Origin: Aphrocallistes beatrix
Taxonomy: Eukaryota; Porifera; Hexactinellida; Sceptrulophora; Aphrocallistidae
DNA: 64,000 bases
Assembly: GCA_963281255.1 (NCBI GenBank)
Contig: OY725502.1
Coordinates: 2,914,001 to 2,978,000 of the forward strand
Direction: 5' to 3'
A program made the position numbers and the translations under genes. The notes under the pieces were generated by a model. It did no database searches, was not told the origin of the DNA, and worked only from the letters and a program-made list of their open reading frames with translations. Positions 1-64,000 of the stretch are shown here, one piece after another; within the stretch, counting starts at the first letter, position 1, and every line of letters begins with the position of its first letter.

Positions 1-59
1 CTCAGAACCGCTTTATAATTTGCACGTGAGCTATGATACTAATGCATAGCTTTCTAATA

Positions 60-850
60 CACTAAGGCTTAGCCTACTATATATAAGGCCTCAGAGTAAC
101 TTGCGGATTTGGGACTAGGGATGCGGTAGAAGATAGATGAACTAATACATGAGCTGCCTTAAATCATTAACAAAGCACAATAGAGCTTAGGAATGTATTA
201 CCAGCATTATAAATATGGTGTCAAAGTACCCATATCCGTTGTTAAATTGAGATATTCGACAAATGACCAAATGTGGCCAATATGATAAATTGTCTAATAA
301 CTCGCAAATCATTGAATTTAGATGTCGAAATTATATTATCACTTAATAGGAAATAGTCTATGGCTATCAAATATAATTACATTTGAATGTCTAGCTATCA
401 CGGTTTTCAAGATATAACCCCAACTGACCAAAACACGTTTCCATAGCAACACTCGAATGAAGCAACATTCCACAAAAAATAAAAATTTTTTTGTATTAAT
501 TAACCCATTCAGATCTCAGTTATATGCTAAAATTTTATAATAAAAACGCTTAGAAGTGCCCTTACGTTTAAGGGCACTTCTAAGCGTTTTTATTATAAAA
601 TTTTCACCTCTGAAAATCACTAAATTTGTCACAAATTTAACCTATTGCGCAACCATATGGTGACTAATCTAAATTTTAACAACGGATATGGGTACTTTGA
701 TACCATATTTATATTTGCTGGTAATACATTCCTAAGCTCTATTGTGCTTTGTTAATGATTTAAGGCAGCTCATGTATTAGTTCAACCATCTTCTAACGCA
801 TCCCTAGTCAAGTTACTGTGTGGCCGTATATACAGTAAGCTATCACTAAG
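60..850. repeat. Foldback (long inverted repeat) element, degenerate copy
   Basis: The left arm (about 60-260) reappears inverted at about 670-845, including the shared stretches around the words GGGACTAGGGATGCG and GGTAATACATTCCTAAGC. The centre is a perfect 35-bp inverted repeat (529-563 against 570-604) with a 6-base loop. It is a diverged relative of the 1.05-kb foldback elements at 7783-8839 and 57891-58952: terminal word GCCTACT, then CCTCA-AGTA. No coding capacity is seen. Probably a non-autonomous DNA transposon. Confidence 0.7.
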
Positions 851-1149
851 GCAATGTCGCCAACTATAATTTCTGGGCCATGGATTGGTAAACCATAGCA
901 TTCTATACATAAGGCAATGGCAGTCACTATTTTTTTTGGACCAGGGATTGCTTAGTATATTCAAATTTACATTAATCCTTTATATGTTATATGGTTAATT
1001 AAGCATTTTAAGTGACCCCACTCACAAATATGACCATTAATTGTCAAGACATATTTGATATTGATAATTATTTTTATTCCGGAGAAAACAAATATGACAT
1101 AATATAAATATTAAGCTCATGAATACAAAATAAACATTGGATTTCGAGA

Positions 1150-1400
1150 AGTACTAATGAGACGGACTTCTACTTCTTGATGGCACTATGGCTTGGCTTA
1201 GCTTGAGATAGGCTCGATTTAGCTTGAGAGACAGACTTGACTAGGTTGAGACACAGACTTGACTAGGTTGAGAGACAGACTTGATTTAGCTTGAGAGACA
1301 GACTTGACTTCCCTTGAGGATAGACTTGACTTAGCTTAAGAGATTGACTTGGCTTCGCGTGAGAGACAGACTTGACCTGAGATGTCATAAAGGAACAATA
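1150..1400. repeat. Minisatellite, GACTTAGCTTGAGAGACAGA-type units
   Basis: Irregular tandem units of about 23-29 bp built on CTTGAGAGACAGACTTGACT. The same array, longer and more regular, is at 42957-43425, followed in both places by the same unique-looking sequence. The array is therefore an internal part of a dispersed repeat rather than independent satellite DNA. Confidence 0.75.
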
Positions 1401-1571
1401 TAGTACTTCTACGAGTAATAAGGAACAATCACACACCCTGGCCTTCCAATTGGATATAGTCACACATTTCGGACCGCTACAGCCTGATGAAGTTGACTAA
1501 ATAAACAAATAATATTATTAAATCAGTTCTTGAATTTAGCAAGTTTAGTTTACTATTATCATGTTTCAATA

Positions 1572-1901
1572 CAGTACATCCTCGCTAATCCGAACAGCTC
1601 TGTCCCAATGTTCGAAAAAATCGTTCGGATTAGTTAATTTGTTCCGATTAGTGAAATAACACTAATTCAATAGGACATTAATTATAATAAATTTGTTCTG
1701 TTAGAATATTAAGGATAATATTTCGCTAATTGATTATTTAACGAGGTTTCTCAATCTTATTGATAGATTTAAGTTTATATACGTTTATTCAAAGCTTAGA
1801 GGCAAATAAAATTAGATTTTGGGTGTTCGGATTTTAAGAATGAAGTGTTCGGATTAGCGAGGGTTCGGATTGGCGAGGTTCGGACTATCGAGGGTGTACT
1901 C
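1572..1901. mobile_element. pogo/Tigger-like MITE, TA target
   Basis: The ends are inverted repeats of the form CAGTACAtCCTCGCTAATCCG, flanked by TA. The paralogous copy of the host repeat near 43610-43630 lacks this insertion and shows an empty TA site, so insertion with TA duplication is directly supported. A truncated relative is at 52895-53037. Confidence 0.8.
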
Positions 1902-1938
1902 TACTACGGTAGTGCATTATATAGAGGTCTTAACTTTA

Positions 1939-2640
1939 TTAGATAATGAACAGTTGAATACAGTGAAAAAAGCTTTGGTAGAATGTATCACCGTGACGTA
2001 CTGCATGTGCAAAATTCCTCAAAGTACGTATACAATGTTCTAATTCCAGAGTAGCACATACCAAATGAATAAGATTGGTATGGGAAGAGCCAGAATAAAG
2101 TTTAAAAATTTCTGCTAAGGGTACAGATACATCGTCGTTAAACTGACTATTCTTCTCTACCCAATTCACATTGAACAAACATCATTGATGAATTTCAAGA
2201 ACTTAACAGTTGTTTTTTCCATGTTATAAGCTAACTGTTCGACAGAAGTTGACTCATGGGAAAACTTAAGGGCCAAATTTATATTTTGCCTTTCCAAGCT
2301 GATAGCCAGCAGGCTTACGATGTTAATTTGGGGCACTTCTAAATAATTGCATTTATCCAAATTAAATAAGGTTCTTATGCACATGTTTTTGGAGTAACGA
2401 GGATTGCATTCACTAAATTGGGGGAAAGTAAACACTTTTCCGTAGTCTTTTAAATTCAGTCAATTGTTTCTTACAAACTTGAGTATATGCATGATTTAGA
2501 ATAATGACATTACTTATGTCTTAAGAAACCACTCACCCTTGGAATCTTGTAGTTTTGGTAGTCTTCACAGGTCTTGGAATGGCTCAATGCCATTTTCACG
2601 AAGAACACCATCTTTTGGTAAATCAAAAAAGTGTTCTACT
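1939..2640 (-). pseudogene. P-element/THAP9-like transposase remnant (copy 1)
   Basis: Two minus-strand open stretches (2435-2166 and 2178-1939) read as one decayed protein with the segment RQNINLALKFSHEST followed by TTVKFLKFINDVCSMFN. That resembles the region of P-element and THAP9 transposases where a KxxVxLAxQxxSxSV segment precedes a phenylalanine-rich FxxxxNDxxDxxN segment. An upstream exon-like stretch ends at a GTGAGT donor near 2550. The copy is broken and has no recognisable catalytic core. A second decayed copy lies at 43640-45330. The family call rests on memory of motif shape. Confidence 0.4.
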
Positions 2641-2894
2641 CCTCTGTAATTGGAAGTAAAGCCAGGCGCGACACAAGACATCTCGTCCAAATATTAATTC
2701 ATGCAATTAGTGTTGTCACTTGTCAAGGAGGTATTATACGTAAATGAGTAATAGAAATGATATACAATAAAACAATACGTAAATGTAATACACTAGTGTT
2801 GTATGTGAAGTAATTATAAATATTGTGGTTACATAATATTTTCAAAATGAATATTTAATCAACCCATGAACACAAAATATGTAATAATTATATA

Positions 2895-3828
2895 CAGGGT
2901 GTCTCAAAATTATTGCCCTATTGTAGTAAGTCTATACAGTATGGATTATAAATCTACTTCAAATCAGTATAGACTTCAGTTATAGTAACTCAAGTATTGA
3001 AATATAACTTGAAATTTGATAACTTGAAGATTTATCTACGTACCTTGAAAATATTTACGAAATTTTTTTTTTTCTCTTGTCTTGTTTTATTGGCCGATAT
3101 GGATGTTGACGATGGGAAGTTACAGGTCAGAAATCGCGCTATTGGGATGTTACTCGCTGGTTCTACTCAGATTTCTGTAGCAAAGGAACTTTGGAAGGAT
3201 ATTAGAACAGTTCGAAGATGGTGGGCAAGATACAATTGTTCAAAAGATCTTCAGCATAGGAAGGGGGCTGGAAGGCCAAAAAAGCTGAATCGGCGGTCTA
3301 AGATCATGATCGCAAAATCTCTGGGAAAGCGACACAAATCTACGCGATTAATCGCTACACAAATTACGAGGACATGTGTACCTGTCTCGAAAGAAACTGT
3401 CCATCGCTATTTGAGGAAAGATTTGCAAGTTCGACCCTATAAGCGACCAAACCAGCCCAAACTTTCCTCAAAACAGAGAGAAAACAGATTAAATTTCAGT
3501 CTGGCAAAGGAGAACTGGACTGTCGCTGACTGGAGAAACATCCTTTGGTCTGATGAGTCTTCATTTGAGCTATTTCATCCCACAAATCGTCAAAATGACA
3601 GGATTTGGGCAAGAGATGGCTCAAATATCATCCCACAGGAAACTGTCAAATTTCCTCCGAAATTTAGATTTGCTTCTTAGTCATTCCGTGGGCGTGGAAT
3701 TATCCAAACGATTCTTTGGGAAATGAAGAGCAGAAGGATATTATGCTTCACTTTTATAGTGAGACTTAGCCTGGAACAACACAGGACATTGTCGTTCTGG
3801 AAGAGTAATAAAGAATGATGAATAAGAG
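2895..3828 (+). mobile_element. Tc1-like transposon, 3' truncated
   Basis: Starts at a TA with terminal sequence CAGGGTGTCTCAAAATTATT. The body carries the transposase fragment at 3099-3680. It is cut at about 3829, where a hAT-like terminus (CAGGGGCGTCGG) begins, so no right terminal repeat is visible. It inserted into the right part of the P-like repeat: the other copy of that repeat (45180-45560) continues uninterrupted across this point. Confidence 0.7.
3099..3680 (+). pseudogene. Tc1-like transposase, N-terminal two thirds
   Basis: The best start is the ATG giving MDVDDGKLQVRNRAIGML; the longer open frame begins at 2997 in the terminal-repeat region. There is an N-terminal helix-turn-helix (QISVAKELWKDIRTVRRWWARY), a GRPKK hook motif, a second helix-turn-helix, and the first catalytic aspartate in ILWSDESSFELF. 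The frame stops soon after FPPKF, before the second aspartate and the terminal acidic residue, so the protein cannot be active. About 194 residues remain of a usual 340 or so. Confidence 0.75.
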
Positions 3829-3863
3829 CAGGGGCGTCGGAAGCAAATTTAAAGTGGGGGGAC

Positions 3864-4181
3864 TTTGATGCGCAATGATGACGTCATAACAGGATGATGA
3901 GCAATCATTTTTTTGATAGTTATGCCATATGTGTGATATATTAATATACATATTCTATTAAAATTTCAGCCTTCTATCCCTTAAAATGGCTGAGTTATAG
4001 TCGATAAACTGAAATTTCTCATTATAAAAAGGTGACAATGACGTTATAATTCCATGATGAGTCGACATTTTCGTCTGAACTCAGAACTTACTGGAGCCAT
4101 AGCCAAAAAACTCCCACATGTCAAAATCCGCTTTCTGGGTCTGACAGTTTCTTCAATCAATTCGTTACAGATATATATATA
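3864..4181 (-). mobile_element. Helentron-like repeat (HINE-A), 5' half
   Basis: Minus-strand copy of the family consensus from the TA-repeat and GTAACGAATTGATTGAAG word (right side) to the CATCATTACGCATCAAA region. It lacks the 3' hairpin end. Carries one TGACGTCA. Confidence 0.8.
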
Positions 4182-4189
4182 CCCGAATT

Positions 4190-4274
4190 ACAACCTCTAA
4201 AGACAATAATAACTAATATTGTTTGAGTATAAGAAATGTTGTACCAAATAAAGCTTGGGACAGAACTTATGGCC
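4190..4274. mobile_element. Fragment of mariner-type MITE
   Basis: Ends in CCACCCTGTA and matches the right arm of the foldback mariner MITE at 35088-35791 (shared AAGAAAT-TTTATACC-AAT-AAGCTTGG-ACAGAACTTATG). It supplies the first codons of the open frame that continues into the Penelope-like fragment, so that start is accidental. Confidence 0.7.
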
Positions 4275-4275
4275 C

Positions 4276-5246
4276 ACCCTGTACACCCCCCATCCTCTGC
4301 TCTCACTATATATTTTGACGATATTGCTTCCACTTTTGAAATCCCTATGGATATTCTTGGTCCTTACGTCCTTGAAAAAGGACCCACAAATACAACTCAG
4401 GACGTACTCTACGACCCTATTTCCAATACTTTCACGCAAGTGGCTCAAGACCACCGTCAACCGACTCCACTTCATGTGGCCTCTAATCACCCCTCATCCA
4501 ACATGCTCACATCCACATGGAAAGCTGCCACTCTTAGGTCAGCTATGATCGCTACTACCCCCCACCTAGCTTTACACAACCACTTGCAGAGGTATATGCC
4601 TCACTATATGCGAGCAGGCCATCAGCTGTCTGAACTCACATTTGCTATATCCGATCTCATGTATTTCCCAAGGAACACCCCTAAACGACACCGCCCCGAA
4701 ACGACTGGAATACATTATAACTATTCCCAGGACAGGCCTACTAAACGCCAACTAGCTCCTATTACCAAACAAGATTTCCACTTTGTCCCAATTATCCCAG
4801 CCCCGGCTCTCATTTCGATCCTCCAGTACTCATACCCCCAATCCAACTTGGAACATCGCTACACCATTTGTCGAGAAAGGTGCCGCATATGCATAGCCTA
4901 TGATCAACGTTTTGGTACACCTACTGCTGTCCCCTTCGAACCCTGTGCTCACCTCAGGTGCATTTATGTACTACACCATCTCTATATCACGACCCTAGTC
5001 TACGTAGGCCAAACAAGCGCTACTAAACGTGTCCTACGACAACCCCGTTCTCATCACCGCATTTGGCAGCACTTGCGAGCCGTCCCTGACTTGTTTTGGC
5101 AAGTCTGGAAGTTTCTACCTCCAACCTACAAGCCACCGTCTCGTCTCGAGACGTCCATGGAACTGCAAGTTGCAAACATCATCCGCAAGTACCACCCATA
5201 CCTTACTGTTCACATAGACCACCCAAACACTTTTATGATGCGTTAA
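4276..5246 (+). pseudogene. Penelope-like retroelement fragment with GIY-YIG nuclease
   Basis: An open frame of about 320 residues. The C-terminal part has CIYVLHHLYITTLVYVGQTS followed by a spaced R and H, fitting the IY...YVG signature of GIY-YIG endonucleases, which Penelope-like elements carry after their reverse transcriptase. Upstream, NHPSSNMLTSTWKAATLRS resembles the segment after the RT core of such elements (S-HP-H then a basic helix). The RT palm itself is absent, so this is a 5'-truncated copy. It is followed 130 bases downstream by a hammerhead-like motif, which that class is known to contain. An alternative is another GIY-YIG-bearing retroelement. Confidence 0.55.
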
Positions 5247-5367
5247 ACGCATCAACTGCTCCCATCCCCATCATAGACGCGGAAGACGACCCTTAGCTCT
5301 GTTTACTCGTAAAAGAAATATCTATTTATAGGGCATTCATTATTATCATTCATGTCAACCCATAACA

Positions 5368-5424
5368 ATTAGTACTGAGGAGGATATATATCCGAAAGCC
5401 CTAAAATTTCATGTGCTTTACCAC
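5368..5424 (+). ncRNA. Candidate type I hammerhead ribozyme
   Basis: CTGAGGA (5375-5381, fits CUGANGA), a 4-bp stem II GGAT/ATCC with ATAT loop, then GAAA (5394-5397). A weak 3-bp stem III (AGC/GCT) closes a 15-base loop and gives the cleavage triplet C-U-U at 5416-5418. Stem I starts with three pairs (GTA/TAC), then mismatches. The core and stem II are complete; stems I and III are marginal. The position after a Penelope-like frame supports it. Confidence 0.4.
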
Positions 5425-5468
5425 TATTAAACTATTATTGTGATCTCCCTTCTCTTATCTTTTATATA

Positions 5469-5767
5469 CAGTCGACTCCGATACCCTGCAATGCCTTTGG
5501 GGTCAAAGGTATAAATAGAAATGACCCCATTTTCATTTTCACTTTCAGTTCACTTTCAATTTACTTTCACTTTCGCTATGGGCATGCAAGTGTTTTAATA
5601 GGGTCACATCGGTCAGGGGATATTTTGGCCCAATTAAGCGGAGAACTCTATTAACCGAAAATATTTTTGTATTAGCCATGTGTGAGAGCTATTCCGGTCA
5701 TGCCAAAAGTGGCCCGATTAAGCGGCTGACCCAATTAAACAGTGACCCTATTAAGCGGAGTCGACTG
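5469..5767. mobile_element. Tigger-like MITE (CAGTCGACTCCGCTTAA ends)
   Basis: Terminal inverted repeats CAGTCGACTCCG and CGGAGTCGACTG, flanked by TA. The left end is split by a piggyBac-type MITE (5484-5594). Relatives are at 24367-24581, 51931-52099, 42665-42700, 57670-57738 and 63116-63163. Confidence 0.85.
5484..5594. mobile_element. piggyBac-like MITE nested in the Tigger MITE
   Basis: Begins CCCTGCAATGCCTTTGG and ends in ...GGGCATGCAAG. It lies exactly at the TTAA within the Tigger terminal word CCGCTTAATAGGG. The right TTAA is kept; the left one is mutated. The interior has the family's repeated CACTTTCA words. Confidence 0.65.
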
Positions 5768-5902
5768 TATATACATTAATCGAGTTTTAATAGTATGGAT
5801 GTTATGATACTAGGAAAATAAATTATTGAATAAATCGTTTAATTAAGATCATTCATTACAAATTTTCCAAATATGGACAAACTAACGAATTGGGAAGTTA
5901 TA

Positions 5903-7271
5903 CAGGGTGGGCCAAAAAAAACACCACCGGCTGAAAATTTGCTGTCATTTTTTTGTTTTAGTTAGTAGAATCAGTCAAACTCGTGGATAATTAGTTTAAA
6001 CGATTTAGAAAACATAGCAATAAACGAAATGTTCGAATCTCGAACTTTTCCTGGACTCATAGGAGATGCTCAAAATGACCCCCTTTCAAATCTTTGCATT
6101 TTTTGAGGCGCACACAGAAGTTGTTCATTACTCGTTTAAAAACTTCCGGTTTGATGGCTCTAACTTCGTCTCGAATCTTCTTCTTCAGTTGTGTGATGTT
6201 CCTAGGCTTCTTTTGGTATACCCTATCTTTCAAGTACCCCCAAAGAAAAAAATCTGGGGGGCTGAGGTCCAGAGAATGGGGGGCCCACTCGAGCGGGAAG
6301 TTTTTGGAGATGATCCGCCGTTTAAAGTGTTCCTTGAGCCAATCACGAGTCTTGAGAGCTGTATGTGGTGTCGCTCCATCTTGTTGGAACCATAGCTTTG
6401 GTAAATAACCTGAGAATCGTGTTTCCAGCTCTTTGTAGAACTTATTCAGGACCTCAATGTACCATTCAGCGGTTATTGTAACTGTGGCTCCTTTCGCTTC
6501 AAAAAAGAAAGGACCAATACAGCCTAATGTCGAGAGTGCACACCAAACTGTGACTTTCTGGGAGTGAAGAGGCTTTTCTACAACCTCATTTGGGGGCTGT
6601 GTACCCCAGTAGATGTTGTTTTTGGAATTTACGTGCCCATCCAAGTGGAAGTGAGCCTCGTCTGAGGTGAAAAGATAGGGCAAAAATGACTCGTTGTTCT
6701 CGATCTTGTCCATCAAAACCACTGCCATTGCTTCTCTTCGTGTCTTATCTGACTCTATGAGCTTCTGTTTAGTCTGAATGTGATAGGGGAACTCATGTAG
6801 GTCATCATTAAGGATTCTACGGAGTGTAGTCCTTGCTATTCCTAGGGATTGGCACCTCTTTCGACTGCTTCTTTTTGGAGAATGTTCAACGTCTTTCTTG
6901 ACTCGTTTAATTAGAGCCTCATCTCTCAGTCTTTTCCTCCCAGAATGACTTGCTCGATCTTTAGACTTCTTGTTCAGATTCTGTAAGGTGCCAAACTTCT
7001 CAAATTTCTTCATCCAGTCCTCTATTCTCTTCTTATCAGGCGCTTTGTCGGTTTTAAAAACATGCAAAAACTCGTCCTGAATTTTCACATAGCTCCTAAC
7101 TTCAAAGTACCTCTTCACACACCAAGATCTTTCTTTCACATGCCACTGCTTGCTATTTTGGTCCAAAATAGTGTCATCTGCCATAGCTAACAAATTTGTG
7201 GGGTTAGAGCAAAGGTTATAGTCAGGGTGGGCCAAAATGTAACCCAGTGGTGTGTTTTTTCGCCCACCCTG
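5903..7271 (-). mobile_element. mariner/Tc1-superfamily transposon, apparently complete
   Basis: TA duplications at 5901-5902 and 7272-7273 flank inverted ends CAGGGTGGGCCAAAAAAAAC and CAGGGTGGGCGAAAAAACAC. The right end also holds an internal inverted copy of the terminal word at about 7225-7238. One uninterrupted transposase frame fills the element, so it may be autonomous or only recently silenced. Confidence 0.9.
6057..7184 (-). CDS. mariner-like transposase, full length
   Basis: The frame opens at 7235, but the first 17 residues lie in the terminal repeat, so the start giving MADDTILDQ is preferred (about 375 residues). An N-terminal paired helix-turn-helix region with a basic stretch (SHSGRKR) is followed by the catalytic triad in FTSDEAHFHLDG (D192 of the long frame), WFQQDGATPHTA (D286) and HSLDLSPPDFFLWGYLK (D323, or D328). 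By my count 36 residues separate the second and third aspartates, or 41 to the later one, so this is not classical DD34D mariner. The DDE/D fold cuts and rejoins transposon ends in the nucleus. No stop or frameshift is seen. WAPHSLD replaces the usual WPPRSPD. Confidence 0.9.
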   Translation of the reverse strand: MADDTILDQNSKQWHVKERSWCVKRYFEVRSYVKIQDEFLHVFKTDKAPDKKRIEDWMKKFEKFGTLQNLNKKSKDRASHSGRKRLRDEALIKRVKKDVEHSPKRSSRKRCQSLGIARTTLRRILNDDLHEFPYHIQTKQKLIESDKTRREAMAVVLMDKIENNESFLPYLFTSDEAHFHLDGHVNSKNNIYWGTQPPNEVVEKPLHSQKVTVWCALSTLGCIGPFFFEAKGATVTITAEWYIEVLNKFYKELETRFSGYLPKLWFQQDGATPHTALKTRDWLKEHFKRRIISKNFPLEWAPHSLDLSPPDFFLWGYLKDRVYQKKPRNITQLKKKIRDEVRAIKPEVFKRVMNNFCVRLKKCKDLKGGHFEHLL

Positions 7272-7782
7272 TATGAGGATTGAAATTACAAATATACGGA
7301 TTCTGAATCCTCAGTTGAATGTGATGAGACTAAATTATACAGAAAAGTGTGAATCCAAACACACTGTTCAAAACAAATTGGAAACTAATTAATTGAACGC
7401 GGAGTGGTTCTACAACAGCTTCAGTCTGAAAATGTTTTCGACATAGCTGTAATTTATTACACTATTTTGATAGTCCAAAATAAATGAACAAATAAAAACC
7501 AAAAAAAGTGGGGGGGGCCAGAGTCCCCCAGACCCCCTGCTCCGACGCCCCTGCTTATGAGGAGTGTTTGGATCAAATTTGAGTCCTGTATTGGAAAAGA
7601 CTTTGATTTGTAAAACTTTGCAACAAAGTAGGAAATTAATATACAATTCATGTGTTTGATTTTAAACATAACAAGTAATATACAAGTAATACGGTTAGTT
7701 CAATTAGTTCAAATTATTTAAAGTGCGATCATCGGAACATTTTGAAGAAAATCGATGTAGTATTAATGAAAACGATCAGTTA

Positions 7783-8839
7783 TAGCCTACTCTAATAATG
7801 CCTCACAGTAGACTGAAAATTATGGACTAGGGATGAAGTAGTAGCCGAATGGATTAATACACGATTAGCCTAAAATCGTTAACCATGCAGAATAGGCATT
7901 AAGAATGTATTACCAGCATATATAAACATGGTATCAAAGTACATATATACGTTGTCAAAATTTCGATTAGTCATCATATCATTGCGCAACAGGTCATTTT
8001 AAGCACGATTTTGCAATTTTCTAAGCTGTTTTAACCCTATTTCTAAATGGTATTGAGGTGTGATTTTTCTGTAGAACCAAGATTAGTACTAGTTGATTTG
8101 AAAAATTTAGAATTTTTCAATGGAATGTTGTTACATTCCTCCGTTGCTATGGTAAAGCATTTTGGTCAGTTTGGGCCATCTCGTGCAAACTGTAGTAAAT
8201 AGATCTTCAAATTTGATCGTGTTTGATAGGCAATGGACTACTTACTATTAGTTGATAATACAACCTGAACTTCTAAATTCAACGGATTTTGAGTTATGGG
8301 TTGATTTTAAGAATGTAACCAAAACACTAAATTGTCGCATAACTCTATAGTCTGTGAATTTAGAAGTTTAAATTGTATTATTACGTAATAGGAAGTAGCC
8401 AATTGCCTATCAAATACGATTAAATTTGAAGACCTAGTTCTTACAGTTTCCAGGATATGGTTCAAACTGATCAAAATGCTTTACCATAGCAACGTAGGAA
8501 TGTAACAACATTCCATTGAAAAATTCTAAATTTTTCAAATCAACTTGTACTAATCTTAATTCTACAAAATTATACCTTAATAACATTTAGAAGTAGGCTT
8601 AAAACAGCTTAGAAAATTGTCAAAATCGTGCTTAAAATGACCTGTTGTGTAATGATATGATGACTAATCGAAATTTTGACAACGGATATATGTACTTTGA
8701 TGCCATGTTTATATCTGCTGGTAATACATTCTTAATGCTATCCTACATGGTTAACGATTTTAGGCTAATCGTGTATTAATCCATTCAGCTATTACCGCAT
8801 CCTTGGTTATTTTACTGTGAGGCATTATTAGAGTAGGCG
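7783..8839. mobile_element. Foldback element, 1.05 kb, near-complete inverted repeat
   Basis: The whole element is a long inverted repeat: ATAGCCTACTCTAATAATGC at the left returns inverted at 8812-8838, and the arms pair almost to the centre (about 8310). Closely matched by 57891-58952, with a half copy at about 30120-30470. There is no reading frame. The left boundary of the Ginger target lies immediately to its right. Confidence 0.85.
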
Positions 8840-9152
8840 TGACCTACGTTATATAAGGCCTGTTGCGTAGAACTTTCAGACGCATAGAATTTTCAGACAC
8901 TAGTATTATGGAACCATGGATTCAACTTTGCATAGAATTATCAGACATTACTTTTTAGATTTGTCTATACTGGGTCGTAAATTCTGAGACAGTATGTCTA
9001 TGTACAAATAGATCTAATGAGTTCAGAACGTATAATATGTATTGTGTTTCATATCTAGATTCATTTGCTCAAATTTTATTTTGCGTCTTGTCTTTTTTAT
9101 TGGATTAGTTTGTAAGCTTTTCACGGTACTTGATTATCGCAAAGTTTATTCA

Positions 9153-12100
9153 ATGGACGGTTTACAGTACGCCCAAATCTTTGAATTCCTGAGAGACGGC
9201 AAATATCCGGAAGAATTTTCCCGTCAGCAGAAATGGAACTTCAAGAAGAAGTTAGACACATTTTTCATTTCTGAATCGCAGATACTCTACAAGGTAAACA
9301 CACAATGCACACAAATTATTATTAGTTTGTTTCTCAACATGCGACGCCACAGCATGGCGGGGACATTTTTGATTATCGAGTAATTTTCATGTACGTACAA
9401 AGTTGCTTTGGTTTGACCAAAAGATAATCGCTTGAGGCTGCATGATAGGGACACGAGACTATCCAACAGAGAACAGAGATTGGCCTGTCTTGTGCCATAA
9501 TCAAATCCCGAGAAGGTCACATATTTTATGCATGCCCGCCCGTTTTGTGATTATAATATATCAATACTTATTTTTAAATTAATCACAGAGAGAGATTAGA
9601 AACGGGGAAGAGAAAGACCTGCAGGTTCCATGCCGTTCTGATGTATCCGGTATATTGGAGAAGTACCATGATCATCTACTGCATCCCGGAATGAATGCTA
9701 CCGTTCAATCAATCCAGCAGCGTTATTATTGGCTGGGGATGTATTCAGAGATTGTCAACTACGTGAGTTAGTTCATTAGTTACCAATTACAATTTTTATT
9801 GGATTAACCTTTATTATTCAATTCTATATTAAAAGGTGAAATCGTGTGATGCTTGCCAGCAAAACAAGTCACTGCCACCTCAACCTCAGAGAAAGTTGCA
9901 TCCGATCCCCCCTCCTGAGAGACCATGGAAGCATATCGGGGTTGATCTTATCTGTGATCTTTCACCCAGTCCGGAAGGCTACAAGCACCTGCTCGTTACA
10001 GTGTGCTATTTGAGCAAATACGTAGTAGTGCGACCTCTCAGAAGTAAAACGACTGATGAGGTTATCGAGAACCTGAAAGACATCTACCTCGATGTTGGTG
10101 TCCCAGATATCATCCAACATGATCAGGGCAAAGAGTTCACAAGCAATGTATGTTTAATTAAAGATGCAATTCTAATTTAAACACTGTAGAATCCTTAACA
10201 AGCAAGACTTCTTCCTGAAATTGTACACCTATGCATGTAATCGAATTGAGAATTGTGTTCCTTGTACGTATGTCTATAGTACAAGTCTATACTAGTAGCT
10301 AACCTAACTAAACAATTTAACTGTATCGATTTGATTGAAATAGATATCCTTTTCTTTTCCATTTAGAGTTTCCAGCAATTTCATCAGGAATTAGAAGTCG
10401 ACAACCGGAGTACTCGCGCCTATCACCCTATGGCAAATGGACTGGTCGAAGCGCACAACAAGATTTTAAAATCGTGAGTGGTATTTTATTCAGTTATAAA
10501 ACAAGTTATGTATAATTATTAAATAATGCACTAATTTATAGCAAGTTGAACAAAATGACATTTCAGACTGGGAAGCATTGGTCTTCAGTACTTAAACCTG
10601 CAGTCCTATGTATGAATTCTACTGTTAAGAAGTCGCACTCATACACTCCCTTTCAAGTCATGTGGGGACGGGAATCGAAATACGAGAATCTAGTCTCGAG
10701 TATATCTAAGATAGATGTATCACATGACGAAGACTATGAACTCGAAGAAGCTATCATTTCCGAATCTGTGGCCATCGAGGAAGGGTGCGAATTGGATATG
10801 TTTTCTCCTCCTGATGACCACCTAGAATCGATTCATCTCCTCAATGAGTCTAGGAAAAATACCTGCGATCTTGCGAACGCCTCAATAAGATCAGAGCAGC
10901 TAAAGCAGAAGAGGCAGTATGATAAGAAAGTTAATGAAAAGAGGCAAGTTATTTTTCTCAGTTATTGAGTAAGCACATTAGTAAGTTAACTCTAACAATA
11001 TAGTAGTACGTACAATCGAAACCGGTTTTTTCTTACTCTGTCTTTATAGTTTCAAACAGTAAGAAAGAAACCGATGGAAATTAATATAAATTTCGATTTT
11101 TTACTTCATAAATAGTAAGAAAAACTGTATGATGTTTGTTATAGTGTACTACTGAACATATAGGTGTAACATTAAGGAAGGGGATAAAATCCTATTTACA
11201 AACATCCCCAAATTGAAAAAGATGCCGAATACTAAAAGCCAGTCCAAGTTTTTGGGGCCTTTTACAGCATCCAAAATTACTGACAGCCACGCTATTATTT
11301 CAAAAGAGGAACTGAAATCTAAGAAGGATAAGAAAGTACCTATCCACATTACCCAACTCTATCACGAGCGTCAGGATAATTCTGGCAAAATTACTCTGGG
11401 AAAAAGAAAATCAGTTGCGAAAATTGATAGTGATGAGGTCAAAAGATCGAAGTCTTCACACGTATGTTCTATTTTTGAATGAATTGCGTGATCATGGTTA
11501 TCGTATTGATCTCTCTGTTTTCTAGACCCCACACATTGAATTTGGATTTACAAGTGAAGCAATTCATCATCATCTAGCCAACCTCAAGGTATTTGACCAG
11601 TTTTGTAATAATAATATCATGCTATGCTTGCATCCTTTTCCATGACTTGCTTCTCGCAAGAACTCTGACGTACATACAAGGAATGCATTCTTCTATCGAG
11701 ATCAGCGCTTGTTATTTTCATTAATCATAGACAAAATATTTACATTAACTTATTGTATTTCAACTGGTAAAACACTTTCTTTATTTCTAGATTATTCTAA
11801 GGGAGAATGTGAGCAAGGGCACTTTCCTGACGCCATTGCACGAAGACCTGCATAAGAAACTCAATCGATTTCACCATTATGTTCCGAATATCTTCATTTT
11901 TAAATTTCTTAAAGACTCGGATGAGGATCAGATGGTAAGTAATTATCAACACTAAGACCCATTGATTTTAAATACTCGACTAATAATTCCAATTTAGAAG
12001 CAGGAGATCAGAGAAACTGTATTGAGCTGGACTACAGAACTATATCCAGAATATGGAGATATCTTGGCTGCAAAATACTCTGAGAAAGTTCTATATGGAG

Positions 12101-12971
12101 TTGTGAGTTTCGTTTTTAAATTTTAATATAATATGGTTAATAATAAAATGTTTATATGTTCTTATAAAAAATCAATCTACTGCTGAACTTACGAATGCTC
12201 TTTTTGGTAGTTTACTTAATTAGTCAGTCGAGACTTGTTTCATGCCCTTAGATTTATTTATTGTAATATATTATCATTTAGGCTGTCCAATTTCTGAGCG
12301 CTGCTCTTTGGGAATCGTTCTCAGACAATTCGACTCTCATTAGCCCCAAAATATCTAGTGTGATCCCAAAAATCAGCGTCCTTTCTGAAAAGTGGCTAAG
12401 AGAGAAATGTGCAATATTTGGGCTGAAATTCAACTCTGTAATTCGGCAACCCGGTAACCTCACAAGTCAGTTACTTTCGCGCTACCAGCCATGGGAGACC
12501 GAGACTATCGTAGGCGATGGAAATTGTTTATATCGATGCTTAGCAAAAGTCTTGACTGGGGAAGAAGACAGCCATCCTCAAGTACGTAAAATCATCTCTC
12601 ATTTCATCGCTTGCGAAGGTACTACAAGACTTGCTTGGTACTTTAAACAGAAACAAGTAACCCCGTGCGACTACCTATTAACCGAAAATCCCAGTTATCT
12701 TGATGGAATTTGGGGAAGTGACGTAGAGATCATGGCAGCGTCTGCTATCTTTAATGCAGATATATACGTAGCCAATAGCTTCAATCAAGGAACCTCGCTT
12801 ACTCGAGTTGTGAGATGGAACCTGCTCAGAGCCACTACCAATCCGGAGGCATCCATCTACATTCAAAATTTTAACCTCCACTACGAACTCGTCATTTCAA
12901 TGATTAACTCCATTACCCCTTCCTATGGGAACATATCCAGTGATGATGTTCAGATCCTCGACTCTGAATAG
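9153..12971 (+). CDS. Ginger integrase-like transposase with OTU protease domain (10 exons, 811 aa)
   Basis: Exons 9153-9293, 9589-9762, 9836-10147, 10367-10473, 10542-10943, 11164-11461, 11526-11588, 11791-11934, 11998-12102 and 12282-12971. Phases agree throughout. All junctions are GT-AG except intron 5, which uses a GC donor (AG/GCAAGT). An HHCC zinc finger spans exons 2-3 (HDHLLHPG, then CDAC). The integrase core has D142 (GVDLICD), D201 (QHDQGKEF) and E237 (GLVEAHNK), an exact DD35E. A GPY/F motif follows as KFLGPFTASKI. The C-terminal OTU cysteine protease shows VGDGNCLYRC (C664) and H782 in NLHYELVI. The start ATG is in a CAATGG context. It should excise and integrate the element; the OTU domain probably removes ubiquitin. 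No break is seen. Confidence 0.93.
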
Positions 12972-13057
12972 CTTTTACAACAAAATACTACTATTAAGTA
13001 CAGACTCAGTGTTTACAAACGAACGATACTATACAGACTTTGTGTTTACATATAGAC

Positions 13058-13110
13058 GGACCTAGCTGGCAACTAGCCAGCCTGATGAGTCTTAGATAGA
13101 CGAAAGGTCT
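13058..13110 (+). ncRNA. Type III hammerhead ribozyme motif
   Basis: Stem III strands GGACCT (13058-13063) and AGGTCT (13105-13110) pair fully, with one G-U at the outer end. The cleavage triplet is C-U-A, with A at 13064. Stem I is GCTGGC/GCCAGC with loop AACTA. The core CTGATGA is at 13082-13088, stem II is GTCT/AGAC with loop TAGAT, then GAA plus A15.1 at 13102-13105. Every conserved core base is present. It lies 87 bases after the transposase stop and upstream of AATAAA near 13386, so cleavage would separate the coding part of the mRNA from its tail. Activity is inferred. Confidence 0.85.
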
Positions 13111-13496
13111 TCCTGAAGATAAAATTAGCGAATGTATCTATAAAGACACCATGACACAGCGGAACAGTCTCCTACACCTTAACACCATAATTATAACCCG
13201 ATTATCGCATGTGATGTGATGTGTATCATCATGGAATTATTTAACGATGTACTTTATTTTACAGTAACATATTATTTCATCTACTAATATTAATTATAAT
13301 CAATGTGTGTTTGCATGCGGAGGAAAACAATATTTTGTGCAGGTATTCCTGAATGTATTTCAATTATTGATCATCATATTCACTTCAATAAATTACATAT
13401 ATCGCGACACAGGAATAGAATCTAATACTTGTATATATACTATTTAAATATTCCTTGAAAATGAGTGGTGGTTTAAATTAAATTTTGTTTCAATAA

Positions 13497-14395
13497 CGGA
13501 AACGACTGAAAATTCTACGGGTAGCATGTATCATAGATTCTAATGGAAATGTCTGAAAATTCTACGGGTAGCTATGTATAATAGAAACTAATGGAAATGT
13601 CTGAAAATTCTACGGGTAGCTATGTATAATAGAAACTAATGGAAATGTCTGAAAATTCTACGGGTAGCTATGTATAATAGAAACTAATGGAAATGTCTGA
13701 AAATTCTACGGGTAGCTATGTATAATAGAAACTAATGGAAATGTCTGAAAATTCTACGGGTAGCTATGTATAATAGAAACTAATGGAAATGTCTGAAAAT
13801 TCTACGGGTAGCATGTATGATAGAATCTAATGGAAATGTCTGAAAATTCTACGGGTAGCTATGTATAATAGAATCTAATGGAAATGTCTGAAAATTCTAC
13901 GGGTAGCTATGTACATATAATAGAATCTAATGGAAATGTCTGAAAATTCTACGGGTAGCTATGTACATATAATAGAATCTAATGGAAATGTCTGAAAATT
14001 CTACGGGTAGCTATGTATAATAGAATCTAATGGAAATGTCTGAAAATTCTACGGGTAGCTATGTACATATAATAGAATCTAATGGAAATGTCTGAAAATT
14101 CTACGGGTAGCATGTATGATATAATCTAATGGAAATGTCTGAAAATTCTACGGGTAGCTATGTATAATAGAATCTAATGGAAATGTCTGAAAATTCTACG
14201 AGTAGCTATGTATAATAGAATCTAATGGAAATGTCTGAAAATTCTACGGGTAGCTATGTACATATAATAGAATCTAATGGAAATGTCTGAAAATTCTACG
14301 GGTAGCATGTATGATATAATCTAATGGAAATGTCTGAAAATTCTACGGGTAGCTATGTATAATAGAATCTAATGAAAATGTCTGAAAATTCTACA
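13497..14395 (+). repeat. Minisatellite of about 19 units carrying the Ginger terminal motif
   Basis: Units of about 47-53 bp with core GTCTGAAAATTCTACGGGTA followed by GCTATGTATAATAGAA-like spacer. The core is nearly the element's own terminus (TCTGAAAATTCTACGCAACA). Variants differ by insertion of ACAT in the spacer or by GCATGTATGAT. Possibly amplified transposase-binding sites, at the 3' end only. Confidence 0.9.
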
Positions 14396-14465
14396 GCAAA
14401 GTTGAATCCATGGTTTCATAATACAGTGTCTGAAAATTCTATGCGTCTGAAAATTCTACGCAACA

Positions 14466-14689
14466 GGCCTATTCACCAACTAAATTTTTCTGAACCATGG
14501 ATAAAAGGAAGTCCATTGTTTCAATTGATGTATATGTAGCTAATTGACATAGTCTCACTATTTTCAAGCTTATTAAAATAGAAGTACTTTACACAGTGTA
14601 ATTGGAATACAGAGAGTACTATGTAAAATTAAATATGAATTATAAAGAAGTGAAACTAGGACTAATAGTACTTGGAAAAGAACTATGAA
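14466..14689. other. Flank of Ginger; copy of the empty-site repeat
   Basis: The first 55 bases match, inverted, 19450-19522. The rest is unassigned AT-rich sequence. Confidence 0.5.
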
Positions 14690-15745
14690 ATTCTTTCAAG
14701 TGGTTTTAAACTTCTTCAATTTTCGAATATTCTCAACCTCGAGTTTATGTAGGGCATTCAAGTTCTTGACTTTGTTTGAAGGAAAACAATTGGCACCAGT
14801 AGTGAGTAACTTGTTTAATATATCCCAACCAATCGTATTACAATTGGGGCACTTATTCCTCCAGTATTCACTTTCTTCATCTTCAAGTACTCTTAATGTT
14901 AACTATTATTTGTCTAGATGGTCCTTCAATAAGTTCCTGGAAAAGTTGAGGCTGTTGTTCGATTGAGGTAAACACTTTCCACAAGCAAACTATGACATGA
15001 ATTACAATATCAGATGGCCATTTCAATGCACCACGATCCATAACTTGTAACAACTTGTAGATTGATTCAGGTGATGCTTCTATTTCCATCTCTTTGTTTT
15101 CTGTAAGGAAAGATAAGCAATTTTGACAACGGGTAGAATCCTTGAAGTAACCATCAACTGTATATCCAGCAATAAAAACAAGTGCCTGTAGAGTTGAAGT
15201 CGAAACTTTAATTGCCGAGTATTCTTGTACATATGATAGAAAATGTTCCGTGTGAAGAGTATTATCAGGTTCTTTTGAAGTTGAAAAGGAATCAATAAAT
15301 TCTTTAAGAGATAAATCATGCACTGTACCTTGACTTGAAAAAACTTTTAGGATACTAGATAACTTTAAGCGCCGCTCGCTTTCTAGGATCTGACAGAAGG
15401 AAATATGATATTGAGCACCAGCCATCATTCTGTAAATTCCAAAATGATGCTCAAGGGGGTCATTTTGCAAAAAAGAGCTTTGGAACAGCATCTCGGTGAA
15501 GTCTAGGCATGGTACGCTTAACTTCTAACTTGGTTCCATCGGGTTGAGGAATAGAAAAGTATGTTTCCACATATTCATCGTGGAAGTGTTTCAGACACAC
15601 ATGTATATTCTTAAGGTCCTCAATGTTTTCTCGATGAAGAAATGATTTCCATTGAGCAACAAGTTGAGGTGGTCCTTTTGGCATCTTGAATACAGGTGTA
15701 GGTGAATCGCCAGAGTAATTACTCCTGCATCCTGGTGCTGAACAT
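14690..15745 (-). pseudogene. THAP/P-element-like transposase, centrally deleted
   Basis: Minus strand: a THAP zinc finger begins CSAPGCRSNYSGD and continues through QWKSFLHRE, VCLKHFHDEYVETYF and the closing RDAVPKLF (C2CH residues present). The text then jumps, out of frame, to NDPLEHHFGIYRMMAGAQ, the C-terminal segment of P-type transposases, then C..C pairs (RCQNC) and an IAGYTVDGYF stretch. A further frame change near 14880 leads to KCPNCNTIGWDILNKLL and a stop near 14690. The catalytic middle is absent, so it is an internally deleted, nonfunctional copy. No start codon is visible before the first Cys: a stop precedes it. Confidence 0.7.
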
Positions 15746-16941
15746 CAATTTGGCATTATTTCAAATATGTGATAGAATTTCAATGATTAAACGAGTATGT
15801 AATCCTTACTATTAAAACTCGATTAATGTTTGTGATGTGTATATATATATATATATCTGTAACGAATTGATTGAAGAAACTGTCAGGCACAAAAAGCTGA
15901 TTTTTGGCATGTGGGAGTCTTGTGGCTATGGCTCCACTAAGTTCTGAGCTCAGAGCAAAATGTCAACTCATCATGGAATTATGACATCATTGTCACATTT
16001 TAAAAAGTTAAGCAATACAGTTATTCGAGCATAACTCAGCCATTATAGGAGATAGAAGGCTGAAATTTTAATAGAATCTGTATACTAACATACCTCACAT
16101 ATGATGCACCATGGCCTACTTAACTCAGGCCTCACAGTAGAATGTGAAATTTGGACCAGGGATGCGATCGAAGCCGAACAATGAAATACCAACTTTTCAA
16201 TATTTCGTGGTAATTTAGTACATAATGATTTGAGTGATAGCCTTGAGCGTTCACATTTGATCTAACCCTCATTAATTTCTATTTTAAATGTCTCAATCAT
16301 ACTATACTATATTGAGAGTTGAAGTGATATCATATATTTCATTTAAATAATTGAAATAAACAAGACAATACTATTACAATCACAATTAATAATGTATTAA
16401 AACAGTTTTACAATACATAAACTTTCTTTCGATCATTTTAGCGCTGTTGTTGTCTCCGATTAACAAATTGAGGGTTGAGTTACTGGCATGTGAGAAAGGT
16501 TGGCCGCGCTTACAGCTGAACTAAATAAAGAAAAATAAAGTTAAAAACATGCTATATTAAAATATAAGGATATTAAGAGTTAATTTTTTTCAATTTACGT
16601 TTTTCAATTCCTCTACATACTACTACTAACATGAAATTATAATTTTAGCTATCATACTTGTACAATTTCCTGAAACAAATAACAACCTACGTAGAATCGA
16701 AAAACGAGGAATATTGCAGGAAGGACATGTATTTTCCCAGACATCACAATAATTGCTATCTACTATTGAGTTTAAAGCAAGCTCGACTAGAATTTTCCTC
16801 GCTGGCCCTTCATGGTAACAGACGAACAATGCAGGACCATTTTTTCTGAAGGCTAGAGACCATTATAGCAATTACAGTTTTCGTAGGATTATCTGGACAT
16901 ATATTGGATCCAATAATTTTGCCTCCCTTGTATGATATACA

Positions 16942-17130
16942 GTATAACTCGGTTAGTACGTACCCTCCAGGAAGCGGAAAAAAAGCACGTACTATCCGTA
17001 AGTACGTACTAACCGAGTTGATATTACATAGGAATCTATATAATAAATGAATTCTGGTTCAGAGAAATTAGTACGTACTAAACCGAAGTACGTTATATCC
17101 CGAGTACGTAATAACCGAGTTCTACTGTAC
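16942..17130. mobile_element. pogo-like MITE
   Basis: Ends CAGTAtAACTCGGTTAgTACG and, inverted, CAGTAGAACTCGGTTATTACG. Internal repeats of GTACGTAC. The flanks are TA-rich. Confidence 0.75.
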
Positions 17131-17922
17131 CGGGTTTTACGTGAATTTCATCCATTTGAAGGATGACATGTTTTTGTTCATTCGAAAAAGAACACGTTGC
17201 TTGCCTCAGGAATGGAAAGAATTCATTTTCGAGCCCAAATGAATACGTAGTACAATTTTTCTAAAGTATTGAAGTGAGGAAGTGATAGGCAAGGCATGTG
17301 CTGGAGATACTTATAACAAGCTGGCGAGATCAGATGTGTTTTAATTAAGAGATAATATTAGTGTGAGTATGTTGTATCTACGTCCATTTTTGGGAACAAG
17401 ACTGTTTTATAATTGGCATTGAATGAATTGGAGTCGACAAATTTCTGGATGCTCAGATGTTTTCACATCCGAACTGGTATGCATAATATCAATGGCTTGT
17501 TGGATATGAACATTCGCTGATGATATATGGAAAGCAGCAATTCAGAATTCTTATATGGCTCACATCGATAACGCGCACTAGAAATTTCATTCACAAGTGA
17601 TTCAAGTTGTCGAATATATCACTTAGGCAACTGAGCGAATGTGGAAAAATCTCAATTTTACAAAAGGCCTTGATAGAAAGATCGAACGTTACTACCAAAT
17701 AAACATCAACTAATATACTATAATTCTCTAAACTAAGACACATAAAAATCAAGCTAGCTCATCTGGGCACCAAAATGAACAGGTTTTAGGTAAAGAAATA
17801 AGTGATAACTTACCTTGCATTTCCTGGAAGCAGCTAACCTTGCTTGAATCTCTCTTTTTAAGAAATGTATGTAAATATTTATTATGATTAAATTATATAT
17901 TAATGCTATTTTTACAAATTAA

Positions 17923-18038
17923 CCCTAATTGGACTTGGAATGTTGAAGTGAAAGTGAAAGTTAATTGAAAGTGAACTGAAAGTGAAAATGAAAGTGGGAA
18001 TTTTCTATTTATACCTTTGACCCCAAGTCCAAGTAGGG
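17923..18038. mobile_element. piggyBac-like MITE, TTAA target
   Basis: TTAA at 17919-17922 and 18039-18042 flank inverted ends CCCTAATTGGACTTGG and CCAAGTCCAAGTAGGG. The inside has repeated GAAAGTGAAAGT. It matches 56902-57014. Confidence 0.9.
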
Positions 18039-18460
18039 TTAAAGTATATACGAACATGATTGTATGAAAATGTTATGGGTAATTGTGAATAGATAAACAT
18101 GAATAAAATATTGTGGTTAATTAACAATTACCGGCTTCGACTGCATCCCTGGTACAATATTTCCATTCTACTGTGAGGCCTGAGTTAAGTAGGCCATGGA
18201 TGCACCTATTATCAAAAAATGATGACTCATCACTTTTTTATGACGTCATCATTACTCATCAAAATTTTAAAAATTGATAAATTTGGTGATTTTTCGTGTG
18301 ATATAGATTTTAACAGTAGGACAGACGTATTTAGAGATGCTATTTCTTTTATAATTAATCAATGGTGACCACAGGCGCCCAAAGGGCGCCTCCGGCGAAC
18401 ACAAAGTGTCCGCCAGCCGCGCAGCGCAAGCAAGCAAAGCGCGCTTGTATATATAAATAT

Positions 18461-18783
18461 CAGGGTTGAAACCGAATAGTTGATTATTCGGTTCGACCAA
18501 ATATTATTTGCAAATAATTGATATTTGGTTTGTAACCAAATATCATTATTTGGTATTCGGTTGAGAACCAAATAATTTGGTCAACCGAATAATTTGGTCA
18601 ACCGAATATTTGGTCAAACAAATAACTTGCATGCTTTCCCAATACAATCACACGTTCTTACATGAGGTGGTCCGAACACAAATTAATATAACAGGCCTAC
18701 TTATACTTGATTATATTTTTGTATTATTTGGTCTGACCATTATTCGGTTAAAATGATATTTGGTTGAAGCGGTTTCAACCTTG
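18461..18783. mobile_element. hAT-type MITE, 8-bp duplication ATAAATAT
   Basis: CAGGGTTGAAACCG at the left and CGGTTTCAACCTTG at the right, with ATAAATAT on both sides. The interior is built of inverted ACCAAATA/TATTTGGT and ACCGAATA words. A partial copy is at 57786-57873. Confidence 0.9.
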
Positions 18784-18923
18784 ATAAATATCAAAACTAT
18801 TGAAACACAATTGAATTTATGTGAATATATTGTCACGTCGTCATGCGACGAGCAGTCGTCGGATATAAATAGGAAAATGTCGAGTCGTCGTATATAATAT
18901 GGAACATGGAGATATTGTAAATA

Positions 18924-19382
18924 CACTCGAACCTCTCTTATCCGGACCTCCGATATCCGGGCACCTCTCTCAACCGGGCAGCCCTTTCGACATTTAGTCA
19001 ATATGCATTGTCCTATTTTCAAGTCAATTATTAACCACAATTCCAGCAATCATTATCATGTAATATTATTTAAAGAACTTTGATAATGAATTTGGAAGAT
19101 AATTGCGACATTTAATATATTCAGGGGTAAATACTGCTTAAAATGTATTAATCAATCGCAATGGAATAGTTTCTTTTCCTTTATAGAATATCTATTTCAC
19201 AATCACCTCTCTAATCCGGAACTCAAATTTTGATAACCTCTAAGTTCCGGGCACTAGATATTGTTTAAACTCACCCATTATACAAATTGACAGTTTTAAC
19301 ACTATAAACTGCTATTCAAGTTGATTTCTGTTATCCGGGAACCCTCCGGTCCTGCACTGCCCGGATAAGAGAGGTTCGAGTG
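18924..19382. mobile_element. Tigger-like MITE (CACTCGAACCTCTCTTATCC ends)
   Basis: The terminal inverted word is flanked by TA. Closely matched in opposite orientation by 40442-40943. Non-coding; the internal part contains AATATTACATGATAATGAT shared by both. Confidence 0.9.
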
Positions 19383-19439
19383 TATATCGTCAAAAGATTT
19401 AATTCATATTATAAAGTGGATCCTGAATGTTAAACAGAA

Positions 19440-19545
19440 ATTATTTCTGAATGTTATGGTTAACTAATAAAATGGACTTCCTTTTATCCATGGTTCAGAA
19501 AAGTTTAGTTGGTGAATAGGCCTTATATAACGTAGGTCACGGAGT
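19440..19545 (-). other. Empty-site paralogue of the Ginger insertion
   Basis: Minus-strand copy of the sequence on both sides of the Ginger element, joined with a single GGCC at 19519-19522. About 30 bp match one flank and about 55 bp the other. It is part of a dispersed repeat of unknown type. Confidence 0.85.
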
Positions 19546-21000
19546 AGGCTATGGATCAGTATATAATATACGAAGTTATATACCAGCATAATCTAACTAT
19601 TTTCAGAAAAATTCATTAGTTCGTTTAACCAATCAATGGTCAAGAAATTATAGCTGGCGTCATTGCCTTTGTGTGCTAGAATGCTATGGCTAATGGTATA
19701 AAAAACTAAAGTTAGTTTAATTTGGACATGTGTCCAGGAACGGAATGGTTCTCATACATAGAACGAATTATAAATTTCATCGATTAATTGGGATCTCCGC
19801 TTAATCTGGACAAAAAATCCGGGAGCAATTTTCCCCGATTAAGCGGAGTCACGCATGCATATAATATTAATTTTCTATTGTTCGTAGTTTTTGAAAAACC
19901 GCCTTTTGAAAAGTTAGTAGTACTACAGTAGTCCCTCTCTAATTGTCCACCAGTGGGCAATGGGGTACAAAGTGAACAATTAGAGAATCCCAATTAGAAC
20001 ATTCCGGAAAGTATAATAATATTAACGCAACCAGCGTTGTTTATAAATGGAACACACTATTTAACCGGTTTAATTCTACATTTAGTATGCACTTAGGTTA
20101 CATTTTTTACTATTCCCTACCTCAGGTCAGCGCCACAGGTTCGATTGGTCCGGTTTTAACCGGACCACTTTTCAAAAGTGGTCCGGTTGGTAAAGTAAAA
20201 CCGGACCACTTCTTAAACTTTTCCAATTTGTATTACGATATTAGTAATCAGCGTAAAATTTCTCTTCGTTTAAGTAGTCACTTTGCTATATTTTGAATTT
20301 TTTTCTTAGCAACGCAGGAATGTGTCTGGAATGTGGAAAGATTCCATTCTCAATTTTTTTCCCCAAACCATATCGAGTGACCCCTTGTTCGATTCCGCAC
20401 AGCTAGCTGGAGATAGTTATGCATACATCGATTTTCTAAACTGCCTTTTAAGGTTGGTGTTTCCTTCCAGAACTAACTTTAAAAGTTTTCATTATTTTCT
20501 CCTGAAATTCTTTGTGGAAACTGTTCTCGATGAGTTATCTGCGAAAATACACTTTTTGGGAGCCCAAAAAGTAAGAGAAAAATTTTTTTTTTCCCAAATG
20601 ACCTAATTTATAGAGGACATTCAAGGAAACTTCAATGCCTTATGCCTCTTTCACTCAATTATTCTTGCACGAAATGGTTGAATAAAGAAAATAATAGGAA
20701 TAGAATTTTCAATTTTAACCCAAATAATTTTTTCTTTCAAATTTCGTTTATACAATATTTAGAGGCAGATTTTCGTAAGGAAAAATATTTTAACTTTTTT
20801 CTAAAGTAGAATATCAAAAATCTGTCTCTATCATTTTGTTCTACGTGACGAGATCTTTCTAAAACCGTCGAGTCTTTAACTCTACGACCTTTGTAACTAG
20901 AGATTCCTCCTTTGTAAAATTGATTTTTTTTAAAATGACCATGTACGAAAAATGACCATGTACGACAGTTTCCGCCGAAATCCCATACCTACAACTTTAT
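19546..21000. other. Repeat fragments, no gene
   Basis: Holds a short pogo-like piece (19782-19852), a CAGTAGTCCCTCTCTAATTG end (19930), inverted GGTCCGGTTTTA words (20135-20215), and a piece related to the arms at 23922 and 29486 (20300-20420). Open frames look accidental. Confidence 0.5.
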
Positions 21001-21027
21001 TTGACTATGCCAGGTCGTTATTTTAAT

Positions 21028-21242
21028 ACTGAATTCGTACTCAGCACTAAATTTCCAGCAATTTGATATATATATTGACCATATTTGGAAATATTTTTGG
21101 TTGCCTTTTCCTAGCAACGGTCAGGAATGTTAAAAAATTCCTGGCCGTTGCTAGGCACGGTCAAACAAAAATGTTTCCAAATATGGTCAATATATATATC
21201 AAATTGCTGGAAATCTAGTGCTGAGCATGAATTCAGCATTAG
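21028..21242. repeat. Foldback hairpin, arms of about 100 bp
   Basis: The arm around CTAGCAACGGTCAGGAATGT is followed within ten bases by its inverse, ending in the inverse of GAATTCgTaCTCAGCACTA. It is related to the arms of the 23922-25592 element and to 29486-29680. Confidence 0.85.
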
Positions 21243-22018
21243 AAAGATGATCTGGCACTGTTAAAAGAAGTTATAGCTGTGGGACATTTCGCATTTAAAA
21301 TGTGTCGTTTTTGGAGTGACACCAGGTGATACAAGTGGCTCAAAGTGGCGAAGTATTGGGGCTGGAGTTATAAAAGTCGGGATTCTTGTTTAGAACCCCT
21401 ATAAGCATCTAAAAATGATAAAAAAGCAATTTGGGAACATTTTTAATAAAAAACAAATGTCGCATGGGAAACACCAACCTTAACACTATTTTCAGAGAAC
21501 AAAAGAATTATTAGCGATGTGATATGTGAACATTTCAGTTCAGTTCCAATTTCAGTTGAAGTCCAGGGTCTCCTTGGAGGGGCTTATACCCACAAATTAC
21601 TCATAAAATCTAATTTAACTTTGTTGAAAAGAATACCATTGCAGGCGCCAAATTTATGAGCAGTTGGTGAGGGATTTGTCTGAAAGGGAGGGATATATAC
21701 TGTAAAATTAGATAAATTGGGAGGCAGTATGTATCCAGACACCCAGAACACCACCGATAGTACCGGCACTGATTACAACTATCATTCTAGATCAACACTT
21801 CTAGGTCTACTCAATTTATTGAAAGTAAAATTCTAAAATTTTGACAAACAATGTGTCACTCAGACTTTAGCACTTGAATTCCAACACCCACATACTGCCG
21901 AGAGAATAAAAGAGAAATACTCTCTGTACATGATTCCTTTGGTATCAAGCCAGCTCAAATTGCTCTTATATTCTCAGAGAACCCTTTAAACATGGATAAG
22001 GCATTTGATCTCCTAGAC

Positions 22019-22183
22019 CAGGGCTGTCCAACTATATTTACTTCGGGCCGCAACTGCTTCATACCATTTAGTGGCGGGCCGCAATACAGGGGCGTGCACT
22101 CGGGATGGGTATGAATAGAGGCATTTTGGACGCAACGCGGGCCGCACAAAGCAAGGCCGCGGGCCGCCTGTTGGACAGCGCTG
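22019..22183. mobile_element. hAT MITE, 8-bp duplication TCCTAGAC
   Basis: CAGGGCTGTCCAACTATATT at the left and TGTTGGACAGCGCTG at the right, with TCCTAGAC directly repeated on both sides. GC-rich GGGCCGC words inside. Confidence 0.92.
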
Positions 22184-22256
22184 TCCTAGACAATGGGTTA
22201 TATACCAATACCATACCAGATGCAGATGAATATAATGAATTGGAGGATTTGGTTAA

Positions 22257-22366
22257 CCCTTGGAAGCATTTGGGATTTTTCTATTTATAGTAGTAATCCT
22301 ATGGATTTGCCATTGAAAATTACTTCAACTGGAAATTACGTAACACATTCCTGTGGCAAGCGTGGG
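22257..22366. mobile_element. piggyBac-like MITE, second family
   Basis: TTAA on both sides. Starts CCCTTGGAAGCATTTGGG and ends GTGGCAAGCGTGGG. A copy with longer interior is at 52748-52867. Confidence 0.75.
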
Positions 22367-22371
22367 TTAAA

Positions 22372-23017
22372 GAGTGGTCTTCAGTGCAGAGGAGAAGCCG
22401 GCACTATAGCGATCCAATACACACCAAAAATCTCACAATGAAACCCTGCATCAAACCCAAGTTCAAGGGAACATGCTCCTTGATCAACGATACCCGGGCA
22501 TTTGTTAATACAGTGCATAGATCAGCAAGCTTGAACCAGGATTGGAATTGCATGTGTTCAATGTCACTCGTAGGAGAAGTTCCAAAGCTATTCGACTCAA
22601 CATTTCTTACCACCTCTCGTTTAGCATGCAAAGTTGATGCAGTATTGCAAGATTTTGCAATACGACACAATGACAAGGTCACCACAAAAGTTGTTTCCCG
22701 CAAAGCGCATTAAATGACACGGTTAAATTTCCTCAAACCAAAATATTATAAAAACTTCTAAGCGCTTTAAACTGTGTTAAAGCGTGTCAAAGCATGTCAG
22801 CGCGTCGACGTTGCTTAATGAGCTCATTCGAAAAATCCTGTGGGAAACACTGCTTTTCACTAGAATAATTTGAAAGAATTCAATCGGTTAATGGAACCAA
22901 TGTGGAGCTCGACGCAGATATTGAGCAGTGACCACTTTAGCGTATCATATCTGTTCCCTCTGATGACAATGCTGTTACCTCGTCTCTTGGAACGAGAAAC
23001 GAAAACACACTCGAATA
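22372..23017. other. Unassigned stretch with a 109-codon frame
   Basis: The plus-strand frame 22384-22713 (ending VVSRKAH) is not recognised and has no domain I can name. The codons just upstream of the hAT MITE (IFSENPLNMDKAFDLLDN if the MITE is removed) look protein-like, so a decayed coding exon is possible. Confidence 0.25.
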
Positions 23018-23100
23018 ATAATTAATCAATGTGACCCCGGGCGCCTCCGGCGGACACAGTGTCCGCCAGCCCCGCAGTGCAAGCAAGCGAAGCGCACTTG
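23018..23100 (+). mobile_element. HINE-A 3' end
   Basis: Hairpin words GGCGCC, GGCGGACACAGTGTCCGCC and terminal CGCACTTG. Tail-to-tail with the copy at 23619-23721, a Tc1-type MITE lying between them. Confidence 0.75.
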
Positions 23101-23106
23101 TATATA

Positions 23107-23597
23107 CACTGCCTAGCCATAAGTATTCGAGTACCATATTGCTTTGCATCATAAATAGTACTAAATGGGTCTACACATGGAGGTCAATTCATTCAAACCA
23201 CGACAGTTACTGAAGATCTAACATCAAATTCGAAATCTGCACACTCGAATTACTCGGTTTAGAAGCTTTCCATATATTAATCCTTTCTAAAGCGCAATTC
23301 CTACCAATGGTGTCACCCCTTGCCACTTTCTACTTTTTTCCATTACCATTATGGAAAATAAGACCAAGTGGATCAAGATGGCACAAACGATATAAATTTA
23401 CTTGAGGTATAATTGATCAATAGACTTCTAAACAAAAATACTAAACAGAGTAATTCTAGTGTGTAGATATCAAATTTGATATCAGATTTTCAGTAGTTGT
23501 CGTCGTTTGAATGAATTGGTCTCTATGAGTAGACCCATTGTAGTATTATTTATGATGTAAATCAATATGGTGTTCGAATACTTATGGCCAGGCAGTG
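23107..23597. mobile_element. Tc1/mariner-type MITE
   Basis: CACTGCCTAGCCATAAGTAT at the left and its inverse at the right, flanked by TA. Arms match over about 115 bp. Confidence 0.9.
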
Positions 23598-23618
23598 TAT
23601 ATAGTATATATATATATA

Positions 23619-23721
23619 CAAGCGCACTTCGCTTGCTTGTGCTGCGCGGCTGGCGGACACTTTGTGTCCGCCGGAGGCTCTATTCGGCCGCCTGGTGTCA
23701 CATTGGTTAATTATAAGGGAG
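23619..23721 (-). mobile_element. HINE-A 3' end, cut by assembly gap
   Basis: Minus-strand CAAGCGCACTTCGCTTGC... with the double hairpin, running into the Ns. Confidence 0.75.
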
Positions 23722-23921
23722 NNNNNNNNNNNNNNNNNNNNNNNNNNNNNNNNNNNNNNNNNNNNNNNNNNNNNNNNNNNNNNNNNNNNNNNNNNNNNNN
23801 NNNNNNNNNNNNNNNNNNNNNNNNNNNNNNNNNNNNNNNNNNNNNNNNNNNNNNNNNNNNNNNNNNNNNNNNNNNNNNNNNNNNNNNNNNNNNNNNNNNN
23901 NNNNNNNNNNNNNNNNNNNNN
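23722..23921. other. Assembly gap of 200 N
   Basis: Exactly 200 Ns, probably a placeholder of unknown true length. It lies between a HINE copy and the left arm of an inverted-repeat element, a likely assembly failure at repeats. Confidence 0.98.
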
Positions 23922-24366
23922 TCCGAAAGTGGATTGGTACGACTCCGTCGTTCACCCCGGACTATACAAATCGCCGGTTTTGAAAACGGATATTTAAACT
24001 TTCAAATGATTGCAGATCATTTTTATTGTCATATTCGTGCTCAGCATCAAATTTCCGACAATTTGATATATATATTGACTATATTTTGGGAAAATATTTT
24101 CTGATCCTCCCTAGCAACGGCCTGGAATGTGAAAATTCCTCTCCAAATTTGGTAGAAACCATATCGAGTGACCCCTTGTTTTTCTCGGCTATGCTTGCTG
24201 AGTACGAATTTCTTAATATAAATAGTCTAAATGTTAGTTTTAAAATATTATTACTTACGACTGGTGGCATAAGTGTATTTTGAATAGGAAAAAACTCATA
24301 ACTTTGACTCTTTTAACACCTATGATATTTAAAAATGGAAAATTAGATGGGATAGATTGTTAAATA

Positions 24367-24581
24367 CACTCGACTCCGCTTAATAGGACCACATCTGTGA
24401 GAGGATATTTTGGCCCAATTAAGCAGAGAATCCTATTCAAAATATGTATATAGATATACTACGTGTCTATATTTTCCATTAGCTTCTATGTATGTGTGAT
24501 AAATAATCCGGTCCTGACAAAAGTGGTCTGATTAAGCTGTCGGCCCGATTAACCTGTAGTCCTCTTAAGCGGAGTTGACTG
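24367..24581. mobile_element. Tigger-like MITE
   Basis: Ends CACTCGACTCCGCTTAATAG and CTTAAGCGGAGTTGACTG flanked by TA. A member of the CAGTCGACTCCG family. Confidence 0.85.
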
Positions 24582-24605
24582 TAGATTGATAGATATGCTC
24601 GTATT

Positions 24606-24812
24606 TCATTTTTTCTTCCGTTTCATCATCTGCCAGGCTGATGCAATTCTTTCGCTCACATTGTCGCAGTTGTTCCCTTGGCATCGTCCGCATACTTGAG
24701 AGCTGTTTAGTCCTTGTTTCCTGCAGCTATATCTGAGACTGCTACAGCCAGTAGAACAGTTACAATAAATCATTTTCAGTAGTGCTTCGGATGCAGGGTT
24801 AGCGTCCATCAT
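24606..24812 (-). pseudogene. CXC (tesmin-like) cysteine-rich C-terminal fragment
   Basis: About 68 residues containing YCNCSTGCSSLRYSCRKQGL followed by C..CC.G..C, the cysteine spacing of CXC/CRC-type domains that end many invertebrate transposon-linked proteins of unknown function. No upstream coding part is attached; the matching upstream-type fragment is nearby on the other strand. Confidence 0.4.
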
Positions 24813-24916
24813 GACTGGGATTAGGCTGTTATCTTGACAGTCCCATCCCCATCCGTAACCTCCATATAATCAGTCATGCCCTTCCACAACATCACCTGGA
24901 AGGAGCTCCTCAGAGA

Positions 24917-25174
24917 GTGAAATTTCGTGGCAGAGGCTGTAAGTGGCTGTCTTTCAGGTATCACGAAATTAACAACATTACAAAGATATACTTCTACTCG
25001 GATAAAGGGAAACCAACCGTATTGTATGACATAAAGGTTATAAATCAGGCGTTTGAGAACGACATCTATGACAGCCTGCCTTTTCTACATGCATTCGCTC
25101 GGTGTGAGAAGTCTGCTCTACACTGGTTGATGAAAGAGGATTCCGTCTTACAAAGCTGTGCTAGTGTTTTCTGA
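24917..25174 (+). pseudogene. Fragment of the same unknown protein family (LPFLHAFARCEKSALHW)
   Basis: LPFLHAFARCEKSALHWLMK resembles the LLFLHAxxGCDTTSAxFxxGK segment found in repetitive invertebrate proteins that also carry a C-terminal CXC domain. The expected aspartate after Cys is Glu here. It is separated from, and opposed to, the CXC piece, implying an internal rearrangement. Confidence 0.35.
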
Positions 25175-25729
25175 GGTAATCCAAGACCCAGTTGAGATGG
25201 GAATCAAATTTTAAATTTTATTTGTTTGTTTTTTCATTAATAATACATTTATGCCACCAGCCGCAAGTAATATTATTTAAAACTAACATTTAGACTATTT
25301 ATATTAAGAAATTCGTACTCAGCAAGCATAGCCGAGAAAAACAAGGGGTCACTCGATATGGTTTCTACCAAATTTGGAATTTTCACATTCCAGGCCGTTG
25401 CTAGGGAGGATCAGAAAATATTTTCCCAAAATATAGTCAATATATATATCAAATTGCCGGAAATTTGATGCTGAGCACGAATATGACAAAAATGATCTGC
25501 AATCATTTGAAAGTTTAAATATCCGTTTTCAAAACCTGCGATTTGTATAGTCCGGGGTGAACGACGGAGTCGTACCAATCCACTTTCGGATAGTCCGATT
25601 TCGGTAAACTTTTAGTATGTCACTCTTAAGACATGATACTACGGAAAAATGCAATAAAACAATTTCTTGCAATTATTTTGGGGTTAGGATAATTTGCTTC
25701 CTATTTTGACCTGACTATCTATCAATAAT

Positions 25730-28700
25730 CACGGGTGTAATATTTGGAAGATAAAATGGGAAAAATTCCCAACGTAGATGAGCATTTATGTTAGCTATTT
25801 TGGACAATATGGAATAAGAATTCGTAATTCTTTAACCTCTGTGACGTCCAAAAATTTTTTTTCCGCAAAAATAGCCCGCCTGTCCGGAAAAAAATATTTT
25901 TTTTTTTTAAATTCCTCAAAAATATTTTAGTTGTACTTGTCAAATATTCCCATTCACAGATTTATAATACTCTATTTTTGGTGCAAATATCTTCTTTGTT
26001 TGATTATATATTGGCAAAAATTTTAAACTAAAATGCCTATTTATTGGATATTGCCGAATTTATTTCCCGTAATATTTACATATGAAAAATATGAGCTTTT
26101 GGTTCGTTCACTCCACAACAAATTAATTTAACTATTTTTAGTATACTTTTTTAAATTAGTGTATTTCATAATAGGCCCTTCAAATGAGAAATGTAATGTT
26201 GAATTCTTTACTTTGGTAATTATACTAGCTGAAGAATAAATTTCTAGAAAGTTTTTATTAATCTTGTATATTTACAGTAGTTAATATACCATAATTCAAT
26301 CTCCAAATCAGACAAACAACACAGAGAAGCAGACAAATAGCATTCTATTTAATTATATAGTAGATAACCAAACCTAAAATTTACTTATTTCAGTTAAATT
26401 TCCAAGTCATTTCAATAACTTACCTATCTATACTACGTATTATGTACTTATATACTTAAGTAATTAAGAATTTTGTTAATCAATATCAGAAGATTCTTCA
26501 TCTGTGTCCCAATTATGAAGTTCTACCCTCTCTATATCACTTTCTTCATCATGACAGTCGCTGCAAGTATCAGTGAATATTTCCCCCTGTTCTTTAGAAA
26601 GCCTCTCTGCATTATCCCACCGTAAATTATAATTATATGTCACCATACAATCAACCAATCTCTGTGGGTATAGCTCGTGCTCTAACTTGGTCTAAAATCT
26701 AAGATCCCAAAGATTTTGTATTCTGGAATGTAGCATCTCTCCGCTCTGCTCTGAACTTATTGCTGCCCCTGCTGTTAATTGAGGTTCATAATGGAAGAAG
26801 TATTCCATATAATGGTCGGAAAGTATATGCGATTTTAATGACCAAGGTAAACCGGTTGCATCCCATGATTCTCTGAATAGACAAATACTCTCTTCCCAAC
26901 CAGGCTTTCTTAAAAGACCCAAACACCTGTCTTTTACCATCTTCAATGATTTTAGGGCGTTTAACAAGGAGGTGTGATGGCTAGGGAATGGTATAATATC
27001 TAAATTATCCAAAAGTCGAGAGCAAGAGTTACCTTCTAGAGCGCCATCCCAGTACTCAGATCGATATACTTTGCATCTTTGCAAAGCTTGACAATGTTGT
27101 TTATACAGTAAACGATCATATCGGTTAGTCGCATTCTGAGATGGCCTAGCTACACCATACAACCGATTGACGAGACCAAGAAGTATATGGAGAGGAGCAA
27201 GAGCAAGTATTTCCATAGGTAAATCTGACCACTTGATAATTGGTTCATGAGATACGCTATTAGTTTTTGAATGAAAATCCTTAATTAATTCATTATACCT
27301 TCTTGCACGAAGAGGTGTTCCGGTACATTTTGTATTCTTCCGCCATATACAAAATGGGCAAGGATGCTTGCTGGATGCTTGCTGAATTCCAACGAGCATA
27401 GCAGCCACTTTAAAATCGCATGCAATTTGGATCGGAATATCCAAGTTAAAGATGTTTCGAATAGATGTTAAATTTAGTAATGAGCGCAAGTTTTCTGAAT
27501 TTTCGGATGCGTGACCCATCGCGATTACAAAGTTGGAAAGAACGCTATTAGGATTTGCTATATACAGACTATTCGGAAGCATTGAAACTATATTGACAGA
27601 TAGCTTGAGGAATTGTTTACCGCCATCCAGTTGTACTTTAAGTCTCGAAATTTTGTTCGATTGTTTATATGTGATTATATTCAATAATCTTTCAACATCG
27701 GTACAAATTCCCATTGGAACCAGTTCAAAGTTTTGTGTTTCTGAACGGATCATTTTGATGGATAGTGAAGTAAATATTTCTCCAAATATTGACCATTTTT
27801 CATCCCATGCTCCTTTTATTCCCCCCGTGGGAAAATGGATTCCTTCTTTGCGAAGAATTCTACCCAGCTCAAAATACGACTTTTTCCCCAAACCAAGGTG
27901 ACCTAACTTCTGCATATCTCGGACTGCCTCTCTGCTTAAAACGTGATTACTAATATTTTGTTTTGCACTCTTATACGGAATTGTAGCCACAGCTAATTGA
28001 TTATTCGAATCGAATGGATGACGTAATGATAGGGCATTAAATGGTGTAATAAGGCTATTGTCGCTAACTGAACCTTCGAGACTACTTACCAGGAAGTTAG
28101 TAGTGAGATTTTCAGTGTATCCACGAGACTCTACCCTTTCTGCGAAGTGTTTTCCAGCCTGCCGAGAAGATTGTGGGCGTTTCATAACTTGTTTGCAAAA
28201 GTCGATATCATGAACATCAGTAGACATTCCACACTTGCTGCACATTAATCTGACAGGAGATTGTTCTAAAGGCCTACCAGGATTAGGGCCTTGTGTCTTG
28301 AGTTTTGAGAGATGATTATTCATGGAGGACGAGTATATTTTGCATAGATGGCATCGATCCGTAGGGACACAAAGAATCGCCTTCCGAGTAATGTTACATG
28401 GAATTTCGACATTTAGGTTGGATTCAATATTAGATCTATCGGAAAGCCATTTATGTATGTTAAGTTTGCCACTTTCTAAGTCTGATAACCGAGATCTACA
28501 ACTACAACAAAATACCTTTGGCTTAAAGAGATCAATTATTTCAGCGCGAAGATCTATGTTGTAAAACTTATAGGCTCTGTCAATCACTAGATTAGTAGGA
28601 GGCTGTCGCAAATTTTTCTTAGGCAAATCTTTTGGCGATAAGCGGATATAACAAAAACGGCATACTTTGTACAGTGAATCCACATGGTAATAATCCCAAA

Positions 28701-29445
28701 TATTCAAGAGATTATCTGGTATTAATAATGAAGAAGACATGTTACTGAAAAATGAATAAAGAATTAAATTTTTGTGACACTTATATCGAAATGGTATGTA
28801 TATGGTTCCTACATAATAACAATAGATTAGCAAGACAGCCAAATAGCATGCAATGAAGAAGTCTTAAAATCATACTCATATTTGTATTTTTATGTTATCA
28901 GAATATAATTTTATGGTTAGTATTAGAATACAGATGTAGTATCAGCCAACCGTTGGCTAAGCACGAGCATACTATAACATAGCGTTACCCAACGGTTAAT
29001 TACTTAAACTCATTATTTCAATAAAATCAGTTTTAGAACATAGGCATAGAGAATTGTCAAAGTGAATAAAATTGCAATGACATGCAGAAATTATACTCTG
29101 ACTGACAGAGAATAAATTTGGCATTATCCAATAAATGTGTATTTTTAGTTTAAATTAATGCAAAATTAAATCAAACAAAGAAGATATTTGCACCAAAAAT
29201 AGTGTAATATAAATCTGTGAATGGTAATATTTGACAAGTACAGCTAAAATATTTTTTAGGAATTTTTTTTTAAAAATATTTTTTCCGGACAGGCGGGCTA
29301 TTTTTGCGCGCAAAAAAAAATTTTTGGACGTCACAGAGGTTAAAGAATCACGAATTCTTATTCCATATTGTCCAAAATAGCTAACATAAATGCTCATCTA
29401 CGTTGGGAATTTTTCCCATTTTATCTTCCAAATATTACACCTGTG
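25730..29445 (-). mobile_element. Chapaev-like (CMC group) DNA transposon, 3.7 kb
   Basis: TAAT is duplicated at 25726-25729 and 29446-29449. Ends are CACGGGTGTAATATTTGG and CACAGGTGTAATATTTGG, and inverted arms extend for about 330 bp. One long transposase frame fills the inside. CAC termini with 4-bp duplications fit the Chapaev branch of the CACTA/Mirage/Chapaev group. On its right lies a single arm (29486-29680) of the 21028/23922 repeat family. Confidence 0.85.
26476..28740 (-). CDS. Chapaev-like DDE transposase with one in-frame stop near the C-terminus
   Basis: The start giving MSSSLLIPDN (28738-28740) is preferred to the upstream frame start at 28842. N-terminal zinc-binding pairs are VCRFC, FCCSC, DRCHLC and LMCSKC. 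The first catalytic Asp is likely in VQLDGGKQFLKLS, the second in IACDFKVAAMLV followed by SKHPCPFC (the C..C insert of CMC and RAG-like nucleases), and the Glu in SSEQSGEMLHSRIQNLW. A TAG at 26692-26694 interrupts the frame, but coding continues in phase (YPQRLVDCMVTYNYN) to an acidic end at 26476. The intact product is therefore about 682 residues, or about 754 with the tail. The superfamily was inferred from motifs and termini, not from a search. Confidence 0.75.
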
Positions 29446-29485
29446 TAATATCTTCTTTTAATCACATCAGATTATATTTCGATTG

Positions 29486-29690
29486 TAGAATTCGTGTCCA
29501 GCACTAAATTTCCAGCGATTGATATATATATTGACCATATTTGGAGAATTTTTTGGTTGCCCGTTCCAAGCAAAGGGCCAGGAATGTTGAAAAATTCTAA
29601 TCTACAAATTTTTGAGTAACCATATCAAGTGACCCTTGTTCTTCTCGGCTAGGTTCAGCGAGTACGAATATGCTAATTAGAACGCTCTAA
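29486..29690 (+). repeat. Single arm of the 23922/21028 inverted-repeat family
   Basis: Shares TTTCCAGC-ATTGATATATATA and the CCATATC-AGTGACCC-TTGTTC words with 24050-24200. Confidence 0.7.
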
Positions 29691-30119
29691 TAGATCAAAT
29701 GATTTATTATATCACATTATTATAATGTAAAATTCAAATATTAATAATTCGTTCAGAAATTAATATTTTAATTCGAAATTTGAAATACAAAATACACCAA
29801 GGCTGAAATAAACGTAGTTTAAAGGAAAAGTTTGTATCATAAATATTTCATGAGATATTAACCAAAAACTGAGACCTAAATTTGATGTGTCACTGCTAAC
29901 TAATTTGGTGAAAATTTAAAAATTTTCACCTAAAAATGCTGCTTTTCGCTCTCTTCTTACAGATATCTCATCTGAAATGCTGGACAATTGTGGGAGTAGA
30001 GCTAACGTTTACATATTTAAAAAAGGAGAACTAACGCCAATTTGGGAGTAAAGCTAACGTCTACATTCTAACTAGATCTAACGTCAACATACGGAATAGA
30101 ACGAATGCTATACGCTTCT
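29691..30119. other. No feature seen
   Basis: AT-rich sequence. The words CTAACG and GGAGTA recur near 29995-30090, but no clear element ends are visible. Confidence 0.4.
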
Positions 30120-30470
30120 TAAACATGGCATCAAAGTACATATAGCCATTGTCAAAATTTTGATTAATCATCACATCATTCAGCATCAGGTAATTTTAAG
30201 CACGATTTGGCGATTCTCTAAGCTGTTTAAACTACCTTCTAAATGGTATTAATGCATGATTTTTAGTAGGACCAAGAATAGCAAAAGTTATTTTGAAAAA
30301 TTTAGAATTTTTCAATGGAATATTGTCACATTCTTGCGTTGCTATAGTAAACATTTTGATCGGTTTGGGCCATATTGTTCAAATTGTAGTAACTAGGTCT
30401 AACTAGTGCTACTTCCTATTAGGTGACAATACATATTGAACTTCTAAATCCACAGACTATAGAGCAGGGG
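30120..30470. mobile_element. Half copy of the 1.05-kb foldback element
   Basis: Matches about 7925-8290 with roughly 80-85% identity by eye. Broken at 30471 by a CAGGGGTTCTTAACCAGGGG hAT-type terminus whose partner I could not find. Confidence 0.75.
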
Positions 30471-32149
30471 TTCTTAACCAGGGGCAAATTTACCCTCAAG
30501 GGGTAAATTTGATCATGGCAAGGGAAGGGGTAAATAGAAATATCTCGCTTAAAAGACCACAAGACGAAATTTGATTATACCTATCATATATTTTTCTCCA
30601 ATTGGATATTATTGATATATTTAAAATAGCAACCAGGTTCCTGTTTTTTTCTCAACAACCTTGGCTGCTGAGTAGAATTCACTTTTTTATTTATCGTGAG
30701 GCTACGCAATTTTGATAAAAATTGTTTTCTTTTTTCCTTCTATTTGTAGATTATAATTAGTAATTTAGTATGTCGAAGAAGATAAAGTATGACGATTCTT
30801 GCAATCAGATTTGAGTTCGCAGTTTTGGATGGCGTTGATTGACCTAAATGCAATTTTTGCTAATGTTGGGTAAATTGTGTATATTTTGATATTGAATATT
30901 TGAAAAAAGGACGAAATACTTAAATTTTCTTATTCTCCACCTAAGAGCCGCAAAAGGGCTTTTGGGTACCAAATCGTTACATGGGGCAACAGCGTGTGTA
31001 ACGGTGACTTTTTGCAAAATTTTCAACCGCCAAACATTTGTGTCAGTCTAACTCGCAAGCAGCTCCAAAAACCTCCCGTAACAAGTTGTTACCCCTTGTG
31101 ACGATTTTATGGACTTTAAATAAGAGCAATTTACCGAACATTAGCCATTTATTTAAGTTCAAATGAAACCGTCCCGTTCATAAATATGTATTTTTCAACC
31201 CAGTAAATTGTCTGGGGTAAATAGACTTTTTTCCCCAGGTCAAGGAATAAATGTACAGAGAAATTGAGTATTTTGGTAATATTCTTATTGTTATTCTTAA
31301 CTGGTTGCTCATGTTCCAGTTGGTCCTGTAGAAGGTTATCATCTCTTGTTTGGGGATTAACCGAGGGTTTAAATCGATAACAAGTATTGCAAACGCATCT
31401 TCAAGATCATCTGACCTCATTTTCACGAGCTCTCGTTCAACTGCATAACAACATACAAAAGCGTGAATAATTTGAACTTCTTTTTTATTATTCTATGAAA
31501 AGCAAATACAATAGTTGGCGGTTACCATTTTGGTAATCCTTCACCAGGAAGTAAAGAGACTACCCAAACACGGGTTGGGTGAGGCTGGTGACATAGCCAT
31601 AATCAAATGAGTTAGTATTTTTAAAATATGTCTAATAGTTTAATATGAGCTTCAATGAAAAAAAATACATTTGCGGCTTTCCGCATTACGCGCTTGCTTT
31701 GTTTGAATAAATGGATCTGCCACGTAAAACGGGAGATAGTCGTATTTCGAGATATTATCGATGAGATATTAATTAGTCTTATTGGACGCTTACAGGGTAT
31801 ATGATGTAGACACAAAAGATTCGCTAGCATGCAAATGAAGTGTGCTAGTTACTCATAAATAATCAGTTGAGAATAATATTTCTAAAAGAAATTTTCATAA
31901 TACTATTCTTGACAAAGAAAAACAGAGGCAGGCCATCTCAGGCATATACTCGTAGACCAAAAAATAAATACATAAAATCCTCGGTCCAGTTAATAAGCGA
32001 TATTCGTTTCAACTTAGACAATCTGGATTTTGTCGAGCACTGCCATCTAGGGGGTTGAATTTTAGAAATAAAAAAATACTCTTGTTTACAATAGAAACAT
32101 AAATTAATCAAATTTAGAAATGGATTAGTGAGAGTAATCGATACTAGAC
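30471..32149. other. Intergenic, hAT-like left end and unassigned sequence
   Basis: Starts with CAGGGGTTCTTAACCAGG, a common hAT MITE terminus. Contains a CTTCACCAGGAAG hairpin-like word near 31540. No convincing gene. A possible splice acceptor with a short frame at 31425 was considered as a third LysM-gene exon and not accepted. Confidence 0.35.
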
Positions 32150-32205
32150 TCTGCAGACACAAAGTGTTCGCTAGCCCCGCTAGTGCGCTAGGAGTGCTTG
32201 TATCA
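32150..32205 (+). mobile_element. Degenerate HINE-A 3' end
   Basis: GCAGACACAAAGTGTTCGC then a decayed GCGCTAGGAGTGCTTG terminus. Ends 35 bases from the LysM gene's last codon. Confidence 0.5.
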
Positions 32206-32239
32206 AATTATAGGGGTGAACTTTAAAAGATCCAATCGC

Positions 32240-35200
32240 TTACTTTTTTGCTGTATTAAAAGCCAACTTGGTTGAGTTGTAGGCATCTCGAGAATTATCC
32301 AATCGTGTTTTTGAAGAATTCGCATCAATGGCATCATCTGAAGTACTCGATTCCGTCATAATATCAATTGATTGGTAATGATTAAGATTTGATATTTCGT
32401 CACAAATTGGTATCTTTATTTCCCTCAAAGCATATAGCCCATTACTTGTCCAGATCTTGTTTAATTGTTTGATTGACTCTACCTAAATTTAAAAAATTAA
32501 ACACTCAAATAATATGCTGAAATTGGACAATGTATCGTAAGAAGAAATCGTAGAGGGAGAAGATGAACTAATATCCGAAAACGGTCGAACAGGAGAAACA
32601 ATTTTATCATTAAAATACACGATCGACTCGCATTAGTAAGTACTCTAGGAAACCTTCGAAATTTGTGTCTTTTTCAAAATCATATTGAAGCTAGTGTAGC
32701 TGCATTTTCCGGGAAATCGATTCATAATTATTGTTCGTACAAAGTTAATTTCTCTATATTAAAGTTATAATAGAAGATTTATTAACTATAATAACCAAAT
32801 GGAAGAATGTTCACTTTGTGAATACAATTTTAAGCTGACATTCATTTCATTTTATGCTTAATAATGCCTACAATTTTTATACGTAATGGATAGTTAACTT
32901 CAGTCAGGGCCCGCGAGAAAATTAAAAAGACACTGGGCAGCACGTATCAATGGGCCCCATCAAATGCATATATAATTTTGGATACTAATGAAATATTGAA
33001 TGTTTAAAAGGGAACGCGGAATTTGACCTAAAATCAAATCGGAATTTGACCTAAAACTGAAGTAGGAAAATGACCTAAAATCGAAGTAGGAATTTGACCT
33101 AAAGAAATTCGGGAAGTAGGAAAATGACCTAATATCGAAGTAGGAATTTGACCTAAAGAAATTTGGGAAGTAGAAATATGACCTAAAACGTGTGAAGTAG
33201 GAATAATACCTAAAATTGGAGGGAGAGAGATAGTGGGCATTTTAGGTTTGAAATAGTGTTCAATTGAGTGTGAAAGTGGCATTTTTATTCGTAAGAGGGA
33301 TACTGTGTGGCATTTTAGGTCTTATTCTTACTTAGTACGTTTTGGGTCTTTTTCCTACTTTTTAGGTCAAATTCCTACTTCGAATTTAGGTCATTTTCCT
33401 ACTTCCCATATTCTTTTAGGTCAAATTCCGATTTGATTTTAGGTCATTTTCCTACTTACCAAATTTCTTTAGGTCAAATTCCTGCGTCCCGTTTAAAACA
33501 GAATGCTACGTATATAAATAATGATCACGTTATTAAATTATCCCCAAATTACTGGATTTGAATAAAAAATGTAATATCCCGGGATCCCAAGATGGTTAGA
33601 ACTATGCTTGACTTCGTGTGGGTTTCGCCTGAGAATTAGCGCGAATAGCAAATCATCGAGCGGTGAGACCAGAAGAAACAAGGGCTAGGATAAAATACAG
33701 TGGAATTCGCTTTTTAGCAACTCGAGTTTTGCTCATAAAATGGTTGCTAATACGCGAAGTTGCTAATAAGGGAACAGAATTAACACAAAATCTTCACATG
33801 GGACCTGAAGATTGGTTGCTAGTAGAGCAATATTGCTAATAAGGGAGTTGCTAATAAGCGAATTCCACTGTATGATGAAAACTGTGAATAATTGAAAGAC
33901 TTACTCGCGAACCTCAAACTTGGCACAAAATATTTTTCACAAATAGTCTAAACCGCGAACGGCGCCTGTTAATGATATGTACGATAAATATGTTGATACC
34001 TATTAATTACTATCGATTTAGTTTGGAAGTAGATTTAATGATTCATATACGATTTGTTTTTGCATCCAATATATGCTTCCTTCTGACTTTAGTTCAGCTA
34101 AACCGTCCTATCTCGGCATGAGCCCCTTCAGCCTATGGGCCTCAGGGTAGTGTCCCGACCAGTCCGGGGCCCACTAATTATTTTCCCTGAAAGTTTTTAG
34201 CTGTATATTTTATGCGTTGAAGTTTCGATCTAGTAAGTTTAATGATCCTATAAATAGTATATATTTCTATTACATCATCTAAATATACGTAATTATAACA
34301 GACAAAGTTCTCTAAAAGTAAGCTCTTCGAGCTTTTGCGAACCTGATTTGTGGCTGTAAGACACAATTGATCGTTATTAATATTAATACCAGTATAGCCA
34401 AATATTTGTTTCCACGTATATACACACTACCCGGACGAAAATATTTGTACACTTCACTATCTTAAGAGCATTTAATGCTAAATAGATCTATTCATGAAGA
34501 TCAAAACTCCTAAACGGTAACTGATGCAACTAATCGGATTTCAGATTCGAAATCTGCGCATTGGAATTAGTTACTTGTATAGTAGAATGTTTCTAATAAA
34601 ATATTAATTCCCAATGTTTTCAAAATATCAATAATTGCCACCTTGTGCCACATATGTCACTATTTACCACTATACATGCTGGTGTTGAATTACCTCTTGT
34701 GCCGCAGGTTGATAATTTTACTTATTTGGTTGAACAATTTATTGTAGAATTCGACTATTACTAATTCGAATGTGTAGAGTTCGAATCTTAAATCAGGTTA
34801 TTTGTATCTCTTAGAGTTCGAATACATCTCCCTTCACGAAAAGATCTAATTTGTACTATTTGTATGGGAAATAATAGTGTCCAAATACTTTTGGCCGGTT
34901 AGTGTATGAATTTGGTGTTCAAGTAAATGAAGACTGGCATGCGCATTACTAACATGTATAAAACATATTTTGATTGGATACAATTTTATAGTTAATACTT
35001 TGAGGTGTAAGTATGAAATGAATACAGGGATTCAAGTGAAATTTATTTATTAATAGTAAGATGTTAATTCATAACAAATTACTAATACAGGGTGAGTTCT
35101 GATACAAACTTCATTAGGTATAAACATTTTTATACTCAGACAATATTAATTATTATGGTCTTTAGAGATCATAATTCGAATATTTTCAATGGTTTTAAAA

Positions 35201-37701
35201 GATTTTTCGAGTCTAAGACCTGGAACTGTGTTTTGTAGGGTGAGGGGGGAATTTTATGGAGAAAAAATGTGTCTTGGCACGCAGCGAAAATCGAGAATCA
35301 AGGTCACTGCTTCTGTAAAAAATGTCTTCATAATCGATGTTCTATGACGATTTAGCACCAGATACCTTTTATTCACCATGGAATTATTTCATAAATCCAT
35401 TGAATTCATTATCAGAAGCGAGAGAAAGTTATAATTTCACTAGATCAAATTAGGTACATTTAGCAAAATCACCCAAAATTGCACTTTTCTCCACATCACC
35501 AAAAATCTGATCATGTGAGAGCCAATTTTTCCTAGAATTTGAATACTCTAGAATGATCATTTGGAAAGCAGTGGGCCCTGATTCTCGATTTTCGCTGCAT
35601 GCTAGGACACATTTTTTCCTCATAAAAATCACCATACAAAACATAGTTCCAGGTCTTAGACTCTAAAAATATTTTTAACTCATTGAAAATATTCGAATTA
35701 CGATCTCTAAAGATCATAATAACTAAGATTGTTCGAGTATAAGAAATTTTATACCTAATGAAGCTTGGCACAGAACTTATGAGCCACCCTGTAGAAGTGC
35801 ATGTGTTCACAGACTAAGTTTTCTTTGTGATGCATGAAATTTGATGTGCAGGAAAAATATATTTTTGCGTCATCTCAATTTCTGGCTCCTCTGCTTCGGG
35901 CCCCCACTGCCTCCGGGCCCCCCGGTACTAACCCAAGTACCCTCCCCCCTCTCCACGGACCTGGTCCCGACTGCCCCCCTCTCGTAGGCCCTGACATCAG
36001 TTGACTTTTGTCAACTATTAATGTCTTCACTATCTAAATTACCTGATTATGCACTAAAAACTTGTTAATCATTGAAGAATGCAATGAAACCAAACTCAAA
36101 TACTAATCTACAAGAGGCAAACAGGTTCATTGCATATAAATGGGAAGTTAAATATATGTACGGGATCCCGGAATCCAGGGAAAACAACACTAATTGAATC
36201 ATAATAAGTAAAAACTGACAATTTCCCTCATTTCCCGATTATAAGCAATTTCCCGTTTATAACAGTAATTTTAATGGAATTAGTCATTTTCATGTTTTCC
36301 CCCTTCGAAAAGGTTCCATTTAGAGAGGTTTCAAAGTATACTCGTGTCAATTTTATAGATTGAACCATTTACTTAATCAGATACTAGGAGCAAATTAGTC
36401 AACAAATTAGTCAACACATTAGAATATTGATGCATCATGATGACGTAATAATTGATGCAGTCTCAGTATTAATTATTCTGTTGATAATATCTTGAGGGAA
36501 TATTATTATAGGCTTATGATTCAAATTTCAAACTTCTATAACCTGTAATGGCAAGTTATGTCCGAAAATTGGATATCAAATAAAAAGAGGAAAAAAAGGC
36601 CTACTGAGTCAGCATTAAGTTATTACTCAATCACTACGCATCAATAATCAAATTACAGTCAGGGTCGCTTATTATGAACCCGCTTAATATGAACATTCGT
36701 TTATTATGAACTAGCCATCTGGAGTCAATTTTATTGCTCACATAGGATTAGTATTAAGTTGAGTTCGCTTAATATAAAATCTCTCTATAATGAACATTCC
36801 TTTTGGTCCACTGGTGATTCATAATAAGCGACTCTGACTACCAATTTTTTTATAACTCTGAGATGCGAAATAAATAAATACCACTACCACTAAAATGGAT
36901 ACACTTTGTCATCATGAGTGATGATGTCATTGCAACCTTTCGAATTTACCAGTATCTATGGATTAGTGAAAGTAATGACAATATTATTATGCGCCCGCAG
37001 GATGACTTTGTAGACATGCGTTCGCTTATTGTGCTAAACAAGTGTGTGAACCGAGCTTGTAATATATTTATACCCAAATCAATCTTTAACCATGCCATCT
37101 AAAATAAATTATGTGTTGAAAGCCCATTTTTTCTAGAAAATAGGGCAGTAGCATCATTATATTTTCGTTAACTATTATCTAATGGTATTAATACTATTAA
37201 TTTTAATTGGTGACACATACAAGAATCAAAATATTAATCAAAATATTGTGTTAAAAAACATTTAACAAAAAGCTTTTTAAAATTTACATGCTTAGATATT
37301 TTATCAGCTAAGTCAGATACAGGGCAAGGATAGACTATTATATATCTAATTAATTGTATGTTGTGTTGGAAAAAAATGTGACTGATGGGGTTGATAAAGT
37401 AATTTATAAGGCCTAAAATAAAATGTGGATTAATTTTCAATAAAATATCTAATGAACTCACGGATACGTTATATTTGATAGAGAGTCCCTGCAGAGTGTC
37501 AGTCAATTCAACATGATGGACCTTAATCCTCGGATTAGCAGATGAAAATAGAACTGAGGAACATCTATCTGATGAGGCACTTGTTCCATAAGAGCGAGGT
37601 TTCGTTATGTTGAGACTATTACTCATATCCTCAATTGACTCCTTGACATTAGGGGTGATAGAATCGTTGTATTTGCAAGCCATTATTGACAATATATTCA
37701 A
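32240..37701 (-). CDS. LysM-domain protein (LYSMD1/2-type), two exons identified
   Basis: Exon 1 is 37701-37462 (80 codons) and ends at a GTGAGT donor after KYNVS. Exon 2 is 32482-32240, after a TTTAG acceptor, and opens VESIKQLNKIW. Both are phase 0, and joining them completes one LysM fold: VHHVELTDTLQGLSIKYNVS then VESIKQLNKIWTSNGLYALREIKIPI. Upstream is RSYGTSASSD, recalling the RSYG segment before LysM in animal LYSMD1/2. LYSMD proteins are intracellular, have no signal peptide (none seen), and have no settled biochemical role. The product would be 160 residues against about 215-230 for human relatives. The stop directly abuts a GTAAGC donor-like site, so another exon may follow. The 4.98-kb intron is packed with nested transposons. 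Confidence 0.8.
33005..33499. repeat. Foldback element of GACCTAAA/GTAGGAA repeats
   Basis: The left half repeats GAAGTAGGAAAATGACCTAA-like units; the right half carries the same units inverted (TTAGGTCATTTTCCTACTTC). Outer ends are AAAAGGGAACGCGGAATTTG and the inverse of AAACGGGACGCAGGAATTTG. The 82-codon frame read through it is a by-product of the repeats. Confidence 0.8.
33698..33870. mobile_element. pogo-like MITE
   Basis: CAGTGGAATTCGCTT-TTAGC ends, inverted, with TA on both sides. Internal TTGCTAATAAGGGA words. Confidence 0.88.
34423..34904. mobile_element. Tc1/mariner-type MITE
   Basis: CACTACCCGGACGAAAATAT against the inverse of AAATACTTTTGGCCGGTTAG, TA-flanked. Same general design as 23107-23597 and 53156-53632. 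Confidence 0.8.
35088..35791. mobile_element. Foldback mariner-type MITE, 0.7 kb
   Basis: CAGGGTGAGTTCTGATACAA and the inverse of GAGCCACCCTG, TA-flanked. The arms pair over about 250 bp (CGCAGCGAAAATCGAGAATC and inverse). A right-arm fragment sits at 4190-4274. Confidence 0.85.
36002..36655. other. Intron sequence, no feature seen
   Basis: AT-rich. A GGATCCCGGAATCCAGGGA stretch and TTTCCC-TTATAA words at 36160-36270 may be a decayed pogo-like MITE. Confidence 0.35.
36656..36840. mobile_element. pogo-like MITE
   Basis: CAGTCAGGGTCGCTTATTAT ends with inverse at the right. The inverted relative is at 46283-46429. Confidence 0.82.
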
Positions 37702-38376
37702 CGGATCAGTTTTTATACGATATAAATGATTGTTTCAAACTAGCATATTTTAAAATCTGGAAAGTCCTTGATTATATGGTAAGATATCATATAGAATCAA
37801 TGAATGTGAAAACATCTTATAGGATTTCAATATCAACAATTTAATAGTTAGACGGTATCTTATTATTCTACATCTATAATATTAAAATTCAATTATATAT
37901 GTATATAAATGAGTAGAGAAGCGGCTTAGTATAGAGGGAAATATGAATTTAAAATTATATAGGATGAATTTAACATATTAGGTTCCAAGTCACCCGCATT
38001 TGAAGATCGAAACCAGCTGACCCGCAATAGGGTTAGCAAACCTCGCATTGTACGCTAAAATATACATTTCACGCAAATATACTGAATCCGAAAGTCAACT
38101 TAAAATATTTGGTAAGTCTATATAGCTGTCATTTGCAAGCAAGGACCATTTAATTTGCTATAAATAGTCTCAAAATTCAGTAAATAGCAATTACACTTAG
38201 TAAGAAAATTTTGAAAACACGTCTGTCTAGTATTTCCTCTGATGCGAATAATTCCAAATATAGGTGCAGGGCGCAGGGGATTAGGGTTTTATTCGATTGG
38301 TTTCGCAATCTCCTTAATTACTGCAAAGATAAGAACGTGATTATTCAACTAACTTCCAGCAATACTTGCATATATG
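37702..38376. other. Region upstream of the LysM gene
   Basis: The promoter should lie here on the minus strand. AT-rich; I see no clear core motif. The plus-strand 80-codon frame at 38211 looks accidental. Confidence 0.3.
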
Positions 38377-39087
38377 CAGGGCCCATCAGAGAAATTACAG
38401 GCCCTGGTACCTATTCGTCCCGGGCACCCATTTGTTCTTTCCTAATTAAGTAACACAGTATAAATAATTATCCCAAACATTTCTAATAATATTAGAAATG
38501 TTTGGGATAATTATTATTATTAATAAAGTGAAAGTAGAGTCAATATGAATTATATTGCTTTTCTGGCCTTTCTTGAAGCAAATGTGTTAATAAGCTCATC
38601 GGACTTCGCTTGTCTTGCAATTCATTGTCTATACTAAGTATTGCAAGATCATTCAGTCTCTCTTGGCTCATATATTCCTTAGTAAGTTTTTGATTAATTT
38701 AAGTATGCTGACTGAACGTTCAGCGGATGCCACAGTAACATGAAGTGTCTTTTGTGCTCTTTTGAGCACCGGACTGATGGTGCTATGACTTTTTTTCGAG
38801 TTAAATTTCGAGTTAAATTCTAACAGGTATCAAAGAAATGCAATGAAAAAATAATAAGAATATATAATAAAGAATTATCAAATAAAGTTGCACTTATTCG
38901 TGATCGATTACTAAGGCCCCATTATTTCTAGACATATGTTTAACTCGTGCACATCACTACCATTAGGTTCCCCTTATTTCCCAAGACTAAATGAATCCTG
39001 AATCTCGCGTTGCTATCGGGCACTCTTACGATCCCGTTACCCTGAACCTTGGACTTTGGTACCATACTCCCTCCCTCGCGGGCCCTG
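38377..39087 (-). mobile_element. hAT remnant with transposase C-terminus
   Basis: CAGGGCCCATC at 38377 and inverted GCGGGCCCTG at 39087, flanked by CATATATG and AATATATG (7 of 8). The minus strand of about 38780-38560 encodes, with interruptions, the hAT dimerisation end: TVASAERSVSILKLIKN, SQERLNDLAILSIDNE and DELINTFASRKA. Heavily decayed. A perfect 26-bp hairpin (38463-38515) lies near the left end. Confidence 0.75.
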
Positions 39088-39097
39088 AATATATGTA

Positions 39098-39170
39098 CAG
39101 TAGAACCTCCATAAGTGGGGGAACTCGGGACTGCGAAAATGTACATACTGCCCATTCCCCACTTAATCGA
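39098..39170. mobile_element. Half of a pogo-like MITE joined to a HINE end
   Basis: CAGTAGAACCTCCATAAGTG at the left; at the right, CCCCACTTAATCGAG runs into the inverse of the HINE-A 5' end (ATCGAGTTTTAATAGTAAGG). Confidence 0.5.
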
Positions 39171-39185
39171 GTTTTAATAGTAAGG

Positions 39186-39856
39186 ATATATTTATAAAAA
39201 TTATTTTTGCAAGTGAGAACCTAAGAATTTGGGTTTATATTTACACAGAGAGAGATTTCTTTTTGGACCATAAATGGGGGTCTTGACCGAATTTGGAAGG
39301 TCCAAGTCCAGAACTTTCAAAATAAAAATGAATTGTGTTCAAATTATATACACATTATTAACAACAATTTCAAAGATGTTTTAGCATACTATCCCCACTT
39401 GAGCACATATTTCTTTATTAAATTCGCCATTTTCTAATTTATTCAAAATTCTCCATTGAATTTGTATTGCAATAAAGTCAATGATTAGTCGAGAATGGGT
39501 CTTCGTCTAAATTTCTGCATTATAGACTCTTTAAAGAGGCCAAATCAAGTAAGTAAAACAACAGCTGATAAATGCGTCAAAACCTTCCAATTATTTTTAA
39601 TTTTTGGTCGTACTAAACTTTATGGGGGGGGGGGTAAACTCATAAAAATCAACATAGCTACAATCAAATTAGTACGATATGATCAACCACTCAGTATTAC
39701 AATGAAATCAACGATAAAAACTTTGGCGTTCTTTTTACGTTATCAATATTTTTCGAGGGTGGTATCCTTAAGAGAAGCCTTATCTTGTATACTAATTGGT
39801 TCTTTCTTGGTTTTTACAGAATTATGTGCTACTTACCTCATCAAAATTAATGTAAA
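39186..39856. other. No gene seen
   Basis: Unassigned AT-rich DNA with a run of G at 39624-39633. The 147-codon frame at 39495-39938 runs into the HINE hairpin and is not credible. Confidence 0.35.
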
Positions 39857-40326
39857 CAAGCGCGTTTCGCTTGCTTGCGCTGCGCGGCTGGTGGATGCTT
39901 TGTGTCTGCCGGAGGCGCCAGTGGTCACCATTGATTAATCATAAGGGAGATAACATCTCTAAATACGTCGGTCATAATGCTATAATCAATGTCGCACGAA
40001 AAATCACCAATTTTGTCAATTTTTAAAATTTTTATGAGTAATGATGACATCATAACAGAGTGATGAGTCATCATTTTTTGATTATAGTTGGGTCATATGT
40101 GAGATATATTAATATACATAATCTATTAAAATTTCAGCCTTCTATCTCCTATAATGGCTGAGTTATGCTCGAATAACTGTATTGCTTAACTTTTTAAAAT
40201 GTGACAATGACGTCATAATTCCATGATGAGTCGACATTTGCGTCTGAGCTCAGAACTTAGTGGAGCCATAGCCAAAAAAACTCCCACATGCCAAAAACAA
40301 ACATTAATCGAGTTTTAATAGTAAGG
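39857..40326 (-). mobile_element. HINE-A copy, lacking the GTAACG block
   Basis: From CAAGCGCGTTTCGCTTGC (3' end) to ATCGAGTTTTAATAGTAAGG (5' end). Preceded and followed by T in element orientation. Head-to-head with the next copy, 50 bp apart. Confidence 0.85.
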
Positions 40327-40376
40327 ATTATTGATGATTAAATGTCACAAAAAAGTTAACAATAAGAATTAACAAT

Positions 40377-41442
40377 CTTTACTATTAAAACTCAATTAAT
40401 GTTTGTTTGTTTGTTTGTGTATATATATATATATGTATATACACTCGAACCCCTCTTATCCGGGCAGTGCCGGACCGGAGGGTGCCCGGATAACAGAATT
40501 TGCCCGGATATCGGAGGTCCGGATAAGAGAGGTGCCCCGTAACTCAGAAATCAACTTGAATAGCAGTTTATAGTGTTAAAACTGTCAATTTGTATAATGG
40601 GTGAGTTTAAATAATATCTAGTGCCCGGTTATCAAAATTTGAGTTCCGGATAAGAGAGGTGATTGTAAAATAGATATTCTATAAAGGAAAAGAAACTATT
40701 CCATTGCGATTGATTAATACATTCTAAGCAGTATTTACCCCTGAATATATTAGATGTCGCAATTATCTTCCAAATTCACTATCAAAGTTCATTAAATAAT
40801 ATTACATGATAATGATGATTGCTGGAATTGTGGTTCATAATTGACTTAAAATTGGACAATGCATATTGACTAAATGCCGAAAGGGCTGCCCGGTTGAGAT
40901 AGGTGCCCGGATATCGGAGGTCCGGATAAGAGAGGTTCGAGTGTATATATATATATATATGTAACGAATTGATTGAAGAAACTGCCAGGCGCAGAAAGCT
41001 GATTTTTGGCATGTGAGAGTTTTTTGGCCATGGCTCCAGCAAGTTCTGAGCTCAGACGAAAATGTCGACTCATCATTGAATTATGACGTCATTGTCACAT
41101 TTTTAAAAGTTAAGCAATACAGTTATTCGAGTATAACTCAGTCATTATAAGAGATAGAAGGCTGAAATTTTAATAGAATCTGTATACTAACATACCTCAC
41201 AACAATTATAAAAATTATGACTCATCACTTTTTTATGACGTCATCATTACTCATCAAAATTTTAAAAATTGATAAATTTGGTGATATTTCGTGCGATATC
41301 GATTATAACAGTAGGACAAACGTATTTAGAGATGTTATTTCCCTTAAAATTAATCAATGGTGATCACAGGCGCCCAAAGGGCGCCTCCGGCGGATACAAA
41401 GTGTCCGCCAGCCGCGCAGCGCAAGCAAGCGAAGCGCGCTTG
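40377..41442 (+). mobile_element. HINE-A copy with a MITE in its TA repeat
   Basis: The start is CTTTACTATTAAAACTCAAT. The TA repeat is interrupted by the Tigger-like MITE 40442-40943. The body continues to the double hairpin and GCGCGCTTG. Two TGACGTCA words. Confidence 0.88.
40442..40943. mobile_element. Tigger-like MITE (CACTCGAACC family)
   Basis: Inverted relative of 18924-19382, TA-flanked, inserted in the HINE TA repeat. Confidence 0.9.
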
Positions 41443-41559
41443 TAAACAATGGAAGTAGTATATGAATTGTACTACTCATCGACCAGTTTGGACTGCCCTA
41501 TTAGCCTATAGAAACCTCCAGAGTAATCGTTGTGTCATCACATCCTATGAGGAGAGGCC

Positions 41560-42013
41560 TGTTGCATGAAAAAATGCCCCCCCCCCCCCGTGAAAAAATG
41601 CCCCCACCATGGATATTCATGTAATATGGGGGGGGCAAAATTTAATGGAGTTAGCGTGAAAAATTGCCCCCCCGTGAAAAAATGCCCCCCCACCATGGAT
41701 ATTCTAAAGTATGCCAATGCTTATACAAAACATTTTGAATGCTATTTGGCTTCTATTCGTTTACTAAAGCATTGCAAATCAACAAACTAATCGTGTGAAG
41801 TAATAACAATGACTTTCATAAATGTATCGTATATAAATAGTATCAGCAATATTTAGTGTTAAACTCAAGAATATCCATGGTGGGGGCATTTTTTTACGGG
41901 GGGGCAATTTTTCACGCTAACTCCATTAAATTTTGCCCCCCCCCATATTACATGAATATCCATGGTGGGGGGATTTTTTCATGGGGGGGGGGGGGGCATT
42001 TTTTCATGCAACA
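41560..42013. mobile_element. Ginger-type MITE, 454 bp, GGCC duplication
   Basis: TGTTGCATGAAAAAATGCCC at the left and its inverse ending ATGCAACA at the right. Inverted arms are about 165 bp. GGCC directly flanks both ends (41556-41559, 42014-42017). The first six bases and the target are those of the 5.6-kb Ginger element; the rest of the arm differs and consists of G- or C-runs with CACCATGGATATTC. It has no coding capacity. Confidence 0.88.
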
Positions 42014-42017
42014 GGCC

Positions 42018-42520
42018 TACTCAGGGTTCTCCCCAGCCCGTTATGGTGGTATTGAGACGATACGCCTTCTGAGAGACGAAGGTGTATTGGCCGAAACGCC
42101 TTCGAGGTTCGATCGCAAGGCCTAACGTGCAATCTATCTTGATTAAGAATTCGGCAGTATATAATTTCAATCATTTATAGTGATGTGGTTCTATAACAAT
42201 CACACAAGTTCCTAGGTTTAGGAAGTGTAATTTATGTTGTTTCTTTGTCTTTAATCGGGACAATTTAGTCCCAATATTTTTTCATAATTAACCAGAATTC
42301 CTTAAAATCTGTCACAAATAAGCAGAGTTCCAAATTAACCGGTTTTCCAATTAAGGTGACTTTAATTCATCCAATTTGCGTTATTGTGGATAGTGAACTA
42401 CCCAAAATTTACTGCTAGTAAACATACTTCTTATTAATTAACTTAATATAATGACATAAAACAAGCCCTCAATTTCGACTGAAAATCTGACTTCAAATTC
42501 AAAATCTGCTTTGTATTCTG
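42018..42520. other. Unassigned, no gene
   Basis: Contains GCCGAAACGCCTTCGAGG-type words near 42090 and TTAACCGG/CCAATTAAGG words near 42335. No paired termini found. Confidence 0.3.
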
Positions 42521-42524
42521 AGTA

Positions 42525-42664
42525 TGGCTCCACTAAGTTCTGACCTTAGACAAAAATATCGACTCATCATGGAATTATGACGTCATTGTCACCTTCTATA
42601 CCTACTATACCTCAGCCATTTAGGTGATAGACAGCTGAAATTTTAATATAATGTGTATATTAAT
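42525..42664 (+). mobile_element. HINE-A internal fragment
   Basis: From TATGGCTCCACTAAGTTCTG to GTGTATATTAATATA, cut at the right by a Tigger MITE end (CAGTTGACTCCGCTTAATAG). Confidence 0.75.
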
Positions 42665-42956
42665 ATACAGTTGACTCCGCTTAATAGGGTCACTCATAGC
42701 ATTCTATATAGTAATGCAATGGCACTCACCTAAAAATTAGTGCCATGGATTGGTTAAATACTTCAAAAACAATAATTTTGATACTGTAGATATTTCAATT
42801 TTCCATCAATTTAGGCATTCACCCACCCTGACAAACTAACTATTATATCAGAACAATTGAAATGAGATATATTATTTGGTTTTTAATGCACATAGTCGAA
42901 TTATTTAATACTTAATACATACAAAATATCAAAAGAATAGTTAATCACAATATTGA

Positions 42957-43425
42957 GACTTGAGGGACAGACCTGACTTAGCTTGAGAGATAAACTTGAC
43001 TTAGCTTGAGGGACAGACTTGACTTAGCTTGAGGGACAGACTTGACTTAGCTTGAGAGACAGATTTGACTTAGCTTGAGAGACAGACTTGACTTAGCTTG
43101 AGGGACAGACTTGACTTAGCTTGAGAGACAGATTTGACTTAGCTTGAGAGACAGACTTGACTTAGCTTGAGGGACAGACTTGACTTAGCTTGAGGGACAG
43201 ACTTGACTTAGCTTGAGAGACAGATTTGACTTAGCTTGAGAGACAGACTTGACTTAGCTTGAGGGACAGACTTGACTTAGCTTGAGAGACAGATTTGACT
43301 TAGCTTGAGAGACAGACTTGACTTAGCTTGAGGGACAGACTTGACTTAGCTTGAGGGACAGACTTGACTTAGCTTGAGGGACAGACTTGACTTAGCTTGA
43401 GGGACAGATTTGACTTGAGACCTGA
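42957..43425. repeat. Minisatellite, 23-bp unit, about 20 copies
   Basis: Unit GACTTAGCTTGAGGGACAGA plus CTT. GAGGGA and GAGAGA versions alternate in a partly ordered higher pattern. Downstream sequence matches that after the array at 1150-1400. Confidence 0.92.
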
Positions 43426-44157
43426 GACTTGAGGCATCATAAGGGAACAATATACTTCTACAAGTAATAAGGAACAATCACACTCCGGCCTTTCAATAGG
43501 ATATGGTCACACATTCCGGACTTCTACAGCCTGTGAAGCCGACTAAATAAACAAAGAATATATTAAATTAGTTCTTGAATTTAGCAAGTTTACTATTCTC
43601 TTGTTTCAATACTAGTGCATTATATATATAGGTCTTAACTTTATTAGAATTTCTGCTGAGGGTGCAGATACATCGTCGTTAAACGACTATTCTTCCCTAC
43701 CCAATTCACATTGAAAATTTTCTAAACATCATTGATGTATTTCAAGAACTCAACAGTTTGGTTTTGTCTACACGGTTCTTTTCCATTAAAAAAGCTAACA
43801 GTCCGGCTGAAGTTGACTAATGGAAAACTTTAAGGGCCAAAATTACATTTTGCCTTTCCAAGCTGACAACCAGCAGGCTTTCGATGTTGATTTGGAACAC
43901 GTTTAGATAAATTGCACTTATTCGAATTAAAAAAGGTACTTATGCCCACGTTTGTAGTAACGAGGATTGCATTCACTAAATTTGGGGATGGTAAACACTT
44001 TTTTTTTTGTCTTTTAAATTCAGTCGATTGTTTCTACCCAACGTATCTATTTTTGGAGTCAATGGTAATAAATCAGTAACAGTTTGACTAAATTTGGCTA
44101 AAAATTCATATTCTATACACTCGATTTACTCATTTTACAGTCTTTCAACTCAATTAT

Positions 44158-44880
44158 CCTTACTATTAAAACTCGATTAATGTACGTATATATACAGTGA
44201 AGATTGGATATAACGACAAATCGCAAATAGCGACCATTTTTCCTTACCCTGAGCGAAATCCTAAGCGTATATTGTGTGTGTGACCCTAAGATCGGATATA
44301 CTAGTAACAGATCGCAAATAACGACATTTCTCTCTTGCCCGATGATACGTCGTTATATCCAATCTTCACTGTATATATATCTGTAACGAATTGATTGAAG
44401 AAACTGTCAGGCCCAGAAAGCTGATATTTGGCATGTGGGAGTTTTTTGGCTATGCTCCAGTAAGTTCTGAGCTCAGACCAAAATGTCAACTCATCATGGA
44501 ATTATGACGTCATTATCACCTTATTTATAATTAGAAATTACAGTTTTTCCACCATAACTCAGCCATTTTAGGTGATAGAAGGCTGAAATTTTAATAGAAT
44601 GTGTATATTAATCTATCTCAGATATTACTTGGCAAAAATAAAAAAATGATGACTCATCACTCTGTTATGACGTCATCATTAAACATCAAAAAAAATTAAT
44701 AACTGACAAATTTGGTGATTTTTCGTGCGAAATCGATTTTAACAGTAGGACAGACGTATTTAGAGATGCTATCTCCCTTATAATTAGTCAATGTGACCCC
44801 AGGCGCCCGCAGGGCGCCTCCGGCGGACACAAAGTGTCCGCCAGTCCCGCAGCGCAAGCAAGCGAAGCGAAGCGCGCTTG
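44158..44880 (+). mobile_element. HINE-A copy with nested MITE
   Basis: CCTTACTATTAAAACTCGAT start, then the TA repeat split by a MITE (44195-44371: CAGTGAAGATTGGATATAAC ends, TA-flanked), then the full body to GCGCGCTTG. Confidence 0.9.
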
Positions 44881-44882
44881 TT

Positions 44883-45190
44883 TTATTTAAAAGTTAAATA
44901 TTTTTAACCCGTGACACCTAGTGTCACTAATGCCATCATATATAGTGGCATTAATTTATGGTATGTGGCACAAATAAGTAAATGTCCAAATATTTATGTT
45001 TGAAGGAGAGTAATTGAGTTGAGAGCTTATAAGGTTCGTAATTTGAATGTGAAAAAAACGAATTTAAAATAAAAATTAGTGTATTTGTTACAGATTAAAT
45101 ATTGTTGACTTCATAAATAGATTAGTTTTACAAATATTTGATGAAAATGTTTGGTGTACGAATACTTTTGGTATGGGAGTGTATGTATAT
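44883..45190. mobile_element. Tc1-type MITE, partial
   Basis: Right end GTACGAATACTTTTGGTATG then GGAGTGTA. The inner TGACACCTAGTGTCACTAAT resembles the middle of 53156-53632. The left end is missing. Confidence 0.6.
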
Positions 45191-45599
45191 ACATGATTCT
45201 AGAATAATTACATTAGTTAAGAAATAACTCACCCTTGGAATCTTGTTGTTTTGGTAGTATTCACAGGTCTTGGACTGACTCGATACCATTTTTCACGAAG
45301 ACCCTCTGTAATTGGAAGTAGAGTTAGGCGCGACACAAGACATCGCTCAAATAATAATTTATGCAATTAGTGTTATCAAGTGAGGTATTATAAATGAATA
45401 ATAGAAATAATACGCAGCAAAACAATACATTACTGTAATACACTAATGTTGTATGTGAAGTAAATATAAATATTGTGGTTACATAATATTTTCAAAATGA
45501 ATATTTAAACAACCATGAACTCAAAATATGAGATAATTATATAGTTGATAATAACAGTTATTTAATTAGCGGTTTTAGGATTGAAGTATTTAACCAATC

Positions 45600-46140
45600 C
45601 ATGGTACTAATCTTTCAACTCGTTTGCACTCCCACAAGGTTAAAAATTTTCCAACTGTGCCACCTCATACCACCAATGCCATCATATATAATGGTGATCA
45701 CTCGTGACATGTGGCATAGGAAAGCAAATGCTGAAAAGAGACTCGTTTGCTGATGGAATCTGCCTATTCTAAGAGCATAACTGACAACGAAGAAAAGGTA
45801 GATAAGTTCTTAGTTAGTTCATTTCCAGATCTTTCTAATCTAAATTTAATCGACCTACGAAACTGCTGAATAGCTCATGTGTAACAACTCTTTATTTTTT
45901 ATTAAGATAGTTATTTCAGAAACCAGGCCTTTCATGACCGATCCATGTCAATTAACGACGAATTATTTATAAAAGCATTTGATAATAAAAACTTCACAAT
46001 TCCGACCTCGCGAATTTCTATAAATGACACTCGCCAAGTTGAGACCATCCTCAATGAGGTTGATAACTATTTACCAGTATTAAACAGTGAATCTTCGAAT
46101 ATTTCATTCCACTTTTAGTTAGGCAACTTAGAAATTTGAT
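45600..46140 (+). other. Possible decayed or cryptic exon
   Basis: 45921-46118 reads openly as SMSINDELFIKAFDNKNFT...NISFHF and stop, after a TTATTTCAG acceptor-like site. A short frame (MESAYSKSITDNEEK) lies upstream at 45752. The phases do not match across the only donor I can find. No family recognised. Confidence 0.25.
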
Positions 46141-46282
46141 AAATTCTAAAAGTCGTCGTCGTTATATATCATCTTAACTCATGTATTTTCATTAAAAATA
46201 CATAGAATATCACCTGCTTGTTACCGACTTAATCAGTCATCTCATTGCTTAATCTTAATACATGAGAGAAATTTCATTAGTA

Positions 46283-46429
46283 CAGTCTGGATCGCTTATT
46301 GTGAATTACCAGGGGACCAAAAATCGGTTCATATATAGATTCATATTAAGCGAACTTGATTCAATACAAATCCTAACTCAAAATGAAATTGGGATAAGGA
46401 GGTTAGTTCATAATAAACGACCCTGATTG
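46283..46429. mobile_element. pogo-like MITE
   Basis: CAGTCTGGATCGCTTATTGT left; the inverse of AATAAACGACCCTGATTG right; TA-flanked. Relative of 36656-36840. Confidence 0.82.
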
Positions 46430-46736
46430 TATAAACAATACTATGGGTATTGAAGGTGGTTACTTTCAAATTCGAAGGGAAATTTACTTCAAATTTAGCC
46501 ATAGTGAACGCCATGTGATACTTCGAATGGATGAAATTCACATTCGTAGTGTGGCATCTTATAAATGAAGTAAAGTTTTCGACACCATCGACAATCCAAG
46601 TGACCCCCCACAATTGTATTTCCAACCATTGTTCATCCAATTCTGTTAGGGTCTTTCTCCGCGGTTGATTTATTACCAATTATGACTAAAATAATGAGTG
46701 ATATCGAGTTGCTATCTATTTGTTGAGGCTTTACAG

Positions 46737-46920
46737 CAGTGGTACCCCTTGGTGTCAAGGTTTCACGTACTCTTCTCAATTTTCTTTGTTTTGTTTTGTT
46801 GGTTTGGTTTGGGATAGACTGCATGAATATATTGCTTAATTTAAATAATTTACCCCAGGTACCCCCTGGGGGTGCTACGCGTACCCATGGCTTACTAATT
46901 TCCAAGGTTCAGAACCGCTG
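46737..46920. mobile_element. hAT MITE, 8-bp duplication CTTTACAG
   Basis: CAGTGGTACCCCTTGGTGTC left; GGTTCAGAACCGCTG right; CTTTACAG exactly repeated on both sides. It landed on the terminus of the mariner-type MITE that follows. Confidence 0.92.
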
Positions 46921-46925
46921 CTTTA

Positions 46926-47194
46926 CAGGGTGTTTCAAAAGTCTTGGCCCCTTGAACATTTTAACTTATATACTACATGAAAGGCATCCTGAATTCCATT
47001 CATGAACTTAATTCGCCAATATAATCACCTTTCAATTCGAGTACTTTCCTAATTCGATTTAGCATACTACTCACTAAATTATCTAAGAATGATTTCCATT
47101 TACCATTTTAGCGGCCCGATTGGGAAATTTTTGATTTCTAAGTTTGTTTTCGTGGCTCTATTAGAATAGGTGCCAATACTTTTGAAACACCCCG
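46926..47194. mobile_element. mariner-type MITE
   Basis: CAGGGTGTTTCAAAAGTCTT left; AATACTTTTGAAACACCCCG right; TA-flanked. Confidence 0.88.
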
Positions 47195-47560
47195 TATGTA
47201 CCGTTAATTATCTCTTCTATACCCGTTACAAATATTGTTTCGAACCAAATTTAGTACCTAATTATTGTATTATATTCTTATAGATAAATCCTCCGACATG
47301 AACTATAATCTACTACTACCGTCTGAATGAAATCTCTACTTTATCATTATCATCATCATTATCGAGGAACTCCACTAACAGCTACAATGACACTTATTCA
47401 AGAGGCATCGGAGTTACATTCTATCCCTATCATCATATCTCGCTTCTACTCGACTTTCTAAACTACCTCTATGCTCATTTTATCTGTGAATCACATTTCT
47501 TTCAAATTATACTTATAATTTCTGGTTGATTATTTATTAATTTACTTACTACATGTCCAC

Positions 47561-47752
47561 CAGGGTATTATACAGCCTTCCAGAGATACGCTCCTAATCT
47601 AAAATTTCTAAATTTTAATACGCTTAAATCGCTAAATAACATTATAATATTGGCTAAATTGGGTATTTTTGTGGATTTTTACGCTCCTAAACACATTGCG
47701 GCTTAAAATCATACGCCTAAAGGAGCGTCTCGCGCTCCTAGATAATCCCCTG
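47561..47752. mobile_element. hAT MITE, 8-bp duplication ATGTCCAC
   Basis: CAGGGTATTATACAGCC left; GATAATCCCCTG right; ATGTCCAC repeated exactly. Relative at 53038-53142 with GTACATAT/GTACGTAT. Confidence 0.92.
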
Positions 47753-47819
47753 ATGTCCACTATATATTAAATTATCCCCAGACCATTCATGATTTCATAA
47801 AAGGGAAGTAGGTTATTAA

Positions 47820-47960
47820 TTAGTAAAGTAAATTTACTTTACTTAAATTTACTTAAATTTACTTACAATTACAATTTACAATTTACAATTACAATTTACA
47901 ATTTACAATTTACTTACAAATTTACTTAAATTTACAGTAAATTTACAGTTAGAATTTTGA
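47820..47960. repeat. Low-complexity TTTACTTA/CAATTTA tract
   Basis: Imperfect short repeats of AATTTACTTA and ACAATTTAC. Confidence 0.8.
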
Positions 47961-48040
47961 TATAAAAGTAAACTAACTGATCTAACTAATCCCTAGTCCA
48001 AGTCCACCAATCAGCACCATTGCCTTAGTGTATAGAATGC

Positions 48041-48476
48041 TATGGCTCCACTAAGTTCTGAGCTCAGACGAAAATGTCGAATCATCATGGAACGTCATTG
48101 TCACCTATTTTATAATTAGAAATTTCGGTTTTTTGACCATAACTCAGCCGTTTTAAGTGCTATATAGAAAGCTGAAATTTTAATAGAATGTGTATATTAA
48201 TTAATAATATATCTCACATGATACAACTATCATTAAAAAATGATGATTCATCACTGTTATGACGTCATCATTACACATCAAAATTTTTAAAAATTAACAA
48301 ATTTGGTGATTTTTCGTGCGATATCGATTATAACAGTAGGACAGACGTATTTAGATACGTATATTATCTCCCTTATAATCAATCAATGTAACCCCAGTCA
48401 AAGGGCGAAAAAGGGCGCCTCCGGCGGACACAAAGTGTCCGCCAGCCGCGCAGCTCAAGCAAGCGAAGCGCGCTTG
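48041..48476 (+). mobile_element. HINE-A copy, 5' truncated
   Basis: From TATGGCTCCACTAAGTTCTG to the double hairpin and GCGCGCTTG. One TGACGTCA remains. Confidence 0.85.
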
Positions 48477-48639
48477 TAATTAGCTAACTTGTAGAAACTG
48501 GGGTAAGAAACTTAGAAATTAATCATTTATTAATTAACACTAGATCCATTTTTAAGAATAAATGTTCGTGATCCCGATTCTAGCACTGGTTACTGCTCAG
48601 TCTGTTTTGTCTGCTAAAGTCAAGCACCTGTTCAACCCC

Positions 48640-50831
48640 AAATGACTTACCGATTCGGACTTATATGACAAGGACCTTGATATGACTGTTTTTCACCAGG
48701 ATCCGGCTTCCTGCGGCGTCATCTGCAGCATCTGCTTTTTGCACAAAGAGGTCGTGAAGACCAAAGGACAGTATGTGACTGAGCCTGCTTTCCCTAAACG
48801 CAAGCTGCTGCTCTCAAAGCACCTGGAGACGGACACTCATAAACAAGCTCGATAAATTCGGCAGATGCAGAGCTCCTCTGCGCTCCACCAGGGCTATATG
48901 GAACGAGTGAAGTGTTTCGATGAGACTGTTGCTCAGCGTATTCGTATAATTTACTGGCTCGTCAAAGAAGAGATTGCCAACCGCAAACTGGAATCGCTGC
49001 AGGACTTGATTAACGACGTCGGTGAGAGCGAGAAGCTGTGTGCCTTCAAACACACCAGCAGTACGGCTGTTAGTGAATTTATTCAACTGATCTCCTCTCA
49101 TCTCAGTGATCAGATCGTGTCCGAGGCTAAGCTGAGCATATTCTGGTCATCGATGGTCGATGAATCCACTGACATCAGTGCCTTCCAGCAGTATGTGACC
49201 TTTATTCGGTACGTTGATTCCACCGGAAAGGTCCATGTTAAGTTCTTGGACATCCGCCCCGTTGGCCCCGAAGGTGCTACCTCAGACAACCTGGTCAAAA
49301 TGTTCAAGCAGGTCGCCGCTGACTACGACCTTTCCCTCTCTAATCATGTCGCAATGTCGTGTGACGGTGCTGCTGCCATGTTCGGCCGCGTCAACGGCGT
49401 TGCTAAGCAGTTGGAGGATGAAATTGGCACCATGATCAGCGTTCACTGCCTTGGTTGCAACGGATTCCGTTGAACCCCTTCAGACGCTGCGTAACACGGA
49501 GCGCTTGCTCATTCATCTGTGGAAGTTCTTCGCTTGTTCTCCTTTGCGCTCGTCCAAACTAGCGGAGATCAAGGGACTGTTTCGTACCAAGCAGAGGCAG
49601 CTCATCCGAACCTGCAAGACGCGCTGGCTATCATGCGAGCAGGCTGTTGTTGCTGCTTTGTCTGAAATCATAGCAGTTTGGGCTGCACTTGAGTACTTTT
49701 CAAACGAGCGCGCCGACCCTACGGCTACCGGTCTGCTGGGCAAGACCAAGAACGTCAACTTTATCATGAATCTACAATTGTTCAACTGCGTTCTGCCTCA
49801 CTTGTCTGCCCTGTCCAAGCTGTTCCAGACTGGTGGCTTGAATTTCGTCCAGGTTCAGCCTGCGGTGGATCTTTGCAAGATGCAAATCATGTCGGTGGTT
49901 GAAGACTCGCTTGCTTGGAAGGGCCTGCAGGAGCACTGGCCGCTGAAGTATCTTACTGAGCTCGGGGAGCTTACTGACGAGCACAAGGACAGGGCAGAAT
50001 CGTTGGTGTCCCGCTACTGTAAAGAGATCTGCAAGGAAATCGACCGGCGTTTTCCCGAGCCCGCCGTTCTTACCAGCTTCAAGATATTCGATCCTGCCTT
50101 CGTTCCTCACGACAGACAACAACGTAATCAGTACGGCGAAGATGAACTTCAGCGACTGTAGGCGAAGTACGGTCCCCTCTTGGAGCTTGGAGTTGCGTAC
50201 CAGATCAACGCTAATGGGTTCTTCTTCGAGAAAAGCTGGTCACTGAATTCAGAGACTGTCGCACGGCGGCCGACGTCTGCCAGCGAATGATTCGAAGCCC
50301 GGCCTACTCTTGCTTCCCCAACCTCTGCACCTTTGCCAAGATCGCCCTCACCATTCCCAAATCGACAGCCTGGCCAGAGCGCGACTTTTCTACTTTGAAG
50401 CGCATTAAAACCTCTTCCCGGAACCGATTGTTGAACCAAACTGTCAATTCGCTCGTCAACATCTCCATGAATGGACCGGACACCCTCTCAGTCAAGGAAT
50501 CTTTGGCCATTGCCAAGGCCTGAAAAGATGCTAAGGAGCGTAGGCGTGTCAATGATCGCGTCAATATGCCCAGAATTGTTTCTCACTCTGCAGACGACCT
50601 GATCGAGGACGAGAATGACCCAGATGGTGACTTTGATAGCTTTGAGCTTGCAGACATGATTGACAGCGACTCATTCTGGTTGTAATTTGAATGTGCATGA
50701 CAATAAAAGTGTAATATATAGTTTCTTGATAAAAATATTTGTTTTTCGACACATTGCTAGGTTAAAATTTTTTCGGTGGTTACACCGTGATTAAGCTGAG
50801 TTACACCAAGGTATCAACCTTAAAAAACCCC
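48640..50831 (+). pseudogene. hAT transposase (ZNF862-like), GC-rich, broken
   Basis: Reading in order: a BED-type zinc finger (ICSICFLHKEVV ... KHLETDTHK), then MVDESTDISAFQQY (first Asp), AMSCDGAAAMFGRVNG (second Asp) and VHCLGC. The C-terminal dimerisation end is WPERDFSTLKRIKTSSRNRL ... SLVNISMNGPD. An in-frame TAA lies after the finger, there is a frame change near 49465 and at least one more stop or shift near 50160-50280, so it is not functional. A right terminus CCCCCTG is seen at about 50835; no matching left end is found. The segment is roughly half G+C with G/C-rich third positions, unlike all surrounding DNA, suggesting recent arrival, perhaps by horizontal transfer. Confidence 0.85.
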
Positions 50832-50937
<106 letters not shown>

Positions 50938-51116
50938 TATGAATAATTATCACTAATTGGAATCTTCACGCCATCTAGAAGAATAATGATATTTATGTTG
51001 TGAATGTGGTATAAAGAATAGGGTTAGGGCATTTGTTTGTTTGTTTGTTTTTTTCGGAAACAAGGGAGGTACTAGAGTCATTTGTCCGGAATGTATGATA
51101 AATTAGCCACAGGGCT

Positions 51117-51230
51117 GGGGTTGGTTAACCGATATTCGGGGTCGGTTATTTTAGTTTCCTCCAGGGACAAAATTTTCTTAACCATTAACCGTGATTGACG
51201 GCGGTTAGCCGGTTAACCGAATCCAGCCTT
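51117..51230. mobile_element. hAT MITE with GGTTAACCG-rich arms
   Basis: CAGGGCTGGGGTTGGTTAAC left; GTTAACCGAATCCAGCCTTG right; near-duplicated flanks ATTAGCCA/AATAGCCA. Confidence 0.75.
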
Positions 51231-51835
51231 GTAATAGCCATTTGAGGCTTTTTATAAGAAACACGTTGATCCAACATATTTATTAGTCACTTGCTTATTC
51301 CAATTTGAAAGTTCGACCTTCTCCAGTCTGCATCTTATTCACCTCTGGTCCCAATATTAATTAAATTAGGCATTTTCCAGTTTGAAATTCGACTTTATTC
51401 GGTCAACTCCCCTTTTGTTTTGAAAGAACGTGTAAACTGTTATTTTTGTGCCAGGTTTCTACTTTTGTTTGAATATTCCCAATAAACTATTTTAAACTTG
51501 AACAATTTAAAATTTTATATCTAGGCAGACGATGACTTAATTCAGCTTTGTTAATGATTTTATTGAAACGCTCTCATACCTTTTTTAAAACCCAAATTCG
51601 AGTGATACAGGATCGACATGCATATGTTATATCAATATGTTATAACTTTCACCAGATGAACACCTGATGTGAACATGATCAGTTGAGTCGGTAAGTCGAA
51701 TAAAATTCTAAAATATTTACAACAAATATTTTGTATATCAATATGCACGTTTCGCTCTCATATATCAAATGTTGGGTTATCCACCATTATTTATTCGTTT
51801 TGTGCCTAATAAATGGGGATTATTATTGCATTAAA

Positions 51836-51912
51836 CATCGCTCCCGCAAGGCGACTGATGCTAATACAAAGTGCTCGCCATCAGTGCAGTGCAAGAGAGC
51901 GAAGCACGCTTG
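51836..51912 (+). mobile_element. Degenerate HINE-A 3' end
   Basis: Decayed GCTCGCC hairpin and CGAAGCACGCTTG terminus. Confidence 0.5.
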
Positions 51913-51930
51913 TTATAATATGAGAAAGTA

Positions 51931-52099
51931 CAGTCGACTCCGCTTAATATGGTCACATCGGTCAGAGTACATTTTGCCACGATTAAGCAAAGAACCCTAT
52001 TAAACCGAAAATATTTTGTATTAGCTTCTATGTGTGAGAGCTATTCTCCTGCCAAAAGTGACCCGATTAAACAGTAACCCTATTAAGCGGAGTCGACTG
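51931..52099. mobile_element. Tigger-like MITE
   Basis: CAGTCGACTCCGCTTAATAT left; ATTAAGCGGAGTCGACTG right; TA-flanked. The cleanest copy of the family here. Confidence 0.92.
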
Positions 52100-52496
52100 T
52101 ATTAGTATTGCATTTAAATACAATTGTAAAGTAATAATATACTTTTGAGATTCATAAGTATCTACGTACGTATATTGTATTTAGATACAGCTTGAAAATA
52201 TTCGTATTGTATTTAATCAATTTTGAATGTATTTGACCACAACCAACCCTGATCTATACACTGAGAAAGTTTAAGTTCTATTATAATAAGGAAAAATAGT
52301 ATATGAGAGCAATAATAGTATCATTATGGTAGAACATACGAATCCAATGCACTACAACGTAGTCAGTGATTGGCATAGAGGACACGTGCTTCTGTCATGA
52401 TTTTATTTCAAAATTTGTTATAAATATGCATTATTTATTGTCATTTGCTGGTCAATTATACTAACTACTATATGTGTATAATATAATGTTGTATAC

Positions 52497-52639
52497 CAGC
52501 GGTTTTCAACTTTTTTGGCTGTGGACCCCCTAAAGCAATTTTCCTATATTCTGTGGACTCCTTCCTATAAACCGTAATACACAATTTCGAATCCTGTGGA
52601 CCACTAAGGGGTCCATGGACCCCAGGTTGGGAATCACTG
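52497..52639. mobile_element. hAT MITE, 8-bp duplication TTGTATAC/TTGCATAC
   Basis: CAGCGGTTTTCAACTTTTTT left; GTTGGGAATCACTG right; flanks agree at 7 of 8. Confidence 0.88.
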
Positions 52640-52747
52640 TTGCATACGATGAAATTAATCCTTTTTATCTATCTTATTTATGTATAACCTTTAGTCTCCT
52701 ACCTCAGGGGAAATATAGAAATTTCGCTATATAATTAATATTATTAA

Positions 52748-52867
52748 AACCCTTGAATGCACTTGGGATTTTTCTATTTATAGTAGTAACCCCAAACTTA
52801 TATGGCTTCCCCATTGAAAATAGCTTAAACCGGAAATGACGCAACACATTCCTGTGGCAAGCGTGGG
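52748..52867. mobile_element. piggyBac-like MITE, second family
   Basis: Begins ACCCTTGAATGCACTTGGG and ends GGCAAGCGTGGG before TTAA. Copy of 22257-22366. Confidence 0.75.
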
Positions 52868-53037
52868 TTAAGAATAATTTTTGTTATGGTTGCTTTTTAA
52901 CGAGGTTTCTCAATCATTGAAAGATACGTATAGTGATAATTATAAACGTTGATTTAAAGCATAAAGGCGAATAATATTATATTTTGGGTGTTCGGATTGT
53001 AAGAATGAAGTGTTGGGATCAGCGAGGGTGTACATAT

Positions 53038-53142
53038 CAGGGTATTATACAGCTCTCAAGAGATACTCTCCTAATCTCAAACCACTTTGAGGCTTAAATT
53101 CATACGCCCAAAGGAGCGTCTCGCGCTCATAGATATCCCTTG
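53038..53142. mobile_element. hAT MITE, internally deleted
   Basis: CAGGGTATTATACAGCTCTC left; GATATCCCTTG right; flanks GTACATAT/GTACGTAT. Sits in a truncated pogo-like MITE (52895-53037). Confidence 0.8.
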
Positions 53143-53155
53143 GTACGTATATATA

Positions 53156-53632
53156 CACTACCCTGACAAAAGTATTCGACCGCCACGAAAACCTCCATAC
53201 AAATAGTATTAAAGTGTATCTATTCATAATGGAATATGTAATCAAACAGAAGAGGTATTCTATTTTTGATTTCAGATTCATAAACTACACATCCGAATTA
53301 CTAATTTTTGAAACTTTCAATACAAATACTAATTCTCAAGTATAAAATTATCAACCTCTGCCACTTTGTGTCACTAATCGCCATCATATATAATGGCTGT
53401 GACTCGGGACAAGTAGCATCAAGTATCAAAGGTAGATATTTATAATTTTGGGAGTTACTAGTTGAGTTGAGGATCTCAATTATGAGTAATTAGAATGTGT
53501 AGATTAGGAATTAGAAATCAAAAATAGAGTATTTCTAACAGTTTGAGTACATGTTCCTTTATGTACAGATCCACTTTAATACTATTTGTATGGAGGTTTC
53601 TGTGGTGGTCGAATACTTTTGTCCGGGCACTG
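53156..53632. mobile_element. Tc1/mariner-type MITE
   Basis: CACTACCCTGACAAAAGTAT left; the inverse of ATACTTTTGTCCGGGCACTG right; TA-flanked. Arms of about 110 bp. Confidence 0.88.
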
Positions 53633-53658
53633 TATATATATATATTATATATATATAT

Positions 53659-53912
53659 AAGCGCTTCGCTTGCTTGCGCTGCGCGGCTGTCAGACACGCC
53701 CTTTGGGCGCCTAGGCTCACATTAATTAATTATAAGATAAATAACATGATTAAATGCGTCTGTCTTACTGTTATAATCGATATCGCACGAAAAATGTGAC
53801 AATAACGTCATAATTCCATAATGAGTCGAAATTTTCGTCTGAGGTCAGAACTTAGTGGAGCCATAGCCAAAAGACTCCCACATGCCAAAAATCAGCTTTC
53901 TGTGCCTGGCAG
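53659..53912 (-). mobile_element. HINE-A copy, internally deleted
   Basis: Starts at the terminal hairpin (GCGCTTCGCTTGCTTGCGC) and ends in the AAGCTG/GGCAGTT block. The middle about 200 bp is missing. Confidence 0.75.
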
Positions 53913-54616
53913 TTCGTTTAGTTGTTCACTGCAATTAATCTTCTACTGTATTTTGATGAATAAAAGTGCCACCCTCGAGTCACACAGGCGGACATGTACA
54001 TGAATGTAGTGTCCGCTTGCAACGGAGCCAAGTTGATTGATTATTTCTTATACCAACAAATTAATGCTCTCAATAATTTATACACTGTTAATAAAGTAAT
54101 ATGAACAGTTGCTCCTATTAAATTTCCATGACTGGTTTGTGTTTTGTTTGACTGCTCTACAATTATACCTCATAACTTCTTGTTACCTCAACAATTCTTT
54201 CAGTATCGGATTAGACAAGAAGTAGGCTATATATTAATGACTAGGATATAATATTACTCCATTGTTAATTACAGATGATTCTGGCTGTACCTAATGCTTC
54301 TGATCTATCAGTATATATATTTTTGCATAACGTACATTCGTATAAATAGATTGAACTGATGATTATATGCTCAATCTGTGTAGTTGTATATTGTTAAAGT
54401 TATTTTCAAAGTAAGTTAACACATATCTTTTATATTATATAATTTGTAATTATATATAGCAATACTTTAGGTACTATAATCACAATATTCAATTTTTGCG
54501 TATTACTTTTAAAAAGCTATCTATTTTAACAGGCTTATGGTAAAGCCCCTTCAAAAGGCTTAAGTCTAAGCCCTAGAGAAGGACTTCAGTCTGGATTTAT
54601 TCCCTTTGGTGATATA
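53913..54616. other. No gene seen
   Basis: Unassigned AT-rich DNA; GAAGGGGCTTT-like inverted words at 54540-54570. Confidence 0.35.
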
Positions 54617-55208
54617 CAGGCAGCCCTCGCCGTTCGCGGGTTTGCCATTCGCGGTTTCGACTATTCGCGGAAATTTTTTTGAGTCTTGTTTTGCTATTCG
54701 CGACTCGTTCCCTCGACTATTCGCGGTTTTCGTTACTCTCTTCAGTAGTTTCATGGGCTACCATAAGTCCATAACCTTATACGTATCTACATATTATCCT
54801 GGCAATAGCATTTACTGTTTCTATTGTTCTATACTAATACTAGACTCTATTGTTTCTACGTATACTTATAATTTTCTACTAAATAATTACATCAAGCATA
54901 AAAGGAAGTTGGTTGGTGATTGTAAGGCTAGACTTTACTATTTAGGTATGGTACTTAGGTTTGCTACTAGGAGATCTATATCTTTCATTTATCACTTCGT
55001 TTATTATTACCATTTCACTTGTGCCAGTGTTTGTATCAATATTACAGCTTAACTATTGAATCAATAACGTATTTAGCAAACTGTATCTAGCGTCGTTTTT
55101 ATAATCTAGGAACGTACCCCACGATTCTCATTGAACTAACGTCTTGCCGTTCGCGATTTTGCCATTCGCGGCAATTCTCAAGAACATAACCCCCACGAAG
55201 GATACCTG
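54617..55208. mobile_element. Tigger-like MITE, 0.6 kb
   Basis: CAGGCAGCCCTCGCCGTTCG left; the inverse of CGAAGGATACCTG right; GCCATTCGCGG words near both ends; TA-flanked. Resembles the published Tigger termini beginning CAGG. The 148-codon frame inside shows no transposase motif. Confidence 0.85.
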
Positions 55209-56121
55209 TATTTATAATGAAATTCCGTATAGAATTTCAATTCAGTTTGTATAAAATGTACATTTCATGCAATCTAGCCGATAGAATGGTTGACAATTTA
55301 AACAATCGATCTGTGAAGAAGCCAGGGGTAATTATTCTCTAGGGTCCCCATTTCCCGAGCAGTTCTAGTCCAGACTTAAGTCTTTGGGGCTTATCCCCAT
55401 TTCTGAGTTGCGATTTTCTGTTGACTTAAATTTCTTTTCATCTCGGCACAATTTTTTGTAAAATAATCTACAAATGAATGAAATCCTTAGTTTTGGCTAT
55501 GAGATCATGATGTATTTATCGAATTTTGTAAGAGTGCCCCCCCCCAGTGGGGTCCAAAACCATTTTATCTAAACTATTTCCAGAATAATCGAAATTGCAT
55601 ATACTTCTCCAGAAAATGACAAATAAATCTAAAATTTCTCAAAAAAATCGTACATTAAATCCTGACGGGGGCGTACATCTCCCCTGTGCCCCCCCCCCCC
55701 CCTATTGGCTATCTATTCCAAATAAATTCCAAAGTTCCCCCAAACGAAACCGTCATTTTGTAGAGACAGCGCTGCATCTTTGAAACATGGGATATATTTT
55801 GGTATAAGTTATACCTTTTGAGTTATACCACCAATAATTTTGGTGGGGAATTTTGTTAAAATTTGAATTAAGCCTTCAAAGGTGCTTGGTGTTTTTTTTT
55901 ACACCGTTATTAAACCTTAAGGCTATGTTAAAAAGTAAAAAAGAGCTAATCGTAGTACAGTATTACTTCTTGAGCTAAAATATAGCCATGTAAATCAACT
56001 TTAAAGTAAATAAATTATGAACCCGCCGCCCGTTTATTCAATCGTTATTTAGGCGGTAAACAGAAGTCCCGGAAATTTCGTCCCCGGAAACCTAAGTTGT
56101 GTGCTCATGTATAACAACAAC

Positions 56122-56170
<49 letters not shown>

Positions 56171-56890
56171 GAAGTGTGTGCTTTGTAGTCAAGTAATTTC
56201 ATGGCATTTTAGGCGCATGACTTTGTTATCATTTTCAATTGGGATTTTTTGCAATACAGCCGAAATATCCGTGGACGAATATTCTGGGGACGAAATTTCA
56301 GGGACGAAATTTTCGGGGGCAAAGTTTCCAGGAACGAAAATTTCGGGTTTCATTTAGACAATATTTTCAATCATACCTGTCTCTTTTTCATCCTTTAACA
56401 TCATTTCAGTACTGGGTATGTTTAATTTTGAGTTTCAAAAAAATGCCCCGTCACATAAATTTTCTCCGTGACCAAAATGTGGTCATTTTTGGTCCTTTTG
56501 TGTCGTATAATACCCGATAACTTGTGTGTATCTGGAGGCTTGATATTTGAGTAAATTCAGAATTCAGAATTAGAATTTTCTGTTAACTATGTCCAATTTC
56601 TTAAATCAACCAGGAAATTTAATTGCTTTTTTGCCTGCCTTCCGGAAAATGTGTATCCTTCCTTTTTTCCTCCAAATAAATAAAAGGCGGTAAGTAGCAA
56701 GTAAATCCCTGTCTAATACCAGATGAACTTTATTTTCTTGGCTTAGGAGCCCTGTTTATTTTTATTACCGGACTTAAATTCTATTAGGCACCATTAAATT
56801 AATTAGCTAGTTGGAATGACCATTTTTAAAAAATAATCCTAAAATACATTTTATGGACAAGTATATAAATTGGACTGTCGGAGATGATAT
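55209..56890. other. No gene; low-complexity and short repeats
   Basis: C-runs at 55536 and 55690, an AAT trinucleotide tract (56114-56170), and GGGGACGAAATTT / GGAACGAAAATTTCGGG inverted words (56075-56350). Confidence 0.5.
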
Positions 56891-56901
56891 GCAAGTATTA
56901 A

Positions 56902-57014
56902 CCCTACTTGGACTTGGGGTACAAAGTATAAATAGAATCCCACTTTCATTTTCACTTTCAATTCACTTTCAATTAACTTTCACTCTCACTTCAACATTCC
57001 GAGTCCAAGTAGGG
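56902..57014. mobile_element. piggyBac-like MITE
   Basis: TTAA on both sides; CCCTACTTGGACTTGGGG and the inverse of GAGTCCAAGTAGGG. CACTTTCA repeats inside. Confidence 0.92.
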
Positions 57015-57669
57015 TTAAACTTGACGTATGTATGTGTGCAGGCCCACCGGGGGGGTTCTGGATGTCTGGACATCCACTGCCTCCTCTTTTAACTAATTGT
57101 ACAGTTTATATCCCTCTATATAGACACTCACTAGGCCACTACCCATAAAAAACTGATCTAAATCGTTTTCTTTTGTGATGTACGTATATACGTATACGTA
57201 GCATACTGCATACGTAGTATACGTAATTTGGAGAAAAATCGACGATCCTCAAAGGATCGTTGAAAAAATCGTGATGGCTCTCCTAATGGCCTATGTAGTT
57301 ATGACCATATATTTGTATTAAATTGATTATTTAGACTTGTTGGTGACCGCTTCTCATAATATCATTTGTCTAGACATACTAATTGTTTCATAGCTAATTA
57401 GTCAATGGAGTTTTAGTTATGCCACTATTTTTTCTGTAAGATCATTGGCTCTTATATTTTGCCTATTTTGTACTGCAGTCTGCTAGAGTCACCTTGTTGA
57501 TGATTCTTGTTATTCTAACCTCAATTAGACCTACATCTGATCAATATACATTGATAATTTTGATGATATATTTATGCATAGTATTCCAAATTCCACAATC
57601 TTGTAGTCCTATTGTTAGTTTCTATATACATATATCTATATATAGCCATCAATATTATATGTTGATGGA
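57015..57669. other. No gene seen
   Basis: Contains an inverted TACGTATA cluster (57180-57230) and a hairpin CGATCCTCAAAGGATCG (57242-57258). Confidence 0.4.
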
Positions 57670-57883
57670 TCGGGTTCTCCGCTTAATCGGGGCAGAATGT
57701 CCTCTGACCATTGTGACCCTATTAAGCGGAGTCGACTGTATATATATATATCCTTACGATTAAAACTCGATTAATGTGTATATATTTGGTTTGTAACCAA
57801 ATATCATTATTTGTTCGGTTGAAAACCAAATAATTTGGTCAACCGAATATTTAACACAATCACAGGTTTCAACCTTGGTATAT
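57670..57883. mobile_element. Fragments: Tigger MITE end, HINE start, hAT MITE piece
   Basis: CCTATTAAGCGGAGTCGACTG (57716-57737), then a HINE 5' end (57753-57778), then a hAT MITE right half ending GGTTTCAACCTTG (57786-57873), relative of 18461-18783. Confidence 0.65.
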
Positions 57884-57890
57884 CCTTACT

Positions 57891-58952
57891 CATAGCCTAC
57901 TCTAATAATGCCTCACAGTAGACTGAAAATCATGGACTAGGGAGAAGTAATAGCTGAATGGATGAATACACGATTAGCCTAAAATCGTTAACCATTCAGA
58001 ATGGGCATTAAGAATGTATTACCAGCATATATAAACATGGTATCAAAGTACATATATCCGTTGGAAAAATTTCGATTAGTCATCATATCATTGCGCAACA
58101 GGTCATTTTAAGCACGATTTTGCAATTTTCTAAGCTGTTTTAACCCTATTTCTAAATGGTATTGAGGTGTGATTTTTCTGTAGAACCAAGATTAGTACGA
58201 GTTGATTTGAAAAGTTTAGAATTTTTCAATGGAATGTTGTTACATTCCTGCGTTGCTATGGTGAAGCATTTTGGTCAGTTTGGGCCATTTCGTGCAAACT
58301 GTAATAGCTAGATCTTCAAATTCGATCGTGTTTGATAGGCAATGGACTACTTCCTATTAGGTGATAATACAACTTGAACTTCTACATTCAGCGAGTTTTG
58401 AGAAATGGGTTGATTTTAAGAATGTGACTAAAACACTAAATTGTCGCATAACTCTATAGTCTGTGAATTTAGAAGTTTAATTTGTATTATTACCTAATAG
58501 GAAGTAACCAATTGCCTATCAAACACGATCAAATTTGAAGATCTAGCTACTACAGTTTGCGCGAAATGGCCCAAACCGACCAAAATGATTCACCATAGCA
58601 ACGCAGGAATGTAACAACATTCCATTGAAAAATTAAATTTTTCAATCAACTCGTACTAATCTTAGTTCTACACAAAAATTCTACCTTAATAACATTTAGA
58701 AGTTGGCTTAAAACAGCTTAGAAAATTGTCAAAATAGTGCTTAAAATGACCTGTTGCGCAATGATGTGATGACTAATCGAAATTTTAACAACGGATATAT
58801 GCTATTTGATGCCATGTTTATATATGCTGGTAATACATTATTAATGCCTATCCTACATGGTTGACGATTTTAGGCTAATCGTGTATTAATCCATTCGGCT
58901 ATTACCACATCCTTGGTTATTTTACTGTGAGGCATTATTAGAGTAGGCTATG
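57891..58952. mobile_element. Foldback element, 1.06 kb, CCTTACT duplication
   Basis: CATAGCCTACTCTAATAATG on the left and its perfect inverse on the right, with CCTTACT at 57884-57890 and 58953-58959. The arms pair nearly to the centre. It inserted at base 7 of a HINE-like copy, whose body continues from 58953. Confidence 0.92.
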
Positions 58953-59569
58953 CCTTACTATTAATACTCGATTAATGTGTATATGTGTGTAATATATATA
59001 TCTTATATATTAAAACTCCAGGATTTTGTTTGTTTGTTTGTTTGTCCGAATTGATTGAAGAATTGGGAAGTCGTAGAGATACGAAAGTTGGCATGTAAGT
59101 GTCAAATGATGAATCTAGGATTAAGTTCGAAAAGCTAAGCGAAATTTTCACACCTCGCCGAGATAGGTGACAAAATGTGCTGACCAATCAAATTCGATTA
59201 TTTTATAATGCAAATACATTGGAATAAAATAGTAGTGACTTATGCATACAATCAAAAGAACTATTTTTGATTGAAATTCATTGGTTTATGTGAACCAATC
59301 AATTATCAGCCTTTTATAATGCCATTCACATGATTCTATTTCATATAAATGATTGAATACTGCTATTTTGAGTCTATAATTTGATTGTTAACAACAATTA
59401 CAGTTCTGATTTCATTAATATAACCGTAGACAAATGACAGTCTAGCGTACTTTGTATAAAACAAGAATGCGACGTATTGTTTCTCTAATGGCCGCAAGCG
59501 CCCACTGGATAAATCTGCAGACACGCAGTGTCTGCAAGCCGCGCAGCGCAAGCAAGCGAAGCGCGCTTG
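58953..59569 (+). mobile_element. HINE-like copy, second subfamily
   Basis: Same 5' start (CCTTACTATTAATACTCGAT) and same 3' hairpin and GCGCGCTTG end as HINE-A, but a different body (CCGAATTGATTGAAGAATTG, then unrelated sequence). Followed directly by another copy. Confidence 0.75.
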
Positions 59570-59570
59570 T

Positions 59571-60076
59571 ATATATCTATATCTGTAACGAATTGATTGA
59601 AGAAACTGCCGGGCGGAGAAAGCTGATTTTTGGCATGTGGGAGTATTTTGGCTATGGCTCAAGTAAATTCTGAGCTCAGAGCAAAATGTCGACTCATCAT
59701 GGAATTATGACGTCATTGTCACATTTTAAAAAGTTAAGCAATACAGTTATTCGAGTATAACTCAACCATTATAGGAGATAGAAGGCTGAAATTTTAATAG
59801 AATCTGTATACTAACATACCTCACATATGATGTAACTATAATCAAAAAATGATGACTCATCACTCTGTTATGACGTCATTATTACGCATCAAAATTTTAA
59901 AAATTGACAAATTTGGTGATTTTTCGAGTGATATCGATTTTAACACTAAGATGGACATATTTAGAGATGTTATCTCCCTTATAATTAACCAATGTGACCC
60001 CAGGCGACCGAAGAGAGCCTCCAGCGGACACGAAGTGTCCGCCAGCCGCGCAGCGCAAGCAAGCGAATCGCGCTTG
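59571..60076 (+). mobile_element. HINE-A copy, second of a tandem run
   Basis: Begins in the TA repeat before GTAACGAATTGATTGAAG and ends CGCGCTTG. The next copy starts after a single T. Confidence 0.88.
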
Positions 60077-60077
60077 T

Positions 60078-60612
60078 CCTTGCTATTAAAACTCGATTAA
60101 TGTATATATATATATATATCTCTGTAACGAATTGATTGAAGAAACTGCCAGGGGCAGAAAGCTGATTTTTGGCATGTAGGAGTTATTTGGCTATGGCTCC
60201 AGTAAGTTCTGAGCTCAGATGAAAATGTCGACTCATCATGGAATTATGACGTCATTGTCACTTTTTATAATTAGAAATTTCAGTTTTTCAACCATAACTC
60301 AGCCATTTTAAGTAATAGAAGGCTGATATTTTAATAGAATGTGTATATTATTATACCTCACATATGATATAACTATCATCAAAAAATGATGACTCATCAC
60401 TGTGTTATGACGTCATCATTACGCATCAAAATTTTTGAAATTTACAATTTTGGTCACTTTTCGAGTGATATCGATTTTAACACTAAGATATACATTTTTA
60501 GAGATGTTATCTCCCTTATAATTAACCAATGTGAGCCCAGGCGCCCAAAGGGCGCCTCTGGCGGATACAAAGTGCCCGCCAGCCGCGCAGCACAAACAAG
60601 CGGAGTGACTTG
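60078..60612 (+). mobile_element. HINE-A copy, third of a tandem run
   Basis: CCTTGCTATTAAAACTCGAT start; full body with two TGACGTCA words; decayed 3' terminus GCGGAGTGACTTG. Confidence 0.88.
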
Positions 60613-61780
60613 TTCATAATTAATTCTTAAAAAATTCTGATTGTATCAAGGATATATCTCTTACTGAAAACCTAAGTTGACTAATTCATTGAAAGATGAT
60701 GAAGAATTATGAATTATTCAATTTAAGAATTATTCAAAATCTCAAACATTAGTGCAGATTCTATGCCCAAAAGTGGTTAAAAGGTTGCTCATGTTATATA
60801 CCTCTAACATTGCTCAGTCCCTAAGCGAAATATCAAATATTTTTTTCATTATTTTAGTTTCAAATTTTGAGTAATTCATTGATAATTCATGTTAGTCAAC
60901 TTAGCTGAAAACATTCATCATGAGCATAGGGAGAGGAGTTACAGGGTGCAACCGACCCATATGGATGGCAAACCATCAATTTGCCATTGATTCGTCGTCC
61001 TATTTCATTTAGTATCAATCCATAGACAGAAAGTTATGGAAGATCATCCCTCAGATATGCTGCCTAAAACCAGTTTTACAATTCCATTTAAAAGTAAAAA
61101 TGGCAAACCGCACAGATATTATTTTCGAAATGTCACAGTATAACCTAGGCTTCAGTTTGTCTTAGCTATTTGCTCCTCAATATCAATACATTTAATCTAT
61201 AAAAAATACTAAATGTTTTAATGAATTATTTTATTGAAAATATACGTAGCTACTAGACACTTTGATAAAGTTGATATTTAAATTTTTCTAAGCACTAACA
61301 ATAGTTGTAATTCAATCCCTGAGCATCTAGGAGTCGTTTTTATTCTGGGGGCAGGCCCCAAACCCCTTAGTGTCGCCAGATACGCTCGCTTCATGACTAC
61401 CTTCCACAGATTTTGAGATTAAGGAGAAATCTTTTTAAAAATTGTCTTGTTTATTAACAAAATTTTAATAGGCGAGGAATAAAGTTAGTCACCAATAAGG
61501 TATCAAACAAACATATAAACAGTACCAAGTCATACGGTAATATATATACTCAACAATACCGGACTAAAGTAGTGTGGTCATGACTGTCTTGGACGCCACA
61601 GTTTATATTCCACTGTATATAGTATATATATATATAGGGTGGCAGAGGCGGTCATGTCATGGACTATCTTCGTTGCTGTTAAAAACTACAAACGCCTTAA
61701 GCCTGACCACGATGGCGACTGAAAGGCTTGACCCGGGCTATTTAAAAATTGATTTCCCCTACCTTGTAAACTACATGCTG
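60613..61780. other. Upstream region of the collagen-like gene
   Basis: No transposon termini recognised in the last kilobase, unlike most of the window. A TA-rich stretch (61615-61637) and a run TTTTTCTTTTTCTTTTTAG (61797-61814) that could be a splice acceptor for a 5' UTR exon. Confidence 0.4.
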
Positions 61781-61839
61781 TATATAAAATGCGGGTTTTT
61801 CTTTTTCTTTTTAGATTTAAGAATCCGGGGAAGATCAAA

Positions 61840-62733
61840 ATGAATAAAAAGTTATTTCTAATATTTGCTTATTTCTGTCTCGTCGAAATTTCCAAGTTTT
61901 CAACTGCACAAAATTCACGAGGGGTTGATTATTCAATGGCAATAGAAAACTACAAACAATTTCACGCATGCCGAGGTGAAGTTGGAGGTATGGGTTCTCG
62001 CGGGCTTAAAGGGGACAAAGGCATCCCTGGAGCAGATGGAGCAAATGCATATTGCTTACCATGTGCAGGAGAAAACGGCACACGTGGAGAGGTTGGTGAA
62101 CCTGGAGTAGCTGGAATTCCAGGGATTGATGGAGCTCCTGGTGTGGATGGAGATCAAGGAGAAAAGGGGGCATCGGGTGCTACGGGAGAAACTGGAGAAA
62201 CTGGAAATCGCGGTGAAACGGGGGGCGTAGGGGATGAGGGAGAACCTGGAACGCAGGGAGAACAGGGAGAACCTGGAATGATCGGCGAAGAAGGTCCAGC
62301 GGGCAGAGCAGGAGAACAAGGACCACCTGGTGACACTGGAGACACAGGTGATGAGGGATTGGTCCTGAAAGGCACGAAGGGACCAATAGGAGAGCTTGGA
62401 GATGATGGAGAGAGAGGGATTAGAGGTAGTGACGGGACCAATGGAGACACAGGAGTCTCTGGAGATAATGGTAATAATGGTTCTAAAGGTGATCGTGGAG
62501 ATGCAGGGGTAACTGGGCAGACTGGTCAAAAGGGAGAATATGGACACAAAATTGTAACGCGACAGCTAACGAACAACACCCTAGATTGCAGTCAAGAGAG
62601 CCACCAAGGAATGATGTTCTATGACTCCAACAGAGGAGATCTATACTTCTGTCGTTGGGACTCCCGCAGAGAGAGAGGCACCTGGCGCTGTATAGAGAAA
62701 ATCGATTGTCTCTCTGGAATGATCCAACCTTAG
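61840..62733 (+). CDS. Secreted collagen-like protein, 297 aa
   Basis: The ATG at 61840 gives a signal peptide (MNKKLFLIFAYFCLVEISKF, cleavage probably near STAQ). The frame extends 17 codons upstream, but that part overlaps an acceptor-like polypyrimidine tract. After a short non-collagenous segment come about 60 Gly-X-Y triplets in two blocks: a short one ending before an ANAYCLPCAG break, and a long one to GQKGEYG, with small interruptions such as GLVLKG. It holds an RGD (GDRGDAG) and lacks the long fibrillar-collagen helix. The C-terminal 55 residues contain spaced cysteines and MMFYDSNRGDLYFCRWDSR, similar to a short cysteine module (G-xx-YD-xx-L-x-C-x-x-xW) that closes many invertebrate extracellular proteins. 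Probably extracellular matrix or mucosal; trimerisation inferred. The gene appears intact. Confidence 0.9.
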   Translation: MNKKLFLIFAYFCLVEISKFSTAQNSRGVDYSMAIENYKQFHACRGEVGGMGSRGLKGDKGIPGADGANAYCLPCAGENGTRGEVGEPGVAGIPGIDGAPGVDGDQGEKGASGATGETGETGNRGETGGVGDEGEPGTQGEQGEPGMIGEEGPAGRAGEQGPPGDTGDTGDEGLVLKGTKGPIGELGDDGERGIRGSDGTNGDTGVSGDNGNNGSKGDRGDAGVTGQTGQKGEYGHKIVTRQLTNNTLDCSQESHQGMMFYDSNRGDLYFCRWDSRRERGTWRCIEKIDCLSGMIQP

Positions 62734-63115
62734 TGCAAGAATTGATCAGATGTAAATGTCATGAATTCTTGCATCATTTCATGATTATGTGTGTCTTTTT
62801 TTATAACTTTAGGTGTAACTACTAACTATCCCATTAACCATTAACTTTTTGATTGTGTAATTACTTTCTTTATGTATAATGCTTTTGTTAGTTCTTTTTT
62901 TCTGATTACTCCAGTATAATTTGGGCGCTCGATCATTTGTTCTGGGTCGCGATCCTTTTTTGGAAAGGAGTAGGATCACGATCCATTTTGAAATGTAGGA
63001 TCGGCAGTTGTAAATTAATTTTTACTGCGGTCGAAATAAGTTACTACACTCAAGATTACTGTTCTCAATCAGCTGTTTGAGGGGAAAGTCTACGAAAGAC
63101 CAAAGAAATACAAGT
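62734..63115. other. 3' flank of the collagen-like gene
   Basis: AT-rich; the 3' UTR is probably here but no perfect AATAAA is close to the stop. CGATC/GATCG-rich repeats of the word GGATCGCGATCC type at 62930-63005. Confidence 0.4.
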
Positions 63116-63163
63116 ACAGTCGAATCCGCGACCGATGTGATCCTATTAAGCGGAGTCGACTAT
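63116..63163. mobile_element. Tigger-like MITE, extremely deleted
   Basis: Only the two ends remain: CAGTCGAATCCGCGACC joined to CCTATTAAGCGGAGTCGAC. Confidence 0.8.
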
Positions 63164-63198
63164 ATATGAATAACAAATTCAGTGTTTATATTCTTAAA

Positions 63199-63265
63199 CA
63201 AGCACGCTTCGCTTGCTTCCGCTGCGCCTTGCAGAGTCGCCCTGCGGGCGCCTGGAGTTACTCAA
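63199..63265 (-). mobile_element. HINE-A 3' end
   Basis: CAAGCACGCTTCGCTTGCTT with the terminal hairpin and GGGCGCC word; the rest is lost. Confidence 0.75.
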
Positions 63266-63665
63266 TCTAACCTATTTTGGGAATATTTTTAACTTTATAT
63301 AAATATTGTAAACAAAAGTTAACGAATAAATTCTCATATGGATCCGAAAATATGATATTCGAATTCTACACCCCTAAAAACCCCATGTCAACCGTTGGAA
63401 GCTAGTCTCTAGCATATTATCGCTAGAAACGTAACCTTGAAAGTTCAATTAAACAGGATCTAGACATAAAATATTTGGGGGTGCCCACTCCCCCTAGTTA
63501 AAATTTGCGGGGCGGCCCACCCTCTCCAATCCATGTCTATCAAGCTGCAATAGTCACAAATTCTCGAATGAATCATTCTTTTTATCAAAAACGGGTTGTA
63601 AAATTCATTTTTGCAGTCTTCGAATGGGATTCATTTTAAGGATCTCAATTTCTATATAAAGCAAA

Positions 63666-64000
63666 TGCGCTTCGCTTGCTTGCGCTGCGCGGATGGCGGA
63701 CACTTTGTGTCCACCGGAGGCGCCCCCATGGGCGCCTGGGGTCACATTGATTAATTATAGGGAGATAACATCTCTAAATACGTCTGTCCTACTATTATAA
63801 ACGATATCGCACGAAAAAACACCAAATTTGTGAATTTAAAAAATTTTGATGCGTAATGATAACGTCATAACAGAGTGATGAGTCATCATTTTTTGATGAT
63901 AGTTATATCATATGTGAGATATATTAATATACACATTCTATTAAAATTTCAGCCTTCTATCACCTAAAATGGCTGAGTTATAGTCGAAAAACTGAAATTT
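63666..64000 (-). mobile_element. HINE-A copy, runs off the window
   Basis: Terminal hairpins GCGCTTCGCTTGCTTGCGC and GGCGGACACTTTGTGTCC, then the body on the minus strand to the window end. Confidence 0.88.

Follow-up and report, generated by a model that had tools for sequence, protein, structure and literature searches.

We found a constrained type III hammerhead ribozyme standing in the Ginger1-like DNA transposons of Aphrocallistes beatrix and common to a Mutator-like element; the hammerhead claimed from the letters in an earlier note on this DNA is real, and the finding is larger than that claim. The window, that is, the whole stretch analyzed, comprises 64,000 nt of the forward strand (assembly GCA_963281255.1, contig OY725502.1, positions 2,914,001 to 2,978,000). 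From sequence, predicted fold, constraint and position we infer catalysis and every functional step: the hammerhead is probably functional and selected, an old integral part of this genome's Ginger1-like OTU transposons, and would self-cleave and thereby process the transposase transcript.

The window hammerhead is complete at 13058–13110 (plus strand), with all core parts and three stems. Stem III is formed by GGACC (13058–13062) and GGTCT (13106–13110), as supported by sequence, fold and alignment, and has five pairs, one of which is G-U. The next two bases (13063–13064) are those that we take, from hammerhead numbering, to be U16.1 and H17 (A13064), with predicted cleavage between 13064 and 13065. 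Stem I follows at 13065–13081 (six pairs, 13065–13070 with 13076–13081, around loop AACTA at 13071–13075), then the core element CTGATGA (13082–13088), stem II at 13089–13101 (four pairs, 13089–13092 with 13098–13101, around loop TAGAT at 13093–13097) and the core element GAAA (13102–13105), both core elements being supported by the copies. Stem III is open, and loops close stems I and II. The core bases, three stems, 5-base loops and open stem III drawn in the earlier note were thus all located, and its type III topology and cleavage site agree with both the sequence and the predicted fold.

When positions 13056–13116 were folded with RNAfold, the hammerhead was both the minimum free energy (MFE) and the centroid structure (–20.5 kcal/mol, z = –2.56). 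We searched both strands of the window with a type III descriptor (CTGANGA, GAAA and U-H, with at least 4, 3 and 4 pairs in stems I, II and III, respectively), and obtained one match, at 13058–13110, compared with none in 60 dinucleotide shuffles of the window. Similarly, the 24-base string from CTGATGA to GAAA occurred once in the window at up to three mismatches and in none of 100 shuffles. A chance origin of the hammerhead is ruled out by these two controls. The CTA of loop I is complementary to the TAG of loop II, a three-base match of a kind not rare by chance in such short loops; two of these pairs were kept in 20 of 22 alignment rows and the third in all 22, and none covaried. In excerpts of Perreault et al. 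(PMC3088659), a two-pair difference in stem length is tied to pseudoknots in type III hammerheads, and the window stems of six and four pairs fit this difference.

The Rfam type III model (Hammerhead_3, RF00008), by which the earlier note proposed to check the ribozyme, did not accept the window copy. The window copy scored 19.9 bits against a gathering cut-off of 48.5 (E = 0.14 in 529 bases), no match was obtained anywhere in the window at the gathering threshold, and the window hammerhead was absent among the 54 matches listed genome-wide (68 of 13935 candidates scored). The copy L021 likewise remained below the cut-off, at 25.5 bits. This cut-off is a detection threshold and not a defining feature of hammerheads. 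Among the 54 listed matches, 16 were located 60–325 nt after an OTU match (controls 0 and 0).

The ribozyme is carried by a Ginger1-like DNA transposon on the plus strand. Since its ends, TGTTGCG and CGCAACA, are flanked by GGCC (8857–8860 and 14466–14469), we placed the element at 8861–14465, with a 4-bp target site duplication (TSD). The terminal inverted repeats (TIRs) start with TGTTG and are about 95–100 bp long (8861–8960 and, in minus orientation, 14366–14465, inner ends approximate), and the 5′ TIR contains three matches to TAGAATTTTCAGAC at no more than two substitutions. Two other copies, L014 and L016, have the TSDs GAAC and GGCC, respectively, at both ends. The transposase is represented by a stop-to-stop frame with the integrase core (9833–10180; rve, PF00665, E = 3.4e-8), by a frame taken as its continuation, which is matched in other copies and has no Pfam match (10516–10968), by a frame with KFLGPFTASKI, likewise without a Pfam match (11156–11482), in which a GPF motif known from the Ginger paper was recognized by eye, and by a C-terminal part with an OTU cysteine-protease domain (12282–12971; PF02338, E = 7.7e-8). 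Both Integrase_H2C2 (E = 1.6e-12) and rve were detected in copy L016, and a Pfam scan of five frames of the window element gave no match to a reverse transcriptase or GIY-YIG domain. The OTU stop codon occupies 12969–12971, so that 87 nt precede the hammerhead. No AATAAA or ATTAAA is present between stop codon and ribozyme in the window copy, and a candidate poly(A) signal (AATAAA) lies downstream at 13387–13392. The setting given in the earlier note, the 3′ untranslated region (UTR) of a Ginger-type transposase, 87 bases past the stop and before the poly(A) signal, therefore holds in each respect. Elsewhere in the window, 7826–8807 is a foldback element with long inverted arms, relatives of which lie in or beside Ginger copies such as L014, L015 and L018, and a minus-strand frame of 417 aa at 6057–7310 contains a DUF4817 helix-turn-helix and by eye resembles mariner.

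The sections of Bao et al. (2010; PMC2836005) seen describe Ginger1 elements as having TGTNR ends, TIRs of about 40–270 bp, a 4-bp TSD, a Gypsy-like integrase with an H2C2 zinc finger and a DDE core (rve), GPY/F and YPYY motifs and a C-terminal OTU or Ulp1 domain. The window element resembles them in its ends, TIR length, TSD length, integrase and C-terminal OTU domain. The TSDs found here (GGCC and GAAC) differ from the CCGG and CCGT of the same source, a preference seen there in Hydra elements; because the TSD reflects target preference and differs, we call the element Ginger1-like. Relative to the Ginger1 elements of those sections, the ribozyme and an array of 48-bp motifs are additional features.

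We searched the 100.5-Mb assembly by BLAST with a 201-bp query around the ribozyme and fetched the copies with 4-kb flanks. This yielded 28 copies, including that of the window, and in 19 of them the match ended at query positions 101–113, which correspond to the 3′ end of the ribozyme. Pieces of the Ginger protein were matched by 22 of the 27 fetched copies (tblastn), the remainder being L015, L028, L029, L034 and L035. Ginger protein remnants thus accompany 23/28 copies (window included), L015 is tied to Ginger through a DNA match to the OTU end, two copies (L028 and L029) belong to Mutator-like elements, and no recognized gene was found near the decayed copies L034 and L035. Under the rule that CTGANGA, GAA, U and H be present, the core was intact in 21/28 copies, or in 17 of the 24 distinct copies of alignment A1, which omits L016–L019 because their sequence there does not differ from that of L021. 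The core was broken in L014, L015, L027, L030, L032, L034 and L035 (7/28), yet L030 matched all four transposase pieces; L011 falls within the rule but has GAAC, so that its 15.1–16.1 pair (A15.1-U16.1) is broken.

We compared the hammerhead with four-fold degenerate OTU sites among diverged clades. The hammerhead was identical at 49/51 positions between the window and L020, compared with 39/67 four-fold sites (Fisher's exact test, P = 1.1e-6), at 48/51 compared with 15/37 between the window and L030 (P = 3.4e-8), and at 48/51 compared with 14/32 between L020 and L030 (P = 4.2e-7). Identity was thus 94–96% (88–96% in a second alignment) versus 41–58%, values that are biased upward for the hammerhead because the copies had been selected for similarity to the same stretch. 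The other copies do not display the decay at the neutral rate that the earlier note had named as the result that would speak against a ribozyme. In a longer UTR alignment, 13058–13109 was identical to the window at 50/52 positions in L020, 46/52 in L030 and 44/52 in L028, and identity dropped over 13110–13210 (45/93 in L020 and 31/95 in L030; 32–48% overall). The 60 nt on the 5′ side of the ribozyme were 63–88% identical to the window, so that conservation extends to the upstream block but is stricter in the ribozyme.

Among 22 distinct rows, 88% of 418 stem cells were paired, compared with 22–44% in slid versions of the alignment. Thirteen cells were changed on both sides, compared with 3.9 in shuffles (0/500 as high), and the covariation score was 0.134 compared with 0.107 (1/500 as high); as the rows are related, these figures are support and not proof. 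Changes on both sides were evident in stem I, in which the pair of columns 11 and 26 is C-G, U-A and U-G in seven rows each, and the pair of columns 14 and 24 is G-C in 15 rows and A-U in three. By clade, stem I reads GCTGGC/GCCAGC in the window, GTTGGC/GCCAAC in the L030 clade and GTTAGC/GCTAAC in the Mutator copies. The numbers of pairs with two-sided change (4; 89/500 shuffles as high) and of further pair types (14; 152/500) were unremarkable, and stem III was weak (78% of cells paired).

To cover more diverged elements, the core pattern CTGATGAGTCN{3,14}GACGAAA was searched genome-wide; it occurred at 45 places and, when reversed, at none. The letters were read for the fetched loci, and the other places are known by match position alone. 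Among the OTU matches listed, an OTU match precedes 30/45 places by 84–353 nt on the same strand, whereas the upstream and opposite-strand controls gave 0/45 each. OTU identities at these 30 places were 43–100%, being 58% or less at 16 of them. Together with the RF00008 matches, 39 distinct OTU-linked places were obtained. The other 15 pattern places comprise one in L026 (Ginger), one in L029 (Mutator), 11 in the loci L036–L050 and two without an assigned context (C10:2861543 and C10:2997069). Conversely, 150 of at least 151 OTU matches were compared with the complete sets of 45 pattern and 54 RF00008 places, and 41/150 were followed by a core. By identity among the matches listed, these were 16/21 at 70% or more, 15/67 at 45–69% and 10/62 below, and this list is free of the likeness bias of the BLAST copies. 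No core followed the other 109 listed matches in the exact pattern and RF00008 searches; many of the 150 are fragments, and some Ginger clades may have lost the ribozyme or may carry a form that these searches miss. L021 has a further OTU copy, on its minus strand (54% identity), and reading 300–760 by eye revealed no core there.

With a looser pattern, the first 100 of 206 places were taken (reversed control, 53) and compared with 74 OTU and 76 integrase matches on C1–C8 and with 59 Mutator matches, namely the better ones and a few weaker ones, including C4:4612713, which was added after its core had been noticed. Of these 100 places, 28 were Ginger-linked and three Mutator-linked, compared with two in the upstream control and none on the opposite strand.

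The locus L052 provides a divergent example, in which 102 nt separate the hammerhead match from a preceding OTU with 43% identity. Its stem I is TTGCG/CGCAA with loop GGAGGCAA, followed by CTGACGA, stem II (GTCC/GGAC, loop AAGCCG), GAAA and stem III (GTG/CAC). All 12 pairs (5 + 4 + 3) form, and by eye 8/12 differ on both sides from those of the window; since L052 was recruited by hammerhead models, this pairing is partly selected. Its RF00008 score was 31.6 bits, below the 48.5 cut-off, its MFE structure is a fold other than the hammerhead, and loops I and II have the complementary stretches GGC and GCC, short matches of a kind not rare by chance. The comparison suggests that L052, as modeled, keeps the same fold with other stems.

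The same module was found in a second transposon superfamily. In L028, a Mutator-like transposase was recognized by Pfam (PF20700, E = 1.1e-16) together with a PHD finger, the frame of which ends at 3846 of that locus; the core starts with CTGATGA at 4083, 237 nt past the frame. The related copy L029, which is damaged, matches L028 at 85% identity through and beyond the module; as the likeness does not stop at its edges, the module is part of this element and did not insert recently. The stretch common to Ginger and L028/L029 is about 115 nt long and consists of two upstream repeats and the hammerhead. In these Mutator copies, AATAAA or ATTAAA occurs between stop codon and ribozyme (by eye in L028; also in L029), and no convincing TIR was found within the 8-kb loci. 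A third Mutator remnant, C4:4612713, which was picked after its core had been noticed, has a looser core 186 nt downstream. We know of no Mutator-like element with a hammerhead, and literature pairing the two, judged by titles, yielded none. The Mutator-like frame at L028:1190–2389 also contains GGVEPNPGP, which we take to resemble a 2A peptide.

Other hammerheads were met in the course of these searches. The loci L036–L050 contain a second class of type III hammerheads, with 12 places over the RF00008 cut-off and scores of up to 60.6 bits, and no OTU match was nearby among those listed. Eight of them (L037, L039, L041, L042, L045, L046, L047 and L049) have about 80–220 bp around the ribozyme in common, like a small repeat family. 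In L036, two strong hammerheads lie in opposite orientation in 171-bp inverted arms (1414–1584 and 2490–2660; 94% identity) 905 nt apart, which places the ribozyme within terminal-repeat-like arms. The type I model (RF00163) gave three weak matches genome-wide, none above its cut-off. The 24-base string of the window, covering core, stem II and loop II, recurs unchanged in two IMG/VR contigs (L054:3097–3120 and L055:8872–8895, minus strand), where by eye both look like type I hammerheads between genes. These exact matches were rejected as Ginger relatives, as both contigs are phage-like and the core is otherwise arranged.

Upstream of the window ribozyme, 12998–13057 (plus strand) is a conserved block of two imperfect repeats, TACAGACT and GTGTTTACA, predicted to pair with the 3′ half of the ribozyme. 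The block is conserved in both superfamilies, Ginger and Mutator-like (identity to the window: L020, 49/56; L030, 36/56; L028, 44/60). When the longer context of 12972–13160 was folded, the MFE structure paired the ribozyme 3′ half with upstream sequence and was not the hammerhead, which lay 2.5–2.7 kcal/mol above the MFE, compared with a mean of 0.7 when the upstream sequence was shuffled. Such pairing would, in these models, make cleavage conditional. Relative to the mean obtained with 40 shuffles of the upstream sequence, cross-pairing was higher in 9/12 copies (for example, window, 10.2 vs 5.0; L013, 13.9 vs 5.8; L030, 8.0 vs 4.4) and lower in L022 (2.1 vs 5.6), L029 (7.6 vs 8.1) and L012 (0.4 vs 8.0). 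Several margins are small, and because of this mixed outcome, we keep a switch between block and ribozyme as a lead only.

Downstream of the ribozyme, an array of approximately 48-bp units (13494–14458) runs into the 3′ TIR. With up to two substitutions allowed, array and TIR together contain 21 matches to GTCTGAAAATTCTA, which is complementary to the TIR motif. Each of these lies 3′ of the ribozyme, and the three forward matches of the motif lie in the 5′ TIR, with none between there and the array; the corresponding counts in L016, taken with that element's variant of the motif, are likewise three forward and 21 complementary matches. These units are perhaps a row of transposase binding sites. 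The predicted duplex with 5′ TIR RNA was strongest on the array and TIR side (–92.8 kcal/mol), followed by 13065–13490 (–29.3) and the UTR before the cut (–15.7). As all complements are 3′ of the predicted cleavage site, a cut would divide the coding mRNA from them. It is conceivable, if rather doubtful, that this is the purpose of the ribozyme, cleavage parting the transposase mRNA from the complements of the 5′ TIR, by which transcripts that cross both TIRs would otherwise fold back into self-dsRNA and feed RNA silencing. The one-sided distribution of motifs in both elements and the predicted duplex energies are consistent with such a role, whereas the two cleavage products could still pair in trans and the Mutator-like loci display no convincing TIR.

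In the reading that we prefer, transcripts reading past the OTU stop would cut themselves between 13064 and 13065. The coding sequence and the conserved 60-nt block would remain on the 5′ product, whereas the array and 3′ TIR would go with a 3′ product that begins with a 5′-OH; the poly(A) signal, too, would be lost from the 5′ product. The ribozyme would most likely serve to process the transposase transcript post-transcriptionally and so to set the amount of stable mRNA, perhaps tuned by competition among ribozyme fold, upstream block and polyadenylation. We infer 3′ processing or control of the mRNA, self-limiting or regulated, as the plain reading, and relief from self-dsRNA as the boldest. 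The weak points of the ribozyme reading are the rejection of the window copy by the Rfam model and the conserved upstream block, which in the models can compete with the fold. Self-limitation in particular, the main suggestion of the earlier note, in which cleavage would strip the poly(A) tail, lower the amount of transposase mRNA and keep copy number low, is possible but not the likelier case: the window ribozyme does lie between stop codon and poly(A) signal, and the 3′ UTR hammerheads of mammalian Clec2 genes are a precedent (PMC6155905, in the portions seen), although selection on single copies should favor losing such a brake, and cores persist after OTU genes with identities down to 37–43%.

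Two further alternatives were weighed. The conserved stretch might be a DNA or RNA module for protein binding, the hammerhead likeness being relic or chance; the conservation of the adjacent 60-nt block and the low Rfam score would fit, but the covariation in stem I, the fold of L052 with different stems and the exact core at the same place in many copies render this improbable. Even less probable is a single past insertion into Ginger of a small retrozyme, or of another element with a circular RNA, that has been carried along since. Strong type III hammerheads without a Ginger gene found nearby do exist in this genome, but the fetched elements have one strong match each with no dimeric arrangement, and L034 and L035 alone among the 28 copies lie beside neither Ginger, by protein or by DNA, nor a Mutator-like element. 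Beyond the preferred reading, in a speculation to which we give little weight, the block and hammerhead of about 115 nt would form a 3′-processing device exchangeable between class II elements (Ginger1-like and Mutator-like), with the block as a switch and the cut before the array of TIR complements serving escape from silencing.

Hammerheads comparable in one respect or another are known from several systems. The type III hammerheads of plant LTR retrozymes and viroid-like RNAs have the same core and the same open stem III, but retrozymes, in the parts of PMC4918200, PMC7761336 and PMC7229834 consulted, have hammerheads in pairs about a circle that encodes no protein, a retrozyme being a non-coding element with a hammerhead in the direct repeat at either end; the present DNA transposon codes for protein and has a single hammerhead, in its 3′ UTR. 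Penelope-like elements and Terminons contain a hammerhead inside an autonomous transposable element, as here; these are type I variants in retroelements (extracts of PMC6431247 and PMC7229834), unlike the present type III hammerhead in an integrase and OTU element with TIRs. The discontinuous Clec2 hammerhead is also in a 3′ UTR and could limit its mRNA, but belongs to a host gene with a helix I of 150–1500 nt (PMC6155905, in part), compared with a transposon gene and a 6-pair stem I. L028 resembles Mutator-like transposons in its transposase (PF20700) and has the hammerhead module in addition. In the portions of PMC6155905, PMC7761336, PMC7229834 and PMC6431247 seen, eukaryotic hammerheads are placed in Penelope-like elements, Terminons and retrozymes, and further in satellites or tandem repeats, circular RNAs and a few host genes. 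The term 'DNA transposon' has no occurrence in PMC6155905, nor 'DNA transpos' in PMC7761336 and PMC7229834, and PMC6431247 was the sole literature match for 'ribozyme' with 'Ginger1', from which it follows that PMC2836005 lacks the word ribozyme. In agreement with the earlier note, which knew of no hammerhead in a cut-and-paste Ginger element, no hammerhead in any cut-and-paste transposon was found in the literature searched, parts of which were seen in excerpt and which covered subscription papers and preprints thinly, so that novelty of the DNA-transposon setting is likely and not certain. The hammerhead itself is thus of a known type, and its setting in the 3′ UTR of a cut-and-paste transposase is likely new.

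If these interpretations are true, DNA transposons of two superfamilies also use catalytic RNA, and the Ginger and Mutator-like hammerheads would be a possible source or sink of other genomic hammerheads. They would also offer a simple, testable system for the control of transposase expression by such elements.
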